From: an uncultured Pelagibacteraceae bacterium
GTDB lineage: Bacteria > Pseudomonadota > Alphaproteobacteria > Pelagibacterales > Pelagibacteraceae
Length of the DNA: 64,000 nt
Direction: 5' to 3'
Assembly (NCBI GenBank): GCA_902566785.1
Contig: CACFKI010000002.1
Coordinates: 51,795-115,794, forward strand
Shown: one piece after another, positions 1 to 64,000 of the stretch
How positions within the stretch are numbered: the stretch's first letter is position 1
How the letters are laid out: every line of letters starts with the position of its first letter
The notes under the pieces: generated by a model
Database searches by the model: none
What the model saw: the letters and a program-made list of their open reading frames with translations, nothing else
What the model was told of the DNA's origin: nothing
Made by a program: the position numbers and the translations under genes

Positions 1-224
1 TTATGACATGCAATAAAGGCATTTCGACTTTCAATTTTATGAATTTTTCCTATTTCAACTAATTTATCTAGGGCTCGATAAACCTGTAACGGAGCTTTAA
101 TACCTTTTTTTTGAACATTAAAAAGTATTGAATAAGCTTTCATTGGTTCAGTAGACTTATCAATTAAATCAAAAATAATTTGCTGATTTTTTGTAAGAGT
201 ATGTTCTTTATGCATTTTGCTCAT
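1..224 (-). CDS. zur: Fur-family zinc uptake regulator (Zur-like), partial, runs off the window edge
   Basis: Minus-strand translation MSKMHKEHTLTKNQQIIFDLIDKSTEPMKAYSILFNVQKKGIKAPLQVYRALDKLVEIGKIHKIESRNAFIACH resembles a Fur/Zur N-terminal winged helix; adjacent to znuBCA. Confidence 0.8.
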   Translation of the reverse strand, partial: MSKMHKEHTLTKNQQIIFDLIDKSTEPMKAYSILFNVQKKGIKAPLQVYRALDKLVEIGKIHKIESRNAFIACH

Positions 225-239
225 CTTACTGATTCCTCA

Positions 240-1043
240 TCAATTTTTCAATTTAATCGTTTGTTTTATTTTTAAAAGTGAAAGTATAAATAGAAATAAA
301 GCTGCAGCCACAATTGATGGTCCTGAAGGTGTATTAAATTCTAATGATGAAAATAGACCGATTAAAACTGATAGCAAACCTCCAATAATTGAATATGTTA
401 CCATTTTTAATGGACTATCAGATATATTTCTGGCCATTGCCGCTGGTATGATTAACATTCCTGTAATTAATAATAAACCCACCATTTTGATTGATATAGC
501 AATAATAGCTGCCATTAAAATTGTAAATATAGCTTTAGCTCTATCAGGATTTAAACCTTCAGCTTCAGCTAATTCGTAATTTACCGTTGATGCAAACAAT
601 GGTTTCCATATTAATTTAAGTATCAGTAATATTAAAGCACCACCAAACCATATAATATATATGTCATTAACTGTTACAGCTAAAATATCTCCAAATAACA
701 ATCCCATAATATCAAATCTTATAAATGTTAAAAAACCAATAACTACAAGACCAACAGCTAATGAAGAATGTGCTAAAAGACCAAGTAAAGCGTCACCAGG
801 AAGATTAGTTTTGTTCTGTAGTTGAACTAAAATTAAAGCTATTAAAGATGAAGTTATAAATACAGAAAAAGCAATATTAAATTCTAAAGAATAAGCAATA
901 GTAACACCAAGTAGGGCAGAGTGAGCAAGAGTATCACCAAAATATGACAATCTTCTCCATATTACAAAGCAACCTAGAGGTCCTGTAACAAATGCAACAC
1001 CAATACCTGCAAAAAGAGCTCTTATAAAAAAATCATCAAACAT
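240..1043 (-). CDS. znuB: Zinc ABC transporter permease ZnuB
   Basis: ABC-3 family multi-TM permease ORF next to znuC. Confidence 0.88.
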   Translation of the reverse strand: MFDDFFIRALFAGIGVAFVTGPLGCFVIWRRLSYFGDTLAHSALLGVTIAYSLEFNIAFSVFITSSLIALILVQLQNKTNLPGDALLGLLAHSSLAVGLVVIGFLTFIRFDIMGLLFGDILAVTVNDIYIIWFGGALILLILKLIWKPLFASTVNYELAEAEGLNPDRAKAIFTILMAAIIAISIKMVGLLLITGMLIIPAAMARNISDSPLKMVTYSIIGGLLSVLIGLFSSLEFNTPSGPSIVAAALFLFILSLLKIKQTIKLKN

Positions 1044-1044
1044 A

Positions 1045-1809
1045 TTAATTTTTTTGTTTTATACTTCCATCACTTGAATGAACATGATCGTGTTTATGTT
1101 CGTATCTAGAGAGTATTTGAGAAGCTTGATCGCCAAACAAAGCTTTGTATTCATTATTTTTTGCAACATCAATTGGAGATCCTGAGCAACATACGTGACC
1201 ATTTAAACATACAACATGATCTGTAGCACTCATTACGGTGTGTAGGTCATGAGAAATTAATAAAATTCCACAATTTAATTTATCAGATATTTCTTTAATC
1301 AATTTATAGAGAGCTATCTCTCCAGTAAAATCCACACCTTGAACTGGCTCATCAAGAACTAGTAATTCTGGTTTTTTTGAAATAGCTCTAGCAAGCAGTA
1401 CCCTTTGAAACTCACCACCAGATAGATTTCCTAAATTTTTTTTTTTAAGATTTAAAACACCAGTTAATGTTAAAGCTTTATTTATCTCTTCATCTTTTAG
1501 ATTTTCAGTTAATACCATGAAATCATGTACCCTTAATGGTAATGTCCAATCTACAGAGATTTTTTGAGGCACATACCCAATTTTATCAGTAAATTTTTCT
1601 ACTTTGCCCTCAATTTTTTTATAAATACCCAATGCAATCTTTGCGGTTGTACTTTTGCCAGATCCATTAGGACCAATAAGAGTAACAATTTTACCTTTTT
1701 CTACTTCTAAAGATACGCCTTGTACAAGCCATTTATCATTTTGACGTATACCTGCGTCTTCTAATTTTACCAAGATATTGTTTTCAGAGCTCATTTTATC
1801 ACTTGACAT
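1045..1809 (-). CDS. znuC: Zinc ABC transporter ATP-binding protein ZnuC
   Basis: Walker A GPNGSGKST, signature LSGGEFQRV, Walker B LLVLDEP. Confidence 0.9.
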   Translation of the reverse strand: MSSDKMSSENNILVKLEDAGIRQNDKWLVQGVSLEVEKGKIVTLIGPNGSGKSTTAKIALGIYKKIEGKVEKFTDKIGYVPQKISVDWTLPLRVHDFMVLTENLKDEEINKALTLTGVLNLKKKNLGNLSGGEFQRVLLARAISKKPELLVLDEPVQGVDFTGEIALYKLIKEISDKLNCGILLISHDLHTVMSATDHVVCLNGHVCCSGSPIDVAKNNEYKALFGDQASQILSRYEHKHDHVHSSDGSIKQKN

Positions 1810-1814
1810 ATTTA

Positions 1815-1847
1815 TGTTATATTATTACACAGCGTTATATTATAACA
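1815..1847. promoter_or_regulatory. Tandem putative Zur operators in the znuC/znuA divergent promoter
   Basis: Two near-identical palindromic 15-mers, TGTTATATTATTACA (1815-1829) and CGTTATATTATAACA (1833-1847), 18 bp apart. Confidence 0.5.
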
Positions 1848-1865
1848 ACAACAAAATATTTATTT

Positions 1866-2936
1866 ATGAAAAACTTAAAAAAATTTCCATTTATTCTTAC
1901 AATAATATCATTCTTATCTTTATTTTCATCAGTCAATGCTGAAATTAAGGTAGTAGCATCAATAAAACCAATACATTCATTAGCTAGTTATTTAATGGAT
2001 GGGGTTGCTAAACCAGACTTAATAGTTGATGGATACTCTTCTCCACACGGTTTCTCACTTAAACCTTCTCACGCAAAAATGTTACAGAATGCAGATATAA
2101 TTTTTTGGGTAGGTGAGGATTTAGAGAATTTTTTGGTTAAACCTCTTAACTCAATAGCAAAAAAAGCTGAAAAAATAGAATTAATGGAGATTAAAGGACT
2201 AGAAAAATTAAAGTTTAGAGAAAGAAATATTTTTGATGGCCATGAAGGTCATGACGAGCACGGGCATGATGAAGATGGTCATAAAGAAGATGATCATGAC
2301 GACCATGGGCACGATGAAGATGGTCATAAAGAAGATGATCATGACGACCACGGGCACGATGAAGATGGTCATAAAGAAGATGATCATGACGAACATGGAC
2401 ATGATGAACACGGTCACGAAGGCCATGCTCATGGTGAGCACGACCCACATATTTGGTTAGATCCGGAAAATGCTAAAGTTATTTTAAATGAAATGGTTGA
2501 GCATTTAATTGAAAATGACGAAAAAAATGCTTCAACTTACAAAAAGAATTTAAAAAAAGCTCAAAAAGATTTAGATAAACTTTTGAAAAAAGTAAAATCT
2601 GATCTAAATAAAGATTTTAAATCAATTGTTTTTCACGATGCATATCAATACTTTGAAAAAAGATTTGATGTTAATGTATTAGGTGCATTTACAGTAAATA
2701 CAGATGTTATGCCAGGTGCTGAACAATTGGCAGAAATCAGAGAAATTATTGAACACGATAAGGTAAGTTGTATATTCTCTGAGCCTCAATTTAACCCAGA
2801 CATAATTAATGCTGTGGCTAAAGATATGGATATTCAAACTGGAGTACTTGATCCATTAGGTGCAACTTTAGATCCTGGTAAAGATTTATATTTTGATTTA
2901 ATTAAAAATATGTCTAAATCTTTCAAAGGTTGTTAA
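1866..2936 (+). CDS. znuA: Zinc ABC transporter substrate-binding protein ZnuA with expanded His/Asp loop
   Basis: Signal peptide after M at 1866, HGFSLKPSHAKML, long His-rich loop, HDAYQYFEKRF. The ORF-track start at 1803 is probably too early. Confidence 0.9.
   Translation: MKNLKKFPFILTIISFLSLFSSVNAEIKVVASIKPIHSLASYLMDGVAKPDLIVDGYSSPHGFSLKPSHAKMLQNADIIFWVGEDLENFLVKPLNSIAKKAEKIELMEIKGLEKLKFRERNIFDGHEGHDEHGHDEDGHKEDDHDDHGHDEDGHKEDDHDDHGHDEDGHKEDDHDEHGHDEHGHEGHAHGEHDPHIWLDPENAKVILNEMVEHLIENDEKNASTYKKNLKKAQKDLDKLLKKVKSDLNKDFKSIVFHDAYQYFEKRFDVNVLGAFTVNTDVMPGAEQLAEIREIIEHDKVSCIFSEPQFNPDIINAVAKDMDIQTGVLDPLGATLDPGKDLYFDLIKNMSKSFKGC
2268..2402 (+). repeat. Three 45-bp tandem repeats encoding HDEDGHKEDDHDDHG-type units
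   Basis: GATGAAGATGGTCATAAAGAAGATGATCATGAC starts at 2268, 2313 and 2358. Confidence 0.9.
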
Positions 2937-2978
2937 TTTAAAATTGATCTTTTGTAATAAATAATATCTAATAAAGGG

Positions 2979-3977
2979 ATGAGTACAGTTTCCCTTACGT
3001 TAGATGCAATATTTGACCTAGCTAAAAAAACATTATTAGCAAATGAATGTGATGAAGAAACAGCATCAATACTTGCAGATTTAATAATGAAAGCTGAAAG
3101 AGATGGTTCATTATCTCATGGTCTATTTAGACTACCAGCTTATGTGACAGGACTTAAAAGTGGTAAAATAAATGGCAAAGGTAAACCAGAAGTTAAAAAA
3201 ATATCACCAAGTGTAATAAAAGTTTCAGGAAATAATTGTTTAGCTCCTGTAGTTTTAAATAAAGGTATTCCAGAATTAGTAAAAGCTGCAAAAGAAAATG
3301 GAGTAGCAGTTTTAGCTATAAATAATTCACATCATATGGCTGCTATGTGGCCTGAAACAGAAATGATAGCAGAGCAAGGGTTAGTAGCTTTTGCATGTAC
3401 ATCATACAAACCTGCTGTTGCACCCGCTGGTGCAATTAAACCTTTATTTGGAACAAATCCAATTTCATTTGCATGGCCTAGACCAGGAAAAACTCCTGTA
3501 GTTTATGATATGGCTACAGCCTCAATGGCTATGGGAGAAGTTCAAGTTGCTAAGCGAGAAGGTCATAAAGTTCCTCTTGGTACAGGATTAACTAAAGATG
3601 GAAAAGAAACAACGGATCCAGGAGAAATTGCAGATGGCGGTGTATTATTACCTTTCGGAGGTTACAAAGGCTCAGCAATTGCAATGATGGTTGAATTAAT
3701 GGCCGGTGCTCTTGTTGGAGACAATTTTAGTTTTGAAACTGCTGCAAAAGATAATAATGACGGTGGACCCCCAAGTGGTGGTGAGTTCATTCTTGCTATA
3801 TCTCCAGATAAATTATCAGGAAATGATTGGAACAAACATGCAGATGAATTTTTTGAAAAAATGAAATCTATGGAAGGTGTAAGACTTCCAGGCGAAAGAC
3901 GTCATAAAAACAGAGAAGATAAAGGTCCAAGAAATATCAATGAGGAATTAGTAAATAAAATTAAATCTTTAAGCTAA
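2979..3977 (+). CDS. Ldh family oxidoreductase (malate/lactate/ureidoglycolate dehydrogenase-like)
   Basis: NNSHHMAAMWPETE, GTNPISFAWPRPGKTPVVYDMATASMAMGEV and FGGYKGSAIAMMVE motifs. Confidence 0.85.
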   Translation: MSTVSLTLDAIFDLAKKTLLANECDEETASILADLIMKAERDGSLSHGLFRLPAYVTGLKSGKINGKGKPEVKKISPSVIKVSGNNCLAPVVLNKGIPELVKAAKENGVAVLAINNSHHMAAMWPETEMIAEQGLVAFACTSYKPAVAPAGAIKPLFGTNPISFAWPRPGKTPVVYDMATASMAMGEVQVAKREGHKVPLGTGLTKDGKETTDPGEIADGGVLLPFGGYKGSAIAMMVELMAGALVGDNFSFETAAKDNNDGGPPSGGEFILAISPDKLSGNDWNKHADEFFEKMKSMEGVRLPGERRHKNREDKGPRNINEELVNKIKSLS

Positions 3978-4745
3978 TTCTATTTCTATAGGTGTATGGT
4001 CAGATGGCTTTTGTTTACCACGTGGATATTTATTTATATTTACATTTTTAACATTTCCAATTAACGAGTTTGACACTAAGAAATGATCAATTCTCATACC
4101 ATTATTTTTTTGCCAAGCACCACTTGTATAATCCCAAAATGTATAACCTTCTTTATCAGGATGAATATATCTATATGCATCGTTAAATCCTAAGTTTATA
4201 ATTTCTCTTAATTTTTTTCTTATCTCTAATCTAAACAATGCATCATCTTCATAGCCTTTTGGATTATGAACATCCTCTGGTGAAGGTATAATATTAAAAT
4301 CACCTCCTATTATTATATTCTCATTTTCTTTTAAAAGAGACTTTAATTTTTTATTTAAACTTTCTAACCAATAAAGTTTATAAGTATATTTTTCAGTATC
4401 TACTGGATTACCATTTGGTGTATAAATATTAATAATTTTTATATCTTTTTTTTTTAATTTTATATCCGCTGTGATTATTCTTGATTGTTTATTTTTATCT
4501 TTAAAAATATCTTTTTTAATATTACTTAATTTCTTTTTAGAAATAATTGCGACACCATTATAACTTTTTTGTCCATAAACATAATTTTCGTATTTAAGAG
4601 ATTTTAAATCGTCATAAGGGTATGTTTCTTCTTGAGTTTTTATTTCCTGCATCATTACAATATCTGGAGAAAATTTTTTGAGATATTCTTTTATATTTTC
4701 TATTCTAGCCCTTACTGAATTTACGTTCCAGGAGCTTATAATCAT
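3969..4745 (-). CDS. xth: Exodeoxyribonuclease III
   Basis: SWNVNSVRAR, MMQEIKTQ, GGDFNIIPSPEDV, RIDHFLVS, SDHTPIE. Confidence 0.92.
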   Translation of the reverse strand: MIISSWNVNSVRARIENIKEYLKKFSPDIVMMQEIKTQEETYPYDDLKSLKYENYVYGQKSYNGVAIISKKKLSNIKKDIFKDKNKQSRIITADIKLKKKDIKIINIYTPNGNPVDTEKYTYKLYWLESLNKKLKSLLKENENIIIGGDFNIIPSPEDVHNPKGYEDDALFRLEIRKKLREIINLGFNDAYRYIHPDKEGYTFWDYTSGAWQKNNGMRIDHFLVSNSLIGNVKNVNINKYPRGKQKPSDHTPIEIELA

Positions 4746-5066
4746 TTATATTGAGAATGAAACACCACAACCACATGATGACTTACTTTGTGGATTATTT
4801 ATTTTAAAAGAATCTCCTATTAATTCCTTAACATAATCTATTTCTGAGCCTTTTAATAAATCCGCAGAGGTTTTATCAATTAGTATATTATTATGAACTA
4901 AATCATCATCAGATGGATGTTTATCAAATGAAAAATCATACTGAAAACCTGAGCAACCACCACCTTTTATTGCGATTCTAAAATAAATACCATTGTCCTT
5001 TTTAGATAGGATTTCATTGATATGTTTTATTGCATTATCAGTAAATTTAATTTCTTTAATCATCAC
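4746..5066 (-). CDS. erpA: HesB/IscA-type iron-sulfur cluster insertion protein (ErpA-like)
   Basis: RIAIKGGGCSGFQYDF and C-terminal SSCGCGVSFSI. Confidence 0.88.
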   Translation of the reverse strand: MMIKEIKFTDNAIKHINEILSKKDNGIYFRIAIKGGGCSGFQYDFSFDKHPSDDDLVHNNILIDKTSADLLKGSEIDYVKELIGDSFKINNPQSKSSCGCGVSFSI

Positions 5067-5113
5067 TTAACCCTGATATTACTTATATAATAGCAAATTA
5101 CCATTTTTAAAGA

Positions 5114-6226
5114 ATGAAAAGTTATAATTATCTAGCCATAAATAGAACAAAAGGTAGAATTTATAAAGAACCTTTGTCTAAATACAGAACACCATTTCAG
5201 AGAGATAGAGATAGAATAATACATAGCACAGCTTTTAGAAGGTTAAAACATAAGACCCAAGTATTTGTTAATACTGAAGGAGATCATTTTAGAACAAGAA
5301 TAACTCATTCCATAGAGGTTGCGCAAATAGCTAGAACAATATCAAAATACTTGAATTTAAATGATGATCTTACAGAAACACTAAGTCTTGCTCATGATTT
5401 GGGACACACACCCTTTGGTCATGCAGGTGAAGATGCGTTAAATGAATGTATGATTAATCATGGTGGATTTGATCATAATTTACAAACTTTAAGAATTGTA
5501 ATGTTTTTAGAAAAAAAATACCTAAATTTTATTGGTTTAAATTTAACACTTGAAACAATAGATGGTCTGTTAAAACATAATGGTCCTTGTGAAAATATTA
5601 GTTTAATCAATCGATTAATTGGGATTAAAAATTTAAAAAATAGAATTGATCTTAAAAAAAATTCATCCTTAGAGGCACAAATAGCTTCAATATCAGATGA
5701 CATTGCATATAACAATCATGATATTCAGGATGGATTTAATGCAAAACTTTTTAATTTAAATGATCTAAAGGAAATTGATTTTTTTAAAAAAATTATAAAT
5801 AATTATCCTAGAACTAAATCTAAAGATAACAATATTATAATTTATCAAATGGTAAGGGACTCAATTAATTTTATGGTTAAGGATTTAATGAATACTACAA
5901 TTTTTAATTTAAAAAAAAATAAAATTAAAAATATTAAAGATGTTTATAATTCTTCTTATCATTTAGTTAATTTTTCAAAAAAATACAAAAAAATCATAAA
6001 TGAAATTAGATATTTTCTTAAATACAAAATGTATAATAATAAAAAGGTTCTTTTAAATAATAACCATGGAAAAAAAGTTATAAAAACTATTTTTAAGCAT
6101 ATTAATAAAAATCCAAAAAAATATTTGCAATTTATAAACAAAAATAATAAGGAAAGGGCAATAGCTGATTATATATCTGGAATGACTGACAGATATGCTT
6201 TAAATATTTATAAATCAATAAAATGA
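5114..6226 (+). CDS. dgt: Deoxyguanosinetriphosphate triphosphohydrolase-like HD protein
   Basis: RTPFQRDRDRIIHSTAFRRLKHKTQVF, RTRITHSIEVAQIAR, LAHDLGHTPFGHAGE. Confidence 0.92.
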   Translation: MKSYNYLAINRTKGRIYKEPLSKYRTPFQRDRDRIIHSTAFRRLKHKTQVFVNTEGDHFRTRITHSIEVAQIARTISKYLNLNDDLTETLSLAHDLGHTPFGHAGEDALNECMINHGGFDHNLQTLRIVMFLEKKYLNFIGLNLTLETIDGLLKHNGPCENISLINRLIGIKNLKNRIDLKKNSSLEAQIASISDDIAYNNHDIQDGFNAKLFNLNDLKEIDFFKKIINNYPRTKSKDNNIIIYQMVRDSINFMVKDLMNTTIFNLKKNKIKNIKDVYNSSYHLVNFSKKYKKIINEIRYFLKYKMYNNKKVLLNNNHGKKVIKTIFKHINKNPKKYLQFINKNNKERAIADYISGMTDRYALNIYKSIK

Positions 6227-7950
6227 ATATTTTTGAAAATTATAAACAAAAAATTTTGTCAATTATAAATGATGCAAGTTCTAAAGGAATTATTTTATTA
6301 CCTGAAAATTTAGGCGGTATAAATGTAGATAGTACTCCAAAATCTTTAGACTTTGATATCTCAACAAATGTTGCAATGATTTTAGCTAAACCAAATTCAA
6401 AGTCACCGCTTGATATATCAAAAAATATAATAGAGTTAATTAAGAAAAGTGACCCTGAAATTGATCTAATTGAATTTTCCAAACCTGGATTTATTAATAT
6501 TAAATTTACTAATAAATTTTGGAGTGAATTTTCAAAAAGTGTAATTGAAAATGAAGAAACATATGGCTCTAGTAATTCAAAAGGAAAAAAAATTCTTGTT
6601 GAATATGTTTCAGCAAATCCCACTGGTCCACTTCATGTTGGTCATTGTAGAGGGGCTATATTGGGTGATGTAATATCAAAACTTCTGACTTTTAATAATA
6701 ATTCTGTATCGAAAGAATATTATATAAATGATCATGGTAATCAAATATTCCATTTTACTTATTCAGTTTTTTTGAGAATACGTGAAAAAATGTTTCAGGA
6801 AAAATTTCCAATTGATAATAAAGATTTATATCCTGGTGATTATCTTAAAGATATCGCTGAAAATATTATTGTTAAAAAAAAGGATTTGGATTTCTCCGAT
6901 TATGAGAAAATAAAAGATAAATTAAAAATAATAGTAGTAGAAGAATCTTTAAGATTAATTAAGAAAAATTTACAAGATCTTGGAATAAATCATGACAATT
7001 TTATTAGCGAAACCCAAATAGTTAACGATCAAGAAGTTGAAAAAGTTATAAATAAATTAAAAGACAATAATTTTATTTATACTGGAAAAATTAAAGCTCC
7101 ACTTAAAGAAAATATTAATGAATGGGTAGAACGTGATCAATTATTATTTAGATCAACGGATTTTGGTGATGATAAGGATAGAGCTCTCCAAAAAAGTGAT
7201 TTAAGCTGGACTTACTTTGCAAGTGATGTTGCTTATCATAATACAAAACTAAATAGAAAATATGATAAGTTAATAAATATCCTTGGTGCTGATCATGCAG
7301 GATATATTAAAAGAATATCCTCTGTAGTTGAAGCTTTATCTGGTGAAAAAAATAAACTTGATTGTAAAGTTAGTCAGTTAGTAAAACTTATAAAAGATGG
7401 CAAACCTTTTAAAATGTCTAAAAGAAAAGGTGATTATATAACAGTTGATGATTTACTAAATGAAGTTGGCAAAGATGCTACAAGATTTATAATGTTGAGC
7501 CGAAGTAGTGATGTAGAATTAGATTTTGATTTTACTAAAGTAAAAGAAAAATCAAAAGATAATCCACTTTATTATGTACAATACTGCTATGCAAGAATAT
7601 CTTCTGTTTTTAGAAATATTAATTCAAATGTAAAAAATAAAATTAAAATTAAAAATTATTCATTTAAATATACCAAAGATGAAATTAATATATTGAGAAA
7701 GATCTCAGAATGGCCTAGGTGCATACAAACCTCATCAAACAAACTTGAACCTCACAGAATACCAGTTTATCTTTTTGAGTTAGCTTCTGATTTTCACAGT
7801 TATTGGAATATGGGAAAAGAAGATGTAAAAAAAAGATTTATTGAAAACGACAAAATAAATGATGATAAAATTGTATTTCTAAAAATGGTATCTATAGTAA
7901 TTAAATCTGGAATGAATATTCTTGGTGTTAATACTCCTGAAAAAATGTAA
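6223..7950 (+). CDS. argS: Arginyl-tRNA synthetase
   Basis: EYVSANPTGPLHVGHCRGAILGD; KMSKRKGD. Confidence 0.95.
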   Translation: MNIFENYKQKILSIINDASSKGIILLPENLGGINVDSTPKSLDFDISTNVAMILAKPNSKSPLDISKNIIELIKKSDPEIDLIEFSKPGFINIKFTNKFWSEFSKSVIENEETYGSSNSKGKKILVEYVSANPTGPLHVGHCRGAILGDVISKLLTFNNNSVSKEYYINDHGNQIFHFTYSVFLRIREKMFQEKFPIDNKDLYPGDYLKDIAENIIVKKKDLDFSDYEKIKDKLKIIVVEESLRLIKKNLQDLGINHDNFISETQIVNDQEVEKVINKLKDNNFIYTGKIKAPLKENINEWVERDQLLFRSTDFGDDKDRALQKSDLSWTYFASDVAYHNTKLNRKYDKLINILGADHAGYIKRISSVVEALSGEKNKLDCKVSQLVKLIKDGKPFKMSKRKGDYITVDDLLNEVGKDATRFIMLSRSSDVELDFDFTKVKEKSKDNPLYYVQYCYARISSVFRNINSNVKNKIKIKNYSFKYTKDEINILRKISEWPRCIQTSSNKLEPHRIPVYLFELASDFHSYWNMGKEDVKKRFIENDKINDDKIVFLKMVSIVIKSGMNILGVNTPEKM

Positions 7951-8219
7951 TGCTAAAAGAAATAAAATTAGCTATCTATATAATTTCAATTTCTATATTT
8001 GTATTTTTAATAATTAATCATTACTTTTCAGATACAAATACTAAAAATTATTTTAGAAAATTAAATAATATTGATGAAGCAGTCAAAATAGATAGTAAAA
8101 AATTATTAATTTTAGAGAGCAATACAGAAGATATTATTAAAGATTCTGATAAAAATAATAATGAAAATAAAAAAGATAAAAAATTCTCTTTTTGGGAATT
8201 ATTAAGTAACAATGATTAA
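7950..8219 (+). CDS. Small single-TM protein between argS and nagZ (possibly a degenerate SPOR-locus protein)
   Basis: N-terminal TM segment then a short charged tail; start overlaps the argS stop. Confidence 0.6.
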   Translation: MLKEIKLAIYIISISIFVFLIINHYFSDTNTKNYFRKLNNIDEAVKIDSKKLLILESNTEDIIKDSDKNNNENKKDKKFSFWELLSNND

Positions 8220-9162
8220 AAATAAAAAATCATTTATAGTTGGTATAAAAGGAAAAAAATTAAATAGAAGTGAAATTACCTTTTTAAAAAAATATAAACC
8301 CTGGGGCATTATACTTTTTTCAAGAAATATTAATTCTATTAAACAAACAAAAAACCTTACAGATCATATTAAAAAAATTTTTAAAGACAAAAATTATCCT
8401 ATAATGATTGATGAAGAAGGTGGCAAAGTATCAAGATTAACAAAAATTATTGATACATCTTTATTTAGTCAAAAACTTTTTGGTGAAATGTATATAAAAG
8501 ATAATAAAAGATTTAATTTATATTTTGCAACATATGTAAAACAGTTGTCTTATGTGTTAACACTTTTAGGAATAAACATAAATACAGTACCAGTCCTTGA
8601 TGTAATTAGTAAATTTTCAAGTAAAGTTTTAAAAGACAGATGTTATTCCTCAAATCCGAAAATTATATCTAAATTGGGTAATTTATGTATTGAGACATTT
8701 AATAAATATGGCATTGCTACTGTTATAAAACATATTCCTGGACATGGACCTTCAAGAAAGGACAGTCACTTTGAGGTCCCAATAGTTAATGATAAAATAA
8801 GTAAATTAAAAAAAATTGATTTTCTTCCATTTAAAAAAAAAAAATCATATTTAGCAATGACAGCACATGTTGTTTATACTTCTATAGATAAATTTAATAC
8901 TGCCACTCATTCAAAAAAAGTAATTAAATTAATAAGAAATAATATTGGTTTTAAAAATATTATAATGTCGGATGATATATCAATGAGAGCTCTTAAATTC
9001 TCTTTAAAAGAAAATACAATCAAAGCTTTTACTGCAGGTTGTAATTTAGTTTTACATTGCAATGGTAATCTTAAAGAAATGACTATTGTTGCTAAAAATT
9101 CACCACCAATAAATGATTTTATTAGAAAAAAAAATGCTAATTTAAATAAATTATTTATATAA
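8212..9162 (+). CDS. nagZ: Beta-N-acetylhexosaminidase NagZ (GH3)
   Basis: IDEEGGKVSRL, KHIPGHGPSRKDSHFEVP, IMSDDISMRAL. Confidence 0.9.
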   Translation: MIKNKKSFIVGIKGKKLNRSEITFLKKYKPWGIILFSRNINSIKQTKNLTDHIKKIFKDKNYPIMIDEEGGKVSRLTKIIDTSLFSQKLFGEMYIKDNKRFNLYFATYVKQLSYVLTLLGININTVPVLDVISKFSSKVLKDRCYSSNPKIISKLGNLCIETFNKYGIATVIKHIPGHGPSRKDSHFEVPIVNDKISKLKKIDFLPFKKKKSYLAMTAHVVYTSIDKFNTATHSKKVIKLIRNNIGFKNIIMSDDISMRALKFSLKENTIKAFTAGCNLVLHCNGNLKEMTIVAKNSPPINDFIRKKNANLNKLFI

Positions 9163-9172
9163 GATGATAAAC

Positions 9173-9910
9173 ATGAATGATTCTTTGGATTTTAAAGTAA
9201 ATATAAATAACTTCAATGGTTCATTAGAAGTTCTTTTAGATTTAGCCAAATCTCAAAAAGTTGATCTTGAAACTATTTCTATCACAAAATTAGCTGATCA
9301 ATTTCTTGAGTTTATAAAAAATACTGAGAATGTTAATCTTGAACTTGCTTCTGAATATTTATTAATGGCTACATGGCTTACATATTTAAAATCGAAATTA
9401 TTATTACCAGAATCTGAGGAAGAAGAATTTAAAGCATTAGAAGTAGCTGAAAAACTTAAAATACAATTAAAAAAACTAGAATTAATTAGATTGCTATCAG
9501 ATCAAATGCTTAAAAGAAAAAGATTAGGTAAAGATATTTTTTTTAGGGGAATGAAGGGGAATATTAAATCAATATATAGTTCAAAATATTCTCTAACTCT
9601 TTATGAAATTTTAAAAACCTATTCTACTATTGTAATGACAAAAGATTTTCAAACAATGAACATACCAAAACTTCCCGTATTAACAACTGAAGAAGGGATA
9701 AAAAGAATAAAAAATTTATTTGGAAACCTAAAAGATTGGAAAAGCATATATGAAATAGTTCCTAAAGTTTTTTATAGTTCTAATAATCTAAAAAAAACTG
9801 GATTGTCAGGCATATTTTCTGGATCCCTTGAATTAGCTAAGGAAGGAAATATTTCTATAAAACAAAATAAATTGTTTGATGATGTTTTTATAAAAGAAAA
9901 AAATGAATAA
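9173..9910 (+). CDS. scpA: Segregation and condensation protein A
   Basis: FNGSLEVLLDLAKSQKVDLETISI; YLLMATWLTYLKSKLLLP. Confidence 0.9.
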   Translation: MNDSLDFKVNINNFNGSLEVLLDLAKSQKVDLETISITKLADQFLEFIKNTENVNLELASEYLLMATWLTYLKSKLLLPESEEEEFKALEVAEKLKIQLKKLELIRLLSDQMLKRKRLGKDIFFRGMKGNIKSIYSSKYSLTLYEILKTYSTIVMTKDFQTMNIPKLPVLTTEEGIKRIKNLFGNLKDWKSIYEIVPKVFYSSNNLKKTGLSGIFSGSLELAKEGNISIKQNKLFDDVFIKEKNE

Positions 9911-10601
9911 AATTAAAAAAAAAAATAATATAGTTAATTTCCCTGGCAATTTAAGTGAAGGTGAAAGAGAAGTTGAGGCAATAATTTTTGCAGCATCAGA
10001 ACCACTCGATATAGATACAATTGAATCTAAAATATCAAAAAAAATTAATGTTCAAAATATTTTAGAGAAATTACAAAAAATATATTCAAATAGAGGGATT
10101 AATTTAGTTTGTATTTCAAAAAAATGGTCTTTTAGAACTTCTGAAAATCTATCTAAATTAATGTCTGAGCAAAAAACTGTAGAGAAAAAACTTTCACGAG
10201 CTGCTGTAGAAACGCTAGCAATCATAGTTTATCATCAACCAGTTACTAGAGCCGAAATAGAGGAGATAAGGGGTGTAGCTTTTGGTACAAATACTTTAGA
10301 AATTTTAATGGAGCTTAATTGGGTTAGACCTCAAGGCAGAAAAGAAGTGCCTGGTAAACCAATTCAATATGGAACGACAGAAAGTTTTTTAAGCCATTTT
10401 AATATTCAAAAACTATCAGATTTACCAACTATTGATGAATTAGGTACTGCTGGATTAATTGACACTTCAAACGTTGATGCAAATATATTTGGAACAGGTA
10501 AGTTTTACAAAGAAAAACAAGATGAAAAAAAGGAAAATATATATTCTGATATTGATGAAATGTTAAATAGCACACTCAATACTGATGACGAAAAAAAATA
10601 A
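9903..10601 (+). CDS. scpB: Segregation and condensation protein B
   Basis: VEAIIFAASEPLD; ETLAIIVYHQPVTRAEIEEIRGV. Confidence 0.9.
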   Translation: MNKIKKKNNIVNFPGNLSEGEREVEAIIFAASEPLDIDTIESKISKKINVQNILEKLQKIYSNRGINLVCISKKWSFRTSENLSKLMSEQKTVEKKLSRAAVETLAIIVYHQPVTRAEIEEIRGVAFGTNTLEILMELNWVRPQGRKEVPGKPIQYGTTESFLSHFNIQKLSDLPTIDELGTAGLIDTSNVDANIFGTGKFYKEKQDEKKENIYSDIDEMLNSTLNTDDEKK

Positions 10602-10641
10602 TTTTCTTTAAAAAATGCGATAATAAAGATATAAGATATTC

Positions 10642-10851
10642 ATGAGTATAGGATTTTGGCAAATAGCGATAGTAGTAATTTTAGTAGTCTTGCTTTTTGG
10701 TAGAGGCAAAATATCTAGTCTAATGGGTGATGTAGCAAAAGGAATTAAGAGCTTTAAAAAAGGTATGGCCTCAGACGCTATAGAAACAGATACAACAAAA
10801 AATGTTTCTGAAGATCAAGATACAAACAATCAAGATACAAACAAAAATTAA
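10642..10851 (+). CDS. tatA: Sec-independent translocase TatA
   Basis: [39 protein letters not shown]. Confidence 0.92.
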
Positions 10852-10856
10852 TTCAA

Positions 10857-11090
10857 ATGCCAACAATTGGCTGGTTTGAAATTTTAATAGTAGTAACAGT
10901 TGCAATTCTAGTTGTAGGACCTAAAGATTTTCCTTTTATGTTAAAAAAAATTGGTTCGTGGATTGGTTCTGTTAAAAGATATGTTAGCAATGTTCAAAAT
11001 GAAGTGAGTAATCTTGAAGATTTTGAACCTGAAAATCATAATAAAAACGAAAATAATAAAAAGGGTCAGGTTGACAATGGCAAAGAATAA
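10857..11090 (+). CDS. tatB: Sec-independent translocase TatB
   Basis: IGWFEILIVVTVAILVVGPKDFP between tatA and tatC. Confidence 0.88.
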   Translation: MPTIGWFEILIVVTVAILVVGPKDFPFMLKKIGSWIGSVKRYVSNVQNEVSNLEDFEPENHNKNENNKKGQVDNGKE

Positions 11091-11841
11091 AGACTCTGGT
11101 TTTGTATCCCATCTTATCGAACTAAGACAAAGATTAATTAATTCATTAATATTTTTGGCAATTTTATTTGTTATTTGTTATTTTTTCTCAGAACATATAT
11201 ATGGATTTCTAGTCGATCCTTATGCTGAAGCAGTCAAAAAAGATGGAACAGATAGAAGACTGATCTTTACTGCATTACAAGAAACTTTTTTAACATATCT
11301 TAAGGTATCGTTTTTCACTGCTTTTTTTATAACAAGTCCATATATATTAATACAAGTATGGAAATTTATTGCACCAGGTTTATATGACAATGAAAAATCA
11401 GCAATAATGCCTTATCTTATTGTAACCCCAGTTCTTTTTTTGTTAGGTGGTATGCTAGTATATTATCTTATAATGCCTTTAGCTTTTAAATTTTTCCTAT
11501 CTTTTGAAAGTAGTGGCATGGCAACAGGCTTGCCTATACAACTTGAAGCTAAAGTAAATGAATATTTATCTTTAGTGATGAAATTAATTTTTGCTTTTGG
11601 TTTAAGTTTTCAGTTACCGGTTGTTTTAAGTTTGCTAGCTCGAATAAATGTAATTGACTCTGCTTTTTTAAAACAAAGAAGGAAATATGTTGTGGTTATA
11701 ATATTTGCAGCTGCTGCTATATTAACACCACCTGACCCAGTCACTCAAATAGGTTTGGCTATTCCTTTATTAATATTGTATGAGTTATCAATTTTCTCAG
11801 TGAAAATTATTGAAAAAAAAATAGAAAAAGAAAATGCATAA
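11077..11841 (+). CDS. tatC: Sec-independent translocase TatC
   Basis: SHLIELRQRLINS, FSFEssg, LTPPDPVTQIGLAIPLLILYE; start moved to M at 11077 (MAKNKDSG). Confidence 0.92.
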   Translation: MAKNKDSGFVSHLIELRQRLINSLIFLAILFVICYFFSEHIYGFLVDPYAEAVKKDGTDRRLIFTALQETFLTYLKVSFFTAFFITSPYILIQVWKFIAPGLYDNEKSAIMPYLIVTPVLFLLGGMLVYYLIMPLAFKFFLSFESSGMATGLPIQLEAKVNEYLSLVMKLIFAFGLSFQLPVVLSLLARINVIDSAFLKQRRKYVVVIIFAAAAILTPPDPVTQIGLAIPLLILYELSIFSVKIIEKKIEKENA

Positions 11842-13093
11842 TCTTAAAGATATAAGAAATAATTTTGATGAATTTGTTAAATCAATCAAAGAAAGAAATG
11901 TAGATATTAAATTTGATAATATACTAAGTTTAGATAAAGAAAATAGAAATCTAATTCAAAAAAAAGAAAATTTAGAGAAAGAAAAAAAAGAAATTTCTAA
12001 ATCAAAAGATAAGAGTCTATTTGAGAAATCAAAAAGTATTTCTTTAGAAATTGATAATCTAAATGCTAAACAAATAAAATTTAAATCTCAGATAGATGAC
12101 ATATTATCATCTTTGCCAAATTTACCTTTAAAAGATGTTCCATCTGGTAAAGATGAATCTTCAAACATTGAAATTGAAAAAAAAGGTGAAATTAAAAAAT
12201 TTGATTTCAAACCAAAATCTCATTACGAATTAGGTGAACATTTAAAAATGCTTGATTTTGATGTTTCAACTAAAACTACAGGATCTCGTTTTGTTTTTGT
12301 CAAAGATAAATTAGCTTTATTAGAACGAGCTCTATCTAATTTTATGCTGGATGTTCACACAAAAGAAAATGATTATGAGGAAATATCACCTCCATTGATT
12401 GCTAATGAAAATTCAATGTATGGAACCGGACAATTGCCTAAGTTTGAAAATGACCAATTTGAGTTAAAAATTGATGAAAAAAATGATAGAAAATTTTTAA
12501 TTCCTACTGCTGAAGTAATACTTACAAATATTGTAAAAGATAAAATACTCAATATTAAAAATCTACCCTTAAGGTTCGTCGCTTCTACATCTTGCTTTAG
12601 AAAGGAAGCAGGAAGTTATGGAAAAGATACAAAAGGTATGATTAGACAACATCAATTTTATAAAGTTGAACTTGTAAGTATAGTTGAAAATAACAAATGT
12701 GAAGAGGAATTAGAGAGAATGACAAATTGTGCTTCTATGATTTTAGATAAATTAAAATTACCTTACAGAAAAGTATTATTGTGTGCTGGCGATATGGGTT
12801 TTAGTGCTGAAAAGACTTATGACATTGAAGTTTGGTTACCATCAGAAAATAAATATCGTGAAATTTCAAGCTGTTCTTCTTGTGGAACATTTCAGGCTAG
12901 AAGAATGAAATCCAGGTACAAAAACTCGAAAAATGATACTGAATTTGTTGGTACTTTAAATGGCAGTGGGCTTGCTATAGGTAGAACTTTAATTGCTATT
13001 TTGGAAAATTATCAAAACATCGATGGATCTATTACAGTTCCAGAAGTTCTTATACCTTACATGAATAATTTAGATATTATTAAAAGCAAATAG
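11834..13093 (+). CDS. serS: Seryl-tRNA synthetase
   Basis: Class II synthetase, FRKEAGSYGKDTKGMIRQHQFYKVELV, LNGSGLAIGRTLIAILENYQ. Confidence 0.95.
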   Translation: MHNLKDIRNNFDEFVKSIKERNVDIKFDNILSLDKENRNLIQKKENLEKEKKEISKSKDKSLFEKSKSISLEIDNLNAKQIKFKSQIDDILSSLPNLPLKDVPSGKDESSNIEIEKKGEIKKFDFKPKSHYELGEHLKMLDFDVSTKTTGSRFVFVKDKLALLERALSNFMLDVHTKENDYEEISPPLIANENSMYGTGQLPKFENDQFELKIDEKNDRKFLIPTAEVILTNIVKDKILNIKNLPLRFVASTSCFRKEAGSYGKDTKGMIRQHQFYKVELVSIVENNKCEEELERMTNCASMILDKLKLPYRKVLLCAGDMGFSAEKTYDIEVWLPSENKYREISSCSSCGTFQARRMKSRYKNSKNDTEFVGTLNGSGLAIGRTLIAILENYQNIDGSITVPEVLIPYMNNLDIIKSK

Positions 13094-13145
13094 CAGTTGT
13101 GTTAATAATTTAGATAGTATAAACAATCATAAAAAATAATTTATT

Positions 13146-13433
13146 ATGTCAGGATCAGGAATAGGACAGTTCATACCACTAATTTTAATTTTTGTTATTT
13201 TTTATTTTTTTCTAATAAGACCTCAACAAAAAAAAGTTAAAGATCATAAATTAATGGTTGAAAGTTTGAAAAGAGGTGACAAAGTTGTAACTGCGGGTGG
13301 TATAGTTGGTACTGTTGAAAGAGTTATTGATAACGATAAAGTCGAAGTATCAATATCTGATGATGTAAAAGTTGAAATTATTAAAGCAACAGGAATACAA
13401 GCATTATTGAATAATCCAGAAATAAAAAAATAA
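13146..13433 (+). CDS. yajC: Preprotein translocase subunit YajC
   Basis: FYFFLIRPQQKKVKDHKLMVESLKRGDKVVTAGGIVGTV. Confidence 0.95.
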   Translation: MSGSGIGQFIPLILIFVIFYFFLIRPQQKKVKDHKLMVESLKRGDKVVTAGGIVGTVERVIDNDKVEVSISDDVKVEIIKATGIQALLNNPEIKK

Positions 13434-13445
13434 CATTTAAAATCA

Positions 13446-14999
13446 ATGTTATACTTTTCAAAATTAAAAATAGTATCAGTAATAATTTTTACCTTATTAT
13501 TATCATATTTTGCATTATCCAATTTTTTTTCATTTGATGATAATTTTTTTAAAAGAAATATAAATCTTGGACTTGATTTACAGGGTGGGTCATATTTGTT
13601 ATTAGAAATTGATAATGAACCTGTAGTAATTCAACAAGTACAAAATAAATTAATTGATATAAAAAAATACTTAAAAAACAAAAATGTTCAATTTAAAAAT
13701 ATTCAAATAGTTGATAATAAAAATATCAAATTCCAAATAAATGAAAATGATGCCTCAAATATTGAGGAAATTTTTAATAACAAAGATAGTGAAATTAACC
13801 CATACTTTCCAAAATTTAAAACACATCAATTTAATTTAACAATTGATAGCAATAATGTTCAGTTAAAATTATCAGATTATGGGTTAGTTCTTATAAAAAG
13901 TTCTTCACAAGAGCAGGCAATTGAAATAGTTCGAAGAAGAGTTGATGAGGTTGGTACTAACGAACCAAATATCCTTAAAAGAGGTAGTGATAGAATATTA
14001 GTTGAACTTCCAGGTTTAAATAATCCTGATAGAATAAAATCTCTACTTGGAAAAACAGCAAATCTTACTTTTAAATTTGTAACCAATAATTCTGAAGAGT
14101 CTTTTGGTACTGAAAAATTATTATTTGAAGATGGGACAGAAGCAATTGTTAGCAAACGTATAGTACTTAGCGGAGAAAATCTTATTGATGCCAAACCTAG
14201 AATGGATACTCAAAATAATCAAACAGTAGTATCATTTAATTTAGATAGAGTAGGAACAAAAAAATTTGCTAAGGCAACTTCAAACAATGTTGGAAAAAAA
14301 TTAGCCATAATTCTTGATAATAAAATAATTAGCGCACCCACAATTCAAGAGCCTATAGTTGGTGGTTCTGGACAAATAACTGGAGATTTTACATTTCAAT
14401 CTGCTACAGACATGGCTTTACTCCTAAGATCAGGTGCCTTACCAGCACCACTAAATATTATTGAGGAGAGAACCGTCGGCCCAGATTTAGGACAAGACTC
14501 TATAAATTCAGGTTTAATTTCTTTAGTAATTGGTTTTTGTTTAGTAATTTTGTTTATGTTAGTAAAATATAAATTTTTTGGTTTAATTGCTAATATAACA
14601 TTGATATTTAATCTTTTTTTATTGATTGGTATATTAACATTATTTGAAGCAACTCTCACATTACCAGGTATAGCTGGTATAATTTTAACAGTTGGTATGG
14701 CTGTTGATGCTAACGTTTTGATTTATGAAAGAATAAAAGAAGAGAAGAAAAATGAACAAAACCAGCTTTTAGCATTTGATAGTGGTTATACAAAATCAAG
14801 AACTACTATTTTAGACGCAAACATTACCACATTAATAGCTGCAGTAATTTTATTTATTCTAGGATCTGGTCCAGTGAAAGGATTTTCAGTAACCTTGGGA
14901 GTGGGTATTCTTACCACATTATTCTCAGTTTATTTTATTGCAAGACTAATTACTGCTATTTATGTATCAAAAAATAAAAACAAAGAAAAATTATTATAA
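13446..14999 (+). CDS. secD: Protein translocase subunit SecD
   Basis: LGLDLQGGSYLLLEID; GMAVDANVLIYERIKEE. Confidence 0.95.
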   Translation: MLYFSKLKIVSVIIFTLLLSYFALSNFFSFDDNFFKRNINLGLDLQGGSYLLLEIDNEPVVIQQVQNKLIDIKKYLKNKNVQFKNIQIVDNKNIKFQINENDASNIEEIFNNKDSEINPYFPKFKTHQFNLTIDSNNVQLKLSDYGLVLIKSSSQEQAIEIVRRRVDEVGTNEPNILKRGSDRILVELPGLNNPDRIKSLLGKTANLTFKFVTNNSEESFGTEKLLFEDGTEAIVSKRIVLSGENLIDAKPRMDTQNNQTVVSFNLDRVGTKKFAKATSNNVGKKLAIILDNKIISAPTIQEPIVGGSGQITGDFTFQSATDMALLLRSGALPAPLNIIEERTVGPDLGQDSINSGLISLVIGFCLVILFMLVKYKFFGLIANITLIFNLFLLIGILTLFEATLTLPGIAGIILTVGMAVDANVLIYERIKEEKKNEQNQLLAFDSGYTKSRTTILDANITTLIAAVILFILGSGPVKGFSVTLGVGILTTLFSVYFIARLITAIYVSKNKNKEKLL

Positions 15000-15901
15000 T
15001 GGAAAAAAAAAATATACCCTTTAATTTATTTTATAAACAATTTAATTTTGTATCATTGTTATTAATTGCTTTATCCTTAGTTTTCTTAGTTTTTAAAGGT
15101 TTAAATTATGGCGTAGATTTCAAAGGTGGAACTTTAATAGAGCTGAGAACCACAGATAAAACTATTAGCATTTCCGATTTGAGAAAATCATTTACAAAAA
15201 TGGAATTAGGAGATGTTTCCGTTAAAAACTTTGGTAATGAAAATGATTTTATCATCAAATTTGAAAAAAAAGAACAATTAGAAGAAAATTTTATAGTAAA
15301 TTTAAAAAATGAATTAAAAAAAGATATTGGTGATTCATTTAATTTTCGTAGAGTTGAAAGTGTAGGGCCAAAAGTTAGCAGTGAATTACTTAAATCTGGT
15401 ATTTTAGCAATTGCACTATCTTTAGGTGCGATGCTAATTTATATATGGATTAGATTTGAATGGCAATTTAGTTTAGGAGCTATTGCAGCTATATTTCATG
15501 ATGTTGTCATAACTCTTGGTTTTTTTTCTGTTTTAAATTTGGAGATAAACCTATCTATTGTTGCAGCTGTATTAACTATTGTAGGCTATTCAATGAATGA
15601 TACCGTTGTGATCTTTGATAGAGTTAGAGAAAACCTAAAAAAATATTCTGATATTAAAATTTTTGATTTAACAAATATTTCAATTAATGAGACATTGTCT
15701 CGAACTATAATAACATCTGCTACCACTTTATTAGCTCTATTATCTATATTTATTTTTGGTGGAGAAATATTAAAAGGATTTTCTTTCGCTATGATACTTG
15801 GAGTTATAATTGGTACATACTCTTCAATCTATATTGCTAATCCAATATTAGTGATGTTAAATGTTACTCAAAAGACTATAATTAAAGAGGATACAGATTA
15901 A
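14999..15901 (+). CDS. secF: Protein translocase subunit SecF
   Basis: GVDFKGGTLIEL; VGYSMNDTVVIFDRVREN. Confidence 0.95.
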   Translation: MEKKNIPFNLFYKQFNFVSLLLIALSLVFLVFKGLNYGVDFKGGTLIELRTTDKTISISDLRKSFTKMELGDVSVKNFGNENDFIIKFEKKEQLEENFIVNLKNELKKDIGDSFNFRRVESVGPKVSSELLKSGILAIALSLGAMLIYIWIRFEWQFSLGAIAAIFHDVVITLGFFSVLNLEINLSIVAAVLTIVGYSMNDTVVIFDRVRENLKKYSDIKIFDLTNISINETLSRTIITSATTLLALLSIFIFGGEILKGFSFAMILGVIIGTYSSIYIANPILVMLNVTQKTIIKEDTD

Positions 15902-16497
15902 TATAAATTCTGCGCTGCTACCATTGATAATAGCATTGGTAGAGATAACAATGTATTAGTTCTAGATGCAATTAAAGCTCTTTTAGCTGCGATAGGTTTT
16001 TCTTCATCTGTTGCTTCAACAATTCCTAAAACTTTCTTTTGACTTGGCCAAATTACAAACCATACGTTAATGGCCATAATTATACCTAACCACATACCTA
16101 TACCTATGGCTGTATTTCTGCCACCACCGCTGCCAATTCCCAAAACCATAGCGTCATGAACATAACCGTTTAAATATGCTACAATTAATCCTGTTACAAC
16201 GGTTGTAAGTGCTGCCCATCTAAACCAAAACAATGCAGATGGTGCTATTACTTTAGTTATTGCTGGTTTCTGTTCGTCTGTTATTTTTGACATATTTGGA
16301 ACTTGAACAAAATTAAAATACCATAACAAACCAATCCACATAATTCCTGCAGCAACATGAAAGTATCTAAATAACCAACTCCAAAAATATGTGTCAATGT
16401 CAAAACCTCCTACACCAAATGATAGAAAGATAAATAGTAATATAGATAAAAGTAAAGATGTATGGACTACTTTAGACAGTGATGAAAAAAAATTCAT
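15898..16497 (-). CDS. Urate-hydroxylase PuuD-like membrane protein
   Basis: WLFRYFHVAAGIMWIGLLWYFNFVQVP, multiple TM, no visible C-terminal cytochrome domain. Confidence 0.65.
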   Translation of the reverse strand: MNFFSSLSKVVHTSLLLSILLFIFLSFGVGGFDIDTYFWSWLFRYFHVAAGIMWIGLLWYFNFVQVPNMSKITDEQKPAITKVIAPSALFWFRWAALTTVVTGLIVAYLNGYVHDAMVLGIGSGGGRNTAIGIGMWLGIIMAINVWFVIWPSQKKVLGIVEATDEEKPIAAKRALIASRTNTLLSLPMLLSMVAAQNLY

Positions 16498-16528
16498 AAG
16501 ACTACTATATACTAATTAATTTCATAAA

Positions 16529-19405
16529 TTAAGCAGTTTTTTTGTATTTATTACTTAACATTGGTTTTAAAAATTGACCAGTAAAACTGTTTTTAACACT
16601 ACAAATTTCCTCAGGTTTGCCTTCTGCAATAATTTCACCACCTTTGACTCCACCCTCAGGTCCCATATCAACAATATAATCAGCTGTTTTTATTACATCT
16701 AAATTATGTTCAATTACAACAACACTATTTCCTGTTGCTACAAAAGTATGAAGGATTTCCAAAAGTTTTTTTATATCGTGTTGATGTAAACCAGTGGTAG
16801 GTTCATCTAAAATATACATTGTTCTTCCTGTTGATCTTTTAGATAATTCTTTGGCTAATTTTATTCTTTGTGCTTCTCCGCCAGATAATGTAGTAGCTTG
16901 TTGTCCTATTTTAATATATCCCAAACCTACTTTTTTTAATGTTAATAGTTTTGATCTAATATTTGAAATATTTTCAAAATATTCGCAACCTTCATCAACA
17001 GTCATATTTAACACATCTGCTATACTCTTATCTTTAAATTTAATTTCTAATGTTTCTCTATTATATCTAGTTCCCTTGCACTCATCACATTCTATATAAA
17101 CATCAGGTAAAAAATGCATTTCATAGGTTATAACTCCGTCACCTTCACATGCTTCACATCTACCTCCTTTTACATTGAATGAAAATCTTCCTGGTTTATA
17201 TCCTCTGCTTTTAGATTCTGGTAATCCTGTAAACCAATCTCTAATTGGTCCAAAAGCACCAGTGTATGTTGCTGGATTTGATCTTGGTGTTCTTCCTATT
17301 GGAGATTGATCTATATCTATAACTTTATCTATTAATTCTATTCCTTTAAAACTTTTAAAGGGTTTAGGAATTTTTCTTGATTTGTTATTATTTAAAGACA
17401 AATTTAATGCATTATATAAAGTTTGTAATATTAATGTAGATTTACCACTGCCAGACACACCAGTTATACAAGTTAAACTCCCTAAAGGTATTTTTAAATT
17501 TACATTCTTTAAATTATTTCCACTGGCTCCACCTATTTCTAGAAATCTTCCGTTTTTGGCTAATCTTCTATTTTTAGGTATTGGTATAAAAAATTTATTT
17601 GATAGGTATTTTCCAGTGATACTATTATTACTTTTAATAATTTCCTGATAAGAACCTTGAGAAATAACTTCTCCACCATTTTTTCCTGCTTCAGGACCAA
17701 GATCAATTATATGATCAGCATTTTCCATAGTTTCGGTATCATGTTCAACTACAATTACTGTATTGCCTAAATCTCTTAATCTTTTAAGTGCATTTATTAA
17801 TTTAACGTTATCTTTTTGATGTAAACCAATTGAAGGTTCGTCAAGCACATACAAAACTCCAGTCAGGCCTGATCCAATTTGAGATGCTAACCTTATTCTT
17901 TGAGCTTCACCACCTGATAAAGTACCAGATTCTCTTGAGAGAGTAAGATAATCAAGCCCAACGTTTAAAAGAAAATCCAATCTTTCATTAATCTCTTTTA
18001 AAATGTGCTCAGCAATTTTTATTTGTCTTGGATCTAGTTTTATATTTAATGATTTAAACCATTCTCTAGCATCAACAATTGATTTTTCTGTGACTTGACT
18101 GATATTAAGTTTATCTATTTTAACACATAAAGCTTCATCTTTTAGCCTCATACCATTACATCTTTCACATTTAGTATCAGATTGATATTGTGCAATTTCC
18201 TCTCTTTTCCAATCGCTATCAGTTTCTAAATATCTTCTTTCTAAATTATTTATTACACCTTCAAAAGTTTTTTTATGTGAATATTTTTCATATCCATCAT
18301 CGTATAAAAACTTAATTTCCTCGTCATCAGAACCATATAAAATAATATTTTTAATTTTTTTTGGAAGTTTTTCCCATCTATCATTTAATGAAAATTCAAA
18401 ATGTTTAGCAAGAGAAGATAAAGTTTGTGCATAATAAAGTGACGATGATTTTGCCCAAGGGACTATTGCTCCATCAGCTAAACTTTTTTTTTCATTTGGA
18501 ACTACTAAATTTGGATCTACGTTTAATTTAACACCTATTCCATCACATTCTTCACATGCTCCGTAAGGACTGTTAAAAGAGAACAGTCTAGGTTCAATTT
18601 CTTCTATTGTAAAACCACTTTCTGGGCATGCAAAACTTGTAGAAAAAATTATATTTTCAGTTTTCCTGAATTTTTTTGGAAGAGTTTCATTTTCATATTC
18701 TACGAAAAGTAAACCGTTTGATAGATTTACAGCAGTTTCAACACTTTCAGCTAATCTATTTCCTAAAGAAGAGTTTAAAATTATTCTATCTACCAATACT
18801 GAAATATTATGTTTAACTTTTTTATTTAGTTCAGGTGCTTGGTCTATTTCATATAATTTATCATCAATTTTTATTTTTCTAAATCCTCTTTTTTTGTATG
18901 ATAATATTTCTTTTTTATATTCACCTTTTCTACCTCTTACTACTGGAGCAAATAAATATATTGTAGATTTTTTTGGTAGATCTTTAATTTTGTCTACAAT
19001 TTGTGAAATTGTTTGAGATGTAATTGGCTTTCCTGTAAAAGGAGAATATGGAATTCCTGCTCTTGCAAATAAAACTCTCATATAGTCATAAATTTCTGTA
19101 ACAGTAGCCACTGTTGATCTTGGATTCTTTGAAGTATTTTTTTGTTCTATGGAAATAGCTGGACTTAAACCCTCTATTAGGTCTACATTTGGCTTTTTCA
19201 TTTTGTCTAAAAACTGTCTTGCATATGCTGATAAACTTTCAACATATCTCCTTTGACCCTCAGCATATATCGTATCAAATGCCAAAGAAGACTTTCCTGA
19301 CCCTGACAGGCCTGTTATCACAACAAATTTGTCCTTGGGAATTTCTAAAGAAATATTCTTCAGATTATGTTCTTTTGCGCCCTTAATAACTATCTTTTTA
19401 AGCAT
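16529..19405 (-). CDS. uvrA: Excinuclease ABC subunit A
   Basis: [35 protein letters not shown]; duplicated ABC domains and zinc motifs. Confidence 0.97.
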
Positions 19406-19496
19406 AATTTTAGTTGATTTAGTTTAATATAATTAATATTCAATTCAAATTGTGATATATAATAAGTTTAAATCAAATCAATTTATTTAAAATAAT

Positions 19497-19946
19497 ATGG
19501 CAGGAAGTTTAAATAAAGTACTTTTAATTGGACGATTAGGCGCAGATCCAGAGATAAAACAAATGGTAAATGGTAAAAGTGTTGCACGTCTGAGTTTAGC
19601 CACTAGCCAATCTTGGAAAGATAAATCAACAGGTGAAAAAAAGGAAAAAACTGAATGGCACAGAATTGTGGTCTTCAATGAGGGTTTAGTAAATGTAGTT
19701 CAGCAATACTTAAAAAAGGGAGCTCAAATTTATGTTGAAGGTCAAATTAGCACTAGAAAATGGAAAGACGAACAAAGTGGTCAAGACAAATACTCAACTG
19801 AAATAGTTATTCAAGGATACAACTCATCTCTTACTATGCTTGGTGGAGGTAATCAAAATTCTATACCTTCACAAGATAATAAACAAAGTATTGAGGACTC
19901 TTCTCAAGTAAATCCGAATGATTTAGATGACGATATACCATTCTAG
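19497..19946 (+). CDS. ssb: Single-stranded DNA-binding protein
   Basis: [17 protein letters not shown]; acidic tail DDDIPF. Confidence 0.96.
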
Positions 19947-19951
19947 TTTTT

Positions 19952-22531
19952 ATGCAAAAAAACCCAATAACAAAAGATAACAATATTAAAACAATTTCGA
20001 TGTATGATGAGATGAGCTCGTCATATTTATCTTACGCAATGAGTGTTATTATAAGTAGAGCATTGCCAGATGTTCGAGATGGTCTGAAGCCTGTCCATAG
20101 GAGAATTATATACGCTATGCATAAAGGTGGATTCGATTGGTCTAAACAATTTAGAAAGTCTGCTAGAATAGTAGGAGATGTTATTGGTAAATATCATCCT
20201 CACGGTGACCAAGCCGTTTATGATGCTTTGGTGCGAATGGTACAAGATTTTTCTATGAGTCAACCTTTAATAGATGGTCAAGGAAACTTTGGATCGATTG
20301 ATGGCGACCCTCCAGCCGCTATGAGATATACAGAAACACGATTATCAAAAATTTCACAACATCTAATAGATGAAATAGAAAAAGATACAGTAGAGTTTAA
20401 AAACAATTATGACGAAACTGAAAAAGAACCTATTGTACTTCCTGCACAATATCCAAATCTACTAGTAAATGGAGCTGGTGGAATTGCTGTTGGTATGGCC
20501 ACTAGCATTCCTCCACATAACTTAGGTGAAGTAATTGATGGAACATTAGCTTTAATTAATAATAAAGATATAAAAATTTCTGAACTTATGAAGTTCATAC
20601 CTGGACCAGATTTTCCAACAGGTGGTATTATTATTGGTAAAAAAATTATTAAGGAAGGTTACAAATCTGGAAGGGGATCTTTTAAAATTAGAGGTGAAAT
20701 TAGCGTTGAAAATCTTAAGAACGGTAAAGATAGGTTAGTTATATCCTCAATTCCTTATCAAGTTAATAAATCTAATCTTAATGAAAGGATTGCTGAGTTG
20801 GTAAGAGATAAGAAAATAGAAGGTATAAGAGATATAAGAGATGAATCTAATAGAGAAGGAATAAGAGTTGCTATTGATTTAAGAAATAACGTAGAACCTG
20901 AGACTATTAAGAGGCAACTATTTAAATATACAACTTTAGAGAGTTCATTTGGTTTTAATACATTAGCAATAGTAAACAATAAACCAAAAACTTGTAGCCT
21001 AAAAGATTTTCTAGAGAGTTTTTTAAAGTTTAGAGAAGATGTTGTAATTAAAAAAACTAAATTTGAACTTAAAAAAGCTGAGATTAGAGCTCACATTTTA
21101 ATTGGATTATCAGTCTCAGTTGAAAACTTAGACAAAATTATTAAAATAATAAGATCCTCAAAGAATCCTGATTTAGCTAAAAAAACATTATTAAGTACAA
21201 AATGGAAAATATCTAAATCACAAAAATTTTTAAAACTTATCGAAAATAAAAAAAGTTCAAATGCGTATAATTTAAGCAAAGAACAAGTAGATGCAATTTT
21301 AGAATTAAGATTGCAGAAGCTTACCGCCCTTGGAATTTCTGAAATTGAAGATGAAATAAATAAACTAGCTAATTTGATTATTAAACTTAAAAAAATAATA
21401 AATTCAAAAAAAGAACTTCTTAAAGTTATTAGTGAAGATCTTAATAATATCAAAAATAAATATTCAGTACCAAGGAGAACACAAATAATAGATGCTGTTT
21501 TAAATTATGACATTGAGGAAACTATACAAAAAGAAAATGTGATTATTACTGTCACATTACAAGGTTATATTAAACGTGGAGCATTGAGTAATGTAAAACA
21601 ACAAAAAAGAGGAGGAAAAGGTAAAACTGGTATCGTAACTAGAGAGGAAGACTCAGTAGTACAAACACTATCTGTAAGTACACATACACAAGTTCTTTTC
21701 TTTTCAACCGAAGGTCTAGTTTACAGATTAAAAGGTTGGAAAATACCAGAAGGTTCAGCAACCTCTAGAGGTAAATCTTTATTTAACATTTTGCCGTTAA
21801 AGAGCCATCAATCAATTAGCTCAATAATGCCTTATCCAGAAGAAAACGAAAAAAATAAAGGACTTCATATAATATTTGCAACAGCAAAAGGGAAAATTAG
21901 AAAAAATAATTTAGATGATTTTTCATCTATAAATACTAGTGGAAAAATAGCAATGAAGTTAGATTCCGATGATAAAATTGTTGGAGTTAAAATTTGCAGT
22001 GATGATCAAGATATAATTTTAAGTACAATGTTAGGTAAATGTATAAGATTTGAGTCAAAAAAGCTTAGAGTTTTTAAGGGAAGATCATCAAAAGGTATAA
22101 GAGGCATAAATTTACAGGATAAAGACTCAATAGTATCTTTATCTATACTTGACCATGATAATAGTAAAAAAAATGGAAAAATAAGCAAAGTTGATAAGTC
22201 TGAAAAGATAGCAAAAGAAAATTATATTTTATCAATAACAGAAAATGGATTTGGAAAAAGAACTTCTCATTATGAATATAGAGTTACAAATAGAGGTGGA
22301 AAAGGAATAATTGGAATAATTAATTCTTCAAGAAATGGAAATATCTCATCTTCATTTCCTGTAAATGAAGGAGATGATGTACTAATCTCCACCAATAAAG
22401 GCAGAGTAATAAGAACAGCGGTAAAAGAAATTAGAATAGCGGGAAGAAATACTCAAGGCGTGAGAATTATTAAGTTATCTGGTGAAGAAAAAGTTGTTTC
22501 AGCAATTAAAATTGATGATAACTTAAAATAA
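19952..22531 (+). CDS. gyrA: DNA gyrase subunit A
   Basis: [46 protein letters not shown]. Confidence 0.95.
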
Positions 22532-23025
22532 TGAAAAAAACTGCAATCTACCCTGGAACCTTTGATCCTATCACTTATGGTCATATAGATGTTATACAAA
22601 AAGCATTAAAAATTTTTGATAACATTGTTGTAGCAATATCTGAAAGTAATCAAAAAAATCAATTATTCTCAACAGATGAACGAATGGAAATTGTGAATAA
22701 AGCTTTATTTTATGATTTTAAAATGAAGAAAAATAGAATTAAAATTATTTCATTTAATTCTTTAACAACAAGGCTATGTAAAAAATTTAAGTCAAATATT
22801 ATTCTAAGAGGACTAAGGGCAGTTTCGGATTTTGAGTATGAATTTCAATTAGCAGGAATGAATAGAAAACTTGATAGTGGTATAGAAACAATTTTTTTAA
22901 TGTCTGATGTTAAAAATCAAATTATTTCTTCAAGATTAGTTAAAGAAGTTGCTGAATTAAAAGGTGATATTAAAAAATTTACAACTAAAAGCACTATTAA
23001 ATCTTTAAAAAAAAAATATGAGTAA
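22531..23025 (+). CDS. coaD: Phosphopantetheine adenylyltransferase
   Basis: AIYPGTFDPITYGHIDVI; ISSRLVKEVA. Confidence 0.95.
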   Translation: MKKTAIYPGTFDPITYGHIDVIQKALKIFDNIVVAISESNQKNQLFSTDERMEIVNKALFYDFKMKKNRIKIISFNSLTTRLCKKFKSNIILRGLRAVSDFEYEFQLAGMNRKLDSGIETIFLMSDVKNQIISSRLVKEVAELKGDIKKFTTKSTIKSLKKKYE

Positions 23026-23575
23026 GTATTTTTTTTATATAATAATTTTTTTTAATATTTTTATTAATAATGTAAACGCACAGGAGAATACAATGATATT
23101 AAAACTTAAAGATGGAGACGTAAAAATTGAATTATTTCCAGACGTGGCACCTAAACACGTTGAAAGAATTAAAAAACTAGCTGATGAAGGCGCTTATGAC
23201 AATGTTGTCTTTCACAGAGTTATAGACGGATTTATGGCTCAAACCGGTGATGTTAAGTTTGGAAATTCATCTAATAAAAATTTTGATTTAAGAAGAGCAG
23301 GTATGGGTGGGTCTGACTTACCAGATCTTCCAGCTGAATTTAATGATTTACCACATGATAGAGGAACTGTATCAATGGCAAGATCATCAGATCCAAATAG
23401 TGCTAATAGTCAATTTTTTATTTGTTTTAAGCCAGCACCTTTTTTAGATAGACAATATACAGTTTTTGGAAAAGTTATAGAGGGCATGGAACATATTGAT
23501 AAAATTAAAAGGGGCGAAGGTCAGAACGGAGAAGTTACTGATCCAGATAAAATTATTAGTTTTAAATCTTTATAA
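23018..23575 (+). CDS. Cyclophilin-type peptidyl-prolyl isomerase, probably exported
   Basis: Signal peptide; VFHRVIDGFMAQTGD; NSQFFICFKPAPFLDRQYTVFGKV. Confidence 0.9.
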   Translation: MSKYFFYIIIFFNIFINNVNAQENTMILKLKDGDVKIELFPDVAPKHVERIKKLADEGAYDNVVFHRVIDGFMAQTGDVKFGNSSNKNFDLRRAGMGGSDLPDLPAEFNDLPHDRGTVSMARSSDPNSANSQFFICFKPAPFLDRQYTVFGKVIEGMEHIDKIKRGEGQNGEVTDPDKIISFKSL

Positions 23576-23585
23576 AAAAATTTTA

Positions 23586-24698
23586 ATGGAATTTGATAAG
23601 TTTTCCTTTAGCTTATTAAAATCATCTGACAATAGCAGACTTGGTATTATTAATACCCCAAGAGGAAGTGTTGATACACCAGCTTTTATGCCTGTAGGAA
23701 CACAAGCAACAGTAAAAGGTGTCTTTATTGATGATATAATAAAAACTGGTAGCCAAATTATTTTATCTAACACATATCACTTGATGTTAAGACCTGGTGT
23801 AGAAAGAATTTCCTCATCAGGCGGATTGCATAATTTTATGAATTGTAAATTGCCAATTTTAACTGACTCTGGTGGTTTTCAAGTTATGTCACTATCAAAA
23901 TTAAATAAAATAGATAGAAAGAAAGGAGCTATATTCCAATCTCATATAGACGGTAGAGAATATATTCTAAGCCCTGAAGAAAGTATAAGAGTTCAGAAAG
24001 GATTAAATTCTGACATTTTAATGGTCATGGACGAATGTCCAAAAAAGACAAACGATTATGAAAAAATAAAACTATCAATGAATTTATCTACAGAATGGGC
24101 ATTAAGATCTAAAAATGAATTTGGAACCAATCCAAAAAAAGCTTTATTTGGAATAATACAAGGTGGATTATTTGATGATTTAAGAAAATATTCATTAAAT
24201 GAATTAGAAAAAATTGGTTTTAGTGGTTATGCAGTCGGTGGATTGGCAGTAGGTGAGTCGCAAGAAGAGATGTTTAAAGTTCTTGATAGTATCGTTCCCC
24301 ACATGCCCAAAGATAAGCCAAGATATTTAATGGGAGTAGGAACTCCATCAGATATATTGGGTGCAGTAAAAAGGGGTATCGATATGTTTGATTGTGTTAT
24401 GCCGACTAGATCTGGCAGAACAGGGTTGGCTTTTACTTGGAATGGAAGAATAAATATTAGAAATTCTATGTATAAAAGTGACAATAGTCCATTAGATGAA
24501 AAATGTACAAATTTAGATTTGAATAAGTATTCAAAAAACTACTTAAATCATTTATTTAATACAAACGAAATGTTAGGTTCGATGTTACTTACTTTGCATA
24601 ATATAAATTTTTATCAAGAGTTAATGGGTCAAATAAGACATCATATAAAAAATGGCAGTTTTTCTAATTTTCATGATCAATATTTCAATAAAATATAA
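23586..24698 (+). CDS. tgt: Queuine tRNA-ribosyltransferase
   Basis: GTQATVKGV, DSGGFQVMSLSKL, YAVGGLAVGE, RYLMGVGTPSDIL; M at 23586 preferred over ORF-track start. Confidence 0.94.
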   Translation: MEFDKFSFSLLKSSDNSRLGIINTPRGSVDTPAFMPVGTQATVKGVFIDDIIKTGSQIILSNTYHLMLRPGVERISSSGGLHNFMNCKLPILTDSGGFQVMSLSKLNKIDRKKGAIFQSHIDGREYILSPEESIRVQKGLNSDILMVMDECPKKTNDYEKIKLSMNLSTEWALRSKNEFGTNPKKALFGIIQGGLFDDLRKYSLNELEKIGFSGYAVGGLAVGESQEEMFKVLDSIVPHMPKDKPRYLMGVGTPSDILGAVKRGIDMFDCVMPTRSGRTGLAFTWNGRINIRNSMYKSDNSPLDEKCTNLDLNKYSKNYLNHLFNTNEMLGSMLLTLHNINFYQELMGQIRHHIKNGSFSNFHDQYFNKI

Positions 24699-24746
24699 TT
24701 TAACCGATTGATTATTAAAAAAAAATGAATATAAGAATGTTTCTTT

Positions 24747-24822
<76 letters not shown>

Positions 24823-24828
24823 TTTAAA

Positions 24829-25656
24829 CTAAGTTAGTTTAATAGGTGGATAATCTAAGATTATATCGTTTGTCCAATCGTTTATTTTTTTTATTCTATT
24901 ATCTGATGACGGATGCGTGCTCATAAATTCTGGTGGTTCTTTTCCTTTGTTTGCCTCTTTCATTCTTTCCCAAATTTTAGGTGTTTCTCTAATATCATAT
25001 CCAGATAGTGAAGAAAAAATTAAACCTAAATAATCTGCTTCGGACTCTTGTTTTCTATTGAAAGGATTCATTATACCAATTTGTGAGAGCAAACCTACTG
25101 TATCCATTCCTGTTGCTTGATTTACCTTTGATAAACTTCCACCTGTAGCAATGTCAAATATTGTTGTGCCAGTTCTCAACAACACACCTCGGCTGGCCCT
25201 TTCCACAGAATGTTTTGCTACAGCATGAGCAATTTCATGTCCCATGACAGCAGCTAAACCATCTTTATTTTTTGTAACTTCTAAGATTCCTGTATACACA
25301 GCAATTTTTCCACCAGGCATACACCAAGCATTTTTTACTTTTTTATTATCAATTAAAATATACTCCCAATTAAATCCCAAAGTTGGATTTTTAATGTTTG
25401 ATCTTTCAAAATATTCTCCGATAGAATTTTCCATTCTTTTACCAATATCTTTGATTTCGTTTAATTGCCTAATATCATCACTTAACTTTTCTTTTTTTTT
25501 AACTTTCTCATAAATTTGAGCAGCTTGAGCATTAAGATTTGCTTCTGGTATTATTTTTAGTTGTTTTCTTTCGGTAATTGGTACAGATGCGCAAGAACTT
25601 ACCCCTAAAGTTAAACAACCACATCCTAAATATTGTAAAAAAAATCTTCTATCCAT
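24829..25656 (-). CDS. M48 family metalloprotease, lipoprotein
   Basis: Lipobox-like GVSSC; VMGHEIAHAVAKH; ESEADYLGL. Confidence 0.9.
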   Translation of the reverse strand: MDRRFFLQYLGCGCLTLGVSSCASVPITERKQLKIIPEANLNAQAAQIYEKVKKKEKLSDDIRQLNEIKDIGKRMENSIGEYFERSNIKNPTLGFNWEYILIDNKKVKNAWCMPGGKIAVYTGILEVTKNKDGLAAVMGHEIAHAVAKHSVERASRGVLLRTGTTIFDIATGGSLSKVNQATGMDTVGLLSQIGIMNPFNRKQESEADYLGLIFSSLSGYDIRETPKIWERMKEANKGKEPPEFMSTHPSSDNRIKKINDWTNDIILDYPPIKLT

Positions 25657-25760
25657 TATTATTTAGTTAATTTAATAAAAATGTTCATTAAATATACATT
25701 TTAATCTATATGATATACTCGATTTAATCAAAATATTTGCTATATAGTATTAGAATATTT

Positions 25761-26378
25761 ATGGCCAAATCAAAAAAAAAAAATTCAATATTTAATAAAT
25801 TAAGAAACTATTTCTTTGCAGGCGTAGTTGTATTGGTTCCATTAGGTTTTACCTTATATCTAACTATTTTTCTTATTTCTGTTTCGTCAAATATAATTCC
25901 AAAAGAAATTAATCCTAATAACTACCTACCATTTTCAATTCCAGGATTAGAAATACTACTTTCAATTATCTTTATTACAATTGTAGGAGGTTTGTCCTTA
26001 TCATTTATTGGAAAAAGATTATTATCTATAATTAATGAATTATTAAAAAAAATCCCATTCTTGAGGACTATTTATTCAGCTATTGGCCAAATGACAGAAT
26101 CTTTTACTAGCTCAAAAGGTAAAAAAAAAAGTGTTGTGCTTGTTGAGTATCCTAGAAAAGGTTCTTGGGCTGTTGGATTTGCTACTAAGGAAAATAAAAG
26201 TCAAATTAGTAAAAAAACAAAACGAAATCTAATTAATGTTTTTGTTCCAACTACACCTAACCCTACAAGCGGATTTTTACTTATGTTTCCTAAAGAGGAA
26301 GTCATATATTTAGATATGAGCTTTGAAGAAGCATCTAAATTTATTGTTTCTGCAGGTACATCAAATCCCAAGAATTAA
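25761..26378 (+). CDS. DUF502 family membrane protein
   Basis: NYFFAGVVVLVPLGFTLYLT; IPFLRTIYSAIGQM; VFVPTTPNPTSGFLLMFP. Confidence 0.85.
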   Translation: MAKSKKKNSIFNKLRNYFFAGVVVLVPLGFTLYLTIFLISVSSNIIPKEINPNNYLPFSIPGLEILLSIIFITIVGGLSLSFIGKRLLSIINELLKKIPFLRTIYSAIGQMTESFTSSKGKKKSVVLVEYPRKGSWAVGFATKENKSQISKKTKRNLINVFVPTTPNPTSGFLLMFPKEEVIYLDMSFEEASKFIVSAGTSNPKN

Positions 26379-28414
26379 ATAACGTCATTTAATATATCTG
26401 CTCTATCATAGAGCTTAAGCAAAGTTCTATATTTTTTTAAATCTTCATTATTGTTTTCAATTATTTGCATCTCCTTTTCTGCCATTATGAATAAATCCTC
26501 ATTTATTACAGGATCAGCTAATCTAAAATTTTTAATTCCACTTTGCTTAAAGCCGAGTAAATCACCAAAACCTCTTAACTTCATATCTTCTTCAGAAATT
26601 TTAAAACCATCATTTGAACTTTTCAGAATTTTTATTCTTTTCCTTGCATTTTCGCTTACACTGTCTTTTATCATTAAAATACAAAAAGATTCTTTATCAC
26701 CTCTACCAACTCTACCTCTTAACTGATGTAATTGAGAAAGACCAAATTTATTAGCATTTTCAATGACTATTAAATTTGCATTAGGAAAGTCTATACCTAC
26801 TTCAATAACTGTTGTTGATACAAGAATATCAATTTTTTTATTTAAGAAATCAAGTAAAATAAAATTTCTTTCATCATCGTCTAATTGTCCATGAATTAAA
26901 CCAACTCTATTTCCAAATATTTTTTTTAAGCTTTCATATCTTTTAATTGATGATTGATGATCTACCTTTTTTGACTCTTCAATTAGTGGACATACCCAAA
27001 ATATTTGATTTTTTTTATGAATTTGTTCTTTGGTGAATTTAATTACATCATTAACTTTGCTATTAATTTTACTATATGTTTTTATTTCTTTTCTGTTTTT
27101 TGGTTTGTTTTTGATTACTGAAACATCCATATCTCCAAATATGGTCATAACCATAGTTCTAGGTATAGGTGTAGCTGACATGACTAAAACATCACAATTC
27201 TTTCCACCTTTGTCAGATAATTTTTTCCTTTGTTTGACACCAAATTTATGTTGCTCATCTATAACTACTAAACCTAAATTATTATAAATTATTTTTTCTT
27301 GAAATAAAGAATGTGTACCAATCAATAAATCAATCTTATTATTTTTCAAATCTTCTAAAATTATTATCCTTTCCTTATATGAAGTTTTACTTGTTAACAG
27401 TTGAATATTTGCTTTATTTCCCAGAAGTTCTTTTGCTAATCTATAATGTTGATTTGCCAGTATTTCAGTTGGGGCCATCATGCTTACTTGAAAGTTGCTT
27501 GATATAACATTCATACAAGCTATTAAAGCAACTATGGTTTTTCCACTTCCGACATCACCCTGTAGCAATCTAAACATTTTTTGATCTGACTTAAGATCAT
27601 TGTTTATTTCATTAATTGTACTTATTTGATCTCTTGTAAGATTAAATTTTAATTTTCTTTTTATTTGATCAAATTCAGTTGTATCAAATATTTTTCTAGT
27701 CTTTTTAATCTTCTTTATAGATTTTCTTATTTTTGAATTAATAAGAAAAGTTGATAATATTTCATCGAAAATCAGTCTATTTAGAAAGTTACCTTTTTTT
27801 TTTATATTCTTTGGATCATGTAATTGAATTACTGATTTTTTCCAGCTAATATAATCAAAATTTTTTAAAACTCTATTGCTTAGCCACTCATTTAAATCAG
27901 GAAGGTTATTTAAAACTTTCTCTATTACTTTTGTGTACAATTTTTGATTGATTCCCTCCGTTAGACTATAATTTGAAAAAATTTTTTTAATTGAATTAGA
28001 GTCAACAGATATATGAGTAGGATTAGTTATTTGGTATCTTTTTTTAAAATATCCGATTTTTCCACTAATAACTATTTTTTTATTTAAAGGTAAAATTTTC
28101 CTAATATAACCTTCGTGACTATTAAAAAATACACAATCTAATTTACCCGTTTCATCTTCGCATAAAACTTTATTTGGTAGGTTTCTAATTCTTGGAAAAT
28201 TATATTTTTTAACATTTACGGTTACAGTTTGTATCTTTCCTATTTGTAACTCATTAATTTTCTTTTCATCTGTTCTATCTGTTAAATCCCTTGGTAAACT
28301 CCATATTAAGTCAAAAATAGTATTAATATTTTTTTTTCTAAATAATTTTGCTGTTTTGGATCCTATACCTTTTATGCTATCTATATCAGATAATAAATAT
28401 TCATAACTTAACAT
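26375..28414 (-). CDS. recG: ATP-dependent DNA helicase RecG
   Basis: LLQGDVGSGKT, VIDEQHKFGVKQR, QLRGRVGRG. Confidence 0.95.
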   Translation of the reverse strand: MLSYEYLLSDIDSIKGIGSKTAKLFRKKNINTIFDLIWSLPRDLTDRTDEKKINELQIGKIQTVTVNVKKYNFPRIRNLPNKVLCEDETGKLDCVFFNSHEGYIRKILPLNKKIVISGKIGYFKKRYQITNPTHISVDSNSIKKIFSNYSLTEGINQKLYTKVIEKVLNNLPDLNEWLSNRVLKNFDYISWKKSVIQLHDPKNIKKKGNFLNRLIFDEILSTFLINSKIRKSIKKIKKTRKIFDTTEFDQIKRKLKFNLTRDQISTINEINNDLKSDQKMFRLLQGDVGSGKTIVALIACMNVISSNFQVSMMAPTEILANQHYRLAKELLGNKANIQLLTSKTSYKERIIILEDLKNNKIDLLIGTHSLFQEKIIYNNLGLVVIDEQHKFGVKQRKKLSDKGGKNCDVLVMSATPIPRTMVMTIFGDMDVSVIKNKPKNRKEIKTYSKINSKVNDVIKFTKEQIHKKNQIFWVCPLIEESKKVDHQSSIKRYESLKKIFGNRVGLIHGQLDDDERNFILLDFLNKKIDILVSTTVIEVGIDFPNANLIVIENANKFGLSQLHQLRGRVGRGDKESFCILMIKDSVSENARKRIKILKSSNDGFKISEEDMKLRGFGDLLGFKQSGIKNFRLADPVINEDLFIMAEKEMQIIENNNEDLKKYRTLLKLYDRADILNDVI

Positions 28415-28431
28415 TATTTATTTATATATCT

Positions 28432-28695
28432 ATGTCGATGAATAAAGAAGATCTTAAAAACAAAATTATTTATAGAGCATCATATAGGGGAACAAAAGAA
28501 ATGGATATTCTTATGTTAACTTTTGTAAAATCAATTATAAATGAAATTAATGATGATAATCTTGAATCATTAGATAAATTTATTAATTTGAATGATGAAA
28601 CTTTAATTTCAATCAAAAATGAAGAGATTTTTTTAGATAAAGAGGATCCTATTTTGGCTCACATATCAAAAAAATTTCAAAAATTTAAAATGTAA
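28432..28695 (+). CDS. sdhE: Succinate dehydrogenase assembly factor SdhE-like (DUF339)
   Basis: RASYRGTKEMDILMLTFVK matches the RGxxExD family signature; start trimmed to M at 28432. Confidence 0.82.
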   Translation: MSMNKEDLKNKIIYRASYRGTKEMDILMLTFVKSIINEINDDNLESLDKFINLNDETLISIKNEEIFLDKEDPILAHISKKFQKFKM

Positions 28696-28785
28696 TGGCG
28701 GAGAGACTGGGATTCGAACCCAGGAAAGAGTTGCCCCTTTGCCGGTTTTCAAGACCGGTGCTTTCAACCGCTCAGCCATCTCTCC
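28696..28785 (-). tRNA. tRNA-Ser(UGA)
   Basis: Minus strand GGAGAGATGGCTGAGCGGTTGAAAGCACCGGTCTTGAAAACCGG...GGTTCGAATCCCAGTCTCTCCGCCA; long variable arm. Confidence 0.95.
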
Positions 28786-28869
28786 TTGAGCAACGTTTTA
28801 TAAATAAAATAATTTTATTCAACAAAATAATGATACATATAATAATTAATTTAATAATTCATTATTTTT

Positions 28870-29742
28870 ATGGGAGAATTTAACAAAGGTATTATTTACG
28901 CTTCTTTGGGATCTTTCTGGTGGGGTGTAATAGGAGTTTTATATTTTAAATTTATATCTTACGTAAATCCTTTTGAAGTTGTTTCTCATAGGGTTATATG
29001 GACAGTCGTTTCATTGTTTATAACCATATTTATAAGTGGTAAAATTAAAATTTTAATAAGTACATTTAAAAATAAAAAAAAAGTTATATTACTTTTTTTT
29101 TCAGGATTGCTAATTTTCACAAACTGGGCTGTTTGGATATACGCAATTTCTATCAACCAATTGGTTGAGGCAAGTTTTGGATACTATATATTTCCAATTT
29201 TAAGCGTTTTTTTTGGAAATATTTTTCTTAAAGAAAATTTAAATTTTAAAAAAAAAATATCAATTTTTATAATTTTTATTGCAATTATTTATATGATGTT
29301 TTTTTTAGACCATTTTCCGTGGATTGGTTTAATTGTGGCAGTCTCATTTGCTGGTTATGCAGTTTTAAGAAAAATTATTTTGGTAGAAACAGATATTGGT
29401 TTATTTGTAGAGAGTTTATTTTTAATACCAATTACTGTAATTATTTTTTATAATTTAAATATCTCAAGTCATATTAGTTTTTCCCTATCTGATATTAATC
29501 TGGCATTAATTTTACTTTTAGCTGGTCCGATGACAGTGATTCCTTTATTTCTATTTGTTAAAGGATCTGAACTATCAGCACTAGGTCCAGCAAGTATGAT
29601 TTTTTTTATAGCTCCAACAGGTCAATTTTTATTGGGCTTATTTTTATATAATGAGCCCTTTTTAATGAATAAGCTCATTGGTTTTGTTTTGATATGGATT
29701 GCTGTAGTAATCTATCTTAGAGATCTATATGAAAAAAATTAA
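28870..29742 (+). CDS. rarD: RarD-type EamA family transporter
   Basis: WGVIGVLYFKFISYVNPFEVVSHRVIWT; TNWAVWIYAI; GPMTVIPLFLFVKG. Confidence 0.85.
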   Translation: MGEFNKGIIYASLGSFWWGVIGVLYFKFISYVNPFEVVSHRVIWTVVSLFITIFISGKIKILISTFKNKKKVILLFFSGLLIFTNWAVWIYAISINQLVEASFGYYIFPILSVFFGNIFLKENLNFKKKISIFIIFIAIIYMMFFLDHFPWIGLIVAVSFAGYAVLRKIILVETDIGLFVESLFLIPITVIIFYNLNISSHISFSLSDINLALILLLAGPMTVIPLFLFVKGSELSALGPASMIFFIAPTGQFLLGLFLYNEPFLMNKLIGFVLIWIAVVIYLRDLYEKN

Positions 29743-30727
29743 TTATTACTTTATATCATTATTAATTATTTTTAATTTTTGTTTGAAAGCTAACGCTCAA
29801 AATTTTGAAGATTGGCTCAATAATTTTAAAATGGTCGCTCTTCAAAATGGTGTATCAGAAAATACATTTAATATTGTGATGAAGGATGCAAAATATTTGC
29901 CAGATGTTATCAGGTATGACAGATATCAACCAGAATTTTATGAAAACACAAAAACTTATATTAGCAAAAGATCTTCAAATGAAAAAGTTTTAATTGGGAA
30001 AAAAATATATAAAGATAATTTTAATTTAATTAACAAAATCGCTAAAGAATACAATGTAGATAAGGAGTTGCTATTATCATTAATGGGTATCGAAACTAAT
30101 TTTGGTAACTATCTTGGAAAAATGGATATAATTTCATCTTTATCAACTTTAAGTTTTGACAAGCGAAGAAGCAAATTTTTTACTAATGAATTGATTAAAA
30201 TATTACAATTAATCGATGATGGTGTAATCGATCATAAAACTTTGTATGGATCATGGGCAGGTGCTTTTGGGAATTTTCAATTTATGCCGTCTACAATTAT
30301 GAATTATGCTATAGATTATAATAGCGATGATAAAATTAATTTAAAATCTTATGAGGACTCTTTTGCATCAGCTGCTAATTATATTAACAAACTTGGCTGG
30401 AATCCAAATGAACCTTGTTTTCTAAAAGTTGATTTATCTGAAGCAACGCCTTCTTATCTATTAAATTCATCTGCAAAAAAGATTTCCAATAAAAGAAAGT
30501 TTAAAGATATAAAGAAGTATTTAAAGAATATTGATAATATTATGATTAATGAAAACCTCATTGTAGGTATAATTACCCCTGATAAAGAAATTGTTGAAAA
30601 TCCAAATCCTTTTAATCCAGCATTTATAATTTTTCAAAATTATGAATTAATTCTAAAATGGAATAGGTCTTTAAGATTTGGGTTGGCAGTTTGTACTTTA
30701 AAAGATAAATTTAAAAATGCTTTATAA
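29729..30727 (+). CDS. Lytic murein transglycosylase (MltB family)
   Basis: LMGIETNFGNYLGKMDIISSLSTLSFDKRRS; GSWAGAFGNFQFMPST. Confidence 0.9.
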   Translation: MKKINYYFISLLIIFNFCLKANAQNFEDWLNNFKMVALQNGVSENTFNIVMKDAKYLPDVIRYDRYQPEFYENTKTYISKRSSNEKVLIGKKIYKDNFNLINKIAKEYNVDKELLLSLMGIETNFGNYLGKMDIISSLSTLSFDKRRSKFFTNELIKILQLIDDGVIDHKTLYGSWAGAFGNFQFMPSTIMNYAIDYNSDDKINLKSYEDSFASAANYINKLGWNPNEPCFLKVDLSEATPSYLLNSSAKKISNKRKFKDIKKYLKNIDNIMINENLIVGIITPDKEIVENPNPFNPAFIIFQNYELILKWNRSLRFGLAVCTLKDKFKNAL

Positions 30728-31484
30728 AATATTAATTTTGTTCCTTTTTTTTCTTAACTCTTGTACTACTCCAATAGTAAAAGTTGAAGATATTCCAGAA
30801 AAAAGAATTGTACGTAATGTTTTTGTAAATAAAGGTTTTGGTTTAATGTATGATGATAATCTTTATAAAAATAAAGAGGTTACAAAAAAAATTGATGATA
30901 GGTCTTTAACTATTTTTCAAAAAAATTTAAAGAAGGGTACAAAGGTTAAAATTACTAATCTTTTAAATAATAAGTCAGTTCTTGCTAGGGTAGGGAGCAA
31001 TTCACAATATCCACCTTTGTATAATTCTGTTGTTTCAAAAAGGATTTTTGATGAGTTGGAATTAAATAAAAATGAACCGTATATTGAAATTTTAGAAATT
31101 ATTGAAGGGTCTACATTTATAGCTAAAAAAGCTAAAACCTATGAGGAAGAAAAACAAGTTGCTGACAAAGCTCCTGTTGATGGAATAAGTATAAACAATT
31201 TGAGTTCTACAGAAATTGAAGAAAAAATTGATAAAAAAATTAAATATGATTATATAGTTAAAGTTGCAGACTTTTACTACTTAAAATCAGCTCAAACTAT
31301 GAAAAAAAAAATAGTTACAGAAACCAACATAAAGAAAGTTTCAATTATGAAAATATCAGCGAATAATTTCAGAGTTTTTTTAGGTCCCTTTAAAGATTTA
31401 AATTTAATTAAAAAAGCTTTTGATGATATGAATGTTATTAACTTTGAGAATTTGGAAATTATAAGAAATGAAAAAATTATTTAA
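30717..31484 (+). CDS. RlpA-like lipoprotein with C-terminal SPOR domain
   Basis: Lipobox LNSC; RlpA-like barrel KGTKVKITNLLNNKSVLARV; SPOR-like C-terminus VKVADFYYLKSAQTMKKKI...FRVFLGPF. Confidence 0.75.
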   Translation: MLYKILILFLFFLNSCTTPIVKVEDIPEKRIVRNVFVNKGFGLMYDDNLYKNKEVTKKIDDRSLTIFQKNLKKGTKVKITNLLNNKSVLARVGSNSQYPPLYNSVVSKRIFDELELNKNEPYIEILEIIEGSTFIAKKAKTYEEEKQVADKAPVDGISINNLSSTEIEEKIDKKIKYDYIVKVADFYYLKSAQTMKKKIVTETNIKKVSIMKISANNFRVFLGPFKDLNLIKKAFDDMNVINFENLEIIRNEKII

Positions 31485-32622
31485 ATTTATATTTATTTTT
31501 GTAATATTTTTCTCGCAAAAAGCATATTCAGTTGAATTTGATGTTAAAGCTAAATCAGCTATTCTACAGGATTATCTTTCTGGAGAAATTTTATATGAGA
31601 AAGATGCTGATTTATCTATATACCCTGCTTCTATGACAAAAATAATGACTTCTATTATTGCTTTTGAACAAATTAAAAATGGAGATTTAAGTCTAACAGA
31701 TGAGTTTATTATATCAGAAAATGCATGGAGGTTATCTCAATCTGGATATTCATCAATGTTTATAATGGTTGGAGATAGTGTTTCTGTAGAAGATTTGTTA
31801 AGAGGTATAATTGTTGCTTCTGGTAATGATGCATGTGTAGCCTTAGCAGAAGGTATTGCTGGTACCGAGTCTGAATTTGCCATTTTGATGACTGCTAAAG
31901 CAAAAGAATTGGGAATGGAAAATACAAATTTTACTAATTCATCTGGTTTAAACGATCCAAATAATTATTCTACTGCACGAGATATATTGATTATGTCGAA
32001 TTATTTAATTAAAAATTATCCTGAAGAGTATGAATATTTCAAAGAATTAAATTTTACATGGAATAGAACAGGTGGTGATCCTATTTCTCAAGGGAACAGA
32101 AACCCATTACTATATAAAAATATTGGTGCTGATGGAATAAAAACAGGATATTTAGCAGTTGAAAAATATTCTTTAGCATCATCGCTTATAAGAAATGAGC
32201 GAAGACTAATAGCTGTAGGTAGTGGTTTCCAAACAAAAAGTAGTAGATCAAAAGAATCAACTAAGTTACTAACTTACGGTTTAACAAATTTTGATACAAT
32301 AAAAATAGCAAAAAAAGATGAGCCATTATCTGATCTAGATGTTTGGTTGGGTAATAAGAGTAAAGTTAAGGTTAAATTAAATGAAAATGTATATAAAACT
32401 ATACCAAAAGCTCGAAAAAAATATTTAAAAGTTAAATTAATTTATGAAGGGCCAATAGAAGCTCCAATAATTAAAGATGATATATTGGGAAAACTAATTA
32501 TATCCTATAAAGATGAAATTATATCAGAACATCAATTACACGCATCAGAAGATATAAAAAGAATAAATATAATCTCAAGAATAATCAGATCTATTAATTA
32601 TTTGATTTGGGGTGATGTCTAA
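31468..32622 (+). CDS. D-alanyl-D-alanine carboxypeptidase (S11)
   Basis: YPASMTKIMT (SxxK), SGNDAC, KTGYL. Confidence 0.93.
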   Translation: MKKLFKFIFIFVIFFSQKAYSVEFDVKAKSAILQDYLSGEILYEKDADLSIYPASMTKIMTSIIAFEQIKNGDLSLTDEFIISENAWRLSQSGYSSMFIMVGDSVSVEDLLRGIIVASGNDACVALAEGIAGTESEFAILMTAKAKELGMENTNFTNSSGLNDPNNYSTARDILIMSNYLIKNYPEEYEYFKELNFTWNRTGGDPISQGNRNPLLYKNIGADGIKTGYLAVEKYSLASSLIRNERRLIAVGSGFQTKSSRSKESTKLLTYGLTNFDTIKIAKKDEPLSDLDVWLGNKSKVKVKLNENVYKTIPKARKKYLKVKLIYEGPIEAPIIKDDILGKLIISYKDEIISEHQLHASEDIKRINIISRIIRSINYLIWGDV

Positions 32623-33226
32623 AAAACCATTAATAGTCTTTGAGGGTATAGAAGGTTCGGGGAAATCTTTACATATAAAAAATGTTGAAAAATATCTTAA
32701 AAAAAAACAAATTAAATATATTAAGTTAAGAGAACCTGGTGGTTCAAAAAATTCAGAAAAAATTAGAAATTTAATTTTAAAAAAAAGTTCAAATTTTAAC
32801 AAGTTAACTGATCTTTTTTTATATATGGCAGCAAGAAATGAAAATTATCATAGCTTACTTAAAAAAAATTATAAAAAAAAAATAATATTAATAGATAGAT
32901 TTGTAGACTCTACAATTGCCTATCAACATTTTGGTATGAATATTAATAAAACATTAATAAAAAGATTAAATAAATATATTCTTCATAAAATTAGTCCTGA
33001 TTTAGTATTTGTAAATATCGTCAATCAAAAAAACCTTGTTAAAAGACTAAGACTAAGAAAAACCAAAAATAGATATGATTTTTTTAATTATAACTTCTAC
33101 GATAAGGTACAAAAAGGTTTTTTAAAATTAGCAAAAAACAAAAAAAAATATTTTATAGTAGATAGCAATAAAACAATATTAGAGAACAAAATTAAAATAA
33201 TAGACAAGATAAGTAAAATTTTATAA
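32612..33226 (+). CDS. tmk: Thymidylate kinase
   Basis: VFEGIEGSGKSLHIK; LREPGGS; LIDRFVDSTIAYQ. Confidence 0.93.
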   Translation: MMSKKPLIVFEGIEGSGKSLHIKNVEKYLKKKQIKYIKLREPGGSKNSEKIRNLILKKSSNFNKLTDLFLYMAARNENYHSLLKKNYKKKIILIDRFVDSTIAYQHFGMNINKTLIKRLNKYILHKISPDLVFVNIVNQKNLVKRLRLRKTKNRYDFFNYNFYDKVQKGFLKLAKNKKKYFIVDSNKTILENKIKIIDKISKIL

Positions 33227-33234
33227 TTTTTTTT

Positions 33235-34167
33235 ATGAGATCAATTGAACAAACACATTTATATTCATTAAATAAATACATTGATAATTTCATCTATCTA
33301 CATGACCATAAAAGACTTCCAAATAAAATTATGCTGTCAGGAAATAAAGGAATTGGAAAATCTGTTCTAGCTTTGCATTTGATAAATTATATTTTATCTA
33401 AAAATGAAAATTATCCATATAATAAAAAAGAATACGTTATAAATAATTTAAATAGATCTTTTAAACTAGTAAATGAAAATATACATCCAAATTTCTTTTA
33501 TGTAGAGATAGAGGATGAAAAGAAAAGTATTAGCATAGACCAAGTTAGAAATATTATATCTTTTTGTAATAAATCCTCTTTTAACAATTCTGAAAGAATT
33601 GTACTAATAAATAATATTGAGAGATTAAATAAAAATTCTTCAAATGCTTTACTTAAGGTATTAGAAGAACCTAATGAAAAAGTTATTTTTATTTTAATAA
33701 AAGACTCATCTAAAATATTGATTAATACAATATATTCAAGATGTATAAAGTTTAATATTGCTATAGATGAGAACCAAAAAAATAATATTTTAAATAATAT
33801 ATTAGATCAAAATTTTATTAATAATTTAAATAATGACTTTAAAAATTATTTTTTTTCACCTGGAGTGTATATAAATTTATTTAATTTTTATAACGAAAAT
33901 AGTATTAAATTTGAAATTTCAATTGATGAACTTTTAGAATTAATAATGAAAAAAAAATTTTATAAAAACAACCTATTTGTTAAAAATAATATAGGTCTTT
34001 TTTTTGAGCTATATTTTTCAAAAAAATTTTTTTCATTGAAAAATAATATAACAGTTTTCAATGATTACAAAAAATTTATAAAAGAAATACATAATACTTA
34101 TAAATATAATCTAGATTTAGAATCCATTCTTCTTCAATATGAAAAGAAATTAATTAATGAAAAGTAA
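33235..34167 (+). CDS. holB: DNA polymerase III delta-prime subunit
   Basis: GNKGIGKSVLA; SSNALLKVLEEPN. Confidence 0.88.
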   Translation: MRSIEQTHLYSLNKYIDNFIYLHDHKRLPNKIMLSGNKGIGKSVLALHLINYILSKNENYPYNKKEYVINNLNRSFKLVNENIHPNFFYVEIEDEKKSISIDQVRNIISFCNKSSFNNSERIVLINNIERLNKNSSNALLKVLEEPNEKVIFILIKDSSKILINTIYSRCIKFNIAIDENQKNNILNNILDQNFINNLNNDFKNYFFSPGVYINLFNFYNENSIKFEISIDELLELIMKKKFYKNNLFVKNNIGLFFELYFSKKFFSLKNNITVFNDYKKFIKEIHNTYKYNLDLESILLQYEKKLINEK

Positions 34168-35695
34168 ATACTATATTACAACACCAATTTATTATCCCTC
34201 AGCAAAACCTCATATGGGGCATGCTTATTCGAGTATTATTGCTGATTTTTTTGCTAGATTTAAAAAAATATCTGGCAATGATGTATACTTTTTAACTGGT
34301 ACGGATGAACATGGTCAAAAAATTGAGCGCGCTGCAAAACAAAATAATAAAGAACCATTGACCTTTTGTGATGAAATTAGCCAAAACTTTAAAAATTTAT
34401 CTAAAACTTTAAATTTATCTAATAATGATTTTATAAGAACAACTGAACCTAGACATAAAAAAGCTGTTCAACATTTATGGAACATCCTTGAAAAAAAAGG
34501 TGAAATATATTTATCTAAATATTCAGGATGGTATTCAGTTTCTGATGAAGCTTTTTATACCGAAGATGAAATTGAAGAGGTTGACAATATTAAAAAATCA
34601 AAAGCCTCTGGATCATTGGTTGAATGGGTAGAGGAAGAGTCTTATTTTTTCAAATTATCTAATTGGCAGGACAAGCTATTAGAATTTTATGAAAAAAATA
34701 AAGAGTTTATATTACCAATTTCAAGAAGAAATGAAGTAATTAGTTTTGTTAAAAGCGGATTAAAGGATTTGTCTGTAAGTAGGAAGTCTTTCAAATGGGG
34801 AATAACTGTACCAACAAATGAAAATCATATTATTTACGTTTGGCTAGATGCATTGACTAATTATATTAGTGCATTAAATTATCCTGATACTTCACATAAT
34901 TTATATAAGAATTTTTGGCCAGCTAATTTACATGTAATTGGTAAAGACATTCTAAGATTTCACGCAGTTTATTGGCCTGCTTTTTTGTTGGCAGCGGATA
35001 TTAAACCGCCTTTAAGAGTTTATGGTCATGGATGGATTCTTGCGGGAGATGAAAAAATGTCAAAGTCTAAAGGTAATATACTTGATCCACTAGAGATAAT
35101 TGATAAATACGGTCTTGATCCTTTAAGATATTACTTAATTAAAGAGGTGTCTTTTGGCAATGATGGTAATATCTCAAAGGAAAAATTAGAAAACTGCATT
35201 AATAGTGATTTAGCTAATAATTTTGGTAACTTTATACAGAGAGTAGTATCTTTTAATGAAAAGAATATAGGATTAAAAATTCCTGAAAAAGGAAATTTTA
35301 ATAATAAAGATTTAAAAATACTTTCTGTTTTTGAGAAGGAATATAATAATTTAGTTAATTTTATAGACACTCAAAATTTGAATCTTTATATAAATTTTAT
35401 AGTGGATAATCTCTTTGCGGCTAATAAATATTTTAATGATGAAGAACCTTGGAATAAAAAGAATGATCTTAAACGATTGAATACTATTGTTTATGTAGCA
35501 CTAGAATTAATAAGAAAATTTGCTTTATTATTATATCCAATTACTCCAGATACCTCTTTAAAAGTTTTAAAAATTTTTAATATGAATGAAAATGATATAA
35601 ACCTCGCTACAATCAAAAATCATGAATTAAATAAAATAAATTCAAAAATAAACAAAATTGGAATATTATTTAAAAAAATAGATAAAAATGATTGA
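34157..35695 (+). CDS. metG: Methionyl-tRNA synthetase
   Basis: TTPIYYPSAKPHMGHAYS; KMSKSKGN. Confidence 0.95.
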   Translation: MKSKYYITTPIYYPSAKPHMGHAYSSIIADFFARFKKISGNDVYFLTGTDEHGQKIERAAKQNNKEPLTFCDEISQNFKNLSKTLNLSNNDFIRTTEPRHKKAVQHLWNILEKKGEIYLSKYSGWYSVSDEAFYTEDEIEEVDNIKKSKASGSLVEWVEEESYFFKLSNWQDKLLEFYEKNKEFILPISRRNEVISFVKSGLKDLSVSRKSFKWGITVPTNENHIIYVWLDALTNYISALNYPDTSHNLYKNFWPANLHVIGKDILRFHAVYWPAFLLAADIKPPLRVYGHGWILAGDEKMSKSKGNILDPLEIIDKYGLDPLRYYLIKEVSFGNDGNISKEKLENCINSDLANNFGNFIQRVVSFNEKNIGLKIPEKGNFNNKDLKILSVFEKEYNNLVNFIDTQNLNLYINFIVDNLFAANKYFNDEEPWNKKNDLKRLNTIVYVALELIRKFALLLYPITPDTSLKVLKIFNMNENDINLATIKNHELNKINSKINKIGILFKKIDKND

Positions 35696-36449
35696 TTCAC
35701 ATTGCCATTTAGATTTAGAGCCGATTTCAAATAATCTTAAAGATGTTATAGTTAGGTCTCAAAAAGAAGGTGTTGAAAAGTTTTTGACAATTTGCACCAC
35801 AGACACTGGGTATCAAAATATTTTAAAAATAATAAATTCAAATCCAATTATTTATGGAACCTATGGAATTCACCCCCATGAAGCAGATAAATTTAGCTTA
35901 AGTAAAAAACATATAATAATGCAAGCACAAAAGAATGAAAAGATAATTGGAATTGGGGAAACAGGTCTAGATTTTTATTATAATAACAGTGACAAAAAAA
36001 ACCAAATTGACAGCTTTCATAAACATATTCAAGCTGCCTTAGATTTAAATCTACCTATAATAGTTCATTCACGAAGTGCAGAGAAAGAAACATTTGAAGC
36101 CATTAACTCATACAAAGATTCGAATTTAAAAATACTAATGCATTGTTTTACAGGTAGTTTGGCTTTTGCTAAAAAATTGTTTAAATTCAATACATATTTT
36201 TCAGCAAGCGGGATAATAACATTTAATAATAGCAAAGATCTTCAAGAAACTTTTAAAAAAATTCCATTGGATAAAATTTTAATAGAAACAGATAGTCCTT
36301 TCTTAGCCCCAGTTCCAATGAGAGGAAAAAAAAATGAACCATCTTTTTTGAAATATACTCTACATAAACTTGCTGATTTAAAAAATGTTAAAATTAACGA
36401 AGCTGATAAAATAACAACTGATAACTTTAATAATCTTTTTTTTGAATGA
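35688..36449 (+). CDS. tatD: TatD family hydrolase
   Basis: MIDSHCHLD; YGIHPHEA; GETGLDFYY; LIETDSPFLAP. Confidence 0.93.
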   Translation: MIDSHCHLDLEPISNNLKDVIVRSQKEGVEKFLTICTTDTGYQNILKIINSNPIIYGTYGIHPHEADKFSLSKKHIIMQAQKNEKIIGIGETGLDFYYNNSDKKNQIDSFHKHIQAALDLNLPIIVHSRSAEKETFEAINSYKDSNLKILMHCFTGSLAFAKKLFKFNTYFSASGIITFNNSKDLQETFKKIPLDKILIETDSPFLAPVPMRGKKNEPSFLKYTLHKLADLKNVKINEADKITTDNFNNLFFE

Positions 36450-37219
36450 AAGTAAAATTTACTTTATTAGGTTGTGGGTATTCAATGGGTGTGCCTAGAA
36501 TTGATGGTTATTTTGGAGAATGTAATCCGAAAGAAAAGAAAAATTATAGAACAAGATGTTCAGCTGCTATATCCTTTAAAAAAAAAAATTTTTTAATCGA
36601 CACATCACCAGATATTAAATATCAACTTTTGCAAAATAAAATAAAAAATGTAGATGGAGTTTTTTATACACATTGTCATGCTGATCAAACACATGGAATT
36701 AATGATTTAAGAGTATTTTATTTGAAAAAAATGAAAAGAATACCAATTTATGCTGATAAAAATACCAGGAAGTATTTATTAAAAAATTTTAGATATTGCT
36801 TTGCAAAAAATTCTGAATATCCACCAACACTTAAAATGAACGATCTTAAAAAAATAAATAAAATTAAAGTGGATAGCAGTTTTATTTCATTAGAATCTGT
36901 TCATGTAGAACATGGAAAAATTGATTGTATAGCTTATATTATTAATAAGAAACTGGGATATGCTAGCGATATAAGCAAAATTTATAAAAAAGATCTAAAA
37001 AAATTTTATAATCTGAAATTCTTTATAGTAGATTGTTTGCGTTATAAACACCATTACTCACATTTTAATTTTGATAAAGTGCTGGAATTAGTAAAAATAA
37101 TTAAACCCAAATTAACAATATTGACTAACTTAAATACAGAAATGGACTATTTAAAATTAAAAAAAAAATTACCAAAAAATATAGTTCCTGGGTATGATGG
37201 AATGAAATTTTCAATCTAA
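36446..37219 (+). CDS. MBL-fold metallohydrolase (PhnP-like)
   Basis: GCGYSMGVPRI; YTHCHADQTHGINDLR. Confidence 0.88.
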   Translation: MKVKFTLLGCGYSMGVPRIDGYFGECNPKEKKNYRTRCSAAISFKKKNFLIDTSPDIKYQLLQNKIKNVDGVFYTHCHADQTHGINDLRVFYLKKMKRIPIYADKNTRKYLLKNFRYCFAKNSEYPPTLKMNDLKKINKIKVDSSFISLESVHVEHGKIDCIAYIINKKLGYASDISKIYKKDLKKFYNLKFFIVDCLRYKHHYSHFNFDKVLELVKIIKPKLTILTNLNTEMDYLKLKKKLPKNIVPGYDGMKFSI

Positions 37220-37765
37220 AAGTTTTTCTATTTTTTTTACAATTTTATTTGATGTTGGATTTGTAAAAGAGGCAAAAGTATCTTCTACTTTGCCTGATTT
37301 GTTTATTAAAATTTTATGAAAGTTCCACTTGGGCACTGCTGAATTTCCATGATTATCTTTTGCCCACTTGAATATGACGTGAGCGTTTTTCCCTTTGACC
37401 TCAGTTATTGTTGTTAATGGGAAATTTATATCAAAGTTTACTTCACAAAATTCTTTAATATCTTCATTTTTATCTTTTTCTTGATTAAATGAGTTTGATG
37501 GAACTCCAAGAACTATCAGTCCTTTTGATTTGTAGTTATCCCATAATTTTTGCAAGTCATCATATTGTTTTGTAAAACCACAATAACTAGCAGTATTCAC
37601 AAGCAATATAACTTTATTTTTATAATCCTTTAAGTTGATTACCTCGCCTGTAATACTCTCAATTTTAAAATCATAAAATAATTTTTCATAATTCGAGATA
37701 GCGTCTGATTTAAAAAATATCATAAATATACTTATTCCTAATATTAATTTTTTTTTCATGAACAA
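37211..37765 (-). CDS. Glutathione peroxidase family protein
   Basis: LLVNTASYCGFTKQY; GVPSNSFNQE; WNFHKILINKSG; N-terminal signal. Confidence 0.92.
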   Translation of the reverse strand: MFMKKKLILGISIFMIFFKSDAISNYEKLFYDFKIESITGEVINLKDYKNKVILLVNTASYCGFTKQYDDLQKLWDNYKSKGLIVLGVPSNSFNQEKDKNEDIKEFCEVNFDINFPLTTITEVKGKNAHVIFKWAKDNHGNSAVPKWNFHKILINKSGKVEDTFASFTNPTSNKIVKKIEKLLD

Positions 37766-37769
37766 TTAG

Positions 37770-38942
37770 TTATTTATTTGGACTAAGTAATATTAAAAAG
37801 TATCCGGTTAAAGTGGATAATAATGACCCAGTTAAAACTCCAATTTTTACCCCATCCATATATTGCATATTGTCAACAAAAGCTAAATTTCCAACAAATA
37901 AACTCATTGTGAAACCTATTCCAGTTAAAATTCCTACCCCATATAAATTAAACCAATTTGAATTATTTGGCATTTGAGCAATCTTCGTTTTAATTGAAAT
38001 GTATGAAAATACAAATACCCCTAATTGTTTTCCTATAAATAAACCTAAAACGATTCCAAGTGGAACTTTATTAAGTAGTGAAGAGAACGATAAACCCTCT
38101 AAAGAAACACCTGCGTTTGCAAAAGCAAACAGAGGCATTATTCCGAAAGCTACATATGGGCTAATAGCATGCTCAATTTTCATCAATAAAGAAAAGTCTT
38201 TCCCCTTTTTTCTATGAGGTATAGTCATGGCTAACAAAACTCCAGCTATGGTAGCATGAACTCCAGAATTGTGTGTGAAATCCCAAAGAAATAGACCAAT
38301 AACTAAATAAGGAAAAAACTTTTTAATATTAAATTTGTTAATTACTAATAATAATAAAAAAGCAATAAGCATTAAACTTAAATATTTAATACTCAAATCT
38401 CCAGAATAAAATAAGGCAATAATTACTATAGCTCCCAAATCATCAATTATAGCAAGAGCGGTCAAAAAAACTTTTAAAGAAATTGGAACTCTTCTGCCCA
38501 ACAAAGACAAAACGCCCAGTGAAAATGCTATATCGGTAGCTGAAGGAATTGCCCAACCATTAAGTGTCTCTGAATCACCAAAATTTATAAAAACATAAAA
38601 TAAGGCTGGCACAACCATGCCTCCAACAGCTGCGATTATTGGCAATAAAGCTTGTTTAATATTTGATAATTCACCTTGTAAAAACTCTCTTTTGATTTCT
38701 AAAGTCACAAAAAAGAAAAATATTGCCATCAATGCATCGTTGATCCAATGAAGAACAGATAATTTTAAACCAAAATCATTTATGCCTAAAAACAAATATT
38801 TGTCCAATGTAGAAAAATATAAACTAGACAAATTAGAATTACTCACCAATAGAGCTATAACGGCTGCAAACAATAAAATAAGACCACTTGCAGCTTCAAG
38901 TTTAAAGAACCATTTAAATGGTGATGAGATAATCCTTATCAT
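37770..38942 (-). CDS. nhaA: Na+/H+ antiporter NhaA
   Basis: HWINDALMAIFFFFVTLEIKREFLQGEL; ATDIAFSLGVL; ALAIIDDLGAI. Confidence 0.94.
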   Translation of the reverse strand: MIRIISSPFKWFFKLEAASGLILLFAAVIALLVSNSNLSSLYFSTLDKYLFLGINDFGLKLSVLHWINDALMAIFFFFVTLEIKREFLQGELSNIKQALLPIIAAVGGMVVPALFYVFINFGDSETLNGWAIPSATDIAFSLGVLSLLGRRVPISLKVFLTALAIIDDLGAIVIIALFYSGDLSIKYLSLMLIAFLLLLVINKFNIKKFFPYLVIGLFLWDFTHNSGVHATIAGVLLAMTIPHRKKGKDFSLLMKIEHAISPYVAFGIMPLFAFANAGVSLEGLSFSSLLNKVPLGIVLGLFIGKQLGVFVFSYISIKTKIAQMPNNSNWFNLYGVGILTGIGFTMSLFVGNLAFVDNMQYMDGVKIGVLTGSLLSTLTGYFLILLSPNK

Positions 38943-38945
38943 AAA

Positions 38946-39410
38946 TTAATTTACCAAATCCTTAAAAAATAAAAATATATCAATTAATGAATTATATAAA
39001 TTATTTAACATGTCATTTATTTTAGGGAATATTACTGAAATATAAACTTTAAAAGTATCTAAAACAACTATTATTGCAATAAATGTGATTAAAATTACTA
39101 AAAAGAATTTAAAATAATTGAAACTTTTTTCACTTTTTTTTGTCTCTTTTTTTACTATTTCATATTTTTTTTCTTTAGAAACAGAGGTATTGTCATTTGT
39201 GTCTGTTTTAATATCAATGTTTTTATTGTTTATTTTTTCAATAGTTTTTTTTTCTTTTAAAATTGGAATATCTTCAATTTCTGGTGCTAATAATTTTTTA
39301 TATACCCATGTATGTTGACATGAGCCACATTGTACTAAACGTCCAGAGTCAGGTATTAAATTCTGATCTACATCGAATTTTTTATTACAATTTGGACATT
39401 TAATAAACAT
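38946..39410 (-). CDS. MJ0042-type zinc-ribbon membrane protein
   Basis: MFIKCPNCNKKFDVDQNLIPDSGRLVQCGSCQHTW plus one TM. Confidence 0.82.
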   Translation of the reverse strand: MFIKCPNCNKKFDVDQNLIPDSGRLVQCGSCQHTWVYKKLLAPEIEDIPILKEKKTIEKINNKNIDIKTDTNDNTSVSKEKKYEIVKKETKKSEKSFNYFKFFLVILITFIAIIVVLDTFKVYISVIFPKINDMLNNLYNSLIDIFLFFKDLVN

Positions 39411-39502
39411 CTATCATTTATACCAGATTCTCGTTAAATTCTCATGAATTTGATAGGTTTATACTTTGAAATTATCACTATCTGCTGTATTAGTATCGAA
39501 TT

Positions 39503-39579
<77 letters not shown>

Positions 39580-39606
39580 TTTATATTCAAAAATCATTAA
39601 TTTATA

Positions 39607-39918
39607 ATGAGTCAAGTTAATGATATAAAATTTAAAATGAAAAAAGCTAAAATTTATAAACCCACAAAAACAGCTATGCAATCAGGATTAAAAAAATTTG
39701 ATAAATGGATATTAGAATATTTTTCTGAAAAACCTGGAATAAATCCTTTGATGGGTTGGGAAAGTAGCAAAGATACATATTCTGAAATAAAACTTGAGTT
39801 CTCATCTAAAGATTTAGCTATTGAATATGCTAGAAAAAATAATATTAATTTTGAATTGATTGAACCACAAAATAGAAAACTTATAAAAAAGTCATACGCT
39901 GATAATTTTACAAATTAG
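39607..39918 (+). CDS. ETC complex I subunit (NDUFS4-like)
   Basis: [14 protein letters not shown]...W...[12 protein letters not shown]...[18 protein letters not shown]. Confidence 0.82.
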
Positions 39919-39921
39919 ATA

Positions 39922-40920
39922 ATGTTTAAATTTTTTACACAAAGACAATGGTATCCTTGGAGTATATTTGGATCAATTTTTATTTTAATTTCTACCTGGT
40001 ACCAGGTTCAATTAGATGTAAAAATTAATGAATGGTTTGGAGATTTTTATGATACCTTACAAAAAGCTTTAACTACTCCAAATTCAGTTACTGAAGCAGA
40101 ATTTATTGGGTACCTTTTCACATTTGCAAAAATAGCAGGGCTTTGGATCATAATTGCTGTCTTTACAGGTTTTTTTACAAGTCATTGGGTTTTCAGATGG
40201 AGAACATCAATGGCAAACTATTATCATGATCAATGGCTTAAAGCTAGATTGACAGAGGGAGCCTCACAAAGAGTTCAGGAAGATACTTTAAAGTTTGCTA
40301 GAATAATGGAAGGTCTAGGAACAGGACTGTTGGATAGCTTAATGACTTTAATTGCTTTCACTCCAATACTTTGGGGTTTATCAAAACAAATTGATGTATT
40401 ACCTTGGATTGGACAAGTTGATCATGCACTTGTTTGGGTTGCTATTTTATCCGCTTTAGGTGGAACTTTATTATTAGCAGCAGTTGGAATTAAATTACCA
40501 GGTATTGAATATGATATTCAAAAAGAAGAAGCTGGTTACAGAAAAGAATTAGTTCATGGTGAAGATGATCCGATTAGAGCAGCGCCACCAACAATTGGTC
40601 AACTCTATAATAGAGTTAGAGGTATTCATTATAAATCTTATTTTCATTATTTGTATTTTAACACCGTAAAGTGGAGTTACTTTCAAGGAATGGTTATTGT
40701 TCCTTATTTAGCATTAGCACCAACAATAGTTACTGGTGCTATAACTTTAGGATTTGTTCAACAAATTACAAGAGCTTTTGGCAGAGTAGAAGGATCACTT
40801 CAATATTTGGTAAAAAGTTGGTCAACAATTGTCGAGCTTATCTCTGTTTGGAAAAGATTAAGAGAGTTTGAAAATAAGCTTAATTCAGTCGAGAATGATT
40901 TAGAAACAAAATCAATTTAA
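39922..40920 (+). CDS. SbmA/BacA-like family transporter
   Basis: LDVKINEWFGDFYDTLQKAL; FRWRTSMANYYHDQWL; NPDQRVQEDT-like segment SQRVQEDTLKFARIMEGLG. Confidence 0.85.
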   Translation: MFKFFTQRQWYPWSIFGSIFILISTWYQVQLDVKINEWFGDFYDTLQKALTTPNSVTEAEFIGYLFTFAKIAGLWIIIAVFTGFFTSHWVFRWRTSMANYYHDQWLKARLTEGASQRVQEDTLKFARIMEGLGTGLLDSLMTLIAFTPILWGLSKQIDVLPWIGQVDHALVWVAILSALGGTLLLAAVGIKLPGIEYDIQKEEAGYRKELVHGEDDPIRAAPPTIGQLYNRVRGIHYKSYFHYLYFNTVKWSYFQGMVIVPYLALAPTIVTGAITLGFVQQITRAFGRVEGSLQYLVKSWSTIVELISVWKRLREFENKLNSVENDLETKSI

Positions 40921-41867
40921 TGTTAATAAACAAAGATCTTATAAATAGTTTTGTTAATATAACCTCAAAAGCTGCAATCGAAGCTTTTAAATTTGTAGGT
41001 ATGAAAAATAAAATAATGGCCGATAAAGCTGCTGTTGACATTATGAGGGAAGAATTAAATAAGCTTGATATTGACGGTAAAATTGTAATTGGCGAAGGTG
41101 AGTTGGATGAGGCTCCGATGTTATACATTGGTGAAAAATTAGGTTCTGGTAAAGGCATGTCAATTGATATTGCTGTTGATCCAGTTGAAGGTACAAATTT
41201 TGTCGCAAATAATTTACCAGGTGGGTTATCTGTAATTGCAATTGCTGAAAGAGATCATTTATTTAATGCTCCTGAAACTTACATGGATAAAATTGCTATT
41301 AACAAAAATATACCTAGTGACGCAGTAGATTTAGACAACTCTATAAGAGATAATATATTAAATATAGCTGAAGCAAGAAATAAAGATGTTTCGAAAGTTA
41401 GAGCGTGTATTTTAGACAGACCCAGACATAAAAGAATTATTGATGAACTTTCTGATTTAAAAGTTAAATTAAAACTTTTAAGTGATGGAGATATCGCAGG
41501 CGCTCTCCTTGTTACTGATGACAAATATGATGTTGATATTTTTTTGGGAATTGGTGGAGGCCCTGAAGGTGTACTGGCTGCTTCTGCCCTTGACGCTTTT
41601 GGATGTAAATTTCAAGGTAGATTTATTTTTGAAACTGAAGAAGATATTAAAAGAGCCAAAACTATGGGAATTAAAGATTTAAATAAAAAATATGAATTAA
41701 ACGAGATTATCAAGGGGGAATCTGTTTTTTGTGCCACAGGTATAACAAATAGTGATTTGGTTAAAGGTGTCACTACTGTAAATAACGAATTTGTCACAGA
41801 AAGTTTTGTTACTTACAAAAATTCATTTAAAAATGTCATTAACAACACATATCCTAAACTTGATTAA
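40920..41867 (+). CDS. glpX: Class II fructose-1,6-bisphosphatase
   Basis: GEGELDEAPMLYIGE; DPVEGTNFVANNLPGGLSV; IGGGPEGVLAASAL. Confidence 0.94.
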   Translation: MLINKDLINSFVNITSKAAIEAFKFVGMKNKIMADKAAVDIMREELNKLDIDGKIVIGEGELDEAPMLYIGEKLGSGKGMSIDIAVDPVEGTNFVANNLPGGLSVIAIAERDHLFNAPETYMDKIAINKNIPSDAVDLDNSIRDNILNIAEARNKDVSKVRACILDRPRHKRIIDELSDLKVKLKLLSDGDIAGALLVTDDKYDVDIFLGIGGGPEGVLAASALDAFGCKFQGRFIFETEEDIKRAKTMGIKDLNKKYELNEIIKGESVFCATGITNSDLVKGVTTVNNEFVTESFVTYKNSFKNVINNTYPKLD

Positions 41868-41898
41868 TTATTTTTTTTGCAATAAAAGAACTAGCTTT

Positions 41899-41973
41899 GG
41901 TCCCTTCGTCTATCGGTTAGGACACATGGTTTTCATCCATGAAAGAGGGGTTCGATTCCCCTAGGGACCGCCA
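41899..41973 (+). tRNA. tRNA-Glu(UUC)
   Basis: GGTCCCTTCGTCTATCGGTTAGGACACATGGTTTTCATCCATGAAAGAGGGGTTCGATTCCCCTAGGGACCGCCA. Confidence 0.96.
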
Positions 41974-41975
41974 TA

Positions 41976-42224
41976 ATGACATATTTTGTTTATTTTATCA
42001 TTTCAAAGGTCAAAAAAAAAACAATTTCTTATGTTGGATATACCAACAATTTGGAAAGAAGATTAAAATTACATAATACCAATAAAGGAGCAAAATTTAC
42101 TAAAGGAAAAAAATGGAAATTGGCATATTATAAAACTTTTAAATCCAAAAAGGAAGCTATGAAACAAGAATACATATTGAAAAAAAACTTTAAATTAAGA
42201 AATCAATTAAAGGCTATAATTTGA
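41976..42224 (+). CDS. GIY-YIG nuclease family protein
   Basis: YFVYFIISK...SYVGYTNNLERRLKLHN...GAKFTKG. Confidence 0.9.
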   Translation: MTYFVYFIISKVKKKTISYVGYTNNLERRLKLHNTNKGAKFTKGKKWKLAYYKTFKSKKEAMKQEYILKKNFKLRNQLKAII

Positions 42225-44353
42225 AAATTTCAGTTTTATTACCATTCAAAGAAAATTTTTCACCTTCTTATGCAGGTGCAGTTTCGTTGTTTGTAAATGA
42301 TACTACAAAATTAAGTAAGTATAAAAATTCTACAATAATTTTTGGAAATACCAAATTCAAAGATAAATTTAATTTGAGGTATGTGAATATAAAGCCGTTA
42401 GCTAATTTCCTTCAGAGTCAAAATAAAGAGTATGTTAATGAATTTATTAAAGTAGAACAAATAAAGAAATCAGATTTGATTGAATTACATAATAGACCAA
42501 TTTACTTAAGTTATTTGGTAAACTCACTTGACCATAGAACCTATATTTTATATTTCCATAATGATCCTTTGTCTATGAGTGGTTCAAAAACTTTATCTGA
42601 AAGGATTTTTTTAATGAAAACATGCTTTAAAATTATTTTTAATAGCAATTGGTCAAAAAGAAGATTTTTAGAGGGAATGAAAAATGATTTTATTAATAGT
42701 GAGAAGCTTATTGTTGTTAACCAATCAGCAAAAAAAAACAATTTTAAACTAAAGAATAAAACAAAATTAATTACATTTGTAGGAAAACTTAATAAATCAA
42801 AAGGATATGACTTATTCGGTAATGCAGTTTTAAAAATTTTAAATAAATATAGTAACTGGAAAGGAATTGTAATCGGTGATGAGCCACGAGATAAAATTGA
42901 TTTTAATCATAAAAATTTAATTAAATTAGGTTTTAAAAAACATAAAGAGGTGATCAATATTTATAAAAAAACAAGTATTGCAGTAGTATGTTCAAGATGG
43001 GAGGAACCTTTTGGAAGATCAAGTTTAGAGGCTGCAGCTAATGGTTGCGCTGTTATAATTAGTAACAGGGGAGGGCTACCAGAAACTATAACAAATGGAA
43101 TAATTTTAAAAAAATTAAATTCAAATGAGATATATAAGGAAATAGAAAAACTAATAGTAAATACAAAATTAAGAAAAAATCTTCAAAATTTATCGTATAG
43201 AAATTTCTTTTTAACACACAAATTTATAACCAATAAATTGGATCAAATTCGGGATGAAAAGTTATTATCAGTAAAAAAAATTAACATTTCAAATATTGAA
43301 AGACCTTTGAGAATACTTCATATTACAAATTTTAATGAAAGACATAATGGTAGACTATTTTTTAATACTGGTAGAAGAATAAATAATGGTTTTATAAGAC
43401 TGGGTAATAGTGTTCTTGAATTTAGCGATAGAGATATACAAAAACATTATAAATCTTATACAGATATAAAAGGTTCAAAATCTTTAAACGAAAAACTATT
43501 AAAAACATGTTACAATTACAAACCGGATTTAATAGTATTAGGCCATGCAGATTTAATTTCTCCATTAATGCTCGGTAATTTAAAAGATGAATATCCTCAT
43601 TTAAAAATTGCACAATGGTTTTTAGACCCACTTAATAAAAATGGACCTGATTTTTCAAAAAACAAGAATAGAATTTTAGATAAAAGTAATTTTGTTGACG
43701 CAAATTTTTTAACAACAAGTCCAGATGTATTAAACTTCTTATCTGATAAGGTTAGAAATTACTTTATACCTAATCCTGCTGATCATTCATTTGAAACACT
43801 TAACAATTTTAAACATGATTGTTCTAATGATGTTTTTTTTGCACTGAGTCATGGTGTACATAGAGGAAATTTAAAATTGAGAACGACAGATGATAGGGAA
43901 AAGTTTTTAAAAAAATTAATTGAAACTACAAAAAATGTTAAATTTGATTGTTTTGGAATTAATAATGTTCAACCTATATGGGCAGATCAATATTTCAAAA
44001 CAATTGCAAACTCTAAAATGGGCTTAAATTTGAGCAGAGGTTCACCAATTAAATATTATAGCAGCGATAGAATTACACAAATTACTGGAAACGGATTAGT
44101 AACATTAATCGATGAGAAAACAGGTTATAGAGATTTTTTTAACAATAACGAAATGGTTTTTTATAAAAATATATCTGATCTTTCTGAAAAAATACTAAAG
44201 ATAAGTAAAGATGACAAACTTAGAAAAAGAATTGCAAAAAATGGGAAGAGGAAATATTTAAAATATTTTAATTCAAACAATGTTGCAGATTTTATAATAA
44301 ATAAAACATTTGAATTTAAAAATAAAAATAAATATTTGTGGCATGATGGATGA
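42221..44353 (+). CDS. Two-domain glycosyltransferase: GT4-like N-terminus, CgeB/GT1-like C-terminus
   Basis: FVGKLNKSKGYDLFGNAV, SRWEEPFGRSSLEAAANGCAVIISNRGGLPE; C-term GLNLSRGSPIKYYSSDRITQITGNGLVTLIDEKTGY; TTG start overlapping the previous stop. Confidence 0.85.
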   Translation: MKISVLLPFKENFSPSYAGAVSLFVNDTTKLSKYKNSTIIFGNTKFKDKFNLRYVNIKPLANFLQSQNKEYVNEFIKVEQIKKSDLIELHNRPIYLSYLVNSLDHRTYILYFHNDPLSMSGSKTLSERIFLMKTCFKIIFNSNWSKRRFLEGMKNDFINSEKLIVVNQSAKKNNFKLKNKTKLITFVGKLNKSKGYDLFGNAVLKILNKYSNWKGIVIGDEPRDKIDFNHKNLIKLGFKKHKEVINIYKKTSIAVVCSRWEEPFGRSSLEAAANGCAVIISNRGGLPETITNGIILKKLNSNEIYKEIEKLIVNTKLRKNLQNLSYRNFFLTHKFITNKLDQIRDEKLLSVKKINISNIERPLRILHITNFNERHNGRLFFNTGRRINNGFIRLGNSVLEFSDRDIQKHYKSYTDIKGSKSLNEKLLKTCYNYKPDLIVLGHADLISPLMLGNLKDEYPHLKIAQWFLDPLNKNGPDFSKNKNRILDKSNFVDANFLTTSPDVLNFLSDKVRNYFIPNPADHSFETLNNFKHDCSNDVFFALSHGVHRGNLKLRTTDDREKFLKKLIETTKNVKFDCFGINNVQPIWADQYFKTIANSKMGLNLSRGSPIKYYSSDRITQITGNGLVTLIDEKTGYRDFFNNNEMVFYKNISDLSEKILKISKDDKLRKRIAKNGKRKYLKYFNSNNVADFIINKTFEFKNKNKYLWHDG

Positions 44354-45237
44354 ACAAGTATTTAATATTTAGAACAGACAGAATAGGTGATTTTTTAGTT
44401 TCTTTGATTTTAATTAATTCTATTAAAAGACAAGATATAAATAGCCATATAACTGTTGTTGCTTCTAAAGCGAACTATGAATTCATAAAATCATTTAAGG
44501 TGATTGATGATGTTATTCTTTTTAAAAATAATATTTTTGATAGATTGAATTTATTATTTTTACTCAAAAAAAATAATTTTAATTATGTAATTGCTCATGA
44601 TGGAAAAAAAAGATCTAAATTTATTTCTTTTTTTCTAAATTCAAAATATAAATATATATCGAACATTCATAACTTTTCTTCTTATATTGAAGAAATTAAA
44701 TTTATATTGAAAAAATTTAAATTTAACTTTAGTGAAAATGATCTTGATACACTTAATAATAGGGATTATTCAAGTTTTATAATTCCTGCAACACCTTATC
44801 TACTAATTCATTTTGATGAAAAATGGTTTTTTGATCTTTATATAAAAAAATATACAAACATTGAGCCCTCATTAGAACAATTCCATAAATTTCTAATTTG
44901 CTTATGTAAAAAAACTAATAATAAAATTATCGTTACAACTGGTATAAATACACCTGCACTTTTAAATAAATTTTTTAATGAAAATACTAATAATAAAATT
45001 AAAATATTAAAAAATTTAAATTTTCAAAACCTCGAAGCTGTTATTATTAAATCATCGTTAATAATATCCTGTCATGGCGCTGTTTCTCATATAGCTGCAG
45101 CCAAAAAAATTAAACAAATAGATATAATCGATAAAAGTTATAATTATAGCAAATGGACCAAACATTTTAGAAATTATAAATGTTTAGAAAGAAAAAAATT
45201 TAATATTTTAACTGATGACATTATTAATTTACTCTAA
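44350..45237 (+). CDS. Glycosyltransferase family 9 (heptosyltransferase-like)
   Basis: YLIFRTDRIGDFLVSLILINSIK; SLIISCHGAVSHIAAA. Confidence 0.82.
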   Translation: MNKYLIFRTDRIGDFLVSLILINSIKRQDINSHITVVASKANYEFIKSFKVIDDVILFKNNIFDRLNLLFLLKKNNFNYVIAHDGKKRSKFISFFLNSKYKYISNIHNFSSYIEEIKFILKKFKFNFSENDLDTLNNRDYSSFIIPATPYLLIHFDEKWFFDLYIKKYTNIEPSLEQFHKFLICLCKKTNNKIIVTTGINTPALLNKFFNENTNNKIKILKNLNFQNLEAVIIKSSLIISCHGAVSHIAAAKKIKQIDIIDKSYNYSKWTKHFRNYKCLERKKFNILTDDIINLL

Positions 45238-45244
45238 TTAATGT

Positions 45245-46159
45245 TTATATTTTCAATTTATTTAATGCATTATTTTTAAATAAATTTGCTTCTTGAATAT
45301 ATCTTCTTACCATTTGAGATGTTTTATGACCTGTCATTGCCATAATGCTTCTTTCATCTGCACCAATTTCAGCTGTTGATGTAGCAAATCCAGATCTTAA
45401 ACTATGACCTGCGTATTTTGTTTTATCCAATCCAGCAAGTAGTGCATATTTTTGAATTGTTAAAGCTACTGTTTTATCGGATATATTGAATACTTTACCG
45501 TTATTAATTTTGGCATGTGTAATCCATTCTTTTAATGAAATAACAGGACAAAAGATTTTATTTTCGAAGTAGGGGATTGCCTTAGTCATACCAAGGCCAA
45601 TTTGGTCTGTCTTTGACCTTCTTACCAATATTTTTACTCCTTCGTTGACAAAATCAATATCCTCATATTCAATTGATACTAATTCTGATCTTCTAAAGCC
45701 ACCAGCAAATCCAATTAGCAATAAAGCTCGATTTTGATATTTTTTATACTCATTTTTTTCTTGATCTATTGCATTAATAATTAATTTTAAATCGTTGATT
45801 AATAAAGGTTTTTTAGATATTTGTTTAACACCCATCCTTCTTTTTATTCCCATTAAATTTTCTGCAATGATTGGATGTTTTGTATCGATATAATGCCCTT
45901 TTAATCTATTAATAACTTTTATTGAGGCTAATCTTCGTTTTAAAGTGCTAAATTTACTAAAAGCGCTTAAATGAGTTAGGTATAAAGCTATAATTTTTGT
46001 ATCACTTGGCATTGATGTAAAACCATTTTTTATACAGAAATTTGAAAAATCTTTGAAATCAGATTTATAAGCTCTTAATGTATTATTTGCTTTAGAATTT
46101 CTTAAATTCTTTAAAGTTTCTAATTCAAGGTTTTTAACATCTGTTATTAGTTCATTCAT
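45245..46159 (-). CDS. Tyrosine-type site-specific recombinase/integrase, apparently intact
   Basis: GFAGGFRRSEL (catalytic R), HSLRSGFATS (HxLR), MTGHKTSQMVRRYIQ (H and Y); SAM-like N-terminal core-binding domain. Confidence 0.93.
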   Translation of the reverse strand: MNELITDVKNLELETLKNLRNSKANNTLRAYKSDFKDFSNFCIKNGFTSMPSDTKIIALYLTHLSAFSKFSTLKRRLASIKVINRLKGHYIDTKHPIIAENLMGIKRRMGVKQISKKPLLINDLKLIINAIDQEKNEYKKYQNRALLLIGFAGGFRRSELVSIEYEDIDFVNEGVKILVRRSKTDQIGLGMTKAIPYFENKIFCPVISLKEWITHAKINNGKVFNISDKTVALTIQKYALLAGLDKTKYAGHSLRSGFATSTAEIGADERSIMAMTGHKTSQMVRRYIQEANLFKNNALNKLKI

Positions 46160-46163
46160 ATAT

Positions 46164-46192
46164 TTTTCCGATAACCATTAATTATCGGAAAA
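46164..46192. repeat. Perfect inverted repeat, 11-bp arms and 7-bp spacer, adjacent to recombinase start
   Basis: TTTTCCGATAA-CCATTAA-TTATCGGAAAA. Confidence 0.93.
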
Positions 46193-46238
46193 TAATATAA
46201 CACATTTTAAATGTCAAGAAATAAAATATATAAAGATA

Positions 46239-46382
46239 ATGAAATTTATATTAATGCTAATATTAGGTATTTTGTTAAGTTGCTCAAATAATCAAGAAGT
46301 AAAAACAAGTGGTAAAACTCACAAAGATAAGCTTAATAACCTAGATATAAATCAAGAAAAAATAATATTAAAAATAGATTAA
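46239..46382 (+). CDS. Small putative lipoprotein (47 aa)
   Basis: ATG...TAA MKFILMLILGILLSCSNNQEVKTSGKTHKDKLNNLDINQEKIILKID, lipobox LLSC; below the ORF-track length cutoff. Confidence 0.6.
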   Translation: MKFILMLILGILLSCSNNQEVKTSGKTHKDKLNNLDINQEKIILKID

Positions 46383-46384
46383 AT

Positions 46385-46549
46385 ATGCCTAAATATGTAA
46401 TAATTGGATTAGCTATCCCTGTCCTTCTTTTTATAATTATGCATTTTTGGGGTAAATTTAATGAAAAGACAAAGAATAGAATAGTTGCTTTAATTTTTGG
46501 AGTAATTGCAGTAGCTTTTGTTTTATTGATATCTTTACTGATTTTTTAA
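46385..46549 (+). CDS. Small two-TM membrane protein (54 aa)
   Basis: MPKYVIIGLAIPVLLFIIMHFWGKFNEKTKNRIVALIFGVIAVAFVLLISLLIF; starts 3 nt after the previous stop codon. Confidence 0.6.
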   Translation: MPKYVIIGLAIPVLLFIIMHFWGKFNEKTKNRIVALIFGVIAVAFVLLISLLIF

Positions 46550-46639
46550 TTTTTATTAACACTATTCACAGGTGTGAAAAAGTCCACATTTTCAACAATA
46601 AAGTGATAACATTTAAAAAGGTACTTTGATAAGGTCTTA

Positions 46640-46830
46640 AATGAATTAAGAGGCAACTCTTAACTGACCGACTAAGGAAAAATCGAGAGATTCAAGCTTA
46701 GGGGGCAGAAAACTCTGCGGAGTAGCGCTAAAATCGTAGGGTGGAAGGCATGGCGGTAGCGCATACAACGACGTGCCAAAAACTACTGTTCTTTGTGCCT
46801 GAAAAGGTACAAGGAAACAGGGTTTTTATT
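46640..46830 (+). ncRNA. Unassigned structured RNA candidate with terminal intrinsic terminator
   Basis: GC-enriched segment with serial hairpins: TTAAGAG-GCAA-CTCTTAA (46646-46663); CTAAG..AATC-GAGA-GATT..CTTAG (46672-46701); GCAGA-AAAC-TCTGC (46705-46718); GCGCTA...TAGCGC (46725-46762); then a terminator. Confidence 0.65.
46778..46827 (+). terminator. Rho-independent terminator of the structured RNA
   Basis: AAAAAC-ta-CTGTTCTTTGTGCC-tgaaaa-GGTACAAGG-a-AACAG-g-GTTTTT. Confidence 0.8.
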
Positions 46831-46848
46831 TATTTAATCTATTAGAAT

Positions 46849-47025
46849 ATGGTGCCATCATTAGACGGAATAATCGAACCTATTTATTTTTTAATCACCT
46901 CTCTAGCATTTTCTATTCTTGCGTTTTTACACTACAAAAAAGTAGGAAAAAGTTTAGAAACTTTTTATTTGTCAATTTTAGGGATCTTTTTCCTAATTTG
47001 CTTTCTTATTTTAAACTTTTTTTAA
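46849..47025 (+). CDS. Small membrane protein (58 aa)
   Basis: MVPSLDGIIEPIYFLITSLAFSILAFLHYKKVGKSLETFYLSILGIFFLICFLILNFF; just upstream of the MGMT gene. Confidence 0.6.
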   Translation: MVPSLDGIIEPIYFLITSLAFSILAFLHYKKVGKSLETFYLSILGIFFLICFLILNFF

Positions 47026-47034
47026 TATTGATTT

Positions 47035-47304
47035 ATGAAAGGTACCAAATTTCAATTAAAAGTATGGAAATATTTAAAAAAAATACCAAAAGGTAAGATT
47101 AAAACCTATAAACAGGTGGCTATTGGTATAAAAAGGCCTAAATCAGCCCGTGCTGTAGCTAATGCGTGTGCTAAAAACCCATATGCCCCAAAAATACCTT
47201 GTCACAGAGTGATTAGGTCTGATGGAGGTCTTGGTGGCTACTCAGGAAGGGGTGGAATCAAGCAAAAGCTCAAATTACTTAGATCTGAAAAAGTAGCAAT
47301 TTAG
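47035..47304 (+). CDS. Short MGMT-domain protein (alkylated DNA repair, DNA-binding/active-site domain only)
   Basis: FQLKVWKYLKKIPKGKIKTYKQVA...ARAVANACAKNP...IPCHRVIRSDGGLGGYSGG-like; 89 aa. Confidence 0.9.
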   Translation: MKGTKFQLKVWKYLKKIPKGKIKTYKQVAIGIKRPKSARAVANACAKNPYAPKIPCHRVIRSDGGLGGYSGRGGIKQKLKLLRSEKVAI

Positions 47305-47309
47305 AATTA

Positions 47310-47332
47310 TTTTAACGCTTTTTTCGTTAAAA
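47310..47332. terminator. Hairpin, possible bidirectional terminator
   Basis: TTTTAACG-CTTTTTT-CGTTAAAA immediately after the MGMT gene. Confidence 0.45.
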
Positions 47333-47764
47333 AAGTAAGTAAAATCAATATCTTTTGATCTTTTTAGCTGATTTCTTCATAAATACCATAATTCATCCTT
47401 CAGTTGTACCATAAATGAGACTATGCCTAAATTAGACCCATCTACGGGCGTTTAAATGGTATATTCAATTAATGCATCGCTCTACTATTCAACTATATCA
47501 ATGCTTTTGTACTGCCCTACTCTTAGTGAATTTTCATAACTTTAATCAAAAAAAAGCCCCTATTTTAAAGGATTATTTAATGTTTTTTGTAATTTGCCAA
47601 AAAATCTAAAACCTTGCACGGGTATTAAGATGAGTTAATATTATATAATCCAAATTATTCTAATAACTAAATATTTTATATAACCAAAAAAATTCAATAA
47701 ATACAAGATTATATATTATATACTTAATGTAATACTTTAGATATTAGTAAACAGATATTAACTA

Positions 47765-48616
47765 TTATTTAACTTTTTTAACTAAGTTCTCTCTTCTAGA
47801 AATATAGATACCACTTAATACAATAATAAATAAGCCTAAGAAAGTCCAATTATCTGGAAAATCACTAAAAAAATAATAACCTATAATGATATTTGTAATG
47901 ATCTCAAAATAGCTAAATGGAGCTAATTTAGAAGCGTCAGCGTATTTGAGAGACAATATTAAGAATAAATGCCCTATACAAGCAAATATACCTATGGCAG
48001 CCATCATAGACCACTGATTTAATGTTGGTTTAACCCATACAAATGGGATTACAGTGGATATAATTATGGCCCCTACTACACCAGTTAACAGTAACGTTAA
48101 TAAAGGATTGTCTGAGGTACTTAGTTTACGAGTAATGATCAAATAAAACCCATACATTATACCTGTTCCAAGAGCGGCTATACTTGCTAAATTAATTTCT
48201 ACAAATCCTGGTCTTATAACTACTAATGAACCTGTGAAACCTAAAATTACTGCAGACCATCTTTTAAATCCTACCTTCTCACCTAAAAAAACTGGAGAAA
48301 AAGCTGTAACAATTAAAGGAGCAACAAAAGCTAAAGTCAAGGCTTTAGCTAATGAAATTACTGAAATTGAATAAAAAAAACAAATATTTGCACAGAGCAA
48401 TATTAAACCTCTCAAAATTTGTAATTTAGGTTTATCTGTCCAAACCAAATATTTTTTAAAAAAGAAAAACATAACTGGAAGTGTAAAAGCGACAGTAAAA
48501 AAATATCTTGCCCAAGTTATTTGTAAAACAGGCATATCTGTACTTAAATATTTAGCAAATCCATCCATTATAGGAAGCATTACCCAGGCTAATAAATTGA
48601 AAGCGATAGCTTTCAT
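47765..48616 (-). CDS. DMT/EamA family transporter
   Basis: Ten-TM-like hydrophobic protein with FYSISVISLAKALTLAFVAPLIVTAFSPVFLGEKVGFKRWSAVILGF. Confidence 0.88.
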   Translation of the reverse strand: MKAIAFNLLAWVMLPIMDGFAKYLSTDMPVLQITWARYFFTVAFTLPVMFFFFKKYLVWTDKPKLQILRGLILLCANICFFYSISVISLAKALTLAFVAPLIVTAFSPVFLGEKVGFKRWSAVILGFTGSLVVIRPGFVEINLASIAALGTGIMYGFYLIITRKLSTSDNPLLTLLLTGVVGAIIISTVIPFVWVKPTLNQWSMMAAIGIFACIGHLFLILSLKYADASKLAPFSYFEIITNIIIGYYFFSDFPDNWTFLGLFIIVLSGIYISRRENLVKKVK

Positions 48617-49512
48617 TAATTAAAATAACTTAAAGCTATATAAACTATTATAGGGATAGTAATAAAGGACATTATTGTAGATACAACAATTGTGCTTGCA
48701 ATACTATCTACAATTTTTTTGGGAGAATGCATACTACCTACTAAATAATTTAAAATTGCACTGGGCATAGCACTTTGTATTAATAATACACCAGCTGCAA
48801 ACCCTGAAAGTTCAAAATAATAAATAATAATAAATGCAATAATAGGACCAACAACAACTCTACATAAAGATAAAATAATTGAGTTTTTTAATGAAAATTT
48901 AAACCTAGTTAATGCAATACCAAGAGACATCAGAACTAAAAAAATTGTTGCATATGTTAAAAGAAAGGTGGTATTTTCAAGAAATAGTGGAGTGTCAATT
49001 TTAAAATATAAAAATAATACAGACACGATAATTGCATAAACAGGTGGGCTTTTTAAAACTAGATCAAAAGAAAATTTTTTTTTTGCAAGAAATACACCCA
49101 ATGTAAAATGAAAAAGTATTATTACTGAGGCTATTGCTGAAGCCACACCCAATCCTTGAGTTCCATAAGCAAAAAGACAGATAGGAACACCCATATTACC
49201 TGTATTAGGTAGAATTAATGGAGGCAACTCCATGCTTAAGTCTTTATTTAAAAAAAAAAGTAAAATGAGCCCTATTATCGCGAAACCACCAATCATTATT
49301 AATGCATAGGTAAAATAGTGAATAAAAACAGTCAATGTTATTCCTGTAGTTGTAACAGTGTAAAAAATCATTGCTGGCGTACCAATATTACCTGCAAAGC
49401 TAGTTATAAAATTAGTATCAATATTTGGATTGTTTTTTCCCAGATAATATCCAATGCCTATTACAAAAAAAACAGGAAAAATAACCTCAAAGAGTTTTAT
49501 ATAAATTTCCAT
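48616..49512 (-). CDS. AEC family (auxin efflux carrier-like) transporter
   Basis: FPVFFVIGIGYYLGK; LPNTGNMGVPICLFAYG; QSAMPSAILNYLVG. Confidence 0.87.
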   Translation of the reverse strand: MEIYIKLFEVIFPVFFVIGIGYYLGKNNPNIDTNFITSFAGNIGTPAMIFYTVTTTGITLTVFIHYFTYALIMIGGFAIIGLILLFFLNKDLSMELPPLILPNTGNMGVPICLFAYGTQGLGVASAIASVIILFHFTLGVFLAKKKFSFDLVLKSPPVYAIIVSVLFLYFKIDTPLFLENTTFLLTYATIFLVLMSLGIALTRFKFSLKNSIILSLCRVVVGPIIAFIIIYYFELSGFAAGVLLIQSAMPSAILNYLVGSMHSPKKIVDSIASTIVVSTIMSFITIPIIVYIALSYFN

Positions 49513-49514
49513 TA

Positions 49515-50804
49515 CTAAAAAAGTCTTATTAGAGTAGGAATTTTAAGAATATTTTTGTTTTTTAAAAATGATTTCAAACATTTTTGAGCATCAATTTCTC
49601 TAGATTTATGAGTTACTATAACTATAGAAGCTGTTTTCATTTTAGGATCTGGAATTTGTATTAATCTTTCAACAGAAATATTTTTTTTTGCCAATAGGCT
49701 TGTTAAACTAGATAAAACACCAGGTTTATCTTTTACCTCAAATCTTAAGTATAGTGAATTTGAATAATTTTTTATATTATAAATATTTACACTCTTTCTT
49801 TTGCTATCTGGTATACCAAATGGAAATTTAATATTACCTCTTAAAATTGATAAAATATCAGACATTAATGCTGAAGAAGTTGGGCCAGGACCAGCACCCT
49901 CACCTTGCAAAACACTTTCACCAACTGGTTTTCCATTTAATATAATAGCGTTCATTACACCATTCACATTCGCTATATAATTATCTTTCTTGATCAAACA
50001 TGGATGTACACGTTCAAATACTTGATTATTTATTAATTCAGTTATTCCAAGTAATTTTATTTTTAAATTAAGTTGATCTGCAATTTCAATATCTTTTATT
50101 TCAATATTTTCTATTCCCTCCATTAAACACTTTTTTTGAGAGATCTTTTTATTAAAGGCTAAAGAAGATAAAATTCTCACTTTTGCTAGTGCATCATAAC
50201 CATTTAAATCAAGTTTAGGATTGCCAGGTTCAGCATAACCAAGAGTTTGTGCTTTTTTAAGAACAGTTCTAAAATTTTCTTTAGTACCTTCCATTTCAGA
50301 TAAGATGTAATTACAAGTGCCATTTAAAATACCAAAAACTTTATTAATTTTATTAGTTGCCAAACCTTCTTTAATAGTTCTTATAATGGGTATTCCACCG
50401 CCTACCGAAGCTTCAAATTCAAGGTTGACCTTATTCTTTTCTGCAAGTTTAGCTAAATAATCTCCATGTTTGGAAATTAAAGCTTTATTTGGTGTAACTA
50501 CATGTATTTTGTTTTTTAATGCAGTTTCTACAACTTTTTTAGATACGCCATCAGACATACCAATACATTCAATTAATAAATCTAATTTCTTTTTTTTAAA
50601 AATTTCTAAAGGGTTTTTGTAAAAAATTTTTTTATTTATTTTGTATTTTCTTTTTTTTTTAATATTTTTAGCCGAGATAGCTACAATATTAATTTTTTTA
50701 CCAGTTTTTAATAAAATATCATTTTTATTTTTGTTAAGTTCATTTAGTAAATAGTTTCCTATCTGACCTAATCCAATTAATGCTAAATTAAATTCTTTGT
50801 TCAT
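49515..50804 (-). CDS. hom: Homoserine dehydrogenase
   Basis: GLGQIGNYLL; TPNKALISKHG; FEASVGGGIPIIRTIKEGL; GILNGTCNYILSEM; C-terminal ACT domain. Confidence 0.94.
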   Translation of the reverse strand: MNKEFNLALIGLGQIGNYLLNELNKNKNDILLKTGKKINIVAISAKNIKKKRKYKINKKIFYKNPLEIFKKKKLDLLIECIGMSDGVSKKVVETALKNKIHVVTPNKALISKHGDYLAKLAEKNKVNLEFEASVGGGIPIIRTIKEGLATNKINKVFGILNGTCNYILSEMEGTKENFRTVLKKAQTLGYAEPGNPKLDLNGYDALAKVRILSSLAFNKKISQKKCLMEGIENIEIKDIEIADQLNLKIKLLGITELINNQVFERVHPCLIKKDNYIANVNGVMNAIILNGKPVGESVLQGEGAGPGPTSSALMSDILSILRGNIKFPFGIPDSKRKSVNIYNIKNYSNSLYLRFEVKDKPGVLSSLTSLLAKKNISVERLIQIPDPKMKTASIVIVTHKSREIDAQKCLKSFLKNKNILKIPTLIRLF

Positions 50805-50807
50805 AAA

Positions 50808-51014
50808 CTAATTAATATTAGGAAAATCACTATGTTTTCCGTAAATGACAATAATTTTTTTATATTCCTCAAAGGATTTATCATCATCTAAGTCATTTAA
50901 ATCTACATTTGAAAGTTGAATTTCATTAATCTTTTGATTCCATAATCCTGTTTGATTATCAAATGAGCAAGAAAAAAGTGTAAAAAAAATTAGTATAATT
51001 AAATATTTTTTCAT
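50808..51014 (-). CDS. Small putative lipoprotein (68 aa)
   Basis: MKKYLIILIFFTLFSCSFDNQTGLW; lipobox LFSC. Confidence 0.6.
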   Translation of the reverse strand: MKKYLIILIFFTLFSCSFDNQTGLWNQKINEIQLSNVDLNDLDDDKSFEEYKKIIVIYGKHSDFPNIN

Positions 51015-52033
51015 TTTAATCCCTCGCTGTACTTAAAATTATAAAGTATATTCATATTTTGAACACCTTGCCCTGCCCCACCTTTTATCAGGTTATCAAT
51101 CGCAGATAAAATAATTATTTTGTTTTTGTATCGTGTTTTGCATACTGAAATATAACAATTATTAGTATTTATAACATCATTAGTACTTATTAAAGAATCA
51201 ACTTTTAAAATCTTTATAAATTTATCATTCTTATAATATGAAGATAAGTAATTACGGATTTTTGAAACTGAATTTTTAGAGTCTATGTTTACGTAAATAG
51301 TACTAAGAATTCCCTTGAACATAGGGCTTAAATGAGGTGTAAAGTTAAAAGTTACATTACCTTTAGAATGTTTGTTTAATTCCTGTTCTATTTCTGAATT
51401 ATGTCTGTGAAAACCTACACCATATGCACTAAGTGATTCATATAAATTTTTATTCTTATACTTTTTGTGAACTCCTCTTCCAGCACCTGAATATCCTGAC
51501 TTAGAGTCAATAATTATATTTTTATTATCAACTAATTTTCTTTTTAGAATTGGTATCAAGGGTAGTAAGATCGATGTTGGATAACATCCTGGACAAGAGA
51601 TAATTTTATAATTTTTGATATTTTTTTTACTTATTTCAGGTAATGCGTATATACTTTTGTTAATATTCCCAACTGAGTTATGTTTAATACCATACCACTT
51701 AAAATACTCTTTTGCCTTAGTTAGTCTAAAGTCTGCTGATAAATCAATTAAAATGTTATTTTTATTAAGTAAGTTAGATAAACTTTGAGCTTCTCCATTA
51801 GGTAAGGCTGTAAATATTATATCCACATATTTTAGATATTTTTTATTAAACTTTACTATTTTAGGCAATTTCTTATTTTTTAATGATATATCAAAATATT
51901 CAATATTTTTTCCAACAGAAGAACTGCCACAAAGATATTTAATTTTAATATTTTTGTGATTAACTAATAGTTTAACAAGTTGAATACCAATATATCCAGT
52001 TGATCCAGCAATGAGTACATTTAACTTACGCAT
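51011..52033 (-). CDS. argC: N-acetyl-gamma-glutamyl-phosphate reductase
   Basis: IAGSTGYIGIQLVKLL; SCPGCYPTSILLPL; SGYSGAGRG; FTPHLSPMFKGILSTIYV. Confidence 0.94.
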   Translation of the reverse strand: MRKLNVLIAGSTGYIGIQLVKLLVNHKNIKIKYLCGSSSVGKNIEYFDISLKNKKLPKIVKFNKKYLKYVDIIFTALPNGEAQSLSNLLNKNNILIDLSADFRLTKAKEYFKWYGIKHNSVGNINKSIYALPEISKKNIKNYKIISCPGCYPTSILLPLIPILKRKLVDNKNIIIDSKSGYSGAGRGVHKKYKNKNLYESLSAYGVGFHRHNSEIEQELNKHSKGNVTFNFTPHLSPMFKGILSTIYVNIDSKNSVSKIRNYLSSYYKNDKFIKILKVDSLISTNDVINTNNCYISVCKTRYKNKIIILSAIDNLIKGGAGQGVQNMNILYNFKYSEGLK

Positions 52034-52068
52034 AAAATTTAATATAACAGTTGAATTGAAAAAAGATA

Positions 52069-52479
52069 TTATCTTTTAGAAAATTGATAACTTCTTCTTG
52101 CTTTTGCTCGCCCAGGTTTTTTTCTTTCAACAGAACGAGAATCTCTGGTAGTTAATTTTTCTTTTCTTAAAATTGATTTTAAATTATCATCATATAATAA
52201 TAATGCTCTAGAGATACCGTGTACCAAAGCACCAGCTTGGCCAGTATGACCACCACCAATAACCTGACATCTTACATCGTATTCGGTAGGCTGTTCAATA
52301 ATTTCAAAAGGTCTTAATATTTGCATCTTGTGACTTGCTCTTTTAAAATAATCTTCATAATTTTTACCATTAACATATATTTTTCCAGAACCCTTTTTAA
52401 GCCAAACCTTAGCTATGGATGTTTTTCTTCTACCAGTAGCGTATTTACTATCCTTAAAATCTAATTTTATTTTTTCCAT
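52069..52479 (-). CDS. rpsI: 30S ribosomal protein S9
   Basis: YATGRRKTSIAKVWLKKGSGKIYVNGK; GRAKARRSYQFSKR. Confidence 0.97.
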   Translation of the reverse strand: MEKIKLDFKDSKYATGRRKTSIAKVWLKKGSGKIYVNGKNYEDYFKRASHKMQILRPFEIIEQPTEYDVRCQVIGGGHTGQAGALVHGISRALLLYDDNLKSILRKEKLTTRDSRSVERKKPGRAKARRSYQFSKR

Positions 52480-52938
52480 TTAAACTCTTGCTATGTTTTT
52501 TGAATTTAGTTTAGATACTTCTATAATTTTTGGACTTTGAGCGGAATGAGGGTGATCTGATCCCTTGTATATTTTTAATTTTGTAAGTTGTTTTTTTCCT
52601 AGTGGACCACCAGGTAACATTCTTTTAACTGCTAGTTTTAATACTTCTTCAGGTTTACTTAAATGTAGTTTTTCAGGTGTAGTTTCTTTAATACCACCAG
52701 GGTATCCAGTATGTTTGTAATATTTTTTATTTTGAAATTTTTGACCTGTAAATTTTATTTGTTCAATATTTTTAACAACAACAAAATCCCCATTATCCAT
52801 ATGAGGAGTATAAGTTGATTTGTTTTTGCCTCTAATTATTTTGGAAATAATTGTTGCTAATCTACCTACTACGACACCTTTGGCATCGATTTCATACCAA
52901 TCATTTTGTAATTCACTTTTTTTAACGTATTTTGTCAT
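52480..52938 (-). CDS. rplM: 50S ribosomal protein L13
   Basis: WYEIDAKGVVVGRLATIISKIIRGK; GGIKETTPEKLHLSKPEEVLKLAVKRMLP; start trimmed to MTKYVKK. Confidence 0.96.
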   Translation of the reverse strand: MTKYVKKSELQNDWYEIDAKGVVVGRLATIISKIIRGKNKSTYTPHMDNGDFVVVKNIEQIKFTGQKFQNKKYYKHTGYPGGIKETTPEKLHLSKPEEVLKLAVKRMLPGGPLGKKQLTKLKIYKGSDHPHSAQSPKIIEVSKLNSKNIARV

Positions 52939-53107
52939 GGATGCGGGAGTAATACTTATAAATATAATCATTGTCAATTAATTGGTTCATTATATTTGCT
53001 TAAAAATACCCCTATTATCTAAAGTTTTAAGCCTTGATTAAATAGTTTGAAAAAAATAGAATTAAGATGATGAATTTTAGTCCATCGAGGTATTATAAAT
53101 ATAAATA

Positions 53108-53150
53108 TATTGTACACCTGCAAAAGCAAAGTACTTTAAAAAAGGGAGAT
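53108..53150 (+). promoter_or_regulatory. Probable SAM-V (SAM-II/SAM-V clan) riboswitch in the leader of the Met/Cys PLP enzyme
   Basis: TTGTACACCTGCAAAAGCAAAGTACTTTAAAAAAGGGAG: GTAC/GTAC helix, CTGC-aaa-GCA, and CCT able to pair with AGG at the Shine-Dalgarno, immediately upstream of the ATG at 53154. Confidence 0.7.
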
Positions 53151-53153
53151 TAA

Positions 53154-54473
53154 ATGTCTAAAAATCCAGAAACAATAGCATTACATGGTGGAGATTATAG
53201 AAGTGATCCATCAACGACTGCGGTAGCAGTCCCAATTTATAGAACAACTTCTTATCAGTTCAATAATACTGATCACGCTGCAAATTTGTTTGGCTTGAAA
53301 GAATTTGGAAATATTTATACAAGAATAATGAATCCAACAAATGACGTTCTAGAAAAAAGAGTTGCAGCCTTAGAAAATGGTTTAGCTTGTGTAACCGTAG
53401 GATCAGGACAAGCTGCATCTACTTTTGCAATAATGAATGTCTGTCAATCTGGAGATAATTTTATAAGTTCTACAGATTTATATGGTGGAACAGTAAATTT
53501 GTTTACACATACTTTAAAAAAACTTGGAATTGAATGTAGGTATGCTGATCCTTCAGATCCAAAAAATTTTGAAAAATTAGTTGATGAAAGAACAAGATGT
53601 TTTTATGCAGAAACACTGCCTAATCCATACTTAAGGGTTTTTCCAATTAAAGAAGTTTCAGATATTGGTAGAAAACATAATATACCTTTAATCATGGATA
53701 ATACAGCAGCTCCTGTAATTTGTAAGCCTTTAGATCATGGTGCAGCAGTAGTTGTTCATTCACTTACGAAATTTATAGGTGGGCATGGAACAGTTATAGG
53801 AGGTTGTTTGGTTGATGGTGGAAATTTTGATTGGACAGCAGACCCAAAAAGACAACCAATGTTTAACGAACCAGATGCTAGTTATGGTGGAGCAGTTTGG
53901 GGACAAGTAGTTCCACAATTAACAGGAGCAAATGTAGCATTTGCTGTAAGAGCAAGAGTTTGTTTATTAAGAGATTTGGGAGCTCCTCTAGCACCAGACA
54001 ATGCTTGGGGAATAATTCAAGGTTTAGAAACAGCTCCATTAAGAATGAAACAACACTGTTCTAACGCTGAAAAAGTTGTAAATTTTTTAACAAAGCACAA
54101 AAGTGTAGATAGAGTAATCTACCCTACCCTTCATAAAGGAGCTGTCGGTGATAGAGCTAAAAAATACTTTAAAGGTGGAAATGGGGCACTCGTTGGTATT
54201 GAAGTTAAAGGTGGTGTAGAAGCTGGTAAAAAATTTATTGAAGCTTTAAAAATGTTTTACCATGTCGCAAACATCGGAGACGCTAGAAGTTTAGCAATAC
54301 ATCCTGCAACAACTACACATAGCCAACTTAATGAGGAAGAGTTGTTAGCAGCGGGTGTTACGCCAGGTTATGTAAGACTATCGATTGGTATAGAGCATCC
54401 AGATGATATTATTGCTGATTTAGATCAAGCACTTGGAGCATCGGGTAAACCTAGTCTTAAAGCTGTAAGCTAG
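53154..54473 (+). CDS. metY: O-acetylhomoserine/O-succinylhomoserine sulfhydrylase family PLP enzyme
   Basis: PETIALHGGDYRSDPSTTAVAVPIYRTTSYQF; HSLTKFIGGHGTVIGG; GDARSLAIHPATTTHSQL. Confidence 0.9.
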   Translation: MSKNPETIALHGGDYRSDPSTTAVAVPIYRTTSYQFNNTDHAANLFGLKEFGNIYTRIMNPTNDVLEKRVAALENGLACVTVGSGQAASTFAIMNVCQSGDNFISSTDLYGGTVNLFTHTLKKLGIECRYADPSDPKNFEKLVDERTRCFYAETLPNPYLRVFPIKEVSDIGRKHNIPLIMDNTAAPVICKPLDHGAAVVVHSLTKFIGGHGTVIGGCLVDGGNFDWTADPKRQPMFNEPDASYGGAVWGQVVPQLTGANVAFAVRARVCLLRDLGAPLAPDNAWGIIQGLETAPLRMKQHCSNAEKVVNFLTKHKSVDRVIYPTLHKGAVGDRAKKYFKGGNGALVGIEVKGGVEAGKKFIEALKMFYHVANIGDARSLAIHPATTTHSQLNEEELLAAGVTPGYVRLSIGIEHPDDIIADLDQALGASGKPSLKAVS

Positions 54474-55506
54474 TTTTTCTATTTATAAATAATAAATAAA
54501 TAGAGGAAGAAACTAGAAAAATTGAACTTATTTGGTGCATGGATGCAATGTAAATCTGTGCACCATTAAGAATAGTTAAAATTCCTAATACAATTTGTAA
54601 AATTAAAAGAAAACCGATCACGTTAATTGAAACTTTAGAATTATTTAATTTATTATAATAAACTTGAAAAAAAATTATAAGATAAACAAATAAAATTAAG
54701 TAAGCTAAGTTACGATGTATAAACTGAACCAAAGAAGGATCATTGAAAACATTTATATTAAATAAATTCTTAACTTCATTATCATCAGGAAAATAGTTAT
54801 TTCCCATTAGGGGCCATGAATTATAAATTTGTCCAGCATCCATACCTGAGACAAATGCACCAATTACAATTTGAAAAAATATAAGAAAAACAAAAAAGAA
54901 GGTTAAATAATTATTTATTTCCCTGCTTATATTTAAATTTTTTAATTTTAAATAGTTCCAATAAATCAAAGACAATATTATAAAAGCCATTAATAAATGT
55001 ATTGATAATCTATAATGGCTTACATCTATTCTATCTACTAAACCACTTGAAACCATATACCAACCTAAAAAACCTTGAAAGCATATTAAAAAGAAAATTA
55101 AATACAAAGCAGTTAATTTTTTAAAATTTAATTTAAAAGTGAAATATATTAATGGTAATAAAAAGGATATTCCTATTAATCTTCCTAAAAACCTATGTGC
55201 CCACTCCCACCAAAATATTATTTTAAATTCGCTAAGAGTCATTGAATAATTTTGAATTTTATACTCTGGGATCTCCTTATAAAGATTAAAATAGTTTTGC
55301 CATTCCTGAGAGTTCAAGGGTGGTATAAAACCTGCAAATAACTCCCATGTGGTTATAGATAAACCAGAATCAGTTAGTCTAGTAAGTCCTCCAACTATAA
55401 TCATCAAGGCAATTATCCAAAACATTGATACAAGCCAAATAGATAAGTATTTTTTTAGTTGATTATTCTCTATGTACATATTCGGATAAATATAATAATT
55501 ATTCAT
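54457..55506 (-). CDS. ctaA: Heme A synthase (COX15/CtaA)
   Basis: GGLTRLTDSGLSITTWELFAGFIPPL; WEWAHRFLGRLIG; HRNLAYLILF. Confidence 0.92.
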   Translation of the reverse strand: MNNYYIYPNMYIENNQLKKYLSIWLVSMFWIIALMIIVGGLTRLTDSGLSITTWELFAGFIPPLNSQEWQNYFNLYKEIPEYKIQNYSMTLSEFKIIFWWEWAHRFLGRLIGISFLLPLIYFTFKLNFKKLTALYLIFFLICFQGFLGWYMVSSGLVDRIDVSHYRLSIHLLMAFIILSLIYWNYLKLKNLNISREINNYLTFFFVFLIFFQIVIGAFVSGMDAGQIYNSWPLMGNNYFPDDNEVKNLFNINVFNDPSLVQFIHRNLAYLILFVYLIIFFQVYYNKLNNSKVSINVIGFLLILQIVLGILTILNGAQIYIASMHQISSIFLVSSSIYLLFINRKTSLQL

Positions 55507-55522
55507 AAATCCAATTGATTAA

Positions 55523-55813
55523 ATGTCGCCAATTAAAAAAAAAAAGCTAGAAAAATTAAGAAAACAGCTAGATAAGCTGGATGACTCTTTAATTAAGATT
55601 ATTAAAAAAAGAACTAATTTAGTAAAACAAGTTCTAAATCTAAAAGATTACAAAAATCAGATAGTTGATCAAAAAAGAATAAAAAAAATATTAAATAATA
55701 TAAAAATCAAATCAGTAAAAAATAATATAGATCCAAGAATCACAAAACGAATATGGAAAAATATGATTTGGTCTTACATTGATTACGAAAAAAGAAATTT
55801 TAAAAAAAAATAA
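55523..55813 (+). CDS. Chorismate mutase (AroQ type)
   Basis: LEKLRKQLDKLDDSLIKIIKKRTNLVKQVLNLK. Confidence 0.82.
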   Translation: MSPIKKKKLEKLRKQLDKLDDSLIKIIKKRTNLVKQVLNLKDYKNQIVDQKRIKKILNNIKIKSVKNNIDPRITKRIWKNMIWSYIDYEKRNFKKK

Positions 55814-56005
55814 TTATTTACTATGTGGTGGAAGTTTTTTTTCTACAAATACTTCATGTTTTCTGGTTGAGGGATTATATTTTTTTGCTTTTAATTTAAT
55901 TTTAGCTTTTTCACCACCAGCAGGTTTTTTTACATAATAAAAAAAAGGGCTATCAGGTTTAGACTCTGGGACCAATCTTACTTTTACATGAGTTTTTTTT
56001 GCCAT
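55814..56005 (-). CDS. rpmG: 50S ribosomal protein L33
   Basis: VKVRLVPESKPDSPFFYYVKKPAGGEKAKIKLKAKKYNPSTRKHEVFVEKKL. Confidence 0.88.
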   Translation of the reverse strand: MAKKTHVKVRLVPESKPDSPFFYYVKKPAGGEKAKIKLKAKKYNPSTRKHEVFVEKKLPPHSK

Positions 56006-56006
56006 T

Positions 56007-56387
56007 CTAACCTAACCTCTTGATTTCTTTAATCAATGTAGAAATTTTTTCTACTTTGTTTTTAATATTATTTTTAGATACTTTTATAGTAGTAAAATCA
56101 TTTTCGTCAAGTTTAAATGAATTTACATTTTGAAGATGTTTTTTAACACCATTAATAGTCATACCATCAACTTTTAACAATTTTTTAATTTTTACGAGTA
56201 TATTAACAGAATTTTTATCATAGTACCTTCTATTACCATTAAAAAATTTAGGCTTTATTTGTTTAAATTCTTTTTCCCAAAACCTAATAGTGTGAGTATT
56301 TAACTTTCCGGTTTTTCTATTTATTAAGTTTAAAATTTTTGCAACTTCACCAATAGATTTGTATGCATTGTCAGATTTTTCACTCAT
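56007..56387 (-). CDS. MerR family transcriptional regulator
   Basis: SIGEVAKILNLINRKTGKLNTHTIRFWEKEFKQIKPKFFNGNRRYYD. Confidence 0.92.
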   Translation of the reverse strand: MSEKSDNAYKSIGEVAKILNLINRKTGKLNTHTIRFWEKEFKQIKPKFFNGNRRYYDKNSVNILVKIKKLLKVDGMTINGVKKHLQNVNSFKLDENDFTTIKVSKNNIKNKVEKISTLIKEIKRLG

Positions 56388-56677
56388 TTCTGCTATTTAT
56401 CTTTTTTTTAAATTCTTTTGAAGGTTTAAATAAAATTACATTTCGCTCAGATATGGTTTTAATTTCCTTTGTTTTAGGATTTCTACCAATTCTACTTTTC
56501 TTTTTTCTCACTGTAAATGTTCCAAAATTAGATATTTTTACTTTACCATTTTTTTTTTAATTCATCAAAAATAATGTTAAAAAGATCTTCTAATATATTC
56601 TCTGTTACGTTTTTTGAGTATCCTATCTGAAGATATAAAGAATTAATAATATCTTTTTTGGTTAAATTGAGTCGCAT
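56380..56677 (-). pseudogene. ihfA: Integration host factor alpha-like gene, interrupted by a 1-nt frameshift in an A10 run (may still be expressed by slippage, or be an assembly error)
   Basis: Frame 0: MRLNLTKKDIINSLYLQIGYSKNVTENILEDLFNIIFDELKKKW*. With one A removed the reading continues ...DELKKNGKVKISNFGTFTVRKKKSRIGRNPKTKEIKTISERNVILFKPSKEFKKKINSRNE*, stop overlapping the merR start. Confidence 0.88.
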
Positions 56678-56680
56678 CAA

Positions 56681-57688
56681 CTAATTTATATTAGTCTTAA
56701 TTTTATCAATCAATTCATTTTTAACTATTTTTTCACATACTGATAAAGCATTAGCAAAACCTATATAGTCTGTACCACCATGACTTTTAACTACGGGAGA
56801 ATCTAATCCTAATAATATTGCGCCATTATAGGATCTTGGATCTAGCTTTTTTTTAAAATTATTAATGTTTTTTATATTAAGTAGAGATGATATTTTTCCA
56901 AGTAAATTACCTGTTAAAGCTTTTTTGATTTCTTGAGTAATGAAGTTAGCTGTTCCCTCTGCTGTTTTCAGTGCAACATTTCCTGTAAATCCATCTGTAA
57001 CTATTACATTTACATTTCCATCCATAATATGATTGCCTTCAATATATCCATGAAACTCGAATAATTGGTTATTTAATTTTTGCATTTCTTGAAAAGTATT
57101 TTTGATAGTGGCATTGCCTTTTAACTCCTCTGATCCAATATTTAATAACGCAACTTTAGAAATTTCATCTGGGAACAAAGATTTGTGCAGTGCAGCTCCC
57201 ATTATAGAAAAATCTTTCAAATTTTTTTCACTACACTCAATATTAGCTCCCAAATCTAAAACTACATTAATTCCTTTTTTGTTAGGCCATAAACCTGATA
57301 AGGCTGGTTTGTCGATATTATTTATCATTTTAAGATTTAATTTAGCTATGACAAATAAAGCTCCAGTATTTCCTGCAGATAAAATAATATCTGAAGTTTT
57401 ATTTCTAACACTTTCTATTGCTAGCCACATGCTTGTATCTTTACCTCTTTTTGCTGCTGTAAGAGCACTATCTTCACCTTTGATATTTTTATCAGTGTGA
57501 ATTATTTCATAATATTTACTTTCAATTTTTTTGTTTTTTAAAAATTTGTTGATTAAATCTTTGTCACCAAAAATTCTGTAATAAATTTCTTTACATTGTG
57601 AATGATGTAATTCAATACCGTCGATTACTTTTTGAGGTGCATTATCACCACCCATTGCATCAACTGCAATTATAATTGGTTTTGACAT
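56681..57688 (-). CDS. plsX: Phosphate acyltransferase PlsX
   Basis: IAVDAMGGDNAPQKVIDG; LDLGANIECSEKNL; VTDGFTGNVALKTAEG. Confidence 0.95.
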   Translation of the reverse strand: MSKPIIIAVDAMGGDNAPQKVIDGIELHHSQCKEIYYRIFGDKDLINKFLKNKKIESKYYEIIHTDKNIKGEDSALTAAKRGKDTSMWLAIESVRNKTSDIILSAGNTGALFVIAKLNLKMINNIDKPALSGLWPNKKGINVVLDLGANIECSEKNLKDFSIMGAALHKSLFPDEISKVALLNIGSEELKGNATIKNTFQEMQKLNNQLFEFHGYIEGNHIMDGNVNVIVTDGFTGNVALKTAEGTANFITQEIKKALTGNLLGKISSLLNIKNINNFKKKLDPRSYNGAILLGLDSPVVKSHGGTDYIGFANALSVCEKIVKNELIDKIKTNIN

Positions 57689-57694
57689 TTATAG

Positions 57695-57874
57695 TTATTC
57701 TTTTGGTTCTAAGACCTGTCTACCTTTGTAAAAACCTGTTTTTAAATCCATATGATGTGAAAGTCTGTATTCACCAGATTTTTTATCTTCTATAATATTT
57801 TTTGGAGAAACACGAATATGTGATCGTCTTTTTCCAGATCTTGATTTTGTTGTTTTTCGTTTTGGTACAGCCAT
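57695..57874 (-). CDS. rpmF: 50S ribosomal protein L32 (59 aa, absent from the ORF track)
   Basis: [59 protein letters not shown]. Confidence 0.93.
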
Positions 57875-57878
57875 AATA

Positions 57879-58352
57879 TTAAAAGTTAAAACTTATTACA
57901 TCTTTTGACGAAAAATTTAAAGCATTATTTGACACATATAATATGTATTTATCAAAGTATTTTATCAAATAATCTAACTCTGATCCCAAATTAAGATAAT
58001 TAGATAGAAAAGCAGTTTTTTTATGTTTTTCTAAATCATCCCATGTATCAATTTTTGAAATTATTAGATGAAATAAATTTACATATTGTTTCATTCTTTT
58101 GTTAATGGACATATCTCCATACCCTATCTCTCTAATCGAGGTTTCTATTTCTTTAAATATATAATCATAAATTTCTTGAATTTCTTTTTTTGAAGAATGA
58201 TTTTTGTAATACTTTAAAAAGAAAGCAAAATGTAAAAGAAATAAAAATAGCCTATCTGAAAATAAATCATTATTCTCTATATTTTTAAACAGTTTTTTAT
58301 TTCTAGTTAATTTAATTAAATTATTGTAAATATTTATATATTTATGACTCAT
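57879..58352 (-). CDS. Ubiquinol-cytochrome c chaperone (CBP3-like) family protein
   Basis: [18 protein letters not shown]...[26 protein letters not shown]. Confidence 0.75.
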
Positions 58353-58811
58353 AAAACTTTTGTATTTTTTATATTATTCATTTTTTTAATAAATTGTAGT
58401 GCTCAAAAAGTAACACGTATTCATGGAAATTTATCTTTAAAAAACAATGAAAGTAAAATTTTGGTTAATAAATCTAACAAAAATGATGTTATAAAAATAT
58501 TGGGAGAGCCATCAAGTAAAAGTAATTTTGACAAAAATATATGGTTTTATATTGAGCAAAAGAAACAAAATAAATCCATAATTAAACTAGGTAAACAATT
58601 TATTGAAGAAAATAACGTCTTAACAATAAAATTTGATGCCAAAGGCATAGTTAATAAGAAAGAGTTTTTAAATAAAGACGATTTAAAAGAAATAAAATTT
58701 GCAAAAGGTGAGACTGTACCTGCCTACACAAACAATTCTTTTATGTATGATTTTTTATCAAGTTTTAGAGATAAAATTAACGCACCATTCAAAAAAAAAA
58801 ATAAAAAATAA
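58344..58811 (+). CDS. bamE: Outer membrane assembly lipoprotein BamE (SmpA/OmlA)
   Basis: Lipobox FLINC; VNKSNKNDVIKILGEPSSKSNFDKNIWFYIEQKK. Confidence 0.85.
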   Translation: MTHKTFVFFILFIFLINCSAQKVTRIHGNLSLKNNESKILVNKSNKNDVIKILGEPSSKSNFDKNIWFYIEQKKQNKSIIKLGKQFIEENNVLTIKFDAKGIVNKKEFLNKDDLKEIKFAKGETVPAYTNNSFMYDFLSSFRDKINAPFKKKNKK

Positions 58812-58816
58812 TTAAT

Positions 58817-60922
58817 TTATCCTGCTAAAACTGCCAAAAGCAAAAGCGCTACAATATTGGTAATTTTAATCATAGGATTAACTGCAGGTCCAGCTGTATC
58901 TTTATATGGATCACCCACAGTGTCGCCTGTAACTGCAGCTTTATGTGCCTCTGAACCTTTTCCACCATAATTTCCGTCTTCTATATATTTTTTCGCATTA
59001 TCCCATGCTCCTCCACCTGCCGTCATAGATATTGCTACAAATAATCCTGTAATTATAACTCCTAACAACATAGCACCAACAGCTGCTAAGGCTGCAACTT
59101 GACCACCTATTGCAAAGATAATGAAATATAAAACAATTGGAGAGAGCACTGGTAATAAAGATGGAATTATCATTTCTTTAATTGCAGCTTGTGTCAAAAG
59201 ATCAACTAATCTTCCATAGTCAGGTTTGGCCTTTCTTTTCATAATGCCCGGAATTTTTTTAAATTGTCTTCTTACTTCAACTACTACAGCGCCACCTGCT
59301 CGACCGACCGCTTGCATGCCCATAGATCCAAAAAGATAAGGCAGCATACCGCCAACTAATAAACCAACAACTACGAATGGATTCGATAAATCAAAAGTTA
59401 CTGTAACGCCCTCTAATTTTGATCCAGCTATTTTTGAAAAGTGTTTGATATCCTCTGTATATGCTGCAAACAAAACCAAAGCACCTAAACCTGCAGATCC
59501 TATTGCATATCCTTTTGTTACAGCTTTGGTTGTGTTACCTACAGCATCTAATGCGTCAGTTGTTTTTCTTACGTTTTTTGGTAAATTTGACATTTCAGCA
59601 ATACCACCTGCATTGTCAGTAACAGGACCGTATGCATCTAAAGCAACAACCATACCAGCTAATGCAAGCATAGTGGTAACAGCAATAGCTATTCCATATA
59701 AACCAGCAATATGGTTGGTTAATAAAATTCCTCCAACAATAATTATAGCTGGAATTGCTGTAGCCTCCATTGATACAGCTAAACCTTGAATTACATTTGT
59801 ACCATGCCCAGTTGTAGAGGATGATGCAACACTTTTAACAGGTCTATAATTGGTCCCAGTGTAGTATTCAGTAACCCATATTATTAGTCCAGTTATAACT
59901 AAACCTATTACTCCACAAATATATAAACTCTTACCTGTAAAATTTTTGTCGGAAATTGAATAATTTGTATCTAAGCCTAAAACAAAATCTGTTATTGGGT
60001 ATAAAATTATTAAAGAGGTAATTGCTGTAACTACAAATCCTTTGTAGAGAGCGGTCATAATATTTTTTGATTTACCTAATTTTACAAAAAAAGTTCCTAA
60101 AATTGATGTTAATATACAGGCTCCACCTATTGATAAAGGATAAACCATCATATTTAAATCTTGATAGAAAAATATAGACGATAATACCATTGTTGCTACT
60201 ATTGTTACTGCATAAGTTTCAAATAAATCTGCTGCCATACCAGCACAGTCTCCAACATTATCTCCCACATTATCAGCTATAACAGCAGGGTTTCGTGGAT
60301 CGTCCTCAGGTATACCTGCCTCAACTTTTCCAACTAAATCTGCACCAACATCTGCACCTTTAGTAAAAATTCCCCCTCCAAGTCGTGCAAAAATAGAAAT
60401 TAATGATGCTCCAAAACCTAATGCAACTAGTGCATTTACTATTTCTCTTTCATCAACACCAAATGAAAGTAATAAATAATAGTACACTGCAATTGATAAA
60501 AGAGCTAAACCAGCAACTAACATTCCAGTTACAGCACCTGATTTAAATGCAATAGATAAACCTTGTGATAATCCTTTTCTTGAGGCTTCGGCAGTTCTTA
60601 CATTTGCTTGTACCGAAACTAACATTCCAACATATCCTGCTATCCCTGATAGAGCAGCACCAATTAAATATCCTAAGCCAACTAAAATACTAAAAGCAAA
60701 GCTAATAATTACTAGTACAACTAAACCAACTATTGCAATTGTTTTATATTGTCTATTGAGATAAGCTTTTGCACCAACTTGTATTGCTGATGCTATTTCT
60801 TGCATTTTATTATTTCCAGCACTTGAGTTTAAAATATTTTTACCTGTAAAAAAACCATAAACTATTGATAATAAACCTGCTAAAATTATTAGTTGTAATA
60901 TATTTAAAACTGAAGCGTCCAT
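58817..60922 (-). CDS. hppA: Membrane-bound proton-translocating pyrophosphatase
   Basis: [78 protein letters not shown]. Confidence 0.97.
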
Positions 60923-61003
60923 AAATTCCTTAATTGTTAGTTAATACTATTTAATAAAAATCGCACATTACAAAAAAGTGGCTAAAAGGCAATATTTAAC
61001 TTT

Positions 61004-61963
61004 TTAAAACTTATGAGAATAACCTTTGAAATCATTCAAGTTTTGAGGCTTGTTATTGATTTTTATTAGTTTTTTCTTAGAAGTTTTTAAAATTTTGCCT
61101 ATTCGGGTAATTTTTTGATTCATTTTTTTTCTAAATGAATGAATTAATGATCTTTTAGTAACTGGAGCTGTGAATAAGATCTGGTAATCATCGCCATTAG
61201 AAAGAAAATTTTTTTTGTTTCTTTTAAATTTATAGATATAATTTTTGAGTTTTTGCGATATAGGTATCTTATTTAAATCGACCTCATAAGATAAATTTTG
61301 TTCATTTATTAATTTATCGAGATCTGAAAATAAGCCATCAGATATATCAATAGATGTGCTTGCAAACTTATTTAAGTGATTGCATATATAAAAGGGCAGA
61401 TTAGGACAATAATATTTATTTACAAAATATTTTTTTAGATTTTTATTTATTTTTATTTTTTTTTTTATAGCCAACATTCCCAAATAACTATCACCTATAT
61501 TTCCTGTAACATAAATATCATCATCAAATTGAGCTTTATTTCTGGGTATAATTTTATCAGCAAATCCAATTGATATTATACAAAAAGATGCTTTCTTTGA
61601 AAAAGTAGTATCACCACCTGATAATTTAATTTTATATTTTTTTTGCTCACTTATCAAAGATTTTGATATTTTTTTTAAATTTTTTTTTGTGAAATGATTT
61701 TTATTACCACTACCTGATATAAAATAATATTTTGGTTGAACCCCTTTTGATATTAAATCAGATATAGAAGATCTTATTATTTTTTTTATTATTAAATTTG
61801 GGAATTTAAAATTTGGAAAATGTATTCCCTCATTATAGGTATCTACAGATACAACAAGGTTATTTTTTCTATCAAAAAATACATCATCATTTAACTGAAG
61901 TGCTGCAGGATTATTTTTAGAAATTTTTTGGAAATATTTTTTTATAATTTCAAATTCATCCAT
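61004..61963 (-). CDS. thiL: Thiamine-monophosphate kinase
   Basis: DEFEIIKKYF; VVSVDTYNEGIHF; LSGGDTTFS; SIDISDGLFSDL; NGDDYQILFT. Confidence 0.92.
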   Translation of the reverse strand: MDEFEIIKKYFQKISKNNPAALQLNDDVFFDRKNNLVVSVDTYNEGIHFPNFKFPNLIIKKIIRSSISDLISKGVQPKYYFISGSGNKNHFTKKNLKKISKSLISEQKKYKIKLSGGDTTFSKKASFCIISIGFADKIIPRNKAQFDDDIYVTGNIGDSYLGMLAIKKKIKINKNLKKYFVNKYYCPNLPFYICNHLNKFASTSIDISDGLFSDLDKLINEQNLSYEVDLNKIPISQKLKNYIYKFKRNKKNFLSNGDDYQILFTAPVTKRSLIHSFRKKMNQKITRIGKILKTSKKKLIKINNKPQNLNDFKGYSHKF

Positions 61964-62360
61964 TTAGATTTCTTAATTTTTTTGATATTTTATCTAATAA
62001 TGCATTTAAATACTTTGTTTGTCCATCATCAATAAAAAAGTTTGAAGCTTTCAAATATTCATTAATAATTATTTTTGAGGGAGTTTTGGGTTTGTATAAA
62101 AATTCAAAAATAGCACTTTTAATTATAACTTGGAATACTTTGTCTAATTTTTTTAAATTTAAATCCTTGTTTAGATGAATTGACATTTCGTCTACAATTA
62201 TTTCATTTCTTTCTATGGTTCCGTTTACTACATCTTTTATGAATTTTTTAAACCTATGCTTTGGAAAAGTTAACTTCTCATCTTTATTAAAATATTTTCC
62301 ATAGAGTTTTTGAATTACTATTACTCTTGGATTATTTTTTGGACTGTAATTCAAGGTCAT
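61956..62360 (-). CDS. nusB: Transcription antitermination factor NusB
   Basis: RVIVIQKLYGKYF...IIINEYLKASNFF-DDGQTKYLNALLDKISK; position between thiL and ribH. Confidence 0.85.
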   Translation of the reverse strand: MTLNYSPKNNPRVIVIQKLYGKYFNKDEKLTFPKHRFKKFIKDVVNGTIERNEIIVDEMSIHLNKDLNLKKLDKVFQVIIKSAIFEFLYKPKTPSKIIINEYLKASNFFIDDGQTKYLNALLDKISKKLRNLNG

Positions 62361-62361
62361 A

Positions 62362-62742
62362 TTATTGGGACAGCACTGATATTACAGCTAATGAAGCCTC
62401 TTTACCTTTTTTACCTCTCGCTTTAGCTTGTTTCATGTTCAAGCACGTGATTATTCCATTGCCTATAGGTTTTTTATATTTAACTGACAAATCCATTATA
62501 GCTTGGGTTGATGAAGAGGAGATAAAATCAAAATGGGGTGTTTCACCTTTTATAACACAACCTAAGGCAATAAATGCATCATATTTTTTTATATTTCTAG
62601 ATATTGTTACTGGTATCTCAAAAACACCAGGAACTTTAATTATTCTTAATGAAAAATTATCTAACTCTTTTTTTGAACTTTTTATAAGCGATTGGGATAC
62701 ATCCTTATAGTAATCTGCCACAACTAATAAAATTTTTTTCAT
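62362..62742 (-). CDS. ribH: 6,7-dimethyl-8-ribityllumazine synthase
   Basis: KVPGVFEIPVTISRN; DAFIALGCVIKGETPHFDFIS; NGIITCLNMKQAKAR. Confidence 0.94.
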   Translation of the reverse strand: MKKILLVVADYYKDVSQSLIKSSKKELDNFSLRIIKVPGVFEIPVTISRNIKKYDAFIALGCVIKGETPHFDFISSSSTQAIMDLSVKYKKPIGNGIITCLNMKQAKARGKKGKEASLAVISVLSQ

Positions 62743-63842
62743 TTAATTATTTCCTGTTTTGTAATTTTAAGTCCATAACCATCTAAACCAACCACTTTTT
62801 TTCTAGATCTAGTAACTAATATCATATTTTTAATATGTAAAGATTTAATAATTTGAGCACCTATACCATAATTTTTAATTAGTTTATCTTTACCTTTTTT
62901 ATAAAAACTTTTGCTTTTGTAATCACGTAAAGTTTGAGAAACAGATTTTAAATTACTGTCTCTTATAAATACTAAAACACAATTATTATACTTCTTGAAA
63001 TGATTTAGAGTATTACTAAAAGAATTTGGCAAATTTTGATTTAAAAGATAATTTTGGACTACATTTGATGAGATTACTCTAACACGAGGAACAATACCTT
63101 TTTTAATTTTTCCTTTTACAAGAGCAAAATGCTCTGATCCATCTAATAAATTTTCATATACTCTTATTAAATACTTTTTTCCTTTGACTTCAATATTAGA
63201 TTTTTTTTTAAGTTTAATTAATTTTTCCTTTTTTAATCTATAAGCAATTAGATCATCTATTCTTCCAATTTTTAGATTATGTTTTCTTGCAAAATTATGT
63301 AATTTTTCTCCTCGCGCCATTGTGCCATCATCATCCATAATTTCACAAATGACTGCTGAAAAATTTTTTTTGGCTAATCTTGATATATCAACAGATGCTT
63401 CGGTATGACCAGCTCTTACAAGTACACCTCCCTCTCTGGAGATAATAGGAAATACATGGCCAGGCGAAACGATTTCTTTTTTTAAAACATTTTTTTTTGT
63501 TGCAATCTTAATCGTTTTAGCTCTATCTCTAGCAGAGATTCCTGTAGTAACTCCCTTTTTAGCTTCTATTGAAACTGTAAAAGCTGTTTGATTTCTAGAT
63601 TGATTCACAGGAGCCATATAAGTTAAACCTAGTTTTTTAGCCTGCATAGAATCTAATGCTAGGCATATTAAACCCCTGCCATATTTTGCCATAAAATTAA
63701 TTTTATTTGAACTAACGTCAGATGAACAAAAAACTAAATCTCCTTCATTTTCTCTATTTTCATCGTCAACTAAAATATACATTCCACCATTTTTGGCTAT
63801 TTTAATTATACTTTCAATTGAACTAAATTTATTTTTTTTCAT
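62739..63842 (-). CDS. ribBA: Bifunctional DHBP synthase / GTP cyclohydrolase II-like protein
   Basis: LVDDENRENEGDLVFCSSDV; TGISARDRAKTI; HVFPIISREGGVLVRAGHTEASVD; KNYGIGAQIIKSLHIKNMILVT. Confidence 0.92.
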   Translation of the reverse strand: MKKNKFSSIESIIKIAKNGGMYILVDDENRENEGDLVFCSSDVSSNKINFMAKYGRGLICLALDSMQAKKLGLTYMAPVNQSRNQTAFTVSIEAKKGVTTGISARDRAKTIKIATKKNVLKKEIVSPGHVFPIISREGGVLVRAGHTEASVDISRLAKKNFSAVICEIMDDDGTMARGEKLHNFARKHNLKIGRIDDLIAYRLKKEKLIKLKKKSNIEVKGKKYLIRVYENLLDGSEHFALVKGKIKKGIVPRVRVISSNVVQNYLLNQNLPNSFSNTLNHFKKYNNCVLVFIRDSNLKSVSQTLRDYKSKSFYKKGKDKLIKNYGIGAQIIKSLHIKNMILVTRSRKKVVGLDGYGLKITKQEIIK

Positions 63843-64000
63843 TTATAAACTTTTTAATATATTTTGATAAAATATCTATTTCTACATTAACTAAATCATT
63901 TTTTTTTAAATTTTTTAAATTTGTTAATTTCAATGTATGTGGAATTAACCATATTTCAAAACCATCTTTTGTTACTTTAGATATTGTTAAAGAAACGCCA
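63829..64000 (-). CDS. ribE: Riboflavin synthase alpha subunit, C-terminal part, runs off the window edge
   Basis: GVSLTISKVTKDGFEIWLIPHTLKLTNLKNLKKNDLVNVEIDILSKYIKKFINEKK*. Confidence 0.88.
   Translation of the reverse strand, partial: GVSLTISKVTKDGFEIWLIPHTLKLTNLKNLKKNDLVNVEIDILSKYIKKFINEKK

Follow-up and report, generated by a model that had tools for sequence, protein, structure and literature searches.

The 64,000-nucleotide stretch of DNA analysed here (hereafter the window) very probably contains a chromosome-dimer resolution module of SAR11 bacteria, in which a single Xer-type recombinase is encoded beside a dif-like terminus site. SAR11 rank with Earth's most abundant bacteria. The first-pass annotation had guessed at a self-contained dif/lox-like site with its own recombinase, maybe resolving replicons. 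This guess is strongly supported by the conservation of the site, its terminus location, the status of the recombinase as sole Xer protein, the presence of FtsK with a gamma domain and the polarity of KOPS motifs.

The site and its recombinase gene

The features of the module and its surroundings are as follows:

45245..46159 (-): Xer-type tyrosine recombinase, 304 aa, intact open reading frame (PF00589, 7.5e-20; weak N-terminal SAM-like domain)
46164..46192 (-): putative dif-like site, 11-7-11; minus strand TTTTCCGATAA-TTAATGG-TTATCGGAAAA, plus strand TTTTCCGATAA-CCATTAA-TTATCGGAAAA
46182-46192 and 46164-46174: arms of the site, around a 7-bp asymmetric centre at 46175-46181
46166..46190 (-): 25-bp conserved core, type A, TTCCGATAA-TTAATGG-TTATCGGAA
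46189..46194 (-): presumed -10-like box, TATTTT (spacing 17 bp), which overlaps the site at its outer edge (read directly)
46212..46217 (-): -35-like TTGACA of the recombinase promoter (read directly; a consensus match only)
46639-46779 (+): IMES-2 RNA, 157.9 bits, 450 bp from the site

As annotated at first pass, the 11-bp arms are perfect and the 7-bp centre is asymmetric (46164-46192), and the recombinase is intact, with the motifs R, K, HxxR, H and Y visible in its translation. The gap between site and start codon was given as 5 bp and is actually 4 bp, because the ATG lies at 46159 (-). Perfect symmetry is by itself not beyond chance: palindromes with 11-bp arms number two in this AT-rich window and 0–2 (mean 0.6) in 20 dinucleotide shuffles. 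It is the conservation across orthologs that is beyond chance and gives the site its significance. The specific sequence occurs once in the window (0.01 copies expected at ≤3 mismatches) and once in the source genome (0.94 Mb, 58 contigs, ~78% complete). The first-pass annotation had proposed looking there for a second copy, and none was found in the 0.94 Mb searched; for a dif site this is no refutation, because the partner is expected on the sister chromosome. Searches with the exact or the 2-mismatch type-A pattern gave one site per chromosome; one genome (G271) has one extra 2-mismatch match, which is without the core spacer.

The recombinase falls below the cut-offs of the XerC, XerD, XerS and XerA models. 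It scores 48.8 bits on the XerS model (NF003462, cut-off 267) and 67.1 bits on the archaeal XerA model (NF040815, cut-off 220), and so reaches neither. The length of the protein across SAR11 is 304–318 aa. Upstream of the gene, a TTGAC box is found at equal distance in orthologs, as an exception to the weakly conserved flanks, and TATATT or TATAAT occupies the -10 position in many of them.

Two further features lie in the same region. The IMES-2 RNA was considered as a part of the module and rejected, because among 19 loci scanned it is near the recombinase gene only in the window, L066 and L071 and is absent from the other 16. A small GIY-YIG endonuclease-like ORF (82 aa, 41899-42224 (+)) starts a few bases past a tRNA-Glu gene.

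Conservation, terminus position and proposed mechanism

The recombinase is present in 150 of 197 genomes of the family, including 69 of the 77 high-quality ones, and is single-copy per genome (two rows of G034 are fragments). The gene was not detected in eight high-quality genomes, which may be due to assembly gaps or loss; an XerD-type protein was also not found in seven genomes lacking the recombinase. These absences count against the module reading. Neither protein was detected in six SAR11 genomes of high completeness (i.e. G012, G019, G028, G070, G172 and G176). The window comes from the Pelagibacteraceae (SAR11): named records that carry the module belong to the Pelagibacteraceae/Pelagibacterales, including Candidatus Pelagibacter ubique HTCC9565, and one module-bearing record is entered merely as 'Alpha proteobacterium SCGC AAA288-G21'.

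Conservation of the palindrome upstream of orthologous recombinases, on which the first-pass annotation had made its reading depend, was found in all 49 orthologs inspected, which were chosen by protein and not by site; the site lies ~6–20 bp from the recombinase start in each. A script assigned 33 of them to type A (TTCCGATAA-TTAATGG-TTATCGGAA) and 15 to type B (TACTANNGATAA-TTAAT(T/G)G-TTATCAATAGTA); in the 49th (L063) the start call is off and the site is visible by reading. The 9-7-9 core is invariant in the 33 type-A orthologs save for single spacer changes in two, positions flanking this core mostly carry 0.1–1.2 bits, and both types share a GATAA-7-TTATC inner frame. When 84,980 species genomes were scanned with the core pattern, at least 120 loci matched; among the 120 matches listed, a recombinase start lies within 60 bp in 118, and the remaining two loci run off contig ends. 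An order-wide 2-mismatch search also returned sites of the form TTGCGATAA-N7-TTATCGGCA in the sister family f2 (five of L032–L038), which were rejected as dif since they are coding and lie inside a 756-codon frame.

No protein in nine complete SAR11 genomes reaches the XerD cut-off (330 bits), and the module recombinase scores ~65–82 bits on that model. Six of the nine have no other PF00589 protein, and one further integrase-like gene apiece occurs in G009, G017 and G063. These chromosomes hence have one Xer-type recombinase and no XerC/XerD pair; the SAR11 system lacks both the two recombinases scoring as XerC and XerD and the 6-bp centre of XerC/XerD-dif. In the sister family, nine genomes have an XerD-grade protein (307–325 bits) and seven of these nine a second, XerC-grade one; the phylogenetic tree places the sampled proteins as XerD and XerC.

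The distance from dnaA to the site is 0.42–0.58 of the chromosome in 11 of 11 complete genomes. GC skew is mostly positive before the site and negative after it (G005 and G009), and the cumulative GC-skew maximum, computed within 80–140-kb stretches centred on the site, lies 0.6–3.7 kb away in 10 of 10 genomes (1.5 kb in the 64-kb window). The site is, in short, a ~30-bp palindromic, low-GC and non-coding sequence near the cumulative skew maximum. FtsK with a gamma domain is encoded in all nine complete SAR11 genomes. Across 11 genomes (1.6 Mb of oriented sequence), the E. coli KOPS motif GGGNAGGG occurs 26 times pointing toward the site and never away from it; the remaining octamers with this base composition, when pooled, point toward the site in 72% of cases. 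The probability of this polarity (26/26) is ~2e-4 if occurrences are independent, and relatedness of the genomes makes the value less extreme. The convergence of polar KOPS on the site, with a motif that is that of E. coli and may not be that of SAR11, together with FtsK-gamma, is supportive of dimer resolution.

We propose that the module would work as follows: (i) each sister site would take up two protomers on its inverted arms, which read TTCCGATAA or, for the second subclade, TACTANNGATAA; (ii) KOPS-guided FtsK would bring both terminus copies together at the septum and presumably activate the recombinase; (iii) strand exchange by four protomers would follow across the 7-bp TTAAT(G/T)G centre, at predicted cleavage positions; and (iv) a dimeric chromosome would be resolved into two monomers, dimer resolution being the phenotype expected of the module. 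Binding at the promoter-overlapping site would probably also dampen expression of the recombinase itself, since the site overlaps the predicted -10 box.

It is very unlikely that the site is solely an operator, at which the recombinase or another protein represses the gene and no recombination occurs. The site does overlap the predicted -10 box and, in every ortholog, lies shortly ahead of the start codon; the overlap leaves room for an operator role and counts against the module reading, as does a spacer conservation across species that exceeds what a dif centre would strictly require. However, an operator leaves unexplained the terminus location in 11 of 11 genomes, the KOPS polarity, the fixed 7-bp asymmetric centre and the occurrence of such sites in phages far from any recombinase homolog. 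The autoregulation put forward at first pass is thus plausible as a side effect, in view of the predicted -10 overlap, and is disfavoured as the sole role of the site. The same annotation had also raised an RNA hairpin, i.e. a structure in the 5' UTR controlling translation. In RNA, the two arms of type A could pair with each other, and the 3' arm holds GGAAAA, including the ribosome-binding sequence GGAA. Yet type-B sites lose GGAA, and their left arm varies (AAT, AAC, AGT or ATT) against a nearly fixed right arm, so that pairing breaks without compensation; the spacer, which would be the loop, is conserved, and the site is also found in phage intergenic regions. One-sided, uncompensated arm changes together with spacer conservation make a pure RNA hairpin scarcely credible.

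It is most unlikely as well that the pair belongs instead to a mobile element (prophage or integrative plasmid), as its integrase and attachment site, and serves to excise or invert a module. This reading draws on the plasmid-borne nature of the nearest relatives outside SAR11 and on homologous recombinases in some viral contigs, but it sits poorly with a recombinase that is family-wide, single-copy and monophyletic within SAR11, and with a site that is at the terminus wherever tested and occurs once per genome with no second site flanking a segment. The excision or inversion of a surface-glycan/ncRNA module suggested at first pass finds no support: there is one site per genome, the DNA next to it varies from genome to genome, and its partner should be found on the sister chromosome.

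Plasmid relatives and phage-borne sites

The SAR11 recombinases form one clade (SH-aLRT 99, by a quick method with long branches flagged), which is nested among plasmid, viral and scattered alphaproteobacterial recombinases and lies apart from XerC and XerD. Within SAR11 they group by site type (23 type-A rows, support 98; 13 type-B rows, support 88), and four basal rows are not resolved. The type-B genome G080 shares flanking DNA of up to 88% identity with G090, a type-A genome of the same genus, yet in the tree the G080 recombinase falls outside the type-A recombinases of that genus. Flank identity and tree placement together therefore suggest that the module of G080 was replaced in place.

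The best relatives outside SAR11 are plasmid genes (35–42% identity; 2,299 plasmid records at E ≤ 1e-5), and no close relative was found among named phages. These plasmid genes, annotated as 'site-specific integrase', occur in Alicyclobacillus, Paenibacillus, Sporosarcina, Methylobacterium, Sphingopyxis and other hosts; they differ from the SAR11 module in being plasmid-borne and in that the site is not always adjacent. GATAA-type palindromes lie ~50–900 bp upstream in five of the 12 plasmid loci inspected (A. acidocaldarius pAACI01, A. dauci, Sporosarcina, Runella and Methylomonas; L481, L483, L488, L489 and L492), which span several phyla; that of Alicyclobacillus acidocaldarius pAACI01 reads TGTCCGATAA-GTGATTG-TTATCGGACA. 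The plasmid recombinases and their palindromes are candidates for an uncharacterised plasmid resolution family. Four distant alphaproteobacterial homologs (L260, L262, L263 and L264) have a GATAA-type palindrome directly upstream. Three Alphaproteobacteria (G549, G405 and G601) retain XerC/XerD-type proteins alongside the homolog, which is consistent with an origin in accessory elements. It looks as if SAR11 recruited a plasmid-type recombinase and its site to replace XerC/XerD, the pair still present in the sister family.

Related sites are common in viral contigs. The core in its exact host form was found in 16 viral contigs that lack this recombinase, and the type-A frame with free spacer in at least 120; a scrambled palindrome of like design matched no viral contig. 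Contigs with type-A-like sites are found among L242–L257 and L322–L462. Among the 98 AT-rich site-bearing contigs, the type-A-like site lies within 1.5 kb of a terminase match in 84, a type-B-like partner lies within 60 bp of it in 30, and a recombinase homolog is absent from 96, the contigs being fragments. Those of 4–6 kb were considered as microviruses, which was rejected: they are pieces of tailed phages, because they encode terminase and portal. The spacers of the phage sites have a length of 7 bp and often read TTAAACG, TTAAATG or TTAATCG, compared with TTAAT(G/T)G in the host. In phage HTVC106P, which was isolated on HTCC7211, TTCCGATATTAATCGTTATCGGAA lies in the gap beside the terminase gene (L313, ~35411-35436). 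HTVC100P has only TTCCGATAA-TAAAGCG-TTATC, and the full site was not found in the stretches read of HTVC010P, HTVC034P, HTVC028P, HTVC203P, Skadi-4 and Lederberg. A related TerL is encoded in seven of 397 SAR11 genomes, and no phage-type site was found integrated near it in the ~4-kb loci around those seven matches. We read the phage sites as putative dif mimics, which may serve either as attP of the IMEX kind or in resolution of phage genomes.

A set of twelve viral contigs, ten of them GC-rich, carries a homolog of the SAR11 recombinase ~0.1–0.6 kb from a TTCCGATAA-N7-TTATCGGAA site (L342, L345, L349, L351, L356, L365, L366, L367, L388, L393, L396 and L397). Such contigs may represent a wider family of recombinases with sites.

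A broader scenario, which we offer tentatively and regard as rather doubtful in its entirety, is that SAR11 lost XerC/XerD and domesticated a plasmid resolution cassette, which split into two specificity types, A and B, each able to take the place of the other at the terminus. Abundant pelagiphages without a homologous recombinase would carry paired type-B-like and type-A dif mimics beside the terminase, usable with hosts of either type, and the turnover of A and B could be an arms race over chromosome-dimer resolution.

Comparison with known Xer/dif systems

Pelagibacter ubique was said to have no dif/Xer (Carnoy & Roten 2009, PMC2731167) and Pelagibacter is not mentioned by Kono et al. (2011). 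No later report on Xer/dif of SAR11 or pelagiphages was found in the open-access literature searched. If the module reading is true, the published view that dif/Xer was dropped by streamlining would be reversed: the function would have been kept with one gene and a 25-bp site, and a core chromosomal function would have been taken over by a plasmid-type recombinase. Common pelagiphages would also be predicted to engage the chromosome resolution of their hosts, and in this way to reach lysogeny or resolve their genomes with no integrase. The module could further serve in vitro studies as a minimal and portable Xer/dif pair, and draft SAR11 genomes as a terminus marker.

The SAR11 module appears to be a variant of the single-recombinase Xer/dif kind. 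It is placed as a distinct variant because it would work like XerS/difSL and XerH/difH yet fails the XerC, XerD, XerS and XerA models. XerS/difSL of streptococci and lactococci and XerH/difH of Helicobacter and Campylobacter likewise consist of one recombinase with a gene-adjacent site near the terminus, and are FtsK-linked in the studied cases (PMC5357621, PMC2731167). In contrast, XerS and XerH are 354–362 aa long, and the SAR11 site (9-7-9/11-7-11) has a 7-bp centre and other arms than difSL and difH; from XerH as a protein family, the SAR11 recombinase is set apart by its length (304–318 versus 354–362 aa). XerL/dif of the Legionellales, a one-recombinase system that surveys by homology had overlooked (Nicholson et al. 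2022, PMC9765430), resembles the SAR11 module, as compared by description only, in its near-perfect inverted dif arms and in having a mobile element with a dif mimic. However, XerL is a larger protein (catalytic Tyr387) encoded >400 kb from dif, whereas gene and site are adjacent in SAR11. XerC/XerD-dif, the system of most Proteobacteria including the sister family, shares with SAR11 the terminus site, ATAA/TTAT inner arms, FtsK-gamma and GGGNAGGG polarity, but has two recombinases and a 6-bp centre, compared with one recombinase on a separate branch and a 7-bp centre. Finally, the AT-rich marine phage contigs are like IMEX phages and elements that use the host Xer (e.g. CTXphi and LME-1) in that these contig fragments bear dif-like sites and no homolog of the SAR11 recombinase. 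They are unlike them in that the TerL loci of SAR11 genomes showed no copy integrated at dif, in that the spacer often differs from that of the host, and in that type-B-like and type-A sites are often paired.
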